This document shows positions 1 through 44,142 of a stretch of 44,142 nucleotides of DNA, in pieces; within the stretch, counting starts at the first letter, position 1; every line of letters starts with the position of its first letter. A program made the position numbers and the translations under genes. A model generated the notes under the pieces. It saw only the letters and a list, made by a program, of their open reading frames with translations. It did no database searches and had not been told where the DNA came from. The stretch is from a virus. Location of the stretch: IMG/VR virus record IMGVR_UViG_3300025108_000006, positions 1-44,142 of that record. One strand, given 5' to 3'.

Positions 1-127
1 ACCCAACGGTCGAAACTTTCATCGCTCAAATTGAAGAGTTCTCCAACGACCTCGCTGAGAAAGAATTCGGAAGCGTACCTAAAGTTCTACGGATGCCTCA
101 CAAAGACGGCGATGAGAACAAGAAGGA
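1..127. repeat. 127-bp exact terminal overlap, copy 1
   Basis: Bases 1-127 are identical to the last 127 bases of the window (44016-44142). The repeat lies inside one reading frame, the single-stranded DNA-binding protein gene, which becomes whole only when the two ends are joined. A length of exactly 127 equals a common maximum assembler k-mer, so this is most likely the overlap left by assembling a circular graph, not a biological terminal repeat. Confidence 0.97.
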
Positions 128-413
128 AGAATTTCACGGTCACTGGACGATCACATGTAAGTCCAAGTACCAGCCAGGATTTATTGATGACACCAAGAAG
201 CCGCTACCAGACGGTATGGTCCCAATGTCAGGCGATCTGGTTCGAGCGTCGTTTGCATTGAATCCTTACGAAAATGGCGGCAACAAAGGTGTGTCAGGGC
301 AGCTACGCAATGTGATGCTTTGCGACAAACGTAACGCTGGCAATGATGACTTTGCGGACATCGCTGCAAGCGAACAGTCCACGGACGATGACGATGACGA
401 GTTCGACATCTAG
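3..413 (+). CDS. single-stranded DNA-binding protein (T7 gp2.5-like), 3' part
   Basis: This is the C-terminal part of a protein that starts at 43883 at the other end of the window; frame and sequence join through the shared 127 bases. The complete protein is about 180 residues. It begins MAKRPTKIVVSPPATAAY and ends in a strongly acidic tail, DDDDDEFDI. An acidic tail with a near-terminal phenylalanine is the signature of T7 gp2.5, where it contacts the DNA polymerase and helicase-primase. The expected role is to coat ssDNA and coordinate the replisome. It lies directly upstream of the RusA-like resolvase and primase-helicase, as expected for a T7-type replication cluster. Confidence 0.9.
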   Translation, partial: PTVETFIAQIEEFSNDLAEKEFGSVPKVLRMPHKDGDENKKEEFHGHWTITCKSKYQPGFIDDTKKPLPDGMVPMSGDLVRASFALNPYENGGNKGVSGQLRNVMLCDKRNAGNDDFADIAASEQSTDDDDDEFDI

Positions 414-441
414 CGCAGTGCGTCACCTCGGAGCGGCTGCG

Positions 442-819
442 TTGACAATACATCTCGCAGTCACGCCGGTCCCAGCGTCACGGCCTCGCGTGTCTCGTTG
501 GGGAACTTACTACGGCAAGACCTACCAAGCTTTTCGTTTAGAAATGCAAAAGGCTTTAGAGAACCACGTCGCAGAACCAATGAGCGGACCTATAGACGTG
601 GTGGTCGAAGCCGTGGTGCCAAAGCCACGCACTGGCAAACGTGCGTATCCACGGGGCGACGTCGATAACTACGCCAAAGGTATACTCGACAGCCTCACTA
701 CACATTCTGGAATCTGGTGGGATGACGATCAGGTGAACTGTCTGACAATTAGCAAACGATACGCTGAACCAGATGAGGCACCAGCAATCGTAATCCACTA
801 CGCAAACTCAAAGGACTAA
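442..819 (+). CDS. RusA-like Holliday junction resolvase
   Basis: The core PRGDVDNYAKGILDSL followed by WWDDDQV is the RusA-family active-site pattern: conserved aspartates and a lysine that bind metal and cut four-way junctions. The reading frame opens at 343, inside the SSB gene, but those first residues look non-native. I prefer the TTG at 442, which has GGAG about 9 bases upstream and gives a normal N-terminus (LTIHLAVTPVPASRPRVSRW); GTG at 418 is the alternative. The protein is then 125 residues, usual for RusA. It probably replaces T7 endonuclease I (gp3) in resolving replication and recombination branches before packaging. Confidence 0.85.
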   Translation: MTIHLAVTPVPASRPRVSRWGTYYGKTYQAFRLEMQKALENHVAEPMSGPIDVVVEAVVPKPRTGKRAYPRGDVDNYAKGILDSLTTHSGIWWDDDQVNCLTISKRYAEPDEAPAIVIHYANSKD

Positions 820-821
820 AC

Positions 822-1058
822 ATGTCGCAAATCGACACATTAAAACGTCACTTTCGGATCACTTATCGGATCAACGACATGGAAGCGCGGAGCATGTACC
901 GCATTCGTGCGTTGCCTCGAAGGATCAAAGACATGGAGATAATCGGTTACTCGTTCATTAGACAACGGAAGATCGATCCGACCGGTCAACGGTACGTGGA
1001 GTACGTGCTGAACCGCTCGGCGTCTGTCTATGAGGCGCAGCAACGTGGCCTTGGTTGA
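822..1058 (+). CDS. small helix-turn-helix protein (HTH_39-like)
   Basis: A 78-residue protein with the layout of the small phage helix-turn-helix family (compare HTH_39): a first helix (IDTLKRHFRITYRINDMEARSMY), a second helix (RIRALPRRIKDME), then a short beta wing (IIGYSFIRQRKI... QRYVEYVL). DNA binding is inferred from that fold; no target is known. It starts 2 bases after the resolvase stop and its 3' end overlaps the primase-helicase start by 29 bases, so it is translated as part of the replication operon. Confidence 0.7.
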   Translation: MSQIDTLKRHFRITYRINDMEARSMYRIRALPRRIKDMEIIGYSFIRQRKIDPTGQRYVEYVLNRSASVYEAQQRGLG

Positions 1059-2640
1059 GGCCCACCAGCCATGCAGTGCGTGTGGTTCGAGTGATGCTCT
1101 GAGTGTCTACACGGACCACACTTTTTGTTTCTCCTGTTCGCGCTACACGTCGCTCGGAGAGACCATACGACCAAAAAGGAAACAGCCAGTGAGCAACCTG
1201 ATTACCAGTGGTTACTATTCGGCACTTAAGAACCGCAAGATACGTGAAGAGACTTGCAGAAAATTCAGTTACCAACTTGCTGAACAGAACGGCAAGCCGG
1301 TTCACGTAGCACCGTATCGCGACCAAGCCGGTCAGCTTGTAGGCCAGAAGATCAGAGCGGCTAAAAAGCAATTCTATACGACAGGCGATATGACTGAGGT
1401 GCAGCTATTCGGTCAGCATCTTTGGACCAACAAAGGTGGTAAACGTATCGTCGTGACCGAGGGCGAGATCGATTGCCTCGCGTACCACCAAGTAAACCCA
1501 GCGTGGCCTGTCGTGTCGATCCCGAGTGGTGCACAAAGCAGTCCCAAAGCGATCACTCGTAACATTGAGTTCCTCGAAGGTTACCAAGAGGTGGTCTTCA
1601 TGTTCGACAACGACCAAGCGGGTGCGGAAGCAGCACAAAAGTGTGCCGATCTGATAACCCCAGGGAAAGCTAAGATCGCCACCACGCCGCTGAAAGATGC
1701 CGGTGAGATGCTGATCGCTGGTCGCGTGAAGGAACTTATCACTTGTGTCTACGAAGCGAAAACCCAACGACCTGACGGTGTCGTTAACGCAAAGGAACTT
1801 TGGGATGACATCAACAAAGATATCGACATGGGTGCGCCGTACCCGTTTCCAGCTTGGAATAAAATACTTTATGGTCTGCGTGACCGTGAACTCTTGGTTC
1901 TCACGGCTGGGTCAGGCGTTGGTAAAAGTACGATCTCGGCTCAGTTGGCCTACGATCTGGCGGTAAACCAACAGCAACCCGTCGCATACATTGCGCTCGA
2001 AGAGAGCGTCAGTCGCACAGCACTACGGTTCATGTCGCTTGCTGCAAAGAAACCATTGCACCTACCCAACGATCTGACTGAGGCCCAGCGCAAAGACGCA
2101 TTTGACTCTTCGCTTGGACACGGATTGGTAACGCTGTTCGATCATTTCGGCTCGGCAGACAGTGACCATTTGTTAGCAAAAATGAGATACATGGTGGTCG
2201 CGCTGGGCGCAAAGTTCGTGGTGCTAGATCACCTGTCGATCTTACTCAGTGGGGCAGACTTTATGGTCTCCAACACGGGGTCCGAGAGACAACAGATCGA
2301 CTACACAATGTCGAAGCTGCGTCAGTTCAGTGAACAGTATGGCTGTTCGATCATACTCATTAGCCACCTACGCAGATCAGGTGGTGACAAGGGGTTCGAA
2401 GACGGAGCCGAACCAACACTTTCGTCCCTGCGTGGATCACAATCGGTGGCCCAACTCGCAGACACCGTGGTCGCGGTAAGTCGTGACGCTTCCGGTGGTG
2501 AAGACATACTGAAGGTCGCGTGTCTAAAGAACAGATACGTGGGCATCACGGGACCAATGGGTCACCTTGTATACGACCACGATACAGCAACTCTGTATGA
2601 AGCAAATCCAGACAACTTCGATGACATTGAGGATATGTAA
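1030..2640 (+). CDS. DNA primase/helicase (T7 gp4-like)
   Basis: A 536-residue bifunctional replication protein. The N-terminus carries a zinc-binding motif, CSACGSSDALSVY...FCFSC. It is followed by a Toprim primase core (VVTEGEIDCLA near residue 140, then FMFDNDQAGAEA) and a RecA-like helicase with Walker A GSGVGKST near residues 294-301 and a Walker B-like VVLDHLSIL. T7 gp4 is 566 residues with the same domain order. It should unwind DNA at the fork and make primers for the adjacent polymerase. The start is uncertain because the first ATG overlaps the preceding gene; a few residues could be trimmed without touching the zinc motif. Confidence 0.95.
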   Translation: MRRSNVALVEAHQPCSACGSSDALSVYTDHTFCFSCSRYTSLGETIRPKRKQPVSNLITSGYYSALKNRKIREETCRKFSYQLAEQNGKPVHVAPYRDQAGQLVGQKIRAAKKQFYTTGDMTEVQLFGQHLWTNKGGKRIVVTEGEIDCLAYHQVNPAWPVVSIPSGAQSSPKAITRNIEFLEGYQEVVFMFDNDQAGAEAAQKCADLITPGKAKIATTPLKDAGEMLIAGRVKELITCVYEAKTQRPDGVVNAKELWDDINKDIDMGAPYPFPAWNKILYGLRDRELLVLTAGSGVGKSTISAQLAYDLAVNQQQPVAYIALEESVSRTALRFMSLAAKKPLHLPNDLTEAQRKDAFDSSLGHGLVTLFDHFGSADSDHLLAKMRYMVVALGAKFVVLDHLSILLSGADFMVSNTGSERQQIDYTMSKLRQFSEQYGCSIILISHLRRSGGDKGFEDGAEPTLSSLRGSQSVAQLADTVVAVSRDASGGEDILKVACLKNRYVGITGPMGHLVYDHDTATLYEANPDNFDDIEDM

Positions 2641-2645
2641 ACAAA

Positions 2646-4379
2646 ATGAATCTACCGGATATTCTGATAGCCGACATTGAAACAGATGGACTACTCCATC
2701 AGATGACCAAAGTGCACTGCATTTCGATTGGCACACTTGATGGCACGGTGACGTGCTACGCCGATCACCCTGATTACCCACCGATCAGACACGGCCTCGC
2801 CCGACTACGCACCGCTGATCGTGTTGTATTCCACAACGGCGTTGGGTTCGATTACCCAGCACTCGCGATGATCTACGGTGATGACGTGATGGATCGCAAC
2901 TTGATCTGGGACAGTCTTATTGTCTCACGTCTAGTCCAGCCCACCGGCAGACGTCACGGCCTCGCGGCATGGGGTGAACAACTTGGTTTCCCGAAAGGAG
3001 ACTACGACGATTGGTCTCGCTTCACGCCAGAGATGGGAGCGTATTGTGATCAAGACGTCGCCGTAACGACCAAGGTCTATCAGCACTTGCAGACGCTGAT
3101 CGATTACACGTTGGGTGCTGCGATTCAATTGGAGCATGACTTCGCTTGGGTCATCCATCTGCAAGAACAACACGGGTTTCGCTTAGACGTCGAAGCGGCA
3201 CAAGCGTTGGCGGTGGAGATGCGTGGCGAGATGGTGGAGATCGAAGCGGAACTGCAAGAAATCTTCCCGCCCATCACGCACGAAAGGTGGAGCGAAAAGA
3301 CCGGCAAGCGTCTCAAGGATCGTATAGAAATCTTTAATCCTGGTAGCCGTAAGCAGATCGCTGAACGCCTAATCGCAAAGTACAACTGGAAACCCAAAGT
3401 CTTCACCCCCGCCGGTAGTCCTCAGATTGATGAAGGCGTTTTGTCGATCCTCAAGTACCCAGAAGCCAAAGCGTTAAGCAGATACTTTCGGTGCCAAAAG
3501 CAACTTTCTCAGATCAGTGAAGGTGACAGCGGGTGGCTCAAGTGTGTCTCCAGACGTGGTTATGTCCACGGCAAGGTCAATACTCTTGGGACAACCACGT
3601 CCAGATGCTCACATTTCGGCCCGAACATGGGGAATATCGATAAGAAAGACCCACGGATGCGTGAGGTCTGGAAGCCAGACGTTGGTCACCTACTCGTAGG
3701 GATCGACGCAGACGCGCTTGAACTGCGAATGCTTGCGTCATACCTCGGCTTGTTCGATGAAGGTCGGTATCGCGATCAGCTATTACTGGGTGACAAAGAC
3801 AAAGGAACCGACGTCCATTCGATGACCGGCAAGCTGGTACAAATTGAAAATCGAAATGACGTAAAACGTCTCACATATGCATACCTCTACGGTGCGTCCG
3901 ACCGCAAACTTTCTGAAATCTTAAAGGACGCCGGTAGTCCGCTGAAAGGTAAGGAAGCACGTAAGCGTATCGGTGAAGGTGTCGTGGGTCTCGGTAAACT
4001 TTCAGACATCGTCGTTAAGAAATCCCAAAAGGGATACATCTTGGGTGTCGATAAGCGTCGTGTACCAACCAAGAGTGAACACTCGGCGTTAAACTTTTTG
4101 CTCCAATCGTGCGGGGCGATACTTATGAAAAAAGCCGTGCAGGTTTTCCACTTCGACCTCTGCGTCAGCGAGGGACTAGTGGTGAACGACCGGCCTGTTG
4201 GCTTTCACTACTGCGCCAACGTGCACGATGAAGTCCAACTGTCGTGCGAACCACAACTTGCAGAGACGTTGGGCAAACTCTTTGCCAAAGCAATCACCCT
4301 TGCAGGGGAACGATTAGGTCTCCGCTGTCCGACCTCTGGGTCATACGACATCGGCAAATCATGGCTCGAAACACACTAA
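2646..4379 (+). CDS. family A DNA polymerase (T7 gp5-like)
   Basis: A 577-residue polymerase with an N-terminal 3'-5' exonuclease (IADIETDGL, then HNGVGFDYPAL, then YCDQDVAVT) and a C-terminal polymerase domain. Motif A is IDADALELR, with D354, E359 and R361. Motif B is KRLTYAYLYGA. Motif C is VHDEVQ, with D528. These are the hallmarks of phage T7-type DNA polymerases. It is shorter than T7 gp5 (704 residues), mostly through shorter linkers. It follows the helicase by 5 bases and is followed by the exonuclease, so synthesis, priming and degradation of host DNA are expressed together. Confidence 0.96.
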   Translation: MNLPDILIADIETDGLLHQMTKVHCISIGTLDGTVTCYADHPDYPPIRHGLARLRTADRVVFHNGVGFDYPALAMIYGDDVMDRNLIWDSLIVSRLVQPTGRRHGLAAWGEQLGFPKGDYDDWSRFTPEMGAYCDQDVAVTTKVYQHLQTLIDYTLGAAIQLEHDFAWVIHLQEQHGFRLDVEAAQALAVEMRGEMVEIEAELQEIFPPITHERWSEKTGKRLKDRIEIFNPGSRKQIAERLIAKYNWKPKVFTPAGSPQIDEGVLSILKYPEAKALSRYFRCQKQLSQISEGDSGWLKCVSRRGYVHGKVNTLGTTTSRCSHFGPNMGNIDKKDPRMREVWKPDVGHLLVGIDADALELRMLASYLGLFDEGRYRDQLLLGDKDKGTDVHSMTGKLVQIENRNDVKRLTYAYLYGASDRKLSEILKDAGSPLKGKEARKRIGEGVVGLGKLSDIVVKKSQKGYILGVDKRRVPTKSEHSALNFLLQSCGAILMKKAVQVFHFDLCVSEGLVVNDRPVGFHYCANVHDEVQLSCEPQLAETLGKLFAKAITLAGERLGLRCPTSGSYDIGKSWLETH

Positions 4380-4388
4380 GGAAATCAT

Positions 4389-5363
4389 ATGACTGTTGCG
4401 TTAATTGACGCCGATATCATTGCGTATCGGGCGGCTGCGAAAACTATGGACCGCTTCGATGACGTTCTAATCGGAGACCCAAAGACCGCGATCCGTGAAG
4501 CGGACTTGTTGGTCGAACACTGGACACGGGTAGTTAAACCAAACAAAATCATCATGTGCTGGTCGTGTCCGTCGCGGGTTTACTTTCGCCACGACATCTA
4601 CCCCGAATACAAAGGCAATCGTAAAGGTTCTGAAAGCCCACCAGCACTCAGCGCGGTCATTGAGTACCTCAAAGACAAACATCAGTCAGTCCACTTCGCC
4701 GGTCTTGAAGCTGATGACGTGTTGGGAATTCTCAGTGGGCATCCTGACCTAACGAACCCTGTCGTGATCTCAATCGACAAAGACATGATGACCCTGCCTA
4801 CAAAGTTCTACAACCCCGACCGCATGACCAGACCACTTAGGACAAACCGTGGGATGGCTGACCGGTTGATCTACAAGCAAGCCCTGACGGGTGACAGCGT
4901 AGACAACTACCGAGGCATTCCAGGGATTGGCCCAGCGAAAGCCGAGAAGATACTCGACAGCGGCAGTCAGCAAAACCTCTGGCAGTCCACGGTCGCAGCG
5001 TTTGTCGATAACCGACTGACCACAAAATACGCAATCACCATGATGCAACTCGCAAGGATATTGCGGTTCGAAGATTACAATTACACTACGGGAGAAGTAC
5101 GCCTATGGCATCCAACGGAAACGATCTGGCACAAACCATCAGCCCTGCCCACTACAAGTTCCGCAACGGCATCGAAACCATCGATTACAGTCTTGCAGTC
5201 TGCGAGAAACTCAAAGGCAACGAAGCGGTCTGCGTCAGCAACGTCATCAAATACGTCAGCCGATACGCCTTCAAAGGCCGTGCGGAAGCGGACCTCCAAA
5301 AAGCGCAGTGGTATCTCCAAAGGCTCATCGTCGAGTTCAACAAAGGTCGTGAGCAATGACTAA
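4389..5363 (+). CDS. 5'-3' exonuclease (T7 gp6-like) with overprinted tail
   Basis: A FEN/RNase H-like nuclease. Metal-binding residues lie in LIDADIIAY, EADDVLG and SIDKDMM, and a helix-3-turn-helix in DSVDNYRGIPGIGPAKAEKIL. In T7-like phages this enzyme removes primers and degrades host DNA to nucleotides. The recognisable family sequence ends near residue 240 (ARILRFEDYNYTTGEVRLW, about 5105). The frame then stays open for roughly 85 more residues rich in Ser, Thr, Lys and Arg. That tail is read in a different frame from the DUF3310 gene that occupies the same bases. The tail may be real but is compositionally unlike a folded domain. Confidence 0.9.
   Translation: MTVALIDADIIAYRAAAKTMDRFDDVLIGDPKTAIREADLLVEHWTRVVKPNKIIMCWSCPSRVYFRHDIYPEYKGNRKGSESPPALSAVIEYLKDKHQSVHFAGLEADDVLGILSGHPDLTNPVVISIDKDMMTLPTKFYNPDRMTRPLRTNRGMADRLIYKQALTGDSVDNYRGIPGIGPAKAEKILDSGSQQNLWQSTVAAFVDNRLTTKYAITMMQLARILRFEDYNYTTGEVRLWHPTETIWHKPSALPTTSSATASKPSITVLQSARNSKATKRSASATSSNTSADTPSKAVRKRTSKKRSGISKGSSSSSTKVVSND
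5105..5359 (+). CDS. DUF3310 family protein
   Basis: An 84-residue protein carrying the DUF3310 pattern: HYKFRNGIETIDYSL, a central VCVSNVIKYVSRYAFKG, then DLQKAQWYLQRLI. The family is common in marine T7-like phages within nucleotide-metabolism clusters; its biochemical role is not established (sometimes labelled nucleotide kinase). The whole gene lies inside the 3' end of the exonuclease frame. Its last four bases (ATGA) overlap the start of the following MazG-like gene, so translation is probably coupled. Confidence 0.85.
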   Translation: MASNGNDLAQTISPAHYKFRNGIETIDYSLAVCEKLKGNEAVCVSNVIKYVSRYAFKGRAEADLQKAQWYLQRLIVEFNKGREQ

Positions 5364-5784
5364 GATCGCACTGGATAAACTGTTGAACCGCGAAGAAACT
5401 TACAAGGAATTCGCAGAGGCTGCACGGCACCCGCTGAACGTCGAGTTCACCAAAGCTGAGTGCTATAAGCGTTTCAAGTTTTTGGCTGAAGAAGTCGATG
5501 AGGTTCTCGACGCAATCGACAAGATGGACGATGTTGATTTTGAACCAGTGACAGTCGAGCAAGCCATCGAACTGAAGGCTCACCTACTGAAAGAACTTGC
5601 TGACGTTCAGTACACCCTCAGTGGGTTTGCCGCCACGTTTGGTCTTAATCTTTCAAAGGCATACGAGCGTGTTCACGCATCGAACATGACAAAGTTTAGT
5701 GATGATGGTGCTGTCTATAGTGCCAACGGCAAAGTCTTGAAGCCAACCACATATCGCCCACCATATTTAGAGGACATCCTATGA
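5356..5784 (+). CDS. MazG-like / phosphoribosyl-ATP pyrophosphohydrolase-like protein
   Basis: A 142-residue all-alpha NTP pyrophosphohydrolase type. Acidic metal-binding residues sit in LAEEVDEVLDAID and in LLKELADVQYTLSG, the typical EExxE plus ExxD arrangement. The C-terminus (SNMTKFSDDGAV... NGKVLK...YRPPYLEDIL) matches the phage subfamily. The likely role is hydrolysis of non-canonical or excess nucleotides, or modulation of host nucleotide alarm signals, during infection. It overlaps DUF3310 and the RNR gene by 4 bases each, so the three form one tight nucleotide-metabolism unit. Confidence 0.85.
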   Translation: MTKIALDKLLNREETYKEFAEAARHPLNVEFTKAECYKRFKFLAEEVDEVLDAIDKMDDVDFEPVTVEQAIELKAHLLKELADVQYTLSGFAATFGLNLSKAYERVHASNMTKFSDDGAVYSANGKVLKPTTYRPPYLEDIL

Positions 5785-7742
5785 AATCACCATCGACACG
5801 CGCACAGATTATCACGCGCCGCACATACAACCGTCCTCTGGATGACGCCGGTACGAAGTTCGAAAGCTGGGAACAAACAGTTGATCGTGTGATCGACCAT
5901 CAGGGCTGGCTCTGGTGTCGTGCGGCTGGGGCTAAAGAAGTCACCAACGTAATGCACAACGAACTTGCCGTTCTCAAAAGCTTAATGATGGACCGCAAGG
6001 TTTCTATGAGTGGACGGACGCTTTGGCTTGGCGGCACAGAGATCAGTAAGCGTCGTGAAGCATCTATGTTTAACTGTTCGTTTACCCACGCCAAAACTGT
6101 CAGTGACCTTGTCGATATCTTGTGGCTCCTATTGCAAGGTGCTGGCGTCGGCTTTGTACCACGGGCTGGCACGTTGAATGGCTTTACGAAACCAATGAAC
6201 GTCGAGGTCAAACGGTCCAAGCGTAAAGCTAAAGGCGGCTGTGACCACAACGTCGAGCGTTGGGACGAAGACAAAAAGGTCTGGTCGATTGCTGTTGGTG
6301 ACTCTGCAGAGGCATGGGCTAAAGCTGTTGGCAAGTTGATGGCCGGTAAGTATCCAGCGGACACTCTTGTTCTTGACTTTAGTCAAATACGCCCAGCCGG
6401 TGATCGCTTGGCGGGGTACGGTTGGATATCATCTGGTGACGCTGCGATTGCCAAAGCGTTTACAGCTATCGCCACGATCATGTCTAAACGTGCCGGTCAG
6501 TTGCTCAAGAAGATGGACATTCTGGATATCGTCAACTGGTTAGGCACAGTTTTGTCGAGCCGTCGCAGCGCAGAAATTTGTCTAGTTGAGTACGGATCAG
6601 CCGAGTGGGAAGAGTTCGCCACGGCAAAGAATGAACATTGGATAGACAATCCGCAACGCTCTCAGTCGAACAACAGTTTGATCTTTAACCAGAAGCCAAG
6701 CCGCAAAGAACTCTCATCGATCTTTCAGTTAATGATTGACAGCAACGGGTCGGAGCCAGGATTTATTAACGGTGAAGCTGCCAGAGCGAGGGCACCGTGG
6801 TTCGACGGATGCAATCCGTGCGCGGAGATTTTACTTTCTGACAAAAGCGTATGCAACCTCTGTGAAATTGACGTTAGTAAATTCGTAGGTGATACCAATG
6901 GTTTGCACCACGCCGCAAAGATCGTCGCCCGTGCTAACTATCGACAAACGTGTGTGAACTTTAACGACGGCATTCTGCAAGAGGCTTGGCAACAGAACAA
7001 CGACTTCTTGAGGTTGTGCGGTGTGGGACTGACAGGCATCGTCAGTGGTCACCTGTCGGCTTACGATCTGAAGAGTCTCAGAAACATTGTGGTTCAAGCT
7101 GCTTACTCAATGAGCGACGAACTGGGAACTCCACGTCCCAAGAATGTCACGACGGTCAAACCAAGTGGAACTCTCAGCAAGATCATGGACTGTCCAGAAG
7201 GTGTGCACAAACCGTTGGGTCGTTATATCTTCAACAACGTCAACTTTAGTAGACACGACCCGATATTGGGGATGCTTGAAGCTGCAAACTACAAGGTCAT
7301 CCCGAACCCAATGGACCCAGACGCTGTGCTTGTGACCTTTCCGGTCGAGTGGAAAGACCTCAAGTTCGACTCGGTCAACGGTAAACAGGTCAATCTCGAA
7401 AGTGCTATCGACCAGCTACGCCGCTACAAGATGCTGATGGAACATTACGTCGAACAGAACTGTTCCGTTACGATCTCTTATGACCCAAGCGAGGCTGAAG
7501 GTATTGTCGATTGGTTACTTGCGAACTGGGACTCATACGTTGGAGTATCTTGGTTGTTTCGTAATGATCCGTCGAAGACAGCCGAGGACTTGGGATACAA
7601 ATATTTACCCCAAGAAGTTGTCGATGCTGAGACGTACTATGAGTACAACGACAAGTTACTGCCGGTAGACATCGAACTGTACAACACGCTCGAAGAACTG
7701 ATGGACGATGAATGTGCCACTGGCGCATGTCCAATACGGTGA
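5781..7742 (+). CDS. nrdJ: class II adenosylcobalamin-dependent ribonucleotide reductase
   Basis: A 653-residue monomeric-type RNR that reduces ribonucleotides to deoxyribonucleotides for phage DNA synthesis. The central motif NPCAEILL places the thiyl-radical cysteine at C347 with the partner glutamate E349. The first redox cysteine is probably in MFNCSF (C99), its partner in VCNLCE, and the C-terminal shuttle pair is C645/C650 in the tail ECATGACPIR. No class I small subunit or class III activase gene is present, which fits class II and dependence on host vitamin B12. Comparable enzymes occur in marine podophages. A zinc-ribbon protein resembling the RNR repressor NrdR follows shortly downstream. 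Confidence 0.93.
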   Translation: MKSPSTRAQIITRRTYNRPLDDAGTKFESWEQTVDRVIDHQGWLWCRAAGAKEVTNVMHNELAVLKSLMMDRKVSMSGRTLWLGGTEISKRREASMFNCSFTHAKTVSDLVDILWLLLQGAGVGFVPRAGTLNGFTKPMNVEVKRSKRKAKGGCDHNVERWDEDKKVWSIAVGDSAEAWAKAVGKLMAGKYPADTLVLDFSQIRPAGDRLAGYGWISSGDAAIAKAFTAIATIMSKRAGQLLKKMDILDIVNWLGTVLSSRRSAEICLVEYGSAEWEEFATAKNEHWIDNPQRSQSNNSLIFNQKPSRKELSSIFQLMIDSNGSEPGFINGEAARARAPWFDGCNPCAEILLSDKSVCNLCEIDVSKFVGDTNGLHHAAKIVARANYRQTCVNFNDGILQEAWQQNNDFLRLCGVGLTGIVSGHLSAYDLKSLRNIVVQAAYSMSDELGTPRPKNVTTVKPSGTLSKIMDCPEGVHKPLGRYIFNNVNFSRHDPILGMLEAANYKVIPNPMDPDAVLVTFPVEWKDLKFDSVNGKQVNLESAIDQLRRYKMLMEHYVEQNCSVTISYDPSEAEGIVDWLLANWDSYVGVSWLFRNDPSKTAEDLGYKYLPQEVVDAETYYEYNDKLLPVDIELYNTLEELMDDECATGACPIR

Positions 7743-7747
7743 ACGAC

Positions 7748-7912
7748 ATGATTGATCGTGACATCCATAAATTCTCTTTCAGCGATCTTTTAGTGGTCTT
7801 TGAGAAGCTCCAAGAACTTTATGAACTCAAAAAGAGGGAAGCAGACGAACTTCGCCACGAATTGGCGAAAGCTGAAGCGCAACTCAAGCTGTGGAAAGGA
7901 ACGGGCCTATGA
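7748..7912 (+). CDS. small coiled-coil protein
   Basis: A 54-residue protein, MIDRDIHKFSFSDLLVVFEK followed by a charged helix rich in Leu, Glu and Lys with heptad spacing (EKLQELYELKKREADELRHE). No known family is recognised. I chose ATG 7748 because GGTGA sits 6-10 bases upstream, overlapping the RNR stop; ATG 7730 would add six residues. Its stop overlaps the start of the zinc-ribbon gene (ATGATGA), so the two are probably translationally coupled. Confidence 0.6.
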   Translation: MIDRDIHKFSFSDLLVVFEKLQELYELKKREADELRHELAKAEAQLKLWKGTGL

Positions 7913-8109
7913 TGAATCTTGTGGGCTGCAATGTGTGTGGCAATCACGCGACTAAAGTAGTCTTCACGTCGCAGGTAATCCGTAACGACGTTTATTACAC
8001 ACGCCGCAAACGACAGTGTCCGATCTGTAAGGCCAGCTATCGGACACAAGAAGTTCTCGAAGAGAATTTCGAGCGGTGGAACCAAGCGGAGACTTCTGCC
8101 AATGGATGA
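7909..8109 (+). CDS. NrdR-like zinc-ribbon protein
   Basis: A 66-residue protein with two Cys pairs, CNVCG and CPIC, separated by VIRNDVYYTRRKRQ and followed by ASYRTQEVLEENFERW. The spacing, the basic RRK patch before the second pair and the R(F/Y)RT(Q/Y)E segment closely resemble the N-terminal zinc ribbon of NrdR, the repressor of ribonucleotide reductase genes. The ATP-cone that normally follows in NrdR is absent. The upstream start (7891) is less likely than ATG 7909, which has AAGGA at 7896-7900 and overlaps the previous stop. Binding to nrd promoter boxes is a guess from the fold and from its place near the RNR gene. Confidence 0.7.
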   Translation: MMNLVGCNVCGNHATKVVFTSQVIRNDVYYTRRKRQCPICKASYRTQEVLEENFERWNQAETSANG

Positions 8110-8278
8110 CTTACCGCTAGAAACACTCAAGTTTATCGAAGCGTTGGACAAACATCATCCACGGCGATGCATACAGTTCGATGAGGATGTCATCTTGGCG
8201 CATCGTTACGCTGCCGTCCGCGAATTCATAGACGGTCTTGTCCTGATCAAAGAAGACTATGAGAACGGTGAGCCATGA
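8102..8278 (+). CDS. small conserved phage protein
   Basis: A 58-residue protein beginning MDDLPLETLKFIEALDKHHP, with a central RRCIQFDEDVILAHRYAAVR and an acidic end. The pattern of a proline-arginine-cysteine turn followed by an AHRYA helix resembles small proteins found between nucleotide-metabolism and head genes in marine T7-like phages; no function is known. It overlaps the zinc-ribbon gene by 8 bases and its stop overlaps the acetyltransferase start (ATGA). Composition and coupling on both sides support real translation despite the small size. Confidence 0.7.
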   Translation: MDDLPLETLKFIEALDKHHPRRCIQFDEDVILAHRYAAVREFIDGLVLIKEDYENGEP

Positions 8279-8730
8279 TCAGACAAATGACACACAACGA
8301 TCTACCGGTCGTGATGGCTCTTGCTGCACTCATGCACTTTGAGTCACCACGCTTCAGTCAATATTATTTCGATCACGAAAAGGTCAAACAACTGGTACGC
8401 ACCGCTATCGATAATCCAAAAGATTACTGTGCGCTGGTCTGTACGAATGACTTTGTCGTGGTCGGTGGTTTCCTTGGAACAGCGTTCTCCCAGTGGTTTT
8501 CCGAGGATCGTGTCGCGGCTGATCTCGCTTTGTTTGTCCAACAGGATAAGCGCGGCGGGATCGCTGCGATGCGTTTAATCAAGGCATACGAAGCGTGGGC
8601 CAAAGACATTGGTGTCCTGACAATCAGTCTCGGCGTTTCAACTGGTGTCCACCACGACCGCACCATCGCTCTTTACGAAACTCTGGGCTTCGACGAACCG
8701 TCCGTCGCTCTACAAAAAAGGTTAAGCTAA
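8275..8730 (+). CDS. GNAT-family N-acetyltransferase-like protein
   Basis: A 151-residue protein with a GNAT layout: N-terminal MIRQMTHNDLPVVMALAALM, a central beta strand (VVVGGFLGTAF), then ADLALFVQQDKRGGIAAMRL, where the K-R-G-G-I turn corresponds to the acetyl-CoA pyrophosphate loop. The C-terminal helix and strand (RTIALYETLGFDEPSVALQK) are also typical. Such proteins are frequent just before the portal gene in T7-like phages. The substrate is unknown; it could modify a host or virion protein. It overlaps its upstream neighbour by 4 bases and its stop (TAATG) overlaps the next start. Confidence 0.8.
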   Translation: MIRQMTHNDLPVVMALAALMHFESPRFSQYYFDHEKVKQLVRTAIDNPKDYCALVCTNDFVVVGGFLGTAFSQWFSEDRVAADLALFVQQDKRGGIAAMRLIKAYEAWAKDIGVLTISLGVSTGVHHDRTIALYETLGFDEPSVALQKRLS

Positions 8731-8972
8731 TGTGTTTCCCTAAAAGTCCACCTCCGCCGCCCCCTGCGCCACCACCCCCGCCGCCACCACCAGAACTAAA
8801 AGCCCCGACAGCACCTACGCCCAGCGCGGCAATTCTGCCTGACTCACAGGCGTATTCCACAGCGAAGTCCAACAAAAAAAAGGGCAAGTCCATTCGCAGC
8901 AATCTCAGGATCGAACTGGGTAGCGGTAATGCCGCACGGTCAGTTGGCACTGGGATCAACACGAACCAATAA
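8730..8972 (+). CDS. proline-rich small protein upstream of portal
   Basis: An 80-residue protein starting MCFPKS, followed by six and eight consecutive prolines split by one alanine, then ELKAPTAPTPSAAILPDSQ, a lysine patch (KSNKKKGKS) and a short C-terminal region. Similar Cys-Pro-Lys-polyproline proteins sit immediately before the portal gene in many marine podophages. The polyproline stretch would be a rigid helix and may be a structural or assembly linker; the function is not known. The ATG overlaps the previous stop (TAATG). An upstream in-frame extension exists but is the shadow of the acetyltransferase gene. Confidence 0.75.
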   Translation: MCFPKSPPPPPPAPPPPPPPPELKAPTAPTPSAAILPDSQAYSTAKSNKKKGKSIRSNLRIELGSGNAARSVGTGINTNQ

Positions 8973-8983
8973 AGGGTAATACA

Positions 8984-10510
8984 ATGGCAGAAACTGCAAA
9001 AGCCCGTTACGCCAAGATGAAGGCGAAGCGTGATCCGTACTTACGCCGCGCACGGGATTGTGCTGAACTGACCATCCCTTACTTGATGCCCCCAGAGGGA
9101 CACAACGAACACAGCACGATGCCCGAACCGTACCAAGGTCTCGGCGCAAGAGCCGTTGTGTCTCTCTCGGCTCGGCTAATGGTTGCGATGTATCCCCCAG
9201 GGAAACCAAGTTTCAAGCTAGACATACCACCAGAGCAACGTATCGCCCAAGGTGAGATGGCTATTGGAACTGACATCGTGCAGGGACTAGTGCTGTCCGA
9301 ACAGTTGATCCAAGCGGAGATCGAAAGAAAACAATGGCGACGTAGCACTAACCTCGCGCTCCAGTATCTTTTGGTCACCGGCAATGCCCTCGAAATGATG
9401 CAGCCCGACAACTCTATTCGTGTCTTTCGTTTAGACCAATATTGCGTGTCGCGTGATATCACCGGTGCTGTCAAAGAGATCATCACTGAAGAGTACCTCA
9501 GTCCAGAAGCACTGCCAGAATCCGCACGGAAACTGGTGGCGGCTGATGATTTCTCACAGAACTCTGTGCCGCTCTACACGCACTGCAAGATGGACAAGAC
9601 GGGCGTTTTCGTTTGTTACCAAGAGATCAACGGCAAGAAAGTCGCTGGGTCTGAGGGCAAATACGAAACGCTGCCATACAATGCGTTGCGCTACACCAGT
9701 GTGATTGGCGAGGACTACGGTCGCGGCAAGGTCGATGAGCATCTGCCAGACCTACGCACGGTTGACGCATTGTCTAAGTCGATGCTGGACGGGGCCGCAA
9801 TGGCTAGTCGCAACGTGACGATGATCCGTCCGAATGCTGCCGGTGGTCTTAACTTGCGACGTCGGTTCGCGAAGGCTAACAACGGTGACATCATCGTAGG
9901 TAATCCAGAAGACGTCGTGATGCTACAGTTCGCCAACAACAGCGGAATGCAGTTGTGTGCTAACGAACTTGAAAGACAAACACGCGAACTGTCGGCGGCG
10001 TTCTTAATGGGCGCGGAGACCGTAAGGGACTCGGAGCGTACCACAGCGTTCGAAGTCCGTAAGATGACCGAACAACTCGAAGGAACTTTGGGTGGTGTCT
10101 ACAGCCAGCTAAACAGTGATATGCAGCAAGCCCGTATGTCGCGTCTCGTTCTCCAAATGAAACGCAGCGGACAGCTACCGCCGTGGCCTGACGGAATGGT
10201 CGAGCCGGTAATCCTGACGGGTCTCGAAGCACTCGGTCGTGAGCAAGACATTTCGCGTGTACAAACTGCACTCCAGTTTATCCAAGGGATGCCGCCTGAG
10301 ACGTTGGCTTACGTTAAGTTCAGCGAACTGTTGGGCAAAGCGTTCCACGGGCTGAACCTTCCCGACGCTGTTCGATCCGAGGAAGAAGTCCAAGAAATCC
10401 AACAGCAACAACAACAGCAAGCCGCAATGATGCAAGGCGCACAAGCGATGGCGGGTGCTGCCGGTCAAGCAGTCGGCGGTATGGCTGGTGAACAAGTAAT
10501 GCAACAGTAA
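8984..10510 (+). CDS. head-tail connector (portal) protein, T7 gp8-like
   Basis: A 508-residue protein with the T7-type portal layout: an N-terminal helix (ARYAKMKAKRDPYLRRARDCAELTIP), the ...LGARAVVSLSARLMVAMYPP segment, a wing and clip region, GEDYGRGKVDEHLPDLRTVD, and a glutamine-rich C-terminus (QQQQQQQAAMM). Portals form the dodecameric ring at the capsid vertex through which DNA enters and leaves. It is followed by the scaffold and capsid genes in the canonical T7 order. Confidence 0.95.
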   Translation: MAETAKARYAKMKAKRDPYLRRARDCAELTIPYLMPPEGHNEHSTMPEPYQGLGARAVVSLSARLMVAMYPPGKPSFKLDIPPEQRIAQGEMAIGTDIVQGLVLSEQLIQAEIERKQWRRSTNLALQYLLVTGNALEMMQPDNSIRVFRLDQYCVSRDITGAVKEIITEEYLSPEALPESARKLVAADDFSQNSVPLYTHCKMDKTGVFVCYQEINGKKVAGSEGKYETLPYNALRYTSVIGEDYGRGKVDEHLPDLRTVDALSKSMLDGAAMASRNVTMIRPNAAGGLNLRRRFAKANNGDIIVGNPEDVVMLQFANNSGMQLCANELERQTRELSAAFLMGAETVRDSERTTAFEVRKMTEQLEGTLGGVYSQLNSDMQQARMSRLVLQMKRSGQLPPWPDGMVEPVILTGLEALGREQDISRVQTALQFIQGMPPETLAYVKFSELLGKAFHGLNLPDAVRSEEEVQEIQQQQQQQAAMMQGAQAMAGAAGQAVGGMAGEQVMQQ

Positions 10511-10546
10511 TCGCACGAACTTTACGACAATCTAAGAGAGGTAAGC

Positions 10547-11353
10547 ATGGCAGAACAAGAAACGATCACAGAAGGCAGTCCAGAATACAACAAAGCGATG
10601 GCTGACAAGTTCAACAATCGTGAAGTGGCAGAAGTCGATCCGGTTGAGAAACTACCAGTGGAGCCAAAACCAGAAGGTGGTCATGACAAGTTCTATAACG
10701 CTGAGACAGGTCAATACGATTGGCAAAATCACGCAAAAGAACTTGATTATCGTCTCAATGGTAAACCAAAAGAACCGGAAAAAGTTGAGGCTACAGAAGA
10801 CACTAAGACTACTGGCGAAACTGAAAGCAACGACGAGGCTGTGGCTGATATCGTTACTACCGCCGGTCTGGACCCTAGCGAACTACAGACACAAATACAG
10901 ACCAATGGTGATCTGTCAGATGAGGCATACGCCGCATTGGCTAAAGTGGGTCTGCAACGTGAACTTGTTAAGACGTATGTCGATAACATGGTGTACCGGC
11001 AAGAGGCCAGCACCAAGGAAGCAATTGAGTATGCTGGCGGTGAAGCGGAATGGAATGCGTTGTCGAACTGGGCGAAGGACAACGTCCCAGAAACAGAACT
11101 AAATCGCTATAACGAAATGCTCGGATCGTCTGATTGGACAGTCGCAATCGACGCTCTACGAACCCGACAACAGCAATCAACAGGTGAACCCTCGTTGCTG
11201 AACGGAACGGGTATCACCACGTCCAGTTCGTCTGGCTATCGATCCAAAGCCGAGATGAAAGCGGATATGTCGAACCCCGCTTACCAGAGTGACCCAGCGT
11301 TTAGGCAACAGGTCGCTATGAAAATGCAACGTGCACAATGGGACTTAGAATAA
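10547..11353 (+). CDS. scaffolding protein (T7 gp9-like)
   Basis: A 268-residue, very acidic and hydrophilic protein (MAEQETITEGSPEYNKAMAD...). It has many Glu, Asp, Gln and Thr residues, a helical middle (AKVGLQRELVKTYVDNMVYR) and a positively charged C-terminal helix (RQQVAMKMQRAQW). Acidic body plus basic C-terminal capsid-binding helix is typical of phage scaffolds. Identity rests mainly on these traits and on its place between portal and capsid. It should guide procapsid assembly and then leave the shell. Confidence 0.85.
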   Translation: MAEQETITEGSPEYNKAMADKFNNREVAEVDPVEKLPVEPKPEGGHDKFYNAETGQYDWQNHAKELDYRLNGKPKEPEKVEATEDTKTTGETESNDEAVADIVTTAGLDPSELQTQIQTNGDLSDEAYAALAKVGLQRELVKTYVDNMVYRQEASTKEAIEYAGGEAEWNALSNWAKDNVPETELNRYNEMLGSSDWTVAIDALRTRQQQSTGEPSLLNGTGITTSSSSGYRSKAEMKADMSNPAYQSDPAFRQQVAMKMQRAQWDLE

Positions 11354-11484
11354 TGCCAAAGAAAAAAGGTCTATATGCCAACATGAATGCCCGAAAGAAG
11401 GCAGGAACGTCTCGGCCCAAGTCAAAATCAACTGTGAGTGCTAAATCGTACTCGAACATGAAAAAGGGATTTCCCAAAAAATAA
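11353..11484 (+). CDS. small highly basic protein
   Basis: A 43-residue protein starting MPKKKGLYANMNARKKAGTS and ending SNMKKGFPKK. It is about a third Lys and Arg and has no acidic residue. Small MPKKKGLYAN-type proteins are encoded near head genes of many podophages; the function is unknown and may involve DNA or scaffold binding. Its start overlaps the scaffold stop (TAATG) and a terminator follows directly. Confidence 0.75.
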   Translation: MPKKKGLYANMNARKKAGTSRPKSKSTVSAKSYSNMKKGFPKK

Positions 11485-11488
11485 ACTT

Positions 11489-11516
11489 AGGGGGCTTAAC
11501 GCCCTCTATTTTTTTG
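11489..11516 (+). terminator. rho-independent-type terminator between scaffold and capsid genes
   Basis: An AGGGGGC arm pairs with GCCCTCT (one G-U pair) around a TTAAC loop and is followed by A plus a run of Ts. It would partly separate transcription of scaffold from capsid, so that capsid mRNA must start or be processed in the leader that follows. Confidence 0.75.
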
Positions 11517-11707
11517 CTTTGCGGTCGTGCTTCTGCCGAATGCACTTGCCCCGCTGACGGCAACCAGAGGTTACTGACTGAGACCGGCAAGTCTCCAAGT
11601 GACCTAGCCCTACACTGATTACAATTTGACCCGACACGTCGGACAATCTTCTTGGAAAAGACGAAGGCGAAAAGAAACCTTTTAATCTTAACCAAATGGA
11701 GACTGAA
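11517..11707 (+). promoter_or_regulatory. capsid gene leader
   Basis: About 190 gene-free bases between a terminator and the major capsid gene, the place where T7 has its strongest late promoter (phi10). Near 11630-11647 lies ACACGTCGGACA, sharing TCGGACA with the promoter-like repeats at 33687 and 40975, but the match is partial. A phage-RNAP promoter here is expected from T7 logic rather than proven. The capsid ribosome-binding site GGAG is at 11699-11702. Confidence 0.35.
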
Positions 11708-12712
11708 ATGGCCTTTGGCGATAACAGTAGTCCAGTTCGTTTTGGTAAAGGCGCGACGTCTGGTGGATCACTAGACAACCGTAGTCTTTATCTTGATATC
11801 TTTGGCGGCGAAGTTCTCACCGCTTTCGATAACGCGACTGTGACCCTCGACAAGCACACCGTGAAATCACTTAATGGTGGTGCAAAGTCGTACCGCTTTC
11901 CGAAAACTTGGAAAGCAACGAGTGAATATCATACTCCTGGGCAGGAAATGCTCGGCAATGATTTCACGACAAGCGAACTGACAATCAACGTAGATGACAT
12001 TCTCGTGTCTCACTATGCGATTGCAGACCTCGACCGTATCCTGTCGCACTTCGACATGCGTTCTATCATCTCTGGTGAGATGGGCCGTGCGCTGGCGAAA
12101 GTGTTTGACCAGAACGTGTTCCGTCAGATGATCCTTGCAGCCCGTCAAGCGGCTGTGTCACCATTTCCTGGTGGTTCATCGATTGTTGACACTGGTCTCG
12201 CACCTAACGGCTCTGGTGTGTACAACGGTAAGGAGTGGATCGAAGCGATCCGCAACGCCAACATCGTACTGTTCAACAAAGACGTACCAGAGGACATGCC
12301 GAGATATCTCGCTGTGACCACTGAAGTCTTTGACGCGATCAAGTACGCTCAAGACGCTAGCAATCAGTATCTCGTATTGAACCGCGACTTTGCGGGTCAG
12401 CCGAATACCGGTGGTGTTGCTGGTCGTGCTGACACTATGTTGATCGACGGTGTGACAATCGTTAAGTCTCGGAACATTCCGACTACCAACGAAACGTCAA
12501 CTACGACCGTCTACAGCAAGTATCGGGCAAACTACGCAAACACCGTGGGTGTGATGTGGTGTCCGCAATCTGTTGCGACCGTCAAGCTACTTGACATCAG
12601 CATGGAAACTGAGCGCGACGTGCGTCGTTTAGAAGACTTTATGGTCTCCAAAATGTTCGTCGGTCACGGTACTATGCGTCCAGAAATGGCTATCGAATTT
12701 AAGAAAGCCTAA
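11708..12712 (+). CDS. major capsid protein (T7 gp10A-like)
   Basis: A 334-residue HK97-fold capsid protein. The N-terminal part contains LYLDIFGGEVLTAFDNATV, nearly the same as the FGGEVLTAF segment of T7 gp10A, and later VDDILVSHYAIADLDRILSHFDMRS, typical of this family. I chose ATG 11708 because GGAG lies 6-9 bases upstream; ATG 11696 has no such site and would swallow the GGAG. It forms the icosahedral shell. It sits between two terminators, so its message can be produced at a level of its own. Confidence 0.95.
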   Translation: MAFGDNSSPVRFGKGATSGGSLDNRSLYLDIFGGEVLTAFDNATVTLDKHTVKSLNGGAKSYRFPKTWKATSEYHTPGQEMLGNDFTTSELTINVDDILVSHYAIADLDRILSHFDMRSIISGEMGRALAKVFDQNVFRQMILAARQAAVSPFPGGSSIVDTGLAPNGSGVYNGKEWIEAIRNANIVLFNKDVPEDMPRYLAVTTEVFDAIKYAQDASNQYLVLNRDFAGQPNTGGVAGRADTMLIDGVTIVKSRNIPTTNETSTTTVYSKYRANYANTVGVMWCPQSVATVKLLDISMETERDVRRLEDFMVSKMFVGHGTMRPEMAIEFKKA

Positions 12713-12719
12713 ACGATCT

Positions 12720-12762
12720 AAGGGGCATCCACGGGTAATTCTGTGGGTGTCCCTTTTTTTTT
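12720..12762 (+). terminator. terminator after capsid gene (T-phi position)
   Basis: GGGGCATCCAC pairs with GTGGGTGTCCC (two wobble pairs) around GGTAATTCT and is followed by nine Ts. It starts within 10 bases of the capsid stop, exactly where T7 has T-phi, its main terminator for phage RNA polymerase. It should reduce, not abolish, expression of the tail genes downstream. Confidence 0.9.
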
Positions 12763-12779
12763 GAATTTGGAGAAACGTC

Positions 12780-13376
12780 ATGCTGACCAAGATAGAAGCA
12801 GTCAACATTATCTTGAACGTCATTGGTGAAACACCAGTGAGCAGTTTGGCTAGTGGGTTGCCCGACGCTGAAGCCGCCGAACTCAAACTGGACCAGACGG
12901 TCAAAGAGGTTCTGGCTAAAGGCTGGCAGCAAAACTCAGAACTAGGAATTACGCTTAGTCGCAATAGTGACAACGAAATAATGGTGCCTGACCAGTACCT
13001 GCGCGTGGACACCGTGGGCGACGATAAGGACGTCAACGTGACGGTCCGCAAACAGGACGGTAAACGTAAGCTGTTTGATATCGGCAACTATGTCTACACC
13101 TTCGACCGTGATCTCAAAGTAGACGTTTTGATCTCGCTAGATTTCGATGCGCTGAACTTTGAACTTCAGAACTACATCGCATTCCGTGCGGCCCGTAAGT
13201 TCCAAGAGTCCGCGATGGGCAGCACATTGCTCGACAGCTTTGCGGCTCGACAAGAGCAAGAAGGCTACGCGGCTCTGATGGACATGGAAGCTGAAAATGA
13301 AGACAACAACATACTGACTAGCAGTTCGTACATGTCTTACGCGACTTACCGCAACTCACCGATATCGGGGAGATAG
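12780..13376 (+). CDS. tail tubular protein A (T7 gp11-like)
   Basis: A 198-residue protein starting MLTKIEAVNIILNVIGETPV, the usual opening of T7 gp11 homologues, with LDQTVKEVLAKGWQQN and an AARKFQESAMGSTLLD helix. It forms the adaptor ring between portal and nozzle. Length agrees with T7 gp11 (196). It is followed after 2 bases by the nozzle protein. Confidence 0.93.
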   Translation: MLTKIEAVNIILNVIGETPVSSLASGLPDAEAAELKLDQTVKEVLAKGWQQNSELGITLSRNSDNEIMVPDQYLRVDTVGDDKDVNVTVRKQDGKRKLFDIGNYVYTFDRDLKVDVLISLDFDALNFELQNYIAFRAARKFQESAMGSTLLDSFAARQEQEGYAALMDMEAENEDNNILTSSSYMSYATYRNSPISGR

Positions 13377-13378
13377 CA

Positions 13379-15697
13379 ATGGGTAAACTAGTCCAACAAG
13401 CGATCAAAACGCTATACCAAGGTGTCAGCCGACAACCCGACCCCGTCAGACTCCCAGGACAAGTACAAGAAGCAGAAAACGTATTGGTCTCAGTGGTAAA
13501 CGGTGGTGTCGAAAGCCGTCCGTCGAGCCGACACATTTCGAACATGTCGAGTATCTCTGCTAGTCACAAACCGGCGATCTACGCATACGCCCGTGACGCT
13601 GCCGAACAATACATGATCGTCGTAAATAACAATACGATCAAAGTGTTTGATCTCGACGGGGTCGAAAAGACCGTCACCACGCCAGACGGTGTGGGCTACA
13701 TCACGGGTGCGGAACGAGACGATGTGTCTTTCGTGACACTTGCAGATTACACTGTGATCGCCAACGCGCAGAAAACCGTGGCGATGACTGCCAGTACCTA
13801 CACCGATCCGTACAAAGCGTTGATCAACTGTCGGACCACAAACAATGCGACTAGTTATTCAATCAGCATAACGACAGGTGGATCAACCAGTACCATTTGG
13901 TCTTACAGTGGGAACTCTATTAGCGGCACTGAGGTCCAATCGAATATCAATTCGAACATCTCGTTGCCCTCTGGGTTTACCCACACGGTACTCGACCAGA
14001 CCATCGTCATCCAAGGTAACGCAGAGTTCACCATCGCACACGCTGGCTCGGACCCGACGTATGGTCCGTGGAGCATGACAGAGGTCGTGTCTAAACGGGA
14101 ATACTTACCGCTGACCGCCCCCACCAATTACAACATTCGCGTCGGCGCCAACGTGGACGGCGAACAGTTTGGCTACTGGGCCAAGTTTGATCCCGACGAA
14201 GGCGGTTGGGTCGAAAGTGCCGATCCTTATGCTGACAATGCGTTTAACCTCACGACGATGCCGCACTTTCTCATTCGAAACGCTAATGGAACCTTTACGT
14301 TCAAACAAGGAACCTACGCTAGCAGGATCGCTGGTGACATCGAAACGGTCCCTGATCCAGACTTTGTGGGATCGAAGGTTACCGCATTGTTTTACCACCG
14401 CAACCGGCTGGGCTTTGTGTCTGGCGAAACGGTGTTCTTCAGTCAGTCCGGTAAGTACTTTACTTTTTGGCCTGACTTTTCGACACAATCGCTAGACTCT
14501 GACGGGTTTGGACTAACAGTGTCCTCAGACACGGTGAACAATTTGGTCCACGCTACAGCGTTCCGTAAGTCACTCTTTCTGACATCCGACAAGGCACAGT
14601 TTGAAGTCAGCGGAAGCGAGAGGCTGGCCCCATCGACTGCCAGTGTGGATCGCGCAACGACCTATCTGACAGAACCAAAGTGCCGCCCGATTACGCTTGG
14701 TAACACTCTGTACTTTGCGGCTCAGTCGGGCAGAGACGCAGTGGTCTTTGAGTATCAATACGATGACACGTCGGTGTCAAACGTCGCGCAAGACATTACA
14801 CTTCACGCCTTGTCGTATGTCCCTGCGCCCATCGTAAGAATGACCGGCGATCCGACTAATGATCTCATTTTAGTTCTCAGCGAGTCAGAACCAAACGCAC
14901 TTTATTGTTACAAGATGTACTACGACAACGACACCAAGGCCCAATCAGCTTGGACCAAATGGACGTTTGGAACCGGCTCGGTCATTAAGTTCATGCAGAT
15001 CATCAACGGTGAACTGTTCATGGTCCTGACGCGCAACGGCACGACTGTGTTTGAGAAAATCTTCTTGCGCTACGAGCTGTCCAGCGAAAAGCATCCCTAT
15101 CAGATCAGCATGGATCGTCAGGTATCACTGACGGGAACCTATGCCGCCGGTACGGGCCTGACTACTTGGACCACCCCGTATCCACACCAATCAGCCGCGA
15201 CCGTCGTGTTGTCTACAGATTTTACAACCGGCCTCGTTGGTGAAGTTCTAAATGTCTCACACCCGACTAGCAACACGATCACAGCGGTTGGAGACTTTAG
15301 CGGCGGTGCAGCTATCGTTGGGACCACGTTCACCTCTCGCGTGATCCTTTCGAAGCTGTACCCGCGTGATCCAAGTAGTCAGCAAACGACTATTACGACC
15401 GGACGCTTTCAGCTAAAAAACATGAAGTTCAACTTCAAGGACACGGGTCACTTTAAGGTGCAAGTCACCGCTGACTTTCGAGACGCTAAGACCTTTCAGT
15501 TCACGGGACGGGTCATCGGGTCTGGAGCCAACCTAATTGGTGTCCCTGCGATTGCACCACTAGGATCGTTTAGATGTCCAGTGATGTCACGATCAGACAC
15601 CGTGGAAATCCAAATACTGAACGACACAGAGAAACCCATGAACATCACGTCGATAGATTACACGGGTTTGTTCAACGAAATAACACGGGCGGGGTAA
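13379..15697 (+). CDS. tail tubular protein B / nozzle (T7 gp12-like)
   Basis: A 772-residue beta-rich protein. The N-terminus, LVQQAIKTLYQGVSRQPD followed by GQVQEAENVLVSVVNGGVESRPS, is diagnostic for gp12 nozzle proteins. Later segments such as FYHRNRLGFVSGETVFFSQS also fit. It makes the hexameric tail nozzle to which the fibres attach. GGGAG about 8 bases before ATG 13379 supports the start. Length is close to T7 gp12 (794). Confidence 0.95.
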   Translation: MGKLVQQAIKTLYQGVSRQPDPVRLPGQVQEAENVLVSVVNGGVESRPSSRHISNMSSISASHKPAIYAYARDAAEQYMIVVNNNTIKVFDLDGVEKTVTTPDGVGYITGAERDDVSFVTLADYTVIANAQKTVAMTASTYTDPYKALINCRTTNNATSYSISITTGGSTSTIWSYSGNSISGTEVQSNINSNISLPSGFTHTVLDQTIVIQGNAEFTIAHAGSDPTYGPWSMTEVVSKREYLPLTAPTNYNIRVGANVDGEQFGYWAKFDPDEGGWVESADPYADNAFNLTTMPHFLIRNANGTFTFKQGTYASRIAGDIETVPDPDFVGSKVTALFYHRNRLGFVSGETVFFSQSGKYFTFWPDFSTQSLDSDGFGLTVSSDTVNNLVHATAFRKSLFLTSDKAQFEVSGSERLAPSTASVDRATTYLTEPKCRPITLGNTLYFAAQSGRDAVVFEYQYDDTSVSNVAQDITLHALSYVPAPIVRMTGDPTNDLILVLSESEPNALYCYKMYYDNDTKAQSAWTKWTFGTGSVIKFMQIINGELFMVLTRNGTTVFEKIFLRYELSSEKHPYQISMDRQVSLTGTYAAGTGLTTWTTPYPHQSAATVVLSTDFTTGLVGEVLNVSHPTSNTITAVGDFSGGAAIVGTTFTSRVILSKLYPRDPSSQQTTITTGRFQLKNMKFNFKDTGHFKVQVTADFRDAKTFQFTGRVIGSGANLIGVPAIAPLGSFRCPVMSRSDTVEIQILNDTEKPMNITSIDYTGLFNEITRAG

Positions 15698-15701
15698 CGA
15701 C

Positions 15702-16277
15702 ATGTGCGATCCAATAACAGCGGGTTTGATGGCGGGTCAGATGTTCATGGCGCAGCAAGCACAAGATGCTGCCTACACACAAGCTAACCAAGCGGCAGCT
15801 AGAGCCAACGCGCAGCTACAGCAAGAATACGCAGCGGCTCAAGCACAAACCAAAGCCGAGTATGCTGAGACCAACAGGCAAATGGCTGACGAACAGTCAC
15901 GCGATTTTGACGAAAAGTCAGACGCCCTTCGCGCAGCAAACGAGTCGCTAGGCACAATGAGGGCAACCGAAACAGCGTTGTCTGACGCAAGTCTTGGTAC
16001 GATCCTGTTTGAAGAAGCGTATGGAAATGCGTTGAACTATACGAGGCTCGACAAGACCTCACAGAACGCACTGTTGGCACTGGAAAGTCAAAAAGGTGCT
16101 GCCAAGCAGAACTACATTAGCCGCACGACGCTGGCTCAAAATCAGACAACCAATACGCTGGCTGAAACCCATGCGCGGAAGGTCAGCGCAAAGTTACAGA
16201 AGACGTCAAGCATGTTGCAGATTGGTGCAAATACTTACGCACAACACTCACAGCTAAACGCTATTAAAGGGACATAA
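15702..16277 (+). CDS. internal virion protein B (T7 gp14-like)
   Basis: A 191-residue protein with an N-terminal small hydrophobic segment (CDPITAGLMAGQMFMAQQAQ), then a long alanine- and glutamine-rich helical stretch with Thr, Glu and Arg. T7 gp14 (196 residues) has the same length, character and gene position; it is ejected first and forms an outer-membrane pore. Identity is inferred from position and composition more than sequence motifs. Confidence 0.8.
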   Translation: MCDPITAGLMAGQMFMAQQAQDAAYTQANQAAARANAQLQQEYAAAQAQTKAEYAETNRQMADEQSRDFDEKSDALRAANESLGTMRATETALSDASLGTILFEEAYGNALNYTRLDKTSQNALLALESQKGAAKQNYISRTTLAQNQTTNTLAETHARKVSAKLQKTSSMLQIGANTYAQHSQLNAIKGT

Positions 16278-16278
16278 A

Positions 16279-18792
16279 ATGGCTAGAATGGCGCGGTCAC
16301 AGACCAACTATCGTGGAGCCACTGGTGGTCTCGCTGGTGTCAAAACGCAATCTTTTGCTCAACAGGTTCCCCAGATACAGAGCGAAGGTGCTGGGCTAGA
16401 CCCGTTTCGTGGTGACCTTACGAATGCCTTTAATCAGTTCTTTGGCAGTCTAGGGAACACAATTGCTACTTTCCAAGACGCTCACTTTCAGAACCAAAAG
16501 ATCGAAGCGCAAGAATACGCGGTGGACATGAAGAAACAAGCGACTGTCTCCGCGACTGACTACTACATGGAGAACCCAAAGTCTCGCGACGTAGGCGAAG
16601 CGTTGAAAACAACAAGTGTCGAACAGCAAGGCAATAAGCATTTCGTTGACACCTTTAAGTCTAGCCTTGGTTCCAACATTGGGTCACGGATGTATAGCGA
16701 CTTTGCCCTCGCGCAAGCGCAACGTGCACCCTCGACTTTCGAAGCGAATGCGTCAGCTTACTGGCGAGACAATTACCAAGACGGGACGGATGACCCAACA
16801 GTTAATATGGCTATCCAGACCGCTTGGGCTTCCAATTATGAGACGCAACGAGTCACCGCCGCGCAAGAAACTGTTAGACGTCAAAAGGCAGCGTCTGATC
16901 TAGAGTATCGCCGGTCGATCTACAACAAGATGGCACAGCCTGAGATCACGGCAGCGACGTTCAATTCGATCCTCCAAGGCGGTACATCACGGGCTGGTGA
17001 AACGACCGGTCAACTTCAAGCAAGAAACTTGGGGATCATGGTGAACGCTGCGATGACCGGACGTATGAGCCAGAACGGGATCGCTAAATTCATTGCTCAT
17101 ATGAACTACCAAGCGCAAGACCCAATGGACCCAAGCGCACCTCAGATGCCATCAATCGCACAGAAGTTCCCCATCATGTCCGCGAAAGCAGAGACCTCGT
17201 TGATGGACGCTGTTCAGCGCAATACGACGATGGCAGGACAACAGGCGTTCTCTCAGATGTCTTCTGACTTTAACACCACGTTGACAAACACGCAGGACGA
17301 ATACGCAAAGCTAGCCCTGATTGGAAACAGAGGGTCTGCCGTAGTCGCAAAGATGCAGAATACTCCAGGGATTTCCATGACGCAGATCGCTGCGTTCAAA
17401 AAAGACTTGAACACAGAACGCTCAAAGCTTGCTGAGTACCATTTTAATCAGGTCGCAATGAACAGCGTGGCTAATGGATTGCCCCCCGCACCATCCTATG
17501 ATCCATCCGAAAACAAAACCGCATCCCTAGATTGGCTTAATCGGAATGCACCAATGGGTGTCGATGGCGCGTCAGTAAAAGCTGGGGCGTTCTTGAAAAA
17601 TCACGTTCAGACTTTCGGTGCGGGTAATTTCCCTAAGAATGTACAACAGAAGTTTGCGTCACACCTGACGTCGGGCGATCCAGCACAGCAATCATACGCA
17701 TTGGAAGCCTTGATGATTGCCGATCCGACCGGCGCAAGTCTAGCCTCATTGCTACCAAAGAACGACTTTGCTGCAAAACTCGGTGCAGAGGCGGCGTTTA
17801 TCGAAATGCGGAACGGTGCATCCCCACAAGCTGCCGCCGCCAAGACTTTTAATCCAGGTTTTATTGAAGCAATGCAGCAACTAGACGGCAAAGGCATGGG
17901 TGAAATCCTAGTACCTGATGCCGCTAATGAACGTGAACGTGAGCAAACTGTCACTGAACTGTTTAACGAAGACGCAATGGGCGCGATGATACAGCGTCAG
18001 CTTTTAAATGAGTGGCGATTTACAGGTTTATGGTCATCAATCAGTGGGATTGACATTGAGACTCAACGTAAACTGAGGGCGGCTGGTAAAGTGTACGTGG
18101 CCTATCAGATGTCGCAAGATCGTGACTACAGCACTGAGGATGTCCAACAAGCGGCATTCAACGCTGTGTCAAATCAAATGTGGGTTCAAAATGGCATCGT
18201 GAAGTCTGGACGGCAAGCGACCAACACGGCTGGTGGTATCGTGCTGGGCAAAGAGGTTCTCAACACGGCTACCGGAGAAGTCGAAGACACCGTTGCGACC
18301 TTGGAGAATGACATATCGAACATTGAAAATGGTGCGTTTTCGATCTTCACTGAAGGTACACTTACAGCGAAACCTATACCTCGACTCGGAGATAACTCAC
18401 AGATCGTTGTTAACGAAAACGGAATGCCCGTATCACTTCAAGTCGGTCAAGCGATACAAGTAGACAGCCGGTATCACCCGTCCGGTAAAGAGCGTGGCTT
18501 TTTGTCTAACTCAGCGAATTGGGAATACAGCCAGACTTTCACAGGTGATCTTGCACTAGATCGTGCAGCCGCCGTGGCAATCTTTGGACCAGGAATTCGT
18601 TTAGAGCCGATCTATACTGGATACGGTGAAGATGTGGCGATTGGTGAGTACGAATTGATTGTCATGCCGAGATTTATTGGAACACCTAAATTGACTCAGG
18701 CAGACATTGAGCGTCTCGCTCTTACGCCGCGTGAGTATCAACCCACCCGCTATGGCAGTGGTGGCCCCAAGCCGTTCTACTTAGTTAAATAG
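16279..18792 (+). CDS. internal virion protein C (T7 gp15-like)
   Basis: An 837-residue largely helical protein with a short flexible N-terminus (MARMARSQTNYRGATGG). It then has many Gln- and Ala-rich helices and a terminal domain ending LALTPREYQPTRYGSGGPKP. T7 gp15 is 747 residues and lies in the same place between gp14 and gp16; it makes the periplasmic channel used during DNA ejection. No enzymatic motif was seen. It starts 1 base after the previous stop. Confidence 0.8.
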   Translation: MARMARSQTNYRGATGGLAGVKTQSFAQQVPQIQSEGAGLDPFRGDLTNAFNQFFGSLGNTIATFQDAHFQNQKIEAQEYAVDMKKQATVSATDYYMENPKSRDVGEALKTTSVEQQGNKHFVDTFKSSLGSNIGSRMYSDFALAQAQRAPSTFEANASAYWRDNYQDGTDDPTVNMAIQTAWASNYETQRVTAAQETVRRQKAASDLEYRRSIYNKMAQPEITAATFNSILQGGTSRAGETTGQLQARNLGIMVNAAMTGRMSQNGIAKFIAHMNYQAQDPMDPSAPQMPSIAQKFPIMSAKAETSLMDAVQRNTTMAGQQAFSQMSSDFNTTLTNTQDEYAKLALIGNRGSAVVAKMQNTPGISMTQIAAFKKDLNTERSKLAEYHFNQVAMNSVANGLPPAPSYDPSENKTASLDWLNRNAPMGVDGASVKAGAFLKNHVQTFGAGNFPKNVQQKFASHLTSGDPAQQSYALEALMIADPTGASLASLLPKNDFAAKLGAEAAFIEMRNGASPQAAAAKTFNPGFIEAMQQLDGKGMGEILVPDAANEREREQTVTELFNEDAMGAMIQRQLLNEWRFTGLWSSISGIDIETQRKLRAAGKVYVAYQMSQDRDYSTEDVQQAAFNAVSNQMWVQNGIVKSGRQATNTAGGIVLGKEVLNTATGEVEDTVATLENDISNIENGAFSIFTEGTLTAKPIPRLGDNSQIVVNENGMPVSLQVGQAIQVDSRYHPSGKERGFLSNSANWEYSQTFTGDLALDRAAAVAIFGPGIRLEPIYTGYGEDVAIGEYELIVMPRFIGTPKLTQADIERLALTPREYQPTRYGSGGPKPFYLVK

Positions 18793-18801
18793 GAAATTCA
18801 A

Positions 18802-21267
18802 ATGGACACCATGCTCAACTATTTCACTGAAAATCCTATCGACATCACCACACTTAACGACGTCGGAGACCCTACTAAATACAACAGTCTGCTAAACGAA
18901 ATGTATCGTGGTGCGTATCGCGACGGGGGGTTCGTCAGCCCAACTATTGGTGTCACGGTTGAGGACACGATGCTGGACCTACCACACGGCGAATACGTTG
19001 AGATGCTGGAGAACGAGGTGTACTCAAAGATTGGACCATCAGCATTCGACACTGTAGCTAGTGACTACAATCGTGATCGTTTTGATTTCATTACAAGCCA
19101 CCGCATCTTCAGTCAGAACGTACAAAAAGACGCGATTGGTCGTAATGTCATTGGCTACGAATTCAATCTGGACAACGCTGAGAACTTTGCGCTTGCGGCG
19201 GGTGTACTCGGAAAGACCCCCAAGCAGATGCAAGCGTTGATGAATGGAACTGAAGGGATTAGCAGCCGTGACAGCCGTGCGCTGTACGAGGCCCAAGTCG
19301 CCCAAGCGGACAAGCTGATTTCTGAGTTGACGGATGGTGCACCATTGCGTGGACCACAGCGTATGACCTTAACGTCACTGGTGATGCACAACCCTGCGTT
19401 ACTCGGTCCGAACTTAGTGAAACACATTAAAAACGGCGACGTCAAAAAGGCAATCACTGAGATACGCGACAAGTCTAACGGAACGAAAAACAAATCGTTG
19501 GCGTTGCGTCGGAAACAGGAAGCGATGCATTTTGCGAATTATAGACCAGACTATGTGATCAGAGAAGCGTCTGAAAGCGGTTACGCCGCGATGTTTGGAA
19601 TGCCCAAGCCACGTAAAGTCACTGCTCCAGAGACCTCGTTGAAACCACAATTGAGACCCAATCAGGGCGCAAAGGTCCAAGGTGGTGGCGTCAAGCGATC
19701 ATTACGCCCACGACTGAGACCAACGACAAAACCAGACAATGGCTTGCAGAGTTCGTTACGTCCACGTTTGAGACCTGACGATATGCCCGTACCGGCGTCG
19801 GCTGGTGGTGTCGCCAGATCGTTACTACCACGACTGAGGCCCGACAGTGTCGGAACGGAAGCACTAGTGTCGGAACTGGAGATCGCGCTGGGCGTCGAAA
19901 AGCCAGCACCGGTGGACACTGCAATAGACAACAACATTGTGCCTGTTGTCGTGCCTGACCAAGACGGTGAAATTACTGTATCACGACTTGGACCACCACC
20001 TGTTGGACCCGAAGTTACTTCACTTGCAGAAGAACTCGGAGCGGCGATTGAGAACGCTGGGATGTCTAGCGAGATGAACGACGCTCTCAAGCAGATCAGC
20101 GGATCAATGAATGACAAGCTGGCAGAACTTGACGTCGATATGGACAGCGCGATGTTCTTCGACAACACCCGTGATTACATCGCTGCGAGAGACTCCGGTG
20201 AACTGGTCGAGGGCGATGAGATCGTGATTGGTACAGACGGTAATCTATCGACCTTCCTGTACACTGAAGGTCGCGACGATCCAAAGAACGCCGTGCCAAC
20301 GATGGAGCCGGTTAGTGAAGAAGCATTCTTGGACGATACCAACATGACTACCGTTAGTGCATTTAAGAAAGCTGAAAGAGCGTCACGCGCAGCGGCAACA
20401 CAAGCAGACACAGAGGATCGTATATCGACGGTACAATCGGTCCTTGAGCGTAACCGTCAAGTTCTAGACAAATCGAACTACACATTTGGCACTATCACCG
20501 ACACCGCTGAAGAAGACTTTGAGGTCACCATCAGTACATCTGGTGAAGTCTACGATTCTGAAGGAACACTCATGGACGCCTATATCGAAGACGGTACGGT
20601 CTTCAATCGGGCCGGTGCAGTGATTGGATCGTTTGTTGGTGAAGCACTTGACGTTGCTGCGGACTACGCATTGGACACGGTTGAAAGCGTTACGAAAGCC
20701 GTACAGTCCTTTGGGACATCAGAGTTCGTGAACTTCTTAGGTAACGCTGCGCGTCCTGGGGGCAAGTTAACGTCTGCCGATTTCAACGAAGGTGGATTGG
20801 ATGCCATGCGTGAAGCTATACGTATAGCCAGAGCGGACGGACGTTCTTACATCAAATACGAGGACTTAGGGACAACAAACGAAACGATCCTTAAAGAACC
20901 CTTATTGAAAGGGCTATTTGATCCTGAAACAAGAATTGCCAGAGGTCTTGGTGTATTTAACTTTAAGATGAACGATGCTGGTGAAACCGTCATTACGGAC
21001 ACTTATGACTTTAACGAGGGAAGTAAACGCACAACATTCTACGAAGCACTAAAGTCAGGTCGAGAAGTTGATGCAATTAAAGCACTATCGTCAGCCACAC
21101 TGACTGAACAAGCGTCCATGATTGGCTTTGCTCGACAAGAAGAACTGAAAGCTGCCGGTAAGAAATGGCAGACAGACATTTCGATTAACCTCGGAAACAT
21201 GGGTGACCGTATTGCGGCAAACCTTGGTGGCGTGAGTAAATCTAAACGTCCACAAATCCGTAAATAG
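18802..21267 (+). CDS. virion protein with lysozyme-like segment and SLRPRLRP repeats
   Basis: An 821-residue protein lying between the gp15-like and gp16-like genes; T7 has no gene here. Residues about 100-250 resemble a glycoside hydrolase 24 (T4 lysozyme-type) fold: IGYEFNLDNAENFALAAGVL and, later, LRGPQRMTLTSLVMHNPALL and HIKNGDVKKAITEI. The usual catalytic Glu before the IGY turn is not evident (SHRIF stands there) and the Thr is replaced by Val, so activity is doubtful. Residues 279-347 hold four copies of a nine-residue motif, (R/S/T)SL(K/R/L)P(Q/R)LRP, spaced 18-22 residues apart. The rest is acidic and helical. It probably takes the cell-wall-interacting role that T7 places at the N-terminus of gp16. 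Confidence 0.65.
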   Translation: MDTMLNYFTENPIDITTLNDVGDPTKYNSLLNEMYRGAYRDGGFVSPTIGVTVEDTMLDLPHGEYVEMLENEVYSKIGPSAFDTVASDYNRDRFDFITSHRIFSQNVQKDAIGRNVIGYEFNLDNAENFALAAGVLGKTPKQMQALMNGTEGISSRDSRALYEAQVAQADKLISELTDGAPLRGPQRMTLTSLVMHNPALLGPNLVKHIKNGDVKKAITEIRDKSNGTKNKSLALRRKQEAMHFANYRPDYVIREASESGYAAMFGMPKPRKVTAPETSLKPQLRPNQGAKVQGGGVKRSLRPRLRPTTKPDNGLQSSLRPRLRPDDMPVPASAGGVARSLLPRLRPDSVGTEALVSELEIALGVEKPAPVDTAIDNNIVPVVVPDQDGEITVSRLGPPPVGPEVTSLAEELGAAIENAGMSSEMNDALKQISGSMNDKLAELDVDMDSAMFFDNTRDYIAARDSGELVEGDEIVIGTDGNLSTFLYTEGRDDPKNAVPTMEPVSEEAFLDDTNMTTVSAFKKAERASRAAATQADTEDRISTVQSVLERNRQVLDKSNYTFGTITDTAEEDFEVTISTSGEVYDSEGTLMDAYIEDGTVFNRAGAVIGSFVGEALDVAADYALDTVESVTKAVQSFGTSEFVNFLGNAARPGGKLTSADFNEGGLDAMREAIRIARADGRSYIKYEDLGTTNETILKEPLLKGLFDPETRIARGLGVFNFKMNDAGETVITDTYDFNEGSKRTTFYEALKSGREVDAIKALSSATLTEQASMIGFARQEELKAAGKKWQTDISINLGNMGDRIAANLGGVSKSKRPQIRK
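19633..19845 (+). repeat. four SLRPRLRP-type coding repeats
   Basis: Inside the 821-residue virion protein, nine-codon units encode TSLKPQLRP, RSLRPRLRP, SSLRPRLRP and RSLLPRLRP, starting near 19633, 19696, 19750 and 19816. The spacers (18-22 residues in register) differ in sequence and length, so only the short motif is conserved. This looks like repeated docking motifs, not a simple DNA duplication. Confidence 0.85.
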
Positions 21268-21297
21268 TCCAGCAAATCGAGATAAACAGGAGCCGAC

Positions 21298-24200
21298 ATG
21301 GCTGAAGAACAAACGGTCCAACAGACCACTACTCAGACAAACGTCGAGACGGTCCAATCGATCCCCCGCCGGTACTCTACAGACAACGTCCAAGGTCTCG
21401 GCGTCATAGGCACAGCCGGTGAGATGTGGATGCAAGAAACGTGGATTGGCTCCACGATCCGCTACGGGTTCGACCGTGGTCGTGACGCCAACACTTTTGA
21501 CTACCGGCCCGACGAAAACTTTAATGTCTATGCCCACTGGACCGCGAACCGCGACAAAGACAACGACATGGAAGCTTTCGTCAAAGACGGTCAGTTTGAC
21601 ATGGTGTACTCGCAGCAACAATACGAGGCCCGTGTGGCATCGTTCCGCGCACAAGTTGCAGACCGTGCGAAGCTACAAAACGGCAGTGGCTTTGGAATGC
21701 TGCTTGGTGGCATTGGGTCCATTGTTGATATCTCCACGCTAATACCTGGGGTCAACCTTGCGAAGCGTTTAGGGACCGCAAGTAAAGTCGGCAAGTTAAT
21801 GAACAGTAAGCCAGCTAAGTGGGCGACCGCTGGTGCACAATTTAGTGTCGTACAAGAAGCCGGTCTGCACTTAATGAACGACGTGCGGACCATCGAAGAA
21901 AGCGTATTGAACACCGCGTTGTCTTCCGGTCTCGGTGGTGGTCTTGGGCTATTCGTTTCGGCACGACGTGGTGACAGCTTTCTGAACCCATCGAACCCGA
22001 ATTACGTCTTCCGTCCTGACAGCAAAGTCAGCATGGGCGTCCGTGGTCTTGGAGAGTCACTGTCAGAAAGTGTCGTACTCAAGCGTGTCACCCGCGACGG
22101 CAAACAGGTGTACGAGGCGGTCGCAGAGACGGGCGCCGGTCGATCTGTTGGTGCGGCGGCGGTGAAGTCTTCCGAGATGGCGAAACGTGGCGCATTGATG
22201 GGACAAGGTGTGGCCCGTGCTGGTGTCAAAGCCGTTGGTGCTGCCGGTCTTGCTGCCGTCACAAAGACGGTAGGTCGCGCATCGCCACTCATTAGAGGCA
22301 TGACGTCCAACAGTGGCACGTTCAGAGACATCACGTCTCAACTGTACAATCGCGGTGGGATGATTGACGAGGCCGCTGAAGCTGGTGTGGCGACCAGATC
22401 GATGGAAGAAGTCGCAACGAACCGCATCATGACATTCCGAATGGAAATCTTGGGGCCGGTCAACGAGGCTTTCGAAAAGCTACGTTTTGACATGGCGGGT
22501 GCTGACGCTGGTCGCTTGCGGAGCGCGAAAGAAAAAGCCGCCGATCTTGGGGCCAATCTTAAAGGTCTAGCGTCTGACGTCGCGGCGGGACCAATGGCGT
22601 CCGGTGAGGCCAAAGCTGTTGAAGAAACCACCAGTGCTATTAGCAAAACTGAGTTCGAAGACATCATTGCAAAAGCGGCACATGAAGACATTGATGACGC
22701 CGTGATTGACAACCTGATCGACCGGTTTGGCAAAGGGAACGCCATGATGGTGATCCAACGCGCCAAAGAGCAAGCTAATGTCTTGCACGACTACAATCTG
22801 CGTCTGGAAGACGAACTGGTCGAACTTGGTATGATGACCGACAAGGAACGTCTAGGTCGCAAGTTCGTGTCGCCACAATTGTGGGACGGTAAGGCGATCC
22901 GACGCAGTCCGATTGCGGCTCGAAACTTCTTCATGCAACTGTTTGCAGACGATCCGACAGAAGAGTTTCTTGAAGCAACTTTTGGGATGACAAAAGAACA
23001 GTTTGGTAAACTGGGGGTCGAAGACGTCACGGTCAAGAACTCGGATGGTGAACCAACCGTATATACGGTCGAACAAGGTGCTACCGCCAAGAACGAAATA
23101 CTGGGCGAGTGGACCGGCGACCTCTACCGGACTGACCTAAAGAAACTCCAGAAGATGGAAGAGGACGCCGATTTAGAAGCGACTGCATCGCGAAAAGAAG
23201 CTGTAAGAGCCGCTGCCGAGTTTAGGTCTACCAACTTCGACATCATCAAAGCGTCAGTCAAAGAAGCAAAAGACATTCTGCTAGAACAAATAGCAAAACG
23301 CGATCAGCGGAAATTGAATCGTGACAATCGCAAGGCCAAGAATGATCGTATGCTGGACGAAGTCCGAAAGCTGGAAGCAGAGGCCAAGCAGCGTCAGCGT
23401 GATATCGAACAGATGGTCAAGACCGGACGCCCAGGACAAAAGATACGTCTGCAAGCTGAAGAAACCGTGAGGGAAGCTAAAGCACTACTCGACATGGTGA
23501 ACTACCGTGGTCAAACCGCGACTAAAAAAGAAGTGCTAGACGCTGAAGCAAATCTTACGGCGGCGGACATCGATCTGGCAAATATCGATAAGCCAATCCG
23601 CACAGATGCAGAAGGTCGCGCAAAAGCTAAACAGCCACGCAGTACTCGTATCAGCTACTTGCAGGGTAAGATCGATAAGAACACTCAAGCTATCAAAAAG
23701 CTGGACAAAGAACTCGACAAGTTAGACGCTAAGATTGACCCACTGCGCCGAAACGTCGTGGACGCTACTCAAAAGCGTAAGCAACTTTTGACCGTCCAAA
23801 AGCTACGCCGCGCAGCCATGAATGACCAAGCCAAAGGTGCACGGAAGGCCAAGCGCAAACTGAAGCAAGCCAAGCGTCTGACCAAACGCAAAGAGAACGA
23901 TCAGCCACTCGAACAGTACGTCAACGAACTGACGAACACTCTTGGGTCTCGTACAAGTTCTCAAGCACCACGCGGTGCACTATCGACAGACGTGCTGGAA
24001 TCGTCACGCCTTAAAGAGCGCATGATTAAACTGACAAACGAACAGCGTCGGGAAGCCCACAAACTAGGCATTCTCAAGAACGACATGTACGAAAGTCTGT
24101 ATCGCGCCAACATCGATATCGCCCAGCGCATGGCCTTCAGACAAACCTTTGGTCACTACGGTGGAAGCGAAACGGAAATACTACAAGGAATGATCAAAGC

Positions 24201-25587
24201 GGTCGATGACGATTACCTCGACATGATCGCAAAGGCACAGCGTGAAGGCGCGACGAAAAAGCAGACCAACAAGCTGGACAACGAAAGACTGAAGGCCGTC
24301 AAGGACGTCGAACTGGGCGTCAGACGTCAGCTTGGTCAATTAGACTTACCAGCCGATCCCGAAAGTCTGTTGAACTTTACGATGCAAAAAGTCCGTGAGT
24401 TTAACTACATCCGCTATGGTTCTGGCTTTGTGATCCCCAGCCTGACCGACCTGTCAAACACGGCATTGACTACTGGTTTCGGCACGATGTCCTATCGCAA
24501 TCTAAAGGCACTCAATCAGACACTAAACAACATGGGCAACGCTGAGATCAAAAGTCTTGCCTACGCGCTCGAACTGATGGGTCACGGTAACCGGACGATG
24601 GCGATGAACGGTGCCGACGATGCTCGACTACAAGCTGGCGTTGGTGACTATGGGACCGTCAAGCACTACACCACAAGCAGTGTCGATAGGATCATGCGCG
24701 GACTGTCCGATACCACCTCGTATGCCAGTGGAATGATGTGGTGGAACTCTCGCCTCAAAATGTTGGCGATGGTCGAAATGCAGAACAATTTTACCCGTCT
24801 CTCAAAGGATTACGACAGCTTACTCGCGGCGGCTTCTGCCAATGATCCAATAGCCAAAGGCAAAATAGCACAGCTTGCGGCCTCTGGTCTCGGATCGACT
24901 GAGATGCGTAATATCCAGAAGATGTTCAAAAAATACCCACCCAAAGAAAACGATGCGGGTGTCTTTGAACTTGGAATGCATCGTTGGCTCAAAGAAGGCC
25001 GCGAAGGACAAACAGCACACCAAGACGTTTTGATCGCTTTGGAGAACGCCGCGAACCGTGCGGTCATGACGCCGTCCAAAGGTGACACACCGTTCCTGAT
25101 GTCTAACGAGTACGCTAAGATTATCGGTCAGTTTCAAACTTACGGGTTTGTCGTGATGACGAAGTTCATGGTCCCTGCGTTTCAACGCATGGCAAACTAT
25201 GGTGACATGCAAGCGTTCAGTTCGTTCGCCTTCGCACTTGCCCTGGGTACTGCCGTTGTCGGCGCGAAAGACATGCTGCGTTACGGCGAAATCAAAGAGC
25301 GGGACGCCGGTTCATGGGCGTATGACGCGATAGATCGATCAGGATTCCTGACGTACCTATCGACACCCATCGACGCCATCGCGACCCAAACGGGATTGTC
25401 TGAAGGCGCATCACGGTACAGCCGAGAAAACGCACGACTGTCACTAGTGCTTGGGCCGTCAGCGGGTCTGCTCACCGACACCTTTAATTTGGCATTCGAA
25501 GACAATCGTTTAGAGACCGCGCAGAAACTCCTGCCGTTCAAATTGTACCAACAAATCTACAACGTCGCGACCGGCGGTTACAAATAG
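21298..25587 (+). CDS. internal virion protein D (T7 gp16-like)
   Basis: A 1429-residue protein, the largest in the genome. It has an N-terminal domain (RYSTDNVQGLGVIGTAGEMWMQETWIGS), a hydrophobic segment (GFGMLLGGIGSIVDISTLIPG), and a long highly charged coiled-coil centre rich in Lys, Glu, Arg and Ala. The C-terminal section is like T7 gp16 (IIGQFQTYGFVVMTKFMVPA, then an alanine-rich hydrophobic helix). T7 gp16 (1318) carries a lytic transglycosylase at its N-terminus; none is seen here, and the preceding gene has a lysozyme-like segment instead. It is expected in the internal core and, on ejection, to help draw DNA through the inner membrane. Confidence 0.85.
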   Translation: MAEEQTVQQTTTQTNVETVQSIPRRYSTDNVQGLGVIGTAGEMWMQETWIGSTIRYGFDRGRDANTFDYRPDENFNVYAHWTANRDKDNDMEAFVKDGQFDMVYSQQQYEARVASFRAQVADRAKLQNGSGFGMLLGGIGSIVDISTLIPGVNLAKRLGTASKVGKLMNSKPAKWATAGAQFSVVQEAGLHLMNDVRTIEESVLNTALSSGLGGGLGLFVSARRGDSFLNPSNPNYVFRPDSKVSMGVRGLGESLSESVVLKRVTRDGKQVYEAVAETGAGRSVGAAAVKSSEMAKRGALMGQGVARAGVKAVGAAGLAAVTKTVGRASPLIRGMTSNSGTFRDITSQLYNRGGMIDEAAEAGVATRSMEEVATNRIMTFRMEILGPVNEAFEKLRFDMAGADAGRLRSAKEKAADLGANLKGLASDVAAGPMASGEAKAVEETTSAISKTEFEDIIAKAAHEDIDDAVIDNLIDRFGKGNAMMVIQRAKEQANVLHDYNLRLEDELVELGMMTDKERLGRKFVSPQLWDGKAIRRSPIAARNFFMQLFADDPTEEFLEATFGMTKEQFGKLGVEDVTVKNSDGEPTVYTVEQGATAKNEILGEWTGDLYRTDLKKLQKMEEDADLEATASRKEAVRAAAEFRSTNFDIIKASVKEAKDILLEQIAKRDQRKLNRDNRKAKNDRMLDEVRKLEAEAKQRQRDIEQMVKTGRPGQKIRLQAEETVREAKALLDMVNYRGQTATKKEVLDAEANLTAADIDLANIDKPIRTDAEGRAKAKQPRSTRISYLQGKIDKNTQAIKKLDKELDKLDAKIDPLRRNVVDATQKRKQLLTVQKLRRAAMNDQAKGARKAKRKLKQAKRLTKRKENDQPLEQYVNELTNTLGSRTSSQAPRGALSTDVLESSRLKERMIKLTNEQRREAHKLGILKNDMYESLYRANIDIAQRMAFRQTFGHYGGSETEILQGMIKAVDDDYLDMIAKAQREGATKKQTNKLDNERLKAVKDVELGVRRQLGQLDLPADPESLLNFTMQKVREFNYIRYGSGFVIPSLTDLSNTALTTGFGTMSYRNLKALNQTLNNMGNAEIKSLAYALELMGHGNRTMAMNGADDARLQAGVGDYGTVKHYTTSSVDRIMRGLSDTTSYASGMMWWNSRLKMLAMVEMQNNFTRLSKDYDSLLAAASANDPIAKGKIAQLAASGLGSTEMRNIQKMFKKYPPKENDAGVFELGMHRWLKEGREGQTAHQDVLIALENAANRAVMTPSKGDTPFLMSNEYAKIIGQFQTYGFVVMTKFMVPAFQRMANYGDMQAFSSFAFALALGTAVVGAKDMLRYGEIKERDAGSWAYDAIDRSGFLTYLSTPIDAIATQTGLSEGASRYSRENARLSLVLGPSAGLLTDTFNLAFEDNRLETAQKLLPFKLYQQIYNVATGGYK

Positions 25588-25597
25588 AAAGGACGTA

Positions 25598-27943
25598 ATG
25601 ATGGCTAATGCCCGTGACGTTTTTAATGTCGATGCCAACAAGGCTGGACTAGCTGATCCACAGAACCGGCAGTTTGACTTGTCGTTTCCCTACCTGTCTC
25701 AATCTCATGTCAGCGTAACGGTCAACGGTACAGCAACAACCGCATTTACCTTCGCGACCAGTACGCGAATTCAGTTAAACACTGGGCCAACTGCCGGTGA
25801 TGTCGTGGTAATCAAACGTGCCACCTCACCAAACACACGGCTAGTGGACTACCAGACCGGCTCAGTGTTGTCTGACGAAATCCTCGACAAGGATAGTCTC
25901 CAAGCATTCTACTTGGCTCAAGAAGCCAACGACGTCGCAGAGATCGTGTTGTCTAAAAACGCTAGTGACCTGTTCGACGCCGGTAACGAGCGGATCACCA
26001 ACGTAGCAGACCCAACAGGCGCACAAGACGTCGCAACGAAAAACTATTTAGAAAACACTTGGCTCTCCAGTAGTGACAAAACGCAACTCAATGCGTTGAA
26101 CACCACGAACCTAAACACCGTCGCGGGGTCCGTCAGTAACGTCAACACGGTTGCCGGTGCGATTACTAACGTCAACACGGTCGCAGGGAAATCCACAGAG
26201 ATCACCGCGTTAGCAACCACAGACAACGTATCGAACATGGACGATCTTGCAGCTACCGGTGTGATCGCAAATATCGCTACGGTTGCTGGTGTTGCGTCTA
26301 CAATGTCGGCGGCTGCGTCCAATGCAACGGCGGCTGCAAATAGTGCAACGGCAGCGGCTAACTCTGCGGCGGCAGCGGCGGCATCATTTGACACATTCGA
26401 TGACCGTTACCTCGGCAGCAAGTCTAGCGAACCAAGTGCTGACAATGATGGAAATGCGTTAGTTTCTGGTGCACTATTTTTCGATTCTGCCGTAGGAAGC
26501 ATGAAGGTTTATGATGGCGGGAATTGGATACTTGCGACAAGCGCGGGTGCTGTAAGTTTGCTGGACTATGAGTTTACGGCTACCGCTGGTCAGACCACAT
26601 TTACTGGCAGTGACAACAATTCTGCAACGCTGAGTTACACGGCTGGCAATCTCATTGTGACGCTTAATGGTATCGTGCTGGATAACGGCAGTGACTACAC
26701 AGCGACCAGCGGAACGTCTATTGTGTTAAACAGCGCGTCACCGGCAGCGGCTGGCGACCATTTGGCAGTTGTGGCGTTCAAATCGTTTACAGTTGCTGAC
26801 ACGGTTCCTGCAAGTACAGGCGGCACGTTTGCTGGCAATGTTGCAGTCACTGGAACAATAAGCACAACGGGCAAGGTAGCTTTACCAGCCACACTTGGTT
26901 CTGCAAATCAAGTTCTTACAGTAAACGGTGGCGCAACAGCGGCAGCATGGGCGAGTCCAGCGGTAGGCTTCGCTCACACGCTTAACTCAGGAAACCCAAC
27001 AATTACTATTAACCCATCAGCCGTTGGTCATATGTGGGTAAACACGACCAGCGGCGAGGCGTTTATTTGCACTGATGCTACTACAAATGCTAACGTGTGG
27101 GTTTCTCTTGGCGTTGGGGCTTCAGGTAATATTGAACCATTTGTTGCAACAGGCGGGGTTATAACAACATACGGTATTTACACAGTTCATTCGTTTCTTT
27201 CTTCTGCTAATTTCACTGTAACAGTAGGGTCAAATAAAACTATAGACTATCTGATTGTGGGTGGAGGCGGCGGTGGCGGCTGTGCAAACGGAGGCGGTGG
27301 CGGTGGCGGTGCCGGTGGCTTGCTTACAGGTCAAGTAACAAAATCTAATGGTACATATCCTGTTGTTGTTGGCGGTGGCGGTGCTGGCGGTGCTATTGCT
27401 AGTAATGGTGCAAAAGGCGTAGCTGGTAGCGACAGTTCTGTTTTTGGGCTAACAGCGATTGGTGGCGGTTATGGCGGCGGGGCGTCCGATAGGCCCGGTG
27501 GCAATGGCGGATCTGGCGGCGGCGGAGCTAGGACTGAATCTGCATCTGGCGGCGCTGCTACATCAGGCCAAGGTAATGCGGGTGGTAATGCTGTTTCTAG
27601 TGGCAACTCTGGCGGAGGCGGCGGCGGTGCGGGTGCAGTTGGTACTAATGCAACCTCTACAGTCGGAGGAAGTGGCGGTGTAGGCCTAAGCAACTCACTA
27701 CGAACAGGCTCAGGTGTATTTTACGCTGGCGGTGGGGGTGGCGGGATTGAGGCTACTAATCAGCACGGTACTGGTGGCAACGGCGGCGGTGGTGATGGTG
27801 GCGATTATGATGAAGCACCTGTTGCTGGCACAGCAAATACAGGCGGTGGAGGCGGTGGCTCTGGCGATAATAATACCCCTAGCCCTGCATATGCTGGTGG
27901 TGCTGGCGGTTCAGGCATTGTTGTAATCCGTTATGAAACATAA
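25598..27943 (+). CDS. tail fibre protein with T7 gp17-like N-terminus and glycine-rich tip
   Basis: A 781-residue fibre. Residues 1-115 match the T7 tail-fibre attachment domain (FDLSFPYLSQSHVSVTVNG ... VVVIKRATSPNTRLVDYQTGS ... SLQAFYLAQEANDV). Next come repeats around NVNTVAG and an alanine-rich shaft, another domain near residues 330-400, and from about 550 an extreme glycine-rich tip (DYLIVGGGGGGGCANGGGG...). Such glycine-rich tips occur in phage fibres as receptor-binding modules. AAAGGA precedes ATG 25598; ATG 25601 is equally possible. The second half has noticeably different base use (more GGT, GCT) from the first, suggesting an exchanged module. Confidence 0.9.
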   Translation: MMANARDVFNVDANKAGLADPQNRQFDLSFPYLSQSHVSVTVNGTATTAFTFATSTRIQLNTGPTAGDVVVIKRATSPNTRLVDYQTGSVLSDEILDKDSLQAFYLAQEANDVAEIVLSKNASDLFDAGNERITNVADPTGAQDVATKNYLENTWLSSSDKTQLNALNTTNLNTVAGSVSNVNTVAGAITNVNTVAGKSTEITALATTDNVSNMDDLAATGVIANIATVAGVASTMSAAASNATAAANSATAAANSAAAAAASFDTFDDRYLGSKSSEPSADNDGNALVSGALFFDSAVGSMKVYDGGNWILATSAGAVSLLDYEFTATAGQTTFTGSDNNSATLSYTAGNLIVTLNGIVLDNGSDYTATSGTSIVLNSASPAAAGDHLAVVAFKSFTVADTVPASTGGTFAGNVAVTGTISTTGKVALPATLGSANQVLTVNGGATAAAWASPAVGFAHTLNSGNPTITINPSAVGHMWVNTTSGEAFICTDATTNANVWVSLGVGASGNIEPFVATGGVITTYGIYTVHSFLSSANFTVTVGSNKTIDYLIVGGGGGGGCANGGGGGGGAGGLLTGQVTKSNGTYPVVVGGGGAGGAIASNGAKGVAGSDSSVFGLTAIGGGYGGGASDRPGGNGGSGGGGARTESASGGAATSGQGNAGGNAVSSGNSGGGGGGAGAVGTNATSTVGGSGGVGLSNSLRTGSGVFYAGGGGGGIEATNQHGTGGNGGGGDGGDYDEAPVAGTANTGGGGGGSGDNNTPSPAYAGGAGGSGIVVIRYET

Positions 27944-27954
27944 GGAATTTATAA

Positions 27955-28890
27955 ATGACTAGAGCAAGAGACGCAGCAAGCAATGCTCACGCTGCAACTT
28001 ACGTCCACCCAACAGGCGCGGGTAATCAACACGTTCCAGCGGCGGGTGCAGCGGGGCAGCTACTGCAATACGCATCAGCGGGTACAGCGGCTTGGGCTAC
28101 TATAAGTACTGGCGCAGACGATGTTGTATTTCCAAACTTTGCTTCTCCCAACAACACATACACATCTAGCGGAACTTGGAGCAAAGGGTCGTTGAGCGAC
28201 GATGATTACGTCTGGATGTATATTGTTGGTGGAGGTGGTGGTGGAGGCAGAAATAATAGTGGTTACCCTCCTACTGCTTATTCCTATGGTGGAGAAGGAG
28301 GCCACGCTAGATTACTGTACGGAAAGGCAAAAGTCTTTGATGCTGCAACTTATGTAATTGGTGCTGGTGGTGTGGGTTCTAATAATCCAAGCAGCGGAAA
28401 TGCTACAGCTAATTCAAGTTCTTCAATTACGTTATCTTCTACTTATGGCAGTGCGGTTTATACAACAACAGATGACTCATCTTTATTGTTTGTTTACATA
28501 GACGCACCGCTGATTTTGCAATCAGGTTCTAATGTAACGGCTGTAAACACTCCTTCAAACACCTTTGCTGTTCCTGCCGCTATTCCAACTTGGTCGGGTG
28601 CTTATACTGGCACCTTTAGTACTTACAACTGGTCAGGCGGAGTTGGTGGAAAAACAACAGCAGGAGGAAATGCAGTTTTTGGGGGCGGCGGCGGTGGAGG
28701 CCACCATATGTCTGCTTCTCCATACCAAAAATCAGCGGGAGATTCTCTTTACGCTGGTGCGGGGGGAGCCTCGTCATCAACATCGCCAGTGGCGGGTACT
28801 GTTCCAGGTGGTGGTGGTGGTTCTGGAATGGCTACTGATATGGCGGGAGCCAACGGAGCAGCAGGTAATTTAAGGGTTTATCATGTCTAA
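27955..28890 (+). CDS. second glycine-rich fibre-tip / adhesin protein
   Basis: A 311-residue protein starting MTRARDAASNAHAATYVHPT. It has a short fibre-like segment (GQLLQYASAGTAAWATI) resembling one in the preceding fibre (QVLTVNGGATAAAWA), then a glycine-rich receptor-binding type domain (MYIVGGGGGGGRNNSGY ... FGGGGGGGHHM ... VPGGGGGSGMA). It follows the main fibre by 11 bases with AAGGA before its ATG. It is probably a separate distal tip or branching fibre that sets host range. It shares the shifted base composition of the fibre tip. Confidence 0.75.
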   Translation: MTRARDAASNAHAATYVHPTGAGNQHVPAAGAAGQLLQYASAGTAAWATISTGADDVVFPNFASPNNTYTSSGTWSKGSLSDDDYVWMYIVGGGGGGGRNNSGYPPTAYSYGGEGGHARLLYGKAKVFDAATYVIGAGGVGSNNPSSGNATANSSSSITLSSTYGSAVYTTTDDSSLLFVYIDAPLILQSGSNVTAVNTPSNTFAVPAAIPTWSGAYTGTFSTYNWSGGVGGKTTAGGNAVFGGGGGGGHHMSASPYQKSAGDSLYAGAGGASSSTSPVAGTVPGGGGGSGMATDMAGANGAAGNLRVYHV

Positions 28891-29155
28891 AATCTGGTAC
28901 AATAAAACAACAGGCGATGGCGCAGTCTTTGATGATGCTGAAGATATGTCAAACTGGCCTGATTTTCAATCTGACCCAGTGGCTGCAACGTCAACCCAAG
29001 TACGGGCGCGGCGTGATGAACTACTAGCGGCGTCCGACAGCATGGCATTAGCTGACCGCATTACTGACGATTGGCGCACCTACAGACAAGCCTTGCGTGA
29101 TTTGCCAGCACAGTCGGGTTTCCCTGACGTAGCCTTTCCGACCCCACCAAGCTAA
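28883..29155 (+). CDS. tail fibre assembly chaperone-like protein (Phage_tail_APC type)
   Basis: A 90-residue protein. The N-terminus is variable and acidic (FDDAEDMSNWPDFQSDP), while the C-terminal half, RARRDELLAASDSMALADRI followed by WRTYRQALRDLPAQSGFP, is the characteristic Phage_tail_APC pattern. These proteins are found directly after fibre genes and are thought to aid fibre or tail assembly. It overlaps the second fibre gene by 8 bases. Confidence 0.85.
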   Translation: MSKIWYNKTTGDGAVFDDAEDMSNWPDFQSDPVAATSTQVRARRDELLAASDSMALADRITDDWRTYRQALRDLPAQSGFPDVAFPTPPS

Positions 29156-29159
29156 CAAC

Positions 29160-29360
29160 ATGACCCATGTGTTTGCCCTAATGTTGTTCATTGGGGGAAA
29201 CCCAATCGAACCCCCCATGCATTTCTACAAGATCGAAACGTGCCTGTATTTTGCGCGGGAAACGGTTCGTCGCTTTGGAACACTGCAATTTCAAGAACAT
29301 TTTGGTCTCGCGTACTGTGTACCCACGGTGATCGATCCAGACAAAACAACGGTGTACTAA
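29160..29360 (+). CDS. small protein with hydrophobic N-terminus
   Basis: A 66-residue protein, MTHVFALMLFIGGNPIEPPM, then a cysteine-containing helix (FYKIETCLYFARETVRRFG) and a tail AYCVPTVIDPDKTTVY. The short hydrophobic start and two cysteines suggest export or membrane association. Similar small proteins occur after fibre genes in marine podophages; the function is unknown. It starts 4 bases after the chaperone-like gene and its stop overlaps the next ATG (TAATG). Confidence 0.65.
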   Translation: MTHVFALMLFIGGNPIEPPMHFYKIETCLYFARETVRRFGTLQFQEHFGLAYCVPTVIDPDKTTVY

Positions 29361-29611
29361 TGGACCATAGAGACAAATTACTTCACGCACCGCTGATCTT
29401 TGGATTAGTCGTGCAAGGTGCCGCCATAGTGTGGACTGTAAGCATGATGATGTCTGACATTCATCGAAACTCAGAAGACATCGATGCGATGCAAATGCGC
29501 GTTGGGTCACTCGAAAGTTCCACTCAAGTTCAAGCGGTGGCAATAGCGCGAATTGAAGAAAACACAAAGAGCATCATGGCAGCAATCGAAAGGCTAGCAA
29601 CAAATAAATAG
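29360..29611 (+). CDS. small membrane protein with coiled coil
   Basis: An 83-residue protein: MDHRDKLLHAPLIFGLVVQG leads into one transmembrane helix (to about residue 31). A heptad-patterned coiled coil follows (SDIHRNSEDIDAMQMRVGSL... AIARIEENTKSIMAAIERLA). Single anchor plus coiled coil is compatible with an inner-membrane spanin-like or structural role, but no family is recognised. A longer frame starting at 29240 is a shadow of the previous gene; ATG 29360 overlaps its stop. Confidence 0.6.
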   Translation: MDHRDKLLHAPLIFGLVVQGAAIVWTVSMMMSDIHRNSEDIDAMQMRVGSLESSTQVQAVAIARIEENTKSIMAAIERLATNK

Positions 29612-29625
29612 TGATTATTACTGCA

Positions 29626-29660
29626 TAGCGTAAAAATTGAACACTTACGCTGTAGCGTAA
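29626..29660. promoter_or_regulatory. repeat and palindrome before lysis/packaging block
   Basis: TAGCGTAA occurs at 29626-29633 and again at 29653-29660. The second copy is one half of a perfect inverted repeat, TTACGC (29645-29650) and GCGTAA (29655-29660), with a 4-base spacer. TTGAAC at 29637 and a TTATAC-like box after it could be a weak bacterial promoter (spacing about 19). This 70-base gap is one of the few breaks in the late region, so a control site for the lysis and packaging genes is plausible. Confidence 0.4.
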
Positions 29661-29681
29661 CTTATACAGCGGGAATATATT

Positions 29682-30137
29682 ATGGCGGTGGCAGAAATAC
29701 TAACGGGCATCGCACTGATCACCAAGTCAGTAGAGTTCTTAAAGTCAACCTTGGGTACTGCGAAAGATATCTCAAGCGTTGCCAAACAGATAGACGATCT
29801 CTTCGAAGGCTCTAAGCAACTTAAAGCTGAAGAGCGTAAAGCACGTCAGAACGGGCAGTCAGTCACAGAAATCGTTATAAATCAACAGCTTGCTGCAGAA
29901 CACATTGCAGAAGTCAAAGCGTTAATCATCGGGCGTTTCGGTTACTATGCGTGGCAGGACATCTTAAAGTTGCAACGTGATGCCCAGCTAGAACAGAAAG
30001 CCCGTGCCGCTGCCAAGCGGAGACAACAAGAAGCACAAGCCGAAATACGTGGAGACATGGCGGTCGTTGGGACATCCGTTCTGATTGGCATTTTGATCTT
30101 AGCGATTGTGGCGGCTGTTCTTCTAGCAATCCTATAG
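29682..30137 (+). CDS. membrane-anchored protein of lysis region
   Basis: A 151-residue protein with an amphipathic N-terminal part (ILTGIALITKSVEFLKSTLG), a long charged helix (DAQLEQKARAAAKRRQQEAQ) and a strongly hydrophobic C-terminal helix (VGTSVLIGILILAIVAAVLL) ending at the last residue. It is a tail-anchored membrane protein; related proteins sit before the holin in marine podophages. A role in lysis is possible from position, but no family function is known. Confidence 0.6.
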   Translation: MAVAEILTGIALITKSVEFLKSTLGTAKDISSVAKQIDDLFEGSKQLKAEERKARQNGQSVTEIVINQQLAAEHIAEVKALIIGRFGYYAWQDILKLQRDAQLEQKARAAAKRRQQEAQAEIRGDMAVVGTSVLIGILILAIVAAVLLAIL

Positions 30138-30147
30138 GAGTCATCAG

Positions 30148-30552
30148 ATGTTAAACATCATTACGTCGTTGTTACCTCAAGTTCTCTCGACGGTAGACAA
30201 AGTTATTCCCGACGCAGACGCAGCGCAAAAAGCAAAGCAAACAATCGAACTCGAATTGATCAAAGCGGCTAACGATATTAATTTGGCACAGGCCGAGACG
30301 AACAAGACAGAAGCAGCACATCGATCTGTGTGGGTCTCTGGCTGGCGTCCCGCTGTCGGCTGGTGCTGTGCGCTGGGCGTCTTCTGGATGTTCATTGGCG
30401 CACCCGCTGCACAGTGGATCGCTGTAGCTAACGACTACCCCGTAGAAAATCTCCCCGTATTTCCGACTGACGCGCTGTTTGAGTTGCTGTTTGCGCTCTT
30501 GGGTATGGCGGGGCTGCGTAGTTTTGAAAAGATGAAAGGAATAGCGAAGTGA
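30148..30552 (+). CDS. 3TM-type holin (GTA_holin_3TM-like)
   Basis: A 134-residue protein with an N-terminal helix (VDKVIPDADAAQKAKQTIEL), the family-typical AQAETNKTEAAHRSVWVSGW followed by RPAVGWCCALGVFWMF, and a final hydrophobic helix (LFELLFALLGMAGLRSFEKM). This combination is diagnostic for the 3TM holin family first named from gene transfer agents, common in alphaproteobacterial phages. It should permeabilise the inner membrane at the end of infection and release the endolysin encoded 2.2 kb downstream. Confidence 0.9.
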   Translation: MLNIITSLLPQVLSTVDKVIPDADAAQKAKQTIELELIKAANDINLAQAETNKTEAAHRSVWVSGWRPAVGWCCALGVFWMFIGAPAAQWIAVANDYPVENLPVFPTDALFELLFALLGMAGLRSFEKMKGIAK

Positions 30553-30764
30553 AAGACACCGGACCACTCAGAGACAAGCTGTTAAAACGGCTGAACACCA
30601 TCGTCGAAGACACATCAGAAGACCTCAGTCCGTCTATGGTGTCAGCATGTGTAAACTTTCTGAAGACGTTCCCACCAGAGGCTGACCTGACTGACCTGAC
30701 AAGCAGCGTTAAGCTGGCTGACAGTCTCCATGCGTACTCCAAAGAAATGCCGTTCCGGTCATGA
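30549..30764 (+). CDS. terminase small subunit (T7 gp18-like)
   Basis: A 71-residue protein, KDTGPLRDKLLKRLNTIVED, then DLSPSMVSACVNFLKTFPPE. The two-helix pattern with FPPE matches gp18-type small terminases (89 residues in T7), and it lies just before the large subunit. It should recognise concatemer DNA and regulate the motor. It overlaps the holin by 4 bases and the next small gene by 4 bases. Confidence 0.75.
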   Translation: MKDTGPLRDKLLKRLNTIVEDTSEDLSPSMVSACVNFLKTFPPEADLTDLTSSVKLADSLHAYSKEMPFRS

Positions 30765-30925
30765 CGGTCATTAAGTTCCCCGACCGGTCGCAGCGCGTCC
30801 AGCCGGTGTGCGATGTGGCGCGACAAGAGTTCGAACTGAAGCAACAAGCGGAAGTCATTCGGCAACAAGCTTTAGAAATCAGAAAGAGACGTGAAGATGC
30901 TCAAAGAACTGGTGATAAACGATAA
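30761..30925 (+). CDS. small basic helical protein overlapping terL start
   Basis: A 54-residue protein beginning MTVIKFPDRSQRVQPVCDVA. A continuous charged helix of Glu, Gln, Arg and Lys follows (EFELKQQAEVIRQQALEIRK). It occupies the place of T7 gene 18.5 (spanin) but shows no membrane segment or lipobox, so it is not a clear spanin. Its start overlaps the small terminase stop (ATGA) and its 3' end runs about 30 bases into the large terminase gene. Coupling on both sides supports translation. Confidence 0.6.
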   Translation: MTVIKFPDRSQRVQPVCDVARQEFELKQQAEVIRQQALEIRKRREDAQRTGDKR

Positions 30926-32750
30926 GCCACACTGGGAAACGACGTTTCCTGTCCACGTTTGGGCCGCATATGAGGACTTTCGGAACTTTCTGTACCTCAC
31001 ATGGCAACATTTAGGTCTTCCAGAACCAACCCCTGCCCAATACGAGATCGCGTATCGTCTCCAATACGGCGTGGACACCACTGAGTCACCAGACGAACTC
31101 ACAAGTGGACCCAGGGAGGACATCATCAGGTGCTTCCGGTCGCTGGGCAAGTCGTACATCACGTCTGCCTACGCGATCTGGCGTCTCATGCGGAACCCGC
31201 GCGACGAAAAGATCATGGTCGTGTCAGCTACCGGTAGTAAATCCAAAGAGTTCGTGGCGCAGACTAAAGGTATCTGCCAATCGATGCCACTAGTCCAATG
31301 GTTACTTGAAGGTCCACGCGATAACGGCGCGACGCGACGGGACATGGCAGAACAGTTTGATGTCGCTGGAGCCAGTTTGTCTCAATCGTATTCGGTCGTG
31401 GCGCGGGGTATCACCGGTCAGATCACTGGGTCACGGGCCACGTTGTTAATCGCTGACGATATCGAAGTGGAACGTAACAGTCTGACTGAAGAAGCTAGAC
31501 GTCGGATCGTTAAGATCGTGCAGTCAGATTTCGTTCCGATCACCAAGACCGAATGGGGTAAAGGCGACATCATCTTCCTTGGGACACCACAGACCGAGGA
31601 GAGTGTGTACAATACGCTCGTCAAAGAGATGGGCTTCCGGTGCTTCACGATCCCCGTCAGGTTTCCAACAGCGGACAAACTGAAGAACTACGTGCTGACA
31701 GACAACCAAACAGGGCGTGAAGTAAATATCTTGGCGCACTACTTGCGTGATCTATTCGACAACAACAAAATCAAGCACGGTGGACCCACAGACAGCCGCT
31801 TCGCAGAAGACGAACTGATGCACATCGAAGCGAAAGGCAAAGCGTCCTTTGCGCTGCAGTATATGCTCGACACGTCCCTTAGTGACGCAGAGCGATACCC
31901 ACTCAGACAGTCCGATCTGATCGTGATGTCCTGTAATCCTCTTAAAGCACCACTGACAGTCCAGTGGGGGAGACACAACGATAAGCACAATCTGGTCCGT
32001 GATATTCCAAACGTGGGCTTCTCTGGAGACCACATGTTGCGACCGCTCTTTGTGGACACAGAATGGGAACCTTATGAGTCCAAGGTGCTATTCGTTGACC
32101 CTTCTGGCAGAGGCAAAGACGAAACGGCGTGGGCCGTCGTAGGTGCACTCAATGGGATACTGTACGTCCTACAGTGTTGTGGCTTTGCGTCCGACCCCGC
32201 CGAGGCAATGGCACGGATCGCTGTGGACGCTAAGAAATACAATGTGAATTGTATAGAGGTCGAGCCGAACTACGGCCAAGGCATGTGGGTCACCGCGTTC
32301 CAACCGATCTTGTCGAACATATGGCAAGGCGGCTGCACCGTGGTGGAGTCCGAATGGGCTAAGGGTCAAAAAGAAGGCCGTATCATCGACACACTGGAGC
32401 CGGTCATGGCGCAACACCGCCTAGTACTGGACGAAGACCTAGCGAAACGTGAAGCACGTACAGAGGACCACACGTTCTCCCTGTTGTACCAGCTAACGCA
32501 CATCACAAGAGACCGTGGTGCGCTACGTCATGATGACCGCCTAGACGCTCTCAGTGGAGCCGTAGCGCACTACATGAGGTCTATGGGTCAAGACGTCGAT
32601 GAAGCAGCCAGAGGTGTCCTACAGCAACGCATGGATGACGAAATCGATGACTTCATGGAGTTCATGGAGGGCGGTGCGATGGTGGGACGATCCCGTGGTC
32701 GTATGCGTAACGGTGTGCGTACTGAAGTGTGGTCCACAGACCGCTCGTAA
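30891..32750 (+). CDS. terminase large subunit (T7 gp19-like)
   Basis: A packaging motor of about 619 residues. The ATPase has a Walker A-type RCFRSLGKSYIT (lysine near residue 87) and a Walker B region TLLIADDIE, preceded by the family-typical ARGITGQITGSRA. Then come FLGTPQTEESVY and SFALQYMLDTSLSDAERYPL, all very close to T7 gp19. The nuclease domain starts at VLFVDPSGRGKDETAWAV and continues to DDRLDALSGAVAHY. The GTG at 30891 or the ATG at 30897 may be the start. It should translocate DNA into procapsids and cut concatemers at the genome ends. Confidence 0.95.
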   Translation: MKMLKELVINDKPHWETTFPVHVWAAYEDFRNFLYLTWQHLGLPEPTPAQYEIAYRLQYGVDTTESPDELTSGPREDIIRCFRSLGKSYITSAYAIWRLMRNPRDEKIMVVSATGSKSKEFVAQTKGICQSMPLVQWLLEGPRDNGATRRDMAEQFDVAGASLSQSYSVVARGITGQITGSRATLLIADDIEVERNSLTEEARRRIVKIVQSDFVPITKTEWGKGDIIFLGTPQTEESVYNTLVKEMGFRCFTIPVRFPTADKLKNYVLTDNQTGREVNILAHYLRDLFDNNKIKHGGPTDSRFAEDELMHIEAKGKASFALQYMLDTSLSDAERYPLRQSDLIVMSCNPLKAPLTVQWGRHNDKHNLVRDIPNVGFSGDHMLRPLFVDTEWEPYESKVLFVDPSGRGKDETAWAVVGALNGILYVLQCCGFASDPAEAMARIAVDAKKYNVNCIEVEPNYGQGMWVTAFQPILSNIWQGGCTVVESEWAKGQKEGRIIDTLEPVMAQHRLVLDEDLAKREARTEDHTFSLLYQLTHITRDRGALRHDDRLDALSGAVAHYMRSMGQDVDEAARGVLQQRMDDEIDDFMEFMEGGAMVGRSRGRMRNGVRTEVWSTDRS

Positions 32751-32770
32751 CGAACTATTAAAGTACAGTA

Positions 32771-32787
32771 AGAGGAACTAAACGATG
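32771..32787 (+). promoter_or_regulatory. duplicated ribosome-binding leader, copy 1
   Basis: The 17 bases AGAGGAACTAAACGATG, containing the Shine-Dalgarno sequence and start codon of the endolysin gene, are repeated exactly at 33235-33251 before the next small gene. Confidence 0.85.
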
Positions 32788-33180
32788 ACATTCAAGTTGT
32801 CTAAACGGTCTATGGGCCGTCTCGAAGGCGTGCACCCCGACCTCGTCGAGGTCATCACAGAGTCAATCAAACGAGTACCGGTAGACTTTGGGATATCAGA
32901 AGGTATGCGGACAGTGGAGCGGCAGAAGGAACTAGTCGCTTCTGGGGCCAGCACCACGATGAACAGCCGACACCTGACCGGTCACGCCATAGACTTCTTC
33001 GCAGTAGTCGCGGGTGAAGTCCGGTGGGATTGGCCTTTGTACCACCAGATCGCGGACGTGATCATTGAGGTCGCCAAGGAACTGGACGTCGCTATCGATG
33101 CGGGAGCGAAATGGAAGAATTTTCCTGATGGTCCGCACGTCCAGCTTGCTTGGAAAGCATACCCCAAGGGCGGTGCGTAA
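32785..33180 (+). CDS. endolysin, M15-type peptidase (VanY/Ala-Glu endopeptidase-like)
   Basis: A 131-residue zinc peptidase. The motif SRHLTGHAID gives zinc ligands H63 and D70, and DGPHVQL supplies the third ligand H118. This is the Hedgehog/DD-peptidase (M15) fold used by compact phage endolysins that cut the peptide stems of peptidoglycan. T7 instead uses an amidase (gp3.5), so both the enzyme type and the position (late, after terminase) differ from T7. There is no signal peptide, so release depends on the holin. Confidence 0.88.
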   Translation: MTFKLSKRSMGRLEGVHPDLVEVITESIKRVPVDFGISEGMRTVERQKELVASGASTTMNSRHLTGHAIDFFAVVAGEVRWDWPLYHQIADVIIEVAKELDVAIDAGAKWKNFPDGPHVQLAWKAYPKGGA

Positions 33181-33234
33181 CGCCCGTGGGTCATTGGACG
33201 AACTAAACGAACCGGACGAACTGAACGAACATAA

Positions 33235-33251
33235 AGAGGAACTAAACGATG
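33235..33251 (+). promoter_or_regulatory. duplicated ribosome-binding leader, copy 2
   Basis: Exact copy of the 17-base leader at 32771-32787. Just upstream, short related units (GAACTAAACGAA, GAACTGAACGAA) form an imperfect array, so the leader seems to have been multiplied by slippage or local duplication. Confidence 0.85.
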
Positions 33252-33476
33252 TGGATAGGTGTCATTATGATCTGCGCTAATGTAACGATTGAGGACTTAA
33301 CGATCACTGCAGAAGTACAAAACTGTCACGCGATGGTACGCAATTCGATACTGTTTGATGACGAACAAGAGTGTCGGCAAGTGGTGCCATACGAACTGGA
33401 CTTGCTGACCCAAACGAACAACGGTTGGGGCAAATACGATTGTCTGCCGTTAGACATGCAGGGACCAACTGTCTAA
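33249..33476 (+). CDS. small protein of unknown function, last late gene
   Basis: A 75-residue protein starting MWIGVIMICANVTIEDLTI, acidic, with cysteines spread along it (CANV, QNCH, QECR, DCLP). The short hydrophobic N-terminus might be a weak signal, but no lipobox is evident. Its start has the same strong leader as the endolysin gene. No family is recognised. It is the last gene before the presumed genome end, so a right-end accessory role like that of T7 gene 19.5 is possible. Confidence 0.55.
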   Translation: MWIGVIMICANVTIEDLTITAEVQNCHAMVRNSILFDDEQECRQVVPYELDLLTQTNNGWGKYDCLPLDMQGPTV

Positions 33477-33487
33477 CCATGCGACAT

Positions 33488-33553
33488 GACGTGGACCTGA
33501 CGTGGACCATACGTGGACCATGCGTGAACTAAGCGTGAACTAAGCGGATTCTA
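33488..33553 (+). repeat. 11-bp tandem repeat array
   Basis: Six consecutive 11-base units: GACGTGGACCT, GACGTGGACCA, TACGTGGACCA, TGCGTGAACTA, AGCGTGAACTA and a decayed AGCGGATTCTA. The core is CGTGNAC. The array starts 12 bases after the last late gene. T7 carries arrays of short repeats (SRL and SRR) beside its terminal repeats, and this array has a comparable place. Confidence 0.85.
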
Positions 33554-33606
33554 AAAGTTGCGGAAGATTCGTATGGGTATATCTCCCCCCGCGCGCACAC
33601 AGAAAA

Positions 33607-33676
33607 CCCCCATAGCCCCCCCGATCCTGGCGCAGACAAATCGATCTGGAAAGGGGGGTCGGGGCCGGTGCTTTTT
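33607..33676 (+). terminator. C-block/G-block terminator-like structure
   Basis: CCCCC (33607-33611) and C7 (33616-33622) face G6 (33653-33658) and GGGG further on. Inside, GATC at 33623-33626 can pair with GATC at 33643-33646. The structure is followed by GCTTTTTG. It would stop late transcription at the end of the packaging and lysis operon. The G-rich side might also form a G-quadruplex. Confidence 0.6.
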
Positions 33677-33686
33677 GTGATCGATT

Positions 33687-33715
33687 GGCACACTATCGGA
33701 CACACTATCGGACAC
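33687..33715 (+). promoter_or_regulatory. candidate phage RNAP promoter, tandem motif
   Basis: CACACTATCGGA is repeated back to back at 33689-33700 and 33701-33712 and followed by CAC. The 19-base segment GGCACACTATCGGACACAC (33687-33705) recurs with two changes at 40975-40993, upstream of the RNA polymerase. The ACACTAT core resembles the centre of T7/SP6-type promoters (CTCACTATAG, ACACTATAG). T7 has phi-OL in the corresponding left-end position. The promoter assignment is inferred. Confidence 0.4.
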
Positions 33716-33984
33716 GACCGGCGCAATCGCCTTGTTTTTATGGCGCTGTGCGATCCGATCCATATGTAAATCAAACACGGTCGTGATCTATTGGGCGCCC
33801 AAAGACATCGCGCCGGTGCCAAATGGTGCTGAATTCCGCTTGTTTTCCAATCGTTTACACTAATATGCGAACCACTGTTTTTTTCGTTTGACAATCGCAC
33901 AGCACGCAATGCAGTCTTACGTTATCGCGACTCGCTTGATCGCGTCTTACTGTACACAAAACGCATGACAAAAAGGAAAACAAA

Positions 33985-34863
33985 ATGTCAGCACCATTTG
34001 CACCCAAAGTATCACAATCGACTCTTGTGATTTCACCACGTCCCACAATCAACGGCTTTACGTCAAAAGCGTCCGCGATCCGTCACTTGCGGTCGCGTGG
34101 TCATGCTATTTGCACCATTTTAGCGAAACCGGAAAGTAATCCAAAGGTCGCAAAGAACGGCAAAATAGTTGACGTTATGACCGCGCCTATGCATCTTGCG
34201 CCGTCATGGCTGTCCGGTTTCAATGTGTGTCCGCAATCGTCTGCCGGTTGTCGCGATGCATGTTTGCATACTGCCGGCAATCCCGCGTATATGTCACAAA
34301 AAGAAACGTCGCGTATCACTAAAACGCAAGCTTATTTTAAAGAGCGCGACGCATTCCTTGCCGTACTAGTTTTCGAAATGATCGCGCACCGGACCAAATG
34401 GACCGCACAAGGTTATGACGTCGCTTATCGTTTGAATGCGACTAGTGATCTACCTTTTGAGCGTCGCACGGTCACTATAGACGGTCACACGGTCAATATC
34501 ATGTCGCTGTTTAGCGATTGTGTCTTTTACGATTACACAGCGATCACAAAACGCGCGGTCGCGTGGGCGTCCGGTAAGATGCCACAGAATTATCATCTGA
34601 CATTCAGTAAAAAAGAAGACAACGACGCGGACGTTTTGAACGTATTGTTTGCCGGTGGTAACGTCGCGGCGGTCGCGTCATTAGACGTCTATAAAGCGTC
34701 TATGGTGTCACGTCGTGTCACTATCGCCGGTCAATCGTTCCCGTGTATCGACGGCGACGCGCACGATTATAGACCGGCAGACGATACCGGCGTCGTGGTA
34801 CTTTTGAAAGCAAAAGGTGACGCAAAGACTGATACGTCCGGTTTCGTCATCCGTGTCCAGTAA
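33985..34863 (+). CDS. GP88-family protein (first early gene)
   Basis: A 292-residue protein. FNVCPQSSAGCRDACLHTAG is the cysteine signature (CX6CX3C) of the 'gene product 88' family known from actinobacterial phages and some marine phages; further support is the conserved VAYRLNATSDLPFE. The biochemical role is unknown; the cysteines could hold a metal or an iron-sulphur centre. AAAAAGGAAAACAAA before ATG 33985 is a strong ribosome site. As the first gene after the presumed left end it should be made earliest, where T7 has its anti-restriction protein Ocr, so a takeover or defence-countering role is worth testing. Confidence 0.8.
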   Translation: MSAPFAPKVSQSTLVISPRPTINGFTSKASAIRHLRSRGHAICTILAKPESNPKVAKNGKIVDVMTAPMHLAPSWLSGFNVCPQSSAGCRDACLHTAGNPAYMSQKETSRITKTQAYFKERDAFLAVLVFEMIAHRTKWTAQGYDVAYRLNATSDLPFERRTVTIDGHTVNIMSLFSDCVFYDYTAITKRAVAWASGKMPQNYHLTFSKKEDNDADVLNVLFAGGNVAAVASLDVYKASMVSRRVTIAGQSFPCIDGDAHDYRPADDTGVVVLLKAKGDAKTDTSGFVIRVQ

Positions 34864-34893
34864 ATCGCGATTCAGCAAATAGGAGTCTACGCT

Positions 34894-35058
34894 ATGATAC
34901 GCAAAGTTCTAATAGAGACCGCATTGATTTTATGCATGACCGTCGTGCCAATTTACACGTTTGTTCACGCGGTCCGCGCCGGTCTTATTCAATTTGAAGA
35001 TGCGGACCGACGCTTTCAAGAGATCAAAAAGAAACACTACGGATTCCTTAACGACTAG
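34894..35058 (+). CDS. small single-TM membrane protein
   Basis: A 54-residue protein: MIRKVLIETALILCMTVVPI, continuing with YTFVHAVRAG as one transmembrane helix, then an acidic and basic cytoplasmic tail (FEDADRRFQEIKKKHYGF). AGGAG at 34881-34885 precedes ATG 34894 by 8 bases. No family is recognised. Early membrane peptides in phages often block host envelope functions or superinfection, but nothing here proves that. Confidence 0.65.
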   Translation: MIRKVLIETALILCMTVVPIYTFVHAVRAGLIQFEDADRRFQEIKKKHYGFLND

Positions 35059-35137
35059 CGGTCGGTCGCACGGGTCGCGCTGTACTCAATGCGCGGCCTA
35101 GTGGGACTGATCCCAAAGCAAACAAAAAGGAAACCAA

Positions 35138-35473
35138 ATGAACGCTTCAAAGATTCTAAAAGTAGGCACCAATCGCGGGAAGCCGCGCGCATGGGTCGAG
35201 GGTAAATTCTTGATCGACGCCGATTGGACTCGTGGCGTCACGTACAATCAAACTATCGAAAACGGCGCGTTGGTTCTCACAGCCCATGAGAGCGGCAAGA
35301 AACGTGTTGCTGGTTCTGACGGGCGTCCAGTACTCGATTTAAATGGTGGCTATCTGGTGCCCTTATTTGAGGGGTGTACGGCGTTCCGTGTCACGCATGT
35401 CCAGATGTGGCGCGACGTGTCCGGCGTTTCGGTACTTTTCGATCAAATCGTAATCAAAGGAGTCAAATCATGA
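35138..35473 (+). CDS. small early protein, beta-rich
   Basis: A 111-residue protein. MNASKILKVGTNRGKPRAWV, then EGKFLIDADWTRGVTYNQTI, and later SGKKRVAGSDGRPVLDL, recall a small beta-strand family (G-x-R-x-W-x-x-G-x-x-L, then G-x-x-Y) found near phage DNA methyltransferases and reminiscent of SymE/AbrB-like folds. I cannot name it securely. Its leader (AACAAAAAGGAAACCAAATG) is almost the same as that of the GP88-like gene. It overlaps the next gene by 4 bases. Confidence 0.6.
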   Translation: MNASKILKVGTNRGKPRAWVEGKFLIDADWTRGVTYNQTIENGALVLTAHESGKKRVAGSDGRPVLDLNGGYLVPLFEGCTAFRVTHVQMWRDVSGVSVLFDQIVIKGVKS

Positions 35474-35718
35474 TCTACAGCCAGTATTGCCGTATAGAAA
35501 CACGCGCCGGTGGCGTAGGGTGCACCGACGTCGAATTCATTCGGGCGGCACACAAGTCACTATTGAGCCAATCGCGTTTCCACCATCTGTATCGTGCAGA
35601 CCGTCATGCGTGGCTGCGTGAAGGTCTCGCGCTGCTCGAAAAGTCACGTCAACAGTATGTGCAAGTGAATCGTGGCGACTATTGGATTGTCGGAAAAGTG
35701 CGCGGGGCGTCCCAATGA
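35470..35718 (+). CDS. small early protein, unknown
   Basis: An 82-residue protein, MIYSQYCRIETRAGGVGCTD, then a helix (VEFIRAAHKSLLSQSRFHHL), YRADRHAWLREGLALLEKSR and a short end, GDYWIVGKV. It is basic with several aromatic residues; no family is recognised. ATG 35470 overlaps the previous stop and AAAGGAG lies 9 bases upstream. The longer frame beginning at 35374 is a shadow of the preceding gene. Confidence 0.6.
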   Translation: MIYSQYCRIETRAGGVGCTDVEFIRAAHKSLLSQSRFHHLYRADRHAWLREGLALLEKSRQQYVQVNRGDYWIVGKVRGASQ

Positions 35719-35924
35719 TTACCGGCGGGGCAACCGCTGCCGATTTCACAAAGTGGACCTTGGAAGCTGAGACGCTGACTGTCAGGCAATTGCGTTTTGT
35801 GATTGCCGATTGCCGACGCGCAAAAGAGGCGATGGCGACGTTCAACACGGAACGCGAAATGTTTTATGCCGACCAATCGATGACGTTCAGCGACGAACTG
35901 CGCCGACGTCTCGCACCACGTTGA
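35715..35924 (+). CDS. small early protein, helical, unknown
   Basis: A 69-residue protein starting MITGGATAADFTKWTLEAET. It is mostly helical (LTVRQLRFVIADCRRAKEAM ... FNTEREMFYADQSMTFSDEL) and ends in RRRLAPR. Similar short helical proteins occur in phage early regions; the function is unknown. Its start overlaps the previous stop (ATGA). Confidence 0.6.
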   Translation: MITGGATAADFTKWTLEAETLTVRQLRFVIADCRRAKEAMATFNTEREMFYADQSMTFSDELRRRLAPR

Positions 35925-35931
35925 TCTATTC

Positions 35932-35955
35932 GAGCGACCGTTTCGGCGGTCGTTC
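35932..35955 (+). terminator. intergenic hairpin in early region
   Basis: GAGCGACCG (35932-35940) pairs with CGGTCGTTC (35947-35955) through nine pairs including one wobble, around a TTTCGG loop. No T-run follows, so it is more likely a processing or stability element than a strong terminator. Confidence 0.5.
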
Positions 35956-35999
35956 TGATGCACCAACGTGCAACCATGCAGCAACTCGAAAGGTACTAA

Positions 36000-36296
36000 A
36001 TGAAAATGACATTTGACACACACACGAACCGGCGGGACCGCACACGTCGTGCACCGGCAGGGCTACCTATTCCGACACATTTTGACATCCAATCGCAATA
36101 CCGCAAGTCAACGGTGTCAGTCACAATTGAGGTCCGTGTAGACCTCGAAGGCGTCCGTGATGTTTACGATCTGGCAGACGTCCCAAAGGCGCACGATGTG
36201 ACACGGAATGCACTGACTGAATACGCTAAAGGTGCGGCGGTCGATTGGCTTGAAACCATGCGGGTCCGTGGTGAAATCATTGAGCCAAACAAATGA
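36000..36296 (+). CDS. small early protein, unknown
   Basis: A 98-residue protein. The basic N-terminus (HTNRRDRTRRAPAG) is followed by a beta segment (STVSVTIEVRVDLEGVRDVY) and a helix (TRNALTEYAKGAAVDWLETM). AAAGG about 10 bases before ATG 36000 supports the start; ATG 36006 is possible. No family is recognised. It overlaps the following small gene by 4 bases. Confidence 0.6.
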   Translation: MKMTFDTHTNRRDRTRRAPAGLPIPTHFDIQSQYRKSTVSVTIEVRVDLEGVRDVYDLADVPKAHDVTRNALTEYAKGAAVDWLETMRVRGEIIEPNK

Positions 36297-36472
36297 TCGT
36301 GCGCCAGTACAATTTTCCACGCCTTGAAGATTTACTGTTGAAATCTGAACGCCAACTTGACGGCCTGATATTCGACCAAGCGAGGCAATCCGAAATTCTA
36401 TCAGTGACCCAACGCATCGCAGCGATCACAGCGGCGATGGCGGTCGGTGAGGAATACGAAGTTGACCATTAA
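36293..36472 (+). CDS. small early helical protein
   Basis: A 59-residue protein, MIVRQYNFPRLEDLLLKSER, then QLDGLIFDQARQSEILSVTQ, then RIAAITAAMAVGEEYEVDH. It looks like two helices with heptad-like hydrophobic spacing, suggesting a dimeric coiled coil. Its start overlaps the previous stop (ATGA). No function is known. Confidence 0.6.
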   Translation: MIVRQYNFPRLEDLLLKSERQLDGLIFDQARQSEILSVTQRIAAITAAMAVGEEYEVDH

Positions 36473-36479
36473 GCAAAGT

Positions 36480-36506
36480 CCTGGGGGATCAATAGTGACT
36501 CCCAGG
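36480..36506 (+). terminator. intergenic hairpin in early region
   Basis: CCTGGGGG (36480-36487) pairs with CTCCCAGG (36499-36506), eight pairs with one wobble, around an 11-base loop. No T-run follows. With the hairpins at 35932 and 37443 it separates the early genes into blocks and may be an RNase processing site, as in the T7 early region. Confidence 0.5.
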
Positions 36507-36532
36507 GAAACACAAACTGAAGGACTGAACGT

Positions 36533-36859
36533 ATGAAACTATACACCAACGTCAAAGGCCAGTGGGTCGGCACCCAGTATGAGGCACGGAAAATAGACGC
36601 ATGGCAGACTGACGTGCCTACAGACAAACCTAGCTTGTTGGCGTGGCTGAACGACAAGAACGAATTTTGGCAATCAATTGGCGAACAACACGCTGATCAA
36701 ACTGGAAGTCTGCCAACCGCATCAGAACCACCAGCCACACGGTGGGACATTCGAGCCGCTGCCGACACGGCATCTCTGCAAGACCTACAATATGTTGTTT
36801 ACAAATACATGATGCGTATTGATGATGAACTAGACCTCAAAAAGGAACTTAAAGTATGA
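36533..36859 (+). CDS. early protein, unknown
   Basis: A 108-residue acidic protein, MKLYTNVKGQWVGTQYEARK at the N-terminus, a tryptophan-containing middle (KPSLLAWLNDKNEFWQSIGE) and a C-terminal helix (TASLQDLQYVVYKYMMRIDD). GTGGGTCGGCACCCAGTATGAGG encodes the start region; AAGGA lies 10-14 bases before ATG 36533. No family is recognised. It overlaps the next gene by 4 bases. Confidence 0.6.
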   Translation: MKLYTNVKGQWVGTQYEARKIDAWQTDVPTDKPSLLAWLNDKNEFWQSIGEQHADQTGSLPTASEPPATRWDIRAAADTASLQDLQYVVYKYMMRIDDELDLKKELKV

Positions 36860-37074
36860 CTGACCTAAAAGGCAACCTACTGGTCCAGACGTTTCAAGCG
36901 TCTGGCTGGGTGTATCCAAAGGACCACGCACACACGCACAAAGCCAGCGTTTATCGCGCTTATGAGGCTTTGCTAGATGACGGCTTAGTGGAGAAAGATT
37001 GGGACAGTTCGACCATTCGATACCGGACAACTGAGAAAGCAAAACGTCAACTTTTGAGAGGACTGAACGCATGA
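36856..37074 (+). CDS. small winged-helix-like protein
   Basis: A 72-residue protein. GWVYPKDHAHTHKASVYRAY followed by EALLDDGLVEKDWDSSTIRY and RTTEKAKRQLLRGL has the helix, helix, beta-wing outline of small winged-helix domains. DNA binding is inferred from that outline only. It is coupled by 4-base overlaps to both neighbours, so the three genes 36533-37412 form one unit. Confidence 0.55.
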   Translation: MTDLKGNLLVQTFQASGWVYPKDHAHTHKASVYRAYEALLDDGLVEKDWDSSTIRYRTTEKAKRQLLRGLNA

Positions 37075-37412
37075 CCACCGAACTTACAAGAGGCGACACA
37101 GAGTCGTGGTTCGAAACGATCTGGGACGCGCTGCACGGCTACCGTGAGGACTGTATACCGGAAGGTGACGAAGCTTACGACGATCAGTGGAGCGACATAT
37201 GCACAGCGATGGCGTGGCTCCGTGAGGAATTCGATGAGGACCACGCAGCACAAGAGGCAGACCGTGACGTGGTGGCGAACCTTGTGTACCATTCGATCAA
37301 GCACCACCAGCGACAATTGAACTTCATTAAGTGGCACCACGAACTCGAAGAGAAAAAAGAGCGGGAACGCATTGACTCACTTCAGAAGTTGCAGAAGTCG
37401 CTCGACCTCTAA
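37071..37412 (+). CDS. acidic early protein, unknown
   Basis: A 113-residue protein with a very acidic first half (DTESWFETIWDAL ... CIPEGDEAYDDQWSDICTAM) and a charged helical second half (HHELEEKKERERIDSLQKLQ). The strong negative charge could mimic DNA, as anti-restriction proteins do, but that is speculation. Its start overlaps the previous stop, and a terminator-like hairpin follows it. Confidence 0.6.
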   Translation: MTTELTRGDTESWFETIWDALHGYREDCIPEGDEAYDDQWSDICTAMAWLREEFDEDHAAQEADRDVVANLVYHSIKHHQRQLNFIKWHHELEEKKERERIDSLQKLQKSLDL

Positions 37413-37442
37413 GGTCCAGCAAATCGATATCTACTAGCTCGA

Positions 37443-37475
37443 AGGCTCGACATCACGTCGGGCCTTTGGTGTTTT
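37443..37475 (+). terminator. terminator-like hairpin closing the small-gene block
   Basis: AGGCTCGAC (37443-37451) pairs with GTCGGGCCT (37457-37465), nine pairs with one wobble, around ATCAC. TTGGTGTTTT follows. The T-run is interrupted, so termination may be partial. Confidence 0.65.
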
Positions 37476-37512
37476 CTAGAGGCTCCTACTGCCAATCGCA
37501 GGGGAACCCGAA

Positions 37513-38349
37513 ATGAATCAACACGAACCGTCTGTCAGTTACTCGAAGTCTAACGAACCGTCTGTCGTTCTGTCATTGTACGACTACACCGGCACTGCAC
37601 TCAGGCCTTGGGCCGTCATGGGATACGAGTGCCACGCATACGACATTCAGCACCCAAAAGAACCACATACAGAATACCCAGGGACTAAAGGTGGATACAT
37701 CACGTATCACCACGCAGACCTACACAACATCAGGATGATCCACGATCTGTATGTACGCTTTAAGAACCGACACGTCGCTATGGCGTCGGCCTTTCCCGTC
37801 TGTACAGACCTGTCGGTCGCGGGGGCCAGACACTTCGAGGCTAAACGTCTCAAAGACCCCCAGTTCCAGACACGCGCAGCCGCCCACTGTCGATCAGCGG
37901 CCTTGATGTTCGATATGCTGGGCTGTCCGTGGTACGTGGAGAACCCGCGCAGTGTCCTAGCGTCACTGTGGAGACCGCCGGATTATCGATACCATCCGTG
38001 GCAGTACGGTGGGTACATACCTACAGATCAAGCTGAACACCCACGGTGGCCTCAGTACGTGGAGCCTCGTGATGCGTACAAAAAGCTGACCTGTTTGTGG
38101 ACCGGTGGGGGCTTTGTGATGCCACCGCATAGTCCAGTGCCACGCATGGCAACACATGGTGATGGCTATGCGACTGCTATGATGAAGCTTGGCGGGTCCA
38201 GTGTGCGAACCAAGAACATACGATCAGCCAGCCCTCGTGGTTTCTCTAAGGCTGTCGCTGTGTCAAACCATGACGTCAGGTCGCATAGGTCACGTCACGG
38301 CGTACAGCAAACTGAGCATATCTATCAGCTTTCTCTTGATTTAGCATGA
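37513..38349 (+). CDS. phage cytosine DNA methyltransferase-like protein
   Basis: A 278-residue protein. VVLSLYDYTGTALRPWAVMG, then YECHAYDIQHP, resembles the SAM-binding start of divergent phage C5 methylases. FPVCTDLSVAGA matches the catalytic PC motif (PVC in place of the usual PPC) and WYVENPRSVLASL the ENP motif. Later, HPWQYGGYIPTDQAEHPRW fits the same phage family. It would methylate phage DNA, protecting it from restriction or marking it. Being the last gene of the early block, it would act before replication. The C-terminal 40 residues look less conserved. Confidence 0.75.
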   Translation: MNQHEPSVSYSKSNEPSVVLSLYDYTGTALRPWAVMGYECHAYDIQHPKEPHTEYPGTKGGYITYHHADLHNIRMIHDLYVRFKNRHVAMASAFPVCTDLSVAGARHFEAKRLKDPQFQTRAAAHCRSAALMFDMLGCPWYVENPRSVLASLWRPPDYRYHPWQYGGYIPTDQAEHPRWPQYVEPRDAYKKLTCLWTGGGFVMPPHSPVPRMATHGDGYATAMMKLGGSSVRTKNIRSASPRGFSKAVAVSNHDVRSHRSRHGVQQTEHIYQLSLDLA

Positions 38350-38432
38350 CAAGCTGCTATATGTACCAACATTCGACCAGTTGACACGCAGTTAGCGTCG
38401 TCAGGACCGATAGGAAGCAACAGGGAGACATC

Positions 38433-38546
38433 ATGAACCCAAAGACAAACCTAAAGATCAAACACAGCGAAGGAACCGAGGTCTATCCCTTTGCGTTTAT
38501 CGCTGTGTTTACCGTACTTTCGCTACTCTACTCGCTCTTTAGTTGA
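38433..38546 (+). CDS. 37-residue membrane peptide
   Basis: MNPKTNLKIKHSEGTEVYPF, then AFIAVFTVLSLLYSLFS: a basic start and one C-terminal transmembrane helix. CAGGGAGA ends 4 bases before ATG 38433, a strong ribosome site, which is the main support for such a short gene. No family is recognised. Confidence 0.5.
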   Translation: MNPKTNLKIKHSEGTEVYPFAFIAVFTVLSLLYSLFS

Positions 38547-38583
38547 GTACATGTGCACCTAGCCCTTGCTTTTGCCAAGGACC

Positions 38584-38627
38584 ACTTAAAGTCCACTAAA
38601 AGATCGCTAAAAGAAACTCTAAAGAAA
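38584..38627 (+). repeat. short CTAAAAG-like repeat array
   Basis: Four imperfect 10-12 base units: ACTTAAAGTCC, ACTAAAAGATCG, CTAAAAGAAA, CTCTAAAGAAA. The core CTAAAAG recalls the CCTAAAG units of the T7 terminal short-repeat arrays, but the array is several kilobases from the presumed genome end. Confidence 0.5.
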
Positions 38628-38651
38628 CGACCCCCGAATAAACAAAACCAA

Positions 38652-38721
38652 AGACAAACTTAAAGACTCTATAGAGTCGTATAGTACACTTTATGTACCT
38701 TTAGGTTTGTCTATTTTTTTT
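38652..38721 (+). terminator. large nested terminator before regulator/integrase block
   Basis: AGACAAACTTAAAG (38652-38665) pairs with CTTTAGGTTTGTCT (38699-38712) over 14 positions with one wobble, followed by A and eight Ts. Inside lies the 14-base perfect palindrome GACTCTATAGAGTC (38665-38678), which shares its first G with the outer stem, and a second small inverted repeat GTAC...GTAC. It should block early transcription from running into the regulator, integrase and RNA polymerase genes, unless it is antiterminated or occupied by a protein. Confidence 0.85.
38665..38678. promoter_or_regulatory. perfect 14-bp palindrome, possible operator
   Basis: GACTCTATAGAGTC is fully self-complementary and lies in the loop of the terminator at 38652-38721, about 280 bases before the XRE-type regulator gene. 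Perfect palindromes of this size suit a dimeric repressor. It may instead only be part of the terminator fold. Confidence 0.45.
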
Positions 38722-38772
38722 GTCTTAACGGCGACAACCTATAAGCGAACGTAACGTACAGTAAGGAACAAT

Positions 38773-38802
38773 CGGTTAGTATCAGTTAGTAACAGTTAGG
38801 AA
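38773..38802 (+). repeat. 10-bp tandem repeats before regulator block
   Basis: Three direct units of one DNA turn each: CGGTTAGTAT, CAGTTAGTAA, CAGTTAGGAA. The spacing puts each unit on the same face of the helix, as for iterated binding sites of one protein. The last unit also provides the ribosome site (TTAGGAA) of the small frame that starts at 38808. Confidence 0.7.
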
Positions 38803-38807
38803 ACAAT

Positions 38808-39080
38808 ATGAATCAAACGAACACACCTTCAGTTGCCGCGTGTGGCTCAACGACAGTCTGGGCAAACGGACCAATGGCTCCACCCCGTCACGACGCACTC
38901 CTTTCGTTAAACATCTCGACACCAAAAGACACTTTAAGAAGACAAACAGGAAACCAAACGTATGGCACATCAAAGTTACTCTCGGAACACCAAGGACGCG
39001 CGGATTTTACGTGCGAAAGCTGGGGATTACGTCAAGAAAGTTCGTATCGAACAAGAGATGACGCAGCGGGACTTAGCTGA
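38808..39080 (+). CDS. possible small ORF ahead of the regulator gene
   Basis: A 90-codon frame with a good ribosome site (TTAGGAA before ATG 38808) that overlaps the XRE gene by 119 bases. Its translation (MNQTNTPSVAACGSTTVWAN...) shows no domain. A second frame over the same bases, from GTG 38840 to 39061, reads more like a protein (WLNDSLGKRTNGSTPSRRTP, basic). Either one of these is real, or the region is an untranslated or leader-peptide region for the regulator. Only weak support. Confidence 0.25.
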   Translation: MNQTNTPSVAACGSTTVWANGPMAPPRHDALLSLNISTPKDTLRRQTGNQTYGTSKLLSEHQGRADFTCESWGLRQESSYRTRDDAAGLS

Positions 39081-39291
39081 AGCCCTTAATCTCAAGTACT
39101 ACACGTTCATTTCTCAGCTAGAGAACGGTCAGGGACGTCTGCCACCAAACCTCACGGTCCGTATGGCAATCGCTTTGAACCAAGACCCCAAAGAGTTCGC
39201 GTTGAAGATGCTGTCGTACTACGATCCGCATACACACATCGCAGTCACGGCGGGGGAAACACTACCGGATGACGAAACGGAACCAGAATGA
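38962..39291 (+). CDS. XRE/Cro-CI-type helix-turn-helix regulator
   Basis: A 109-residue protein. Residues about 20-75 form a Cro/CI-type HTH: YVKKVRIEQEMTQRDLAEAL, then NLKYYTFISQLENGQGRLPP, then NLTVRMAIALNQDPKEFALK. The Q-x-x-L-A-x-x-L and IxxxENG patterns are typical. The C-terminus is short and acidic, with no peptidase-type domain. AGGAAACC about 10 bases before ATG 38962 supports the start. Coupled through one small gene to the integrase, it is a good candidate for the lysis-lysogeny or integrase regulator, perhaps binding the palindrome or 10-bp repeats upstream. Confidence 0.85.
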   Translation: MAHQSYSRNTKDARILRAKAGDYVKKVRIEQEMTQRDLAEALNLKYYTFISQLENGQGRLPPNLTVRMAIALNQDPKEFALKMLSYYDPHTHIAVTAGETLPDDETEPE

Positions 39292-39617
39292 ACATTATAC
39301 AATTCCCTAGACCTACGGGTATCACACAAGGTGCGATCAATTTGCTACATGAAGTTGCTGTGTGTTGGTCCAAGAGTGAACCCGCGCCACTCACGGTCGC
39401 GTTTGGTCTCACTGACGAACAAGAGGCGTGGTGTGTCTTCAGCGACGGTCTTACTGACGAACCACGCTACTCCTTTTGGGAACAAGACTGTCGGACATAC
39501 TATATGGATCACCGTGTTGCTTGTCAGTGTGGTGACGTCCACCCGACCACCGCAAGGTCACTAAAGAAACTGATTGTTAGAATAAACGACGGAACAAAAC
39601 GAAAGGCAAACGAATGA
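39288..39617 (+). CDS. small protein between regulator and integrase
   Basis: A 109-residue protein starting MNIIQFPRPTGITQGAINLL. It has a beta-rich centre (PLTVAFGLTDEQEAWCVFSD) and cysteines in CRTYYMDHRVACQCGDVHP, which could bind a metal. No family is recognised. It overlaps both the regulator and the integrase by 4 bases (ATGA), so all three are translated as one unit. Confidence 0.6.
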   Translation: MNIIQFPRPTGITQGAINLLHEVAVCWSKSEPAPLTVAFGLTDEQEAWCVFSDGLTDEPRYSFWEQDCRTYYMDHRVACQCGDVHPTTARSLKKLIVRINDGTKRKANE

Positions 39618-40753
39618 ACTATTCGCTATTCCAGCGACCACGAAGTAGCTACTGGTGGGCTAAGTTCCCGTCAGTAGACCGCGAAGGGAAGGTCGTAAAG
39701 TACCACCGCAAGTCCACTAAGCGCACCTCAAAGAGTGAAGCGCATAGGGTGGCTCAAGCACTCGTTAAGCATGAAGCGGACTATGGTCAGCTTGGTGTCC
39801 GCAAACAGATGACCATTGGTGAAGCCGCACAGCGTTACATCGATCAACTGGATGATCCCCAGGGATACTGTTCGCTGTTTGCCTCACGCATAAAGTCCAG
39901 TAACTCGCGAGTAACCAAAGACAGTTCAATTGATCAACTGGATCGCCAACTGCTTAACGATTTGAAAGCACAGCGGTTGGCTCAAGGTCTCTCCAATAGT
40001 TATATCAACATGGAACTGTCGTTTTGGATCACGGTCTACAAACGCGCACAAAAAGACTTTGGCGCGGCGGTCAACACTACGACAGACCTCAAAGAACTGT
40101 CACTAAAGGTCACGCAGAAAACACGGTATCTGATGGACGGCGAAGAGACCCGCCTGTTGAGCGAACTGGACCCACACCGTGATGTCTACAACCGACCTTA
40201 CGCCCAGCGCATAGGTACGGCACGTCAGGAGATGCTCCAGAACCAATACGACCTTGTGATCTTTCTGTTGGACACCGGTGCGCGGTACATGGAAGTCGCA
40301 CAAGTCCCGTGGTCCGCTATCGATTACGCCAATTGGCAGACGGTTAACCTCTACCGCACCAAGGTTGGCAAAGAGGGTAACCTCAAGATGACATCACGTC
40401 TGCGTCAAATCTTGCAGCGACGTCACGCACAGTACGGCAACCACCCGTATGTCTTCCCGTCTTGGAAGCACGACAAAGAACCAATGGCTGGTGACCGTAA
40501 GTCCATTCGTGACGCCATCACCCGCGCTGGTCTCAACACACCGTCGATGATCAAGCGGTACGGTAGGTTCACCCCGCACTCGCTACGTCACACCTTTGCG
40601 TCACGCCTAGTGCAGGGCGGGATGTCACTCTACGGTGTCAGCAAATTGCTTGGACACTCGAACACCTCAATGACAGAACGGTACGCCCACCTGTCACCGT
40701 CAGCACTGGCAGATCAAGCCGTAGACATATTGGAGCAATCGCATGACTTATGA
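39614..40753 (+). CDS. int: tyrosine recombinase / integrase
   Basis: A 379-residue integrase with the complete catalytic set: R224 in DTGARYMEV, a lysine in RTKVGKEGNLKM, H322 and R325 in PHSLRHTFASRL, H348 in LLGHSNTSM, and nucleophile Y357 in TERYAHL. The N-terminal part has arm-binding and core-binding type segments (YWWAKFPSVDREGKVVKYHR...). It should join phage DNA into the host chromosome at an att site. Position just upstream of the RNA polymerase is as in marine podophages of the P-SSP7 and HTVC019P type. A nearby regulator gene and an inverted repeat downstream suggest a working integration module. Confidence 0.95.
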   Translation: MNYSLFQRPRSSYWWAKFPSVDREGKVVKYHRKSTKRTSKSEAHRVAQALVKHEADYGQLGVRKQMTIGEAAQRYIDQLDDPQGYCSLFASRIKSSNSRVTKDSSIDQLDRQLLNDLKAQRLAQGLSNSYINMELSFWITVYKRAQKDFGAAVNTTTDLKELSLKVTQKTRYLMDGEETRLLSELDPHRDVYNRPYAQRIGTARQEMLQNQYDLVIFLLDTGARYMEVAQVPWSAIDYANWQTVNLYRTKVGKEGNLKMTSRLRQILQRRHAQYGNHPYVFPSWKHDKEPMAGDRKSIRDAITRAGLNTPSMIKRYGRFTPHSLRHTFASRLVQGGMSLYGVSKLLGHSNTSMTERYAHLSPSALADQAVDILEQSHDL

Positions 40754-40952
40754 TCAAATGATAAACGACCTGTTCTACCTTTGCATAGAGATACTGGTGG
40801 TGATGGGTAAAGAACTCGGCATGACCTACGAAGAGATCAACATCTGGTTCTTTGTGATCCTTCATCCGCTAGTCACTATCAGTCTTCTTGTGATGCTTTG
40901 GGTCCAACGGTCGCTGCACTATCGGACCTTGCGAAAAATACTTTTAAACTGA
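40743..40952 (+). CDS. small membrane protein upstream of RNA polymerase
   Basis: A 69-residue protein: MTYDQMINDLFYLCIEILVV as an amphipathic helix, then GMTYEEINIWFFVILHPLVT, then ISLLVMLWVQRSLHY as a transmembrane helix, with a basic end. The pattern G-M-T-Y-E-E-I-N-x-W-x-F followed by HP in the membrane recurs in small proteins of marine podophages near the RNA polymerase. The function is unknown. It overlaps the integrase by 11 bases. Confidence 0.65.
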   Translation: MTYDQMINDLFYLCIEILVVMGKELGMTYEEINIWFFVILHPLVTISLLVMLWVQRSLHYRTLRKILLN

Positions 40953-40974
40953 TGCTTGATTACTGTTTTTTTTT

Positions 40975-40993
40975 GGCGCACTGTCGGACACAC
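40975..40993 (+). promoter_or_regulatory. candidate phage RNAP promoter motif upstream of RNAP gene
   Basis: GGCGCACTGTCGGACACAC matches the left-end motif at 33687-33705 in 17 of 19 positions and follows a run of nine Ts. A shorter relative, CACTATCGGACC, lies at 40918-40929 in the end of the preceding gene. Two near-copies in the two non-coding regions where T7-like phages need regulatory sites suggest a promoter or a terminal-region signal. Confidence 0.4.
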
Positions 40994-41047
40994 TTCAAAT
41001 TTACTGTACCCGACATGACGTCAGAAGGAGCGTAAAAAGACAACGAC

Positions 41048-41135
41048 TTCAAGGGATTACTGAAGGTCATCACTGTGTACACGCACAGTGAATCATATTT
41101 AAGCCATACCGGCTGATGATCCAAAGTCCCTTGAA
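41048..41135 (+). ncRNA. candidate structured RNA element between integrase and RNAP
   Basis: By eye the + strand folds into a compact three-way junction. P1 pairs 41048-41058 (TTCAAGGGATT) with 41125-41135 (AGTCCCTTGAA), 11 pairs with one wobble. P2 pairs 41065-41072 (GGTCATCA) with 41114-41121 (TGATGATC). P3 is CTGTG and CACAG (41073-41077/41084-41088) around TACACG. P4 is GCC and GGC (41103-41105/41111-41113) around ATACC. P3 and P4 each abut P2 with no unpaired base, which is unlikely for random sequence. The element is not a tRNA. It may be an RNA leader element or, as DNA, an integrase site. Confidence 0.45.
41070..41091. other. 8-bp inverted repeat, possible integrase attachment core
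   Basis: TCACTGTG (41070-41077) and CACAGTGA (41084-41091) are perfect inverted arms around the 6-base spacer TACACG. Tyrosine recombinase cores consist of inverted arms around a 6-8 base spacer, and attP normally lies close to int. This site is 320 bases after the int stop. Competing reading: a hairpin in the structured RNA above. Confidence 0.4.
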
Positions 41136-41169
41136 ACCCTAAGAAAAATCGATACCGATCAACAGGCTA

Positions 41170-41196
41170 CAGTAAGCTTCGATTAATAACTTACTG
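41170..41196 (+). promoter_or_regulatory. hairpin just before RNAP ribosome site
   Basis: CAGTAAG (41170-41176) and CTTACTG (41190-41196) are perfect inverted 7-base arms around an AT-rich 13-base loop. The hairpin ends 8 bases before the AAGGA ribosome site of the RNA polymerase gene and might modulate its translation. Confidence 0.45.
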
Positions 41197-41214
41197 AATT
41201 CAAGGACTTAACGA

Positions 41215-43719
41215 ATGACAAAAAATGACACACTTTTGGACACACCAGAAGATCGCGCAGTAGCTTACGACAACGCAGCGACACTCGAAGAAATACAGAT
41301 TATCCACGAAATGGCTGGCATCGATGAGGGCATAAAGAAGTATCGCGATTCGCTTCTGGACCCCAAACTGAAGCTGGCAGAGACTGCCGCCGGTCGGAAG
41401 ATTTTTGCCGACATGATGCGAACCTTAGTCCCTGCAATCGAAGACGCGCAAGACGCAGCAATCGAAGGGATCGTCAACAGCGGCAAGGGTAGTCGCGCCG
41501 TCTGGTGGTGGCACATCTCGTTCATCAGTGCCGAGAAGCTGGCGATGATGACCGTCAAGACGATCTTGGGGATACGCACTGGTGACTTTTGTCACGGTCG
41601 ATCAGCCACGTCGATCACCTTGGAAATCGGTGTGGCAGTGCGCCAACAGATTGAGTTCCAACGGTGGCAAGCGACAAGCAAGAAGACGTCGCAAGAGACC
41701 GGCGGTCCTGACCTTGCAGCCAAGCTGATCAGCCGCGCAAAGAATTTCAATCAGCGACAGTGGGGCAACTGGACCCGCAAGATCGATGAAATCGAAACGC
41801 TTGATTGGTCTCGCGATCAAAGAGGACACATTGGGGCCAAACTGTTGCAGCTTGCGGTCACCAATACTGATGGCTTCTTCATTCTGAAATACGTGCAGAT
41901 GCGTAACAAGACACAACGACAAGTCTTTCTGTCAAACGAGTGTCAAGCGATGATCGAAGACATCCACAGCCGTGTCGAGGTGGTCACCCCCGCAATCAAA
42001 CCAATGCTGATAGCGTCCAAACCGTGGAAGTGGTGTGAGCGTCTAGGTCGCTACAAGGGTGGCTACTGCATGGTCAAAATGGACTTCATACGTGGGGGTC
42101 TGCACAAGCACACAGCTAGCCTTACTGATCCTGTCAGCCAGACCACGCTCGACGCCGCCAACAGTCTCGGTGCTGTGCCGTACTGTGTTGACGAGCCAAT
42201 CCTTGATGTGGCGATGGAGATATACAATCAGGGCTTAGAGATCATTGAGTATCTTCCAAAGCCAGACCCTGTCGCCCTGCCCGACCGTCTCGAAGACGAT
42301 AAGTGGGACCGCATGTCCAAAAAGGAACGGGCGCAGTGGAAATACAATCTGACCAAGCTGCACGAAAAGAACGCCAGTGACGTCAGCAAACGTGAGAGTG
42401 CGATCCGCAAGTTCCATCTGTCCAACGACCACCGTGGTCTCGAACTGTTCCACCCGATCAAGATGGACACACGGGGCCGATTCTACTACACGACCCCAGA
42501 TTGGAACCCTCAAGGAGACGGGCTGGCCCGTGGGACCATGCGGTTCGCCAATGGTGTCGCGCTGGGTCCGCGTGGTTTGTACTGGTTGGCTGTCCGACTG
42601 TGTAACACCTACGGAAACGACAAGGTGACCTTTGACGAAATGCAAGTCTGGGCGGCTGAACATCACGACCTCATCGAAGACAGCGCAGTGCAACCCTTTG
42701 ACGGCTTCCAGTTCTGGGCGTCTGCCGACAGTCCGCTCGAATTTTTACAGACGTGCATGGAGTGGACCGCCGCCACCGGCTGTGACAACCCTGAGAACTT
42801 CCTGTCTACCCTGCCGGTCCACCAAGACGGCTCGAACAATGGTCTGCAATTGATGTCACTGCTTGGGCGCGATCCGGTTGGCGCAAAGCTGACTAATTGT
42901 TCGTCTGAAAATGCACGGTTTGACATCTACAGTGAGACTGCCGACGTGGTGAACGCTCTGATCGCTGAAGACATCCGCATGGGCAAGCGTACAGAAGAGG
43001 CACACCGCTGGGTTGGCAACGTGGGTCGTGCTGAATGCAAACGAGCGTGTATGACCACGTCGTATGGTGTCACTCCAAGAGGGATACAAGACCAGTTGAT
43101 CTCGGACGGGTTCGTAGACAAGCTGGACGGTGATCTTCTGAAGAACGCGGCGTACCTACGGGACAAACTGGTGATCGCATTGGAGAAAACCGTAGTCGCC
43201 AGCCGTCCGATCATGGATTACTTCCAGCAAGTCGCGACGGCACTGGCAGAAAAAGGTGTTGCAATGCAGTGGCGCACACCAGCCGGTACAACGATCCAGC
43301 AATCGTACTGGAACGTCAGTAAGACGGACATCAAGACGGTCATGGGGTCATATTTTCTTTGGGACGAGAACCCGTTGGGTGGTCTCAACAGCCGCAAGCA
43401 AAGCCTCGGAGCATCGCCCAACGTGATCCACTCGCTGGATGCCGCTTTGATGCACCGGATGATTGTCGATCTCAAAGTGCAGGGCGTAACGGACGTGTGT
43501 GCGATACACGATTCATTTGCAGTTCATCCGTCCAACGTAGACATGATGAGAAACAGCATCCGGTCTACCGCTGCCGACATCTTTAAGGGCGATTGGATCG
43601 CTGATGAGTTCCACCCGTATGTCCGACGTAAAGCTCAAGGTGCAGACCTACCGGAGCCACCAGCGCAGGGAACTTTCGACCCCAAAGAGGTGCTAGAAGC
43701 CCCGTATTTCTTCGCGTAA
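41215..43719 (+). CDS. single-subunit DNA-directed RNA polymerase (T7 gp1-like)
   Basis: An 834-residue T7-type RNA polymerase. Key motifs are HPIKMDTRGRFYYTTPDWNP (the D-x-R-G-R region) and motif A PVHQDGSNNGLQ with D538. Motif B is ECKRACMTTSYG with K609 and Y617, and motif C is AIHDSFAVHP with D766. It also has ASPNVIHSLDAALM before motif C, and a C-terminus ending YFFA, like the T7 FAFA foot. It should transcribe the replication and virion genes from phage-specific promoters. AAGGA precedes the ATG by 7 bases. The gene lies between a structured leader and a hairpin-rich terminator, so its level is probably controlled at RNA level. Confidence 0.97.
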   Translation: MTKNDTLLDTPEDRAVAYDNAATLEEIQIIHEMAGIDEGIKKYRDSLLDPKLKLAETAAGRKIFADMMRTLVPAIEDAQDAAIEGIVNSGKGSRAVWWWHISFISAEKLAMMTVKTILGIRTGDFCHGRSATSITLEIGVAVRQQIEFQRWQATSKKTSQETGGPDLAAKLISRAKNFNQRQWGNWTRKIDEIETLDWSRDQRGHIGAKLLQLAVTNTDGFFILKYVQMRNKTQRQVFLSNECQAMIEDIHSRVEVVTPAIKPMLIASKPWKWCERLGRYKGGYCMVKMDFIRGGLHKHTASLTDPVSQTTLDAANSLGAVPYCVDEPILDVAMEIYNQGLEIIEYLPKPDPVALPDRLEDDKWDRMSKKERAQWKYNLTKLHEKNASDVSKRESAIRKFHLSNDHRGLELFHPIKMDTRGRFYYTTPDWNPQGDGLARGTMRFANGVALGPRGLYWLAVRLCNTYGNDKVTFDEMQVWAAEHHDLIEDSAVQPFDGFQFWASADSPLEFLQTCMEWTAATGCDNPENFLSTLPVHQDGSNNGLQLMSLLGRDPVGAKLTNCSSENARFDIYSETADVVNALIAEDIRMGKRTEEAHRWVGNVGRAECKRACMTTSYGVTPRGIQDQLISDGFVDKLDGDLLKNAAYLRDKLVIALEKTVVASRPIMDYFQQVATALAEKGVAMQWRTPAGTTIQQSYWNVSKTDIKTVMGSYFLWDENPLGGLNSRKQSLGASPNVIHSLDAALMHRMIVDLKVQGVTDVCAIHDSFAVHPSNVDMMRNSIRSTAADIFKGDWIADEFHPYVRRKAQGADLPEPPAQGTFDPKEVLEAPYFFA

Positions 43720-43730
43720 TCGGCGGGTCA

Positions 43731-43826
43731 ACTTTAAAGTGTGTCCTCTGTACCAAGCGGCGGCTTTTGCCAACTGTACACCCATCCGGTTGGCTTTCTC
43801 CCTAGCTGCAATTTCGCAGCCACCTT
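43731..43826 (+). ncRNA. hairpin series after RNAP gene
   Basis: After the palindrome ACTTTAAAGT (43731-43740) come two short inverted repeats: GCCAAC (43769-43774) with GTTGGC (43889 is not involved; the partner is 43789-43794), and GCTGC (43805-43809) with GCAGC (43816-43820) around AATTTC. With the terminator just downstream this makes a well-folded 3' end for the polymerase message, possibly a stability or processing element. The evidence is base pairing alone. Confidence 0.35.
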
Positions 43827-43862
43827 GCCCTCGCTGATTAATTTCAGTGGGGGCTTTTTTTT
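43827..43862 (+). terminator. strong terminator after RNAP gene
   Basis: GCCCTCGCTGA (43827-43837) pairs with TCAGTGGGGGC (43844-43854), 11 pairs with two wobbles, around TTAATT and is followed by eight Ts. This corresponds to the T7 early terminator (TE), which stops host polymerase after the early genes. Genes beyond it, from SSB onward, would then rely on phage polymerase. Confidence 0.9.
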
Positions 43863-43882
43863 GTATCTAAAGGATCAATCGA

Positions 43883-44142
43883 ATGGCTAAACGCCCAACC
43901 AAAATCGTAGTGTCTCCCCCCGCCACCGCTGCTTACGCATGGCTGAACACTCCTGACGAGGGTCAGCAATATTCTGACGGTAAATACAAAGTTACCTTGT
44001 GTCTTCAAAAAGGAGACCCAACGGTCGAAACTTTCATCGCTCAAATTGAAGAGTTCTCCAACGACCTCGCTGAGAAAGAATTCGGAAGCGTACCTAAAGT
44101 TCTACGGATGCCTCACAAAGACGGCGATGAGAACAAGAAGGA
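43883..44142 (+). CDS. single-stranded DNA-binding protein (T7 gp2.5-like), 5' part
   Basis: The start of the SSB gene, MAKRPTKIVVSPPATAAYAW, cut by the end of the window. It continues at base 128 of the window; the 127 bases 44016-44142 equal bases 1-127. AAAGGATC lies about 8 bases before ATG 43883. This N-terminal part forms the beta-barrel side of gp2.5-type proteins; the acidic tail is encoded at the other end of the window. It is the first gene after the strong terminator and so likely the first to depend on phage polymerase. Confidence 0.9.
   Translation, partial: MAKRPTKIVVSPPATAAYAWLNTPDEGQQYSDGKYKVTLCLQKGDPTVETFIAQIEEFSNDLAEKEFGSVPKVLRMPHKDGDENKK
44016..44142. repeat. 127-bp exact terminal overlap, copy 2
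   Basis: Identical to bases 1-127. Removing one copy gives a 44,015-base circle in which the SSB frame is continuous. Confidence 0.97.

Follow-up and report, generated by a model that had tools for sequence, protein, structure and literature searches.

Between the integrase gene and the RNA polymerase gene of a T7-like phage lies a non-coding stretch of 88 nt with a strong predicted fold, which raises the question of whether the fold is an RNA in its own right or a part of the site at which the phage integrates. The phage is represented by IMG/VR virus record IMGVR_UViG_3300025108_000006, positions 1 to 44,142, and this whole stretch of 44,142 nt is referred to as the window.

Genes around the element and its fold

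The window carries T7-like genes, namely those for a single-subunit RNA polymerase (RNAP), a head–tail adaptor, a tail protein, and a terminase. The genes around the element are as follows:

38962-39291: HTH protein, upstream of the element
39614..40753, + strand: tyrosine integrase (int), 379 aa (PF00589, E 1.3e-23; PHROG integrase), with R224, K250, H322, R325, H348, and Y357 all present
40743..40952, + strand: small ORF, 69 aa, between int and the putative attP, with counterparts in many relatives
41215..43719, + strand: T7-type single-subunit RNAP, 834 aa (PF00940, E 1.4e-85; PHROG 414)

The six integrase residues are invariant in a five-member alignment, and an intact tyrosine integrase, the partner that an attP calls for, is encoded beside the element. 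The 69-aa ORF has no family match in Pfam and PHROG searches. The RNAP is merely ~25–28% identical to the best-matching phage records, and the relatives used for comparison come from viral contigs, with RNAP identities to the window of 48 to 100%; L001 adds no independent variation, because its RNAP matches the window at 100% and its element is identical.

The 88 nt at 41048–41135 (+ strand) have a minimum free energy (MFE) of −33.8 kcal/mol; dinucleotide shuffles average −16.7 ± 3.0 (z −5.64), and none of 200 shuffles folds as low. The structure is real and beyond chance as a fold, and so withstands the comparison with shuffled controls that the original prediction had named as a possible refutation; the minus strand of the same element folds with a z of −3.65. 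The element is also non-coding and placed between integrase and RNAP as first described, since the small ORF ends at 40952 and the RNAP gene starts at 41215, and the int–RNAP gap holds no ORF of at least 60 aa. No tRNA or tmRNA gene was found in the window, in line with the earlier remark that the element does not look like a tRNA. The parts of the element are as follows:

41048..41058, + strand: left arm of the outer stem P1, TTCAAGGGATT, covarying stem
41059..41124, + strand: inner region, hypervariable, putative attP core, which forms P2, P3, and P4 in the window phage
41070..41091, no strand assigned: 8-6-8 inverted repeat TCACTGTG-TACACG-CACAGTGA, the P3 hairpin as RNA
41125..41135, + strand: right arm of P1, AGTCCCTTGAA, covarying stem

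P1 consists of 11 pairs including one U-G (41048–41058/41125–41135), and 10 of the 11 are present in the MFE structure. P2 has seven contiguous pairs (41065–41071/41115–41121), with two further pairs below it in the MFE structure, in which P3 has seven pairs and P4 four. All four helices of the original prediction are present, and its counts of 11, 8, 5, and 3 pairs are altered for the inner three. The junction had also been called perfectly stacked; P3 and P4 do abut P2 without unpaired bases, but a spacer of 12 unpaired bases separates P3 from P4.

The inner region as a putative attachment core

The inner 66 nt vary strongly between phages with nearly identical flanks. Between the window and L003, 78 of 79 positions of the right flank and 277 of 286 at the 5′ end of the RNAP gene are identical, compared with 27 of 66 (41%) in the inner region; inner identity to the window is 33/66 for L026 and 58/66 for L002. 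The inner hairpins differ by phage: the window has P2–P4, L003 a perfect stem of 12 bp, and the P2–P4 junction is common only to the window and its close relative L002. Because each relative has a different inner hairpin, the three-way junction is a property of the window's particular core. A conserved three-way junction was rejected on the grounds of this hypervariability, and P2, in which compensatory changes had been anticipated, does not recur as a homologous helix beyond L002.

These comparisons bear on the proposal of a free-standing new structured RNA in which the three-way junction is functional, be it a leader, a riboswitch, or a small RNA. The strong fold would be expected of such an RNA, and so would the L002 substitutions in P1, P2, and P4, all of which preserve pairing, but the junction is conserved no further than L002, half tRNAs occupy the same slot in other relatives, and no Rfam family reaches its gathering score in the window or in six relatives. 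This reading is very improbable. The best sub-threshold Rfam match, RT-9 (22.6 vs 46.1 bits), and a match to hammerhead HH9 were both rejected, since they fall well short of the gathering score.

In about a dozen relatives, the int–RNAP gap carries the 3′ half of a tRNA in antisense, from the CCA end to the anticodon. The half tRNA is that of tRNA-Met in L008–L010, L013–L015, L021, L025, L029, L030, and L149, and that of tRNA-Pro in L006 and L007; relatives in which RNAP directly follows int or the small ORF (e.g., L017, L018, L144–L146, and L148) have no core there. An antisense half tRNA of this kind is what typically identifies the attP core of a tyrosine integrase, and as the slot is filled by a half tRNA in relatives, the inner region of the window is read as an attP core. 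The window element is most probably the region of the attP core in a temperate, T7-like marine podovirus whose gene order is int–attP–RNAP.

The arrangement has parallels in known phages. The tyrosine integrase adjoins the attachment site in P-SSP7, S-TIP37, HTVC019P-type phages, and CRP-3, to which the tRNA-derived cores of the window's relatives also correspond, and int lies directly before RNAP in P-SSP7 and HTVC019P, as in the window. In known T7-like phages with the int–RNAP gene order, attP lies between the two genes, and integration of T7-like cyanophages requires int plus the downstream attP (PMC8776855); roseophage CRP-3 integrates into tRNA-Met (PMC6918029). Unlike temperate T7-like attP sites, the window core is not derived from a tRNA and is enclosed by a covarying stem.

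No tRNA is recognisable in the cores of the window, L002, L003, L026, and L143. In a search for the host attB, none of 84,980 species genomes gave an exact match to a 22-mer from the window core, a similarity search of the core in plasmids and phages found none, and an RNAP profile search of genome contigs confirmed no prophage relative. Because the core has no recognisable tRNA and the 22-mer no exact match, the attP of the window is assigned from its position and its relatives, and its own core would be a functional attP on these grounds. The layout of the 8-6-8 repeat at 41070–41091 appears typical of a tyrosine-recombinase core site, and the L143 core (ACCAGAC-GTCCAT-GTCTGGT), in which short inverted repeats likewise flank six bases, would have the same layout. 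The hypervariable core amid near-identical flanks suggests that attachment specificity may change fast among close relatives.

Candidate arm-type sites are found outside the element:

near 40914-40928: weaker further copy of the left candidate arm-type site
40976..40992, + strand: left candidate integrase arm-type site, GCGCACTGTCGGACACA, direct repeat with 41228
41228..41244, + strand: right candidate integrase arm-type site, ACACACTTTTGGACACA, inside the RNAP 5′ coding region

The direct repeat, about GCACACTATNGGACACA, flanks the core at 40976 and 41228. Taken as 20-nt repeats at 40974 and 41226, the copies are 80% identical and lie on both sides of the core, as arm-type sites should. Their counterparts flank the core in most relatives that bear a tRNA; in L022, a phage with int and no tRNA core, they are degenerate. 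As candidate arm sites of the integrase, these repeats are preferable to P1. The direct repeat was also considered as a phage late promoter and rejected, as a scan allowing up to two mismatches placed most of its copies near int/attP and at 33.7 kb, with no late-gene series. At 33688–33716, two head-to-tail copies of the arm repeat (GCACACTATCGGACACACTATCGGACACG), 12 bp apart, lie in non-coding DNA a long way from attP; a C-rich stretch close by is possibly a genome end. In the gap of L022, positions 3886–3923 form a 13-pair hairpin, TGCAGTCTCACTG/CAGTGAGGCTGCG.

The outer stem P1 across relatives

Judged by itself, P1 stands out only marginally when the entire 262-nt gap is shuffled, as 3 of 60 shuffles match it, so that comparison with relatives was needed, and it is from them that its support stems. 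The eleven pairs were placed in register in nine sequences from six lineages; 94.9% of the cells are paired, a share biased towards structure by the hand alignment of the arms around TCA/TTA. Six of the eleven pairs are changed on both sides (16 such cells), and none of 500 shuffles reaches the paired percentage or the covariation score, so that the compensatory changes expected in P1 are in fact seen. Sliding the registers by 1–3 columns lowers the paired share to 25–48%, and the pairing of each left arm with its own right arm ranks first of 720 pairings across the six lineages.

The 11-pair P1 is present in the window, L002, L003, and L026. L143 has a 13-bp stem around its non-tRNA core, and in L006, L007, L008/L010, and L149, a P1-type stem of 12–15 pairs surrounds the half tRNA. 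L006 and L007 both have a tRNA-Pro core and share 82% identity in their integrases, yet three adjacent positions differ between the two phages in both arms. The P1-type outer stem is absent from L013, L015, L025, and L029. In these four and in L014, a phage-supplied strand pairs with part of the tRNA acceptor/T-stem in place of the outer stem, and this strand changes along with the tRNA variant (L025 vs L029). L021 has neither the stem nor such a strand.

A strong rival explanation is that the P1 arms are inverted binding sites for a protein (integrase, excisionase, or host factor) in an intasome, with pairing as a by-product of one specificity. Its strength comes from a fixed span, a shared arm motif, and a coding-strand bias that is not significant. 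The window, L002, L003, L026, and L143 all have a span of exactly 88 nt despite their differing contents, which suggests a DNA-geometry constraint; the arms share the motif TCA.....TTA, and the right arms in all core-bearing relatives resemble TCAATGGGTTAC. The mean folding z is −4.95 on the coding strand and −4.45 on the other (p 0.13). The only standard pairs in P1 other than Watson–Crick are G-U/U-G on the int-to-RNAP strand, with no A-C in columns 2–10, although these wobble pairs are small in number as evidence on the strand. Against DNA sites of one specificity, five positions vary between lineages yet match within each, even with 82%-identical integrases, the separate direct repeat at 40976 and 41228 is the better arm-site candidate, and the left sites are missing in L013, L015, L025, and L029, where another helix stands. 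Binding sites as the explanation of P1 are possible but rather unlikely.

The rival also draws on the HTVC019P-type pelagiphages. Inverted repeats bracket the content of the int–RNAP gap in these and in HTVC120P-type phages, with spans of about 150–162. Like the window, the HTVC019P-type phages have a bracketing inverted repeat, but in theirs the span is fixed at ~153 and the arms carry the conserved motif CAACTATYCNCTA (L181, L183–L189, and L192–L195), which points to protein-binding sites; the pelagiphage bracket is thus an analogy and may not be homologous. Fragments resembling tRNA-Leu or tRNA-Cys lie inside the bracket in some of them. A bracket common to all T7-like phages was rejected, as P-SSP7 and CRP-227 either lack one or have none that is significant.

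A possible role on the int–RNAP transcript

A covarying stem around an attachment site could act on the transcript. The inner 66 nt (P2–P4) would be the exchangeable core, with P1 bracketing the crossover. If the crossover takes place in the core, where it is to be expected in relatives with a tRNA, the left arm of P1 and int would pass to one prophage end and the right arm and RNAP to the other; since integration would part the arms, the only transcript able to form the stem would be one made from unintegrated DNA and extending from int to RNAP. On such a transcript, the stem may be where processing occurs or where decay sets in from the 3′ side of int, with the RNAP message separated, and integration would switch it off, as with sib of phage lambda.

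Retroregulation by lambda sib works through an RNase III mechanism. There, int is lowered via the sib element downstream of it (PMC5300877). As with sib, a hairpin on the same transcript strand would lie 3′ of int in the unintegrated phage and be parted from int by integration, an agreement in position that is drawn from the P1 arms flanking the tRNA core in relatives. In contrast to sib, which lies beyond attP, the window stem would span the crossover, and the likeness is one of position. The processing step at the stem is proposed by analogy.

Phage LUZ100, which has the same gene order, offers a different precedent: much int transcription, indeed most int transcripts, ends in the gap, with some low-level read-through into RNAP (PMC10134795). 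Its order of int, T4 terminator, phi1 promoter, and RNAP resembles the window in having a regulatory hairpin in the int–RNAP gap, and T4 is an experimentally mapped intrinsic terminator in the equivalent gap, whereas the window has no evident U-run terminator. The hairpins could nevertheless terminate or attenuate transcription between int and RNAP, and P3 was indeed flagged as terminator-like. That flag is a single weak site against 0.5 expected, no better than in shuffles; P1 and P3 lack the directly following U run that, with a GC-rich hairpin, marks an intrinsic terminator, and U tails are missing at the corresponding place in L003, L026, and L143. A terminator is improbable.

The most likely role of P1 is at the RNA level, in processing or retroregulation of the int–RNAP transcript, although taken alone this role is tentative. 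The explanation as a whole, an attP core bracketed by P1 with the stem acting on the int–RNAP transcript, is moderately favoured. That the stem straddling the attachment site is an mRNA-level sensor of the integration state, tuning int and RNAP, is a more speculative step and doubtful as yet, and the timing of polymerase expression raised by the original prediction could possibly be achieved through the outer stem P1. In T7-like phages, attP separates int from the polymerase gene, and a search for stable lysogens often fails. A bracketing stem that shows compensatory changes and would be split by integration offers a concrete link between the integration state and the int–RNAP message, and this link bears on the lysis–integration switch of T7-like phages.

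Two further elements lie in the gap:

40982..41015, + strand: upstream stem TGTCGG/CCGACA, overlapping the left direct repeat
41165..41200, + strand: CTACAGTAA...TTACTGAA pair ahead of the RNAP gene, with similar pairs in relatives

L026 keeps the upstream stem with changed pairs (TCTTGG/CCAAGA), and the repeat itself is degraded there. The pair at 41165–41200 is likely a promoter or operator region. Its TACAGTAA / TTACTGAA elements recur in relatives, and TTTACTGTA-like copies occur elsewhere in the window (15 observed vs 7.6 expected); together, these elements and copies are possible operators for the HTH protein encoded at 38962–39291.
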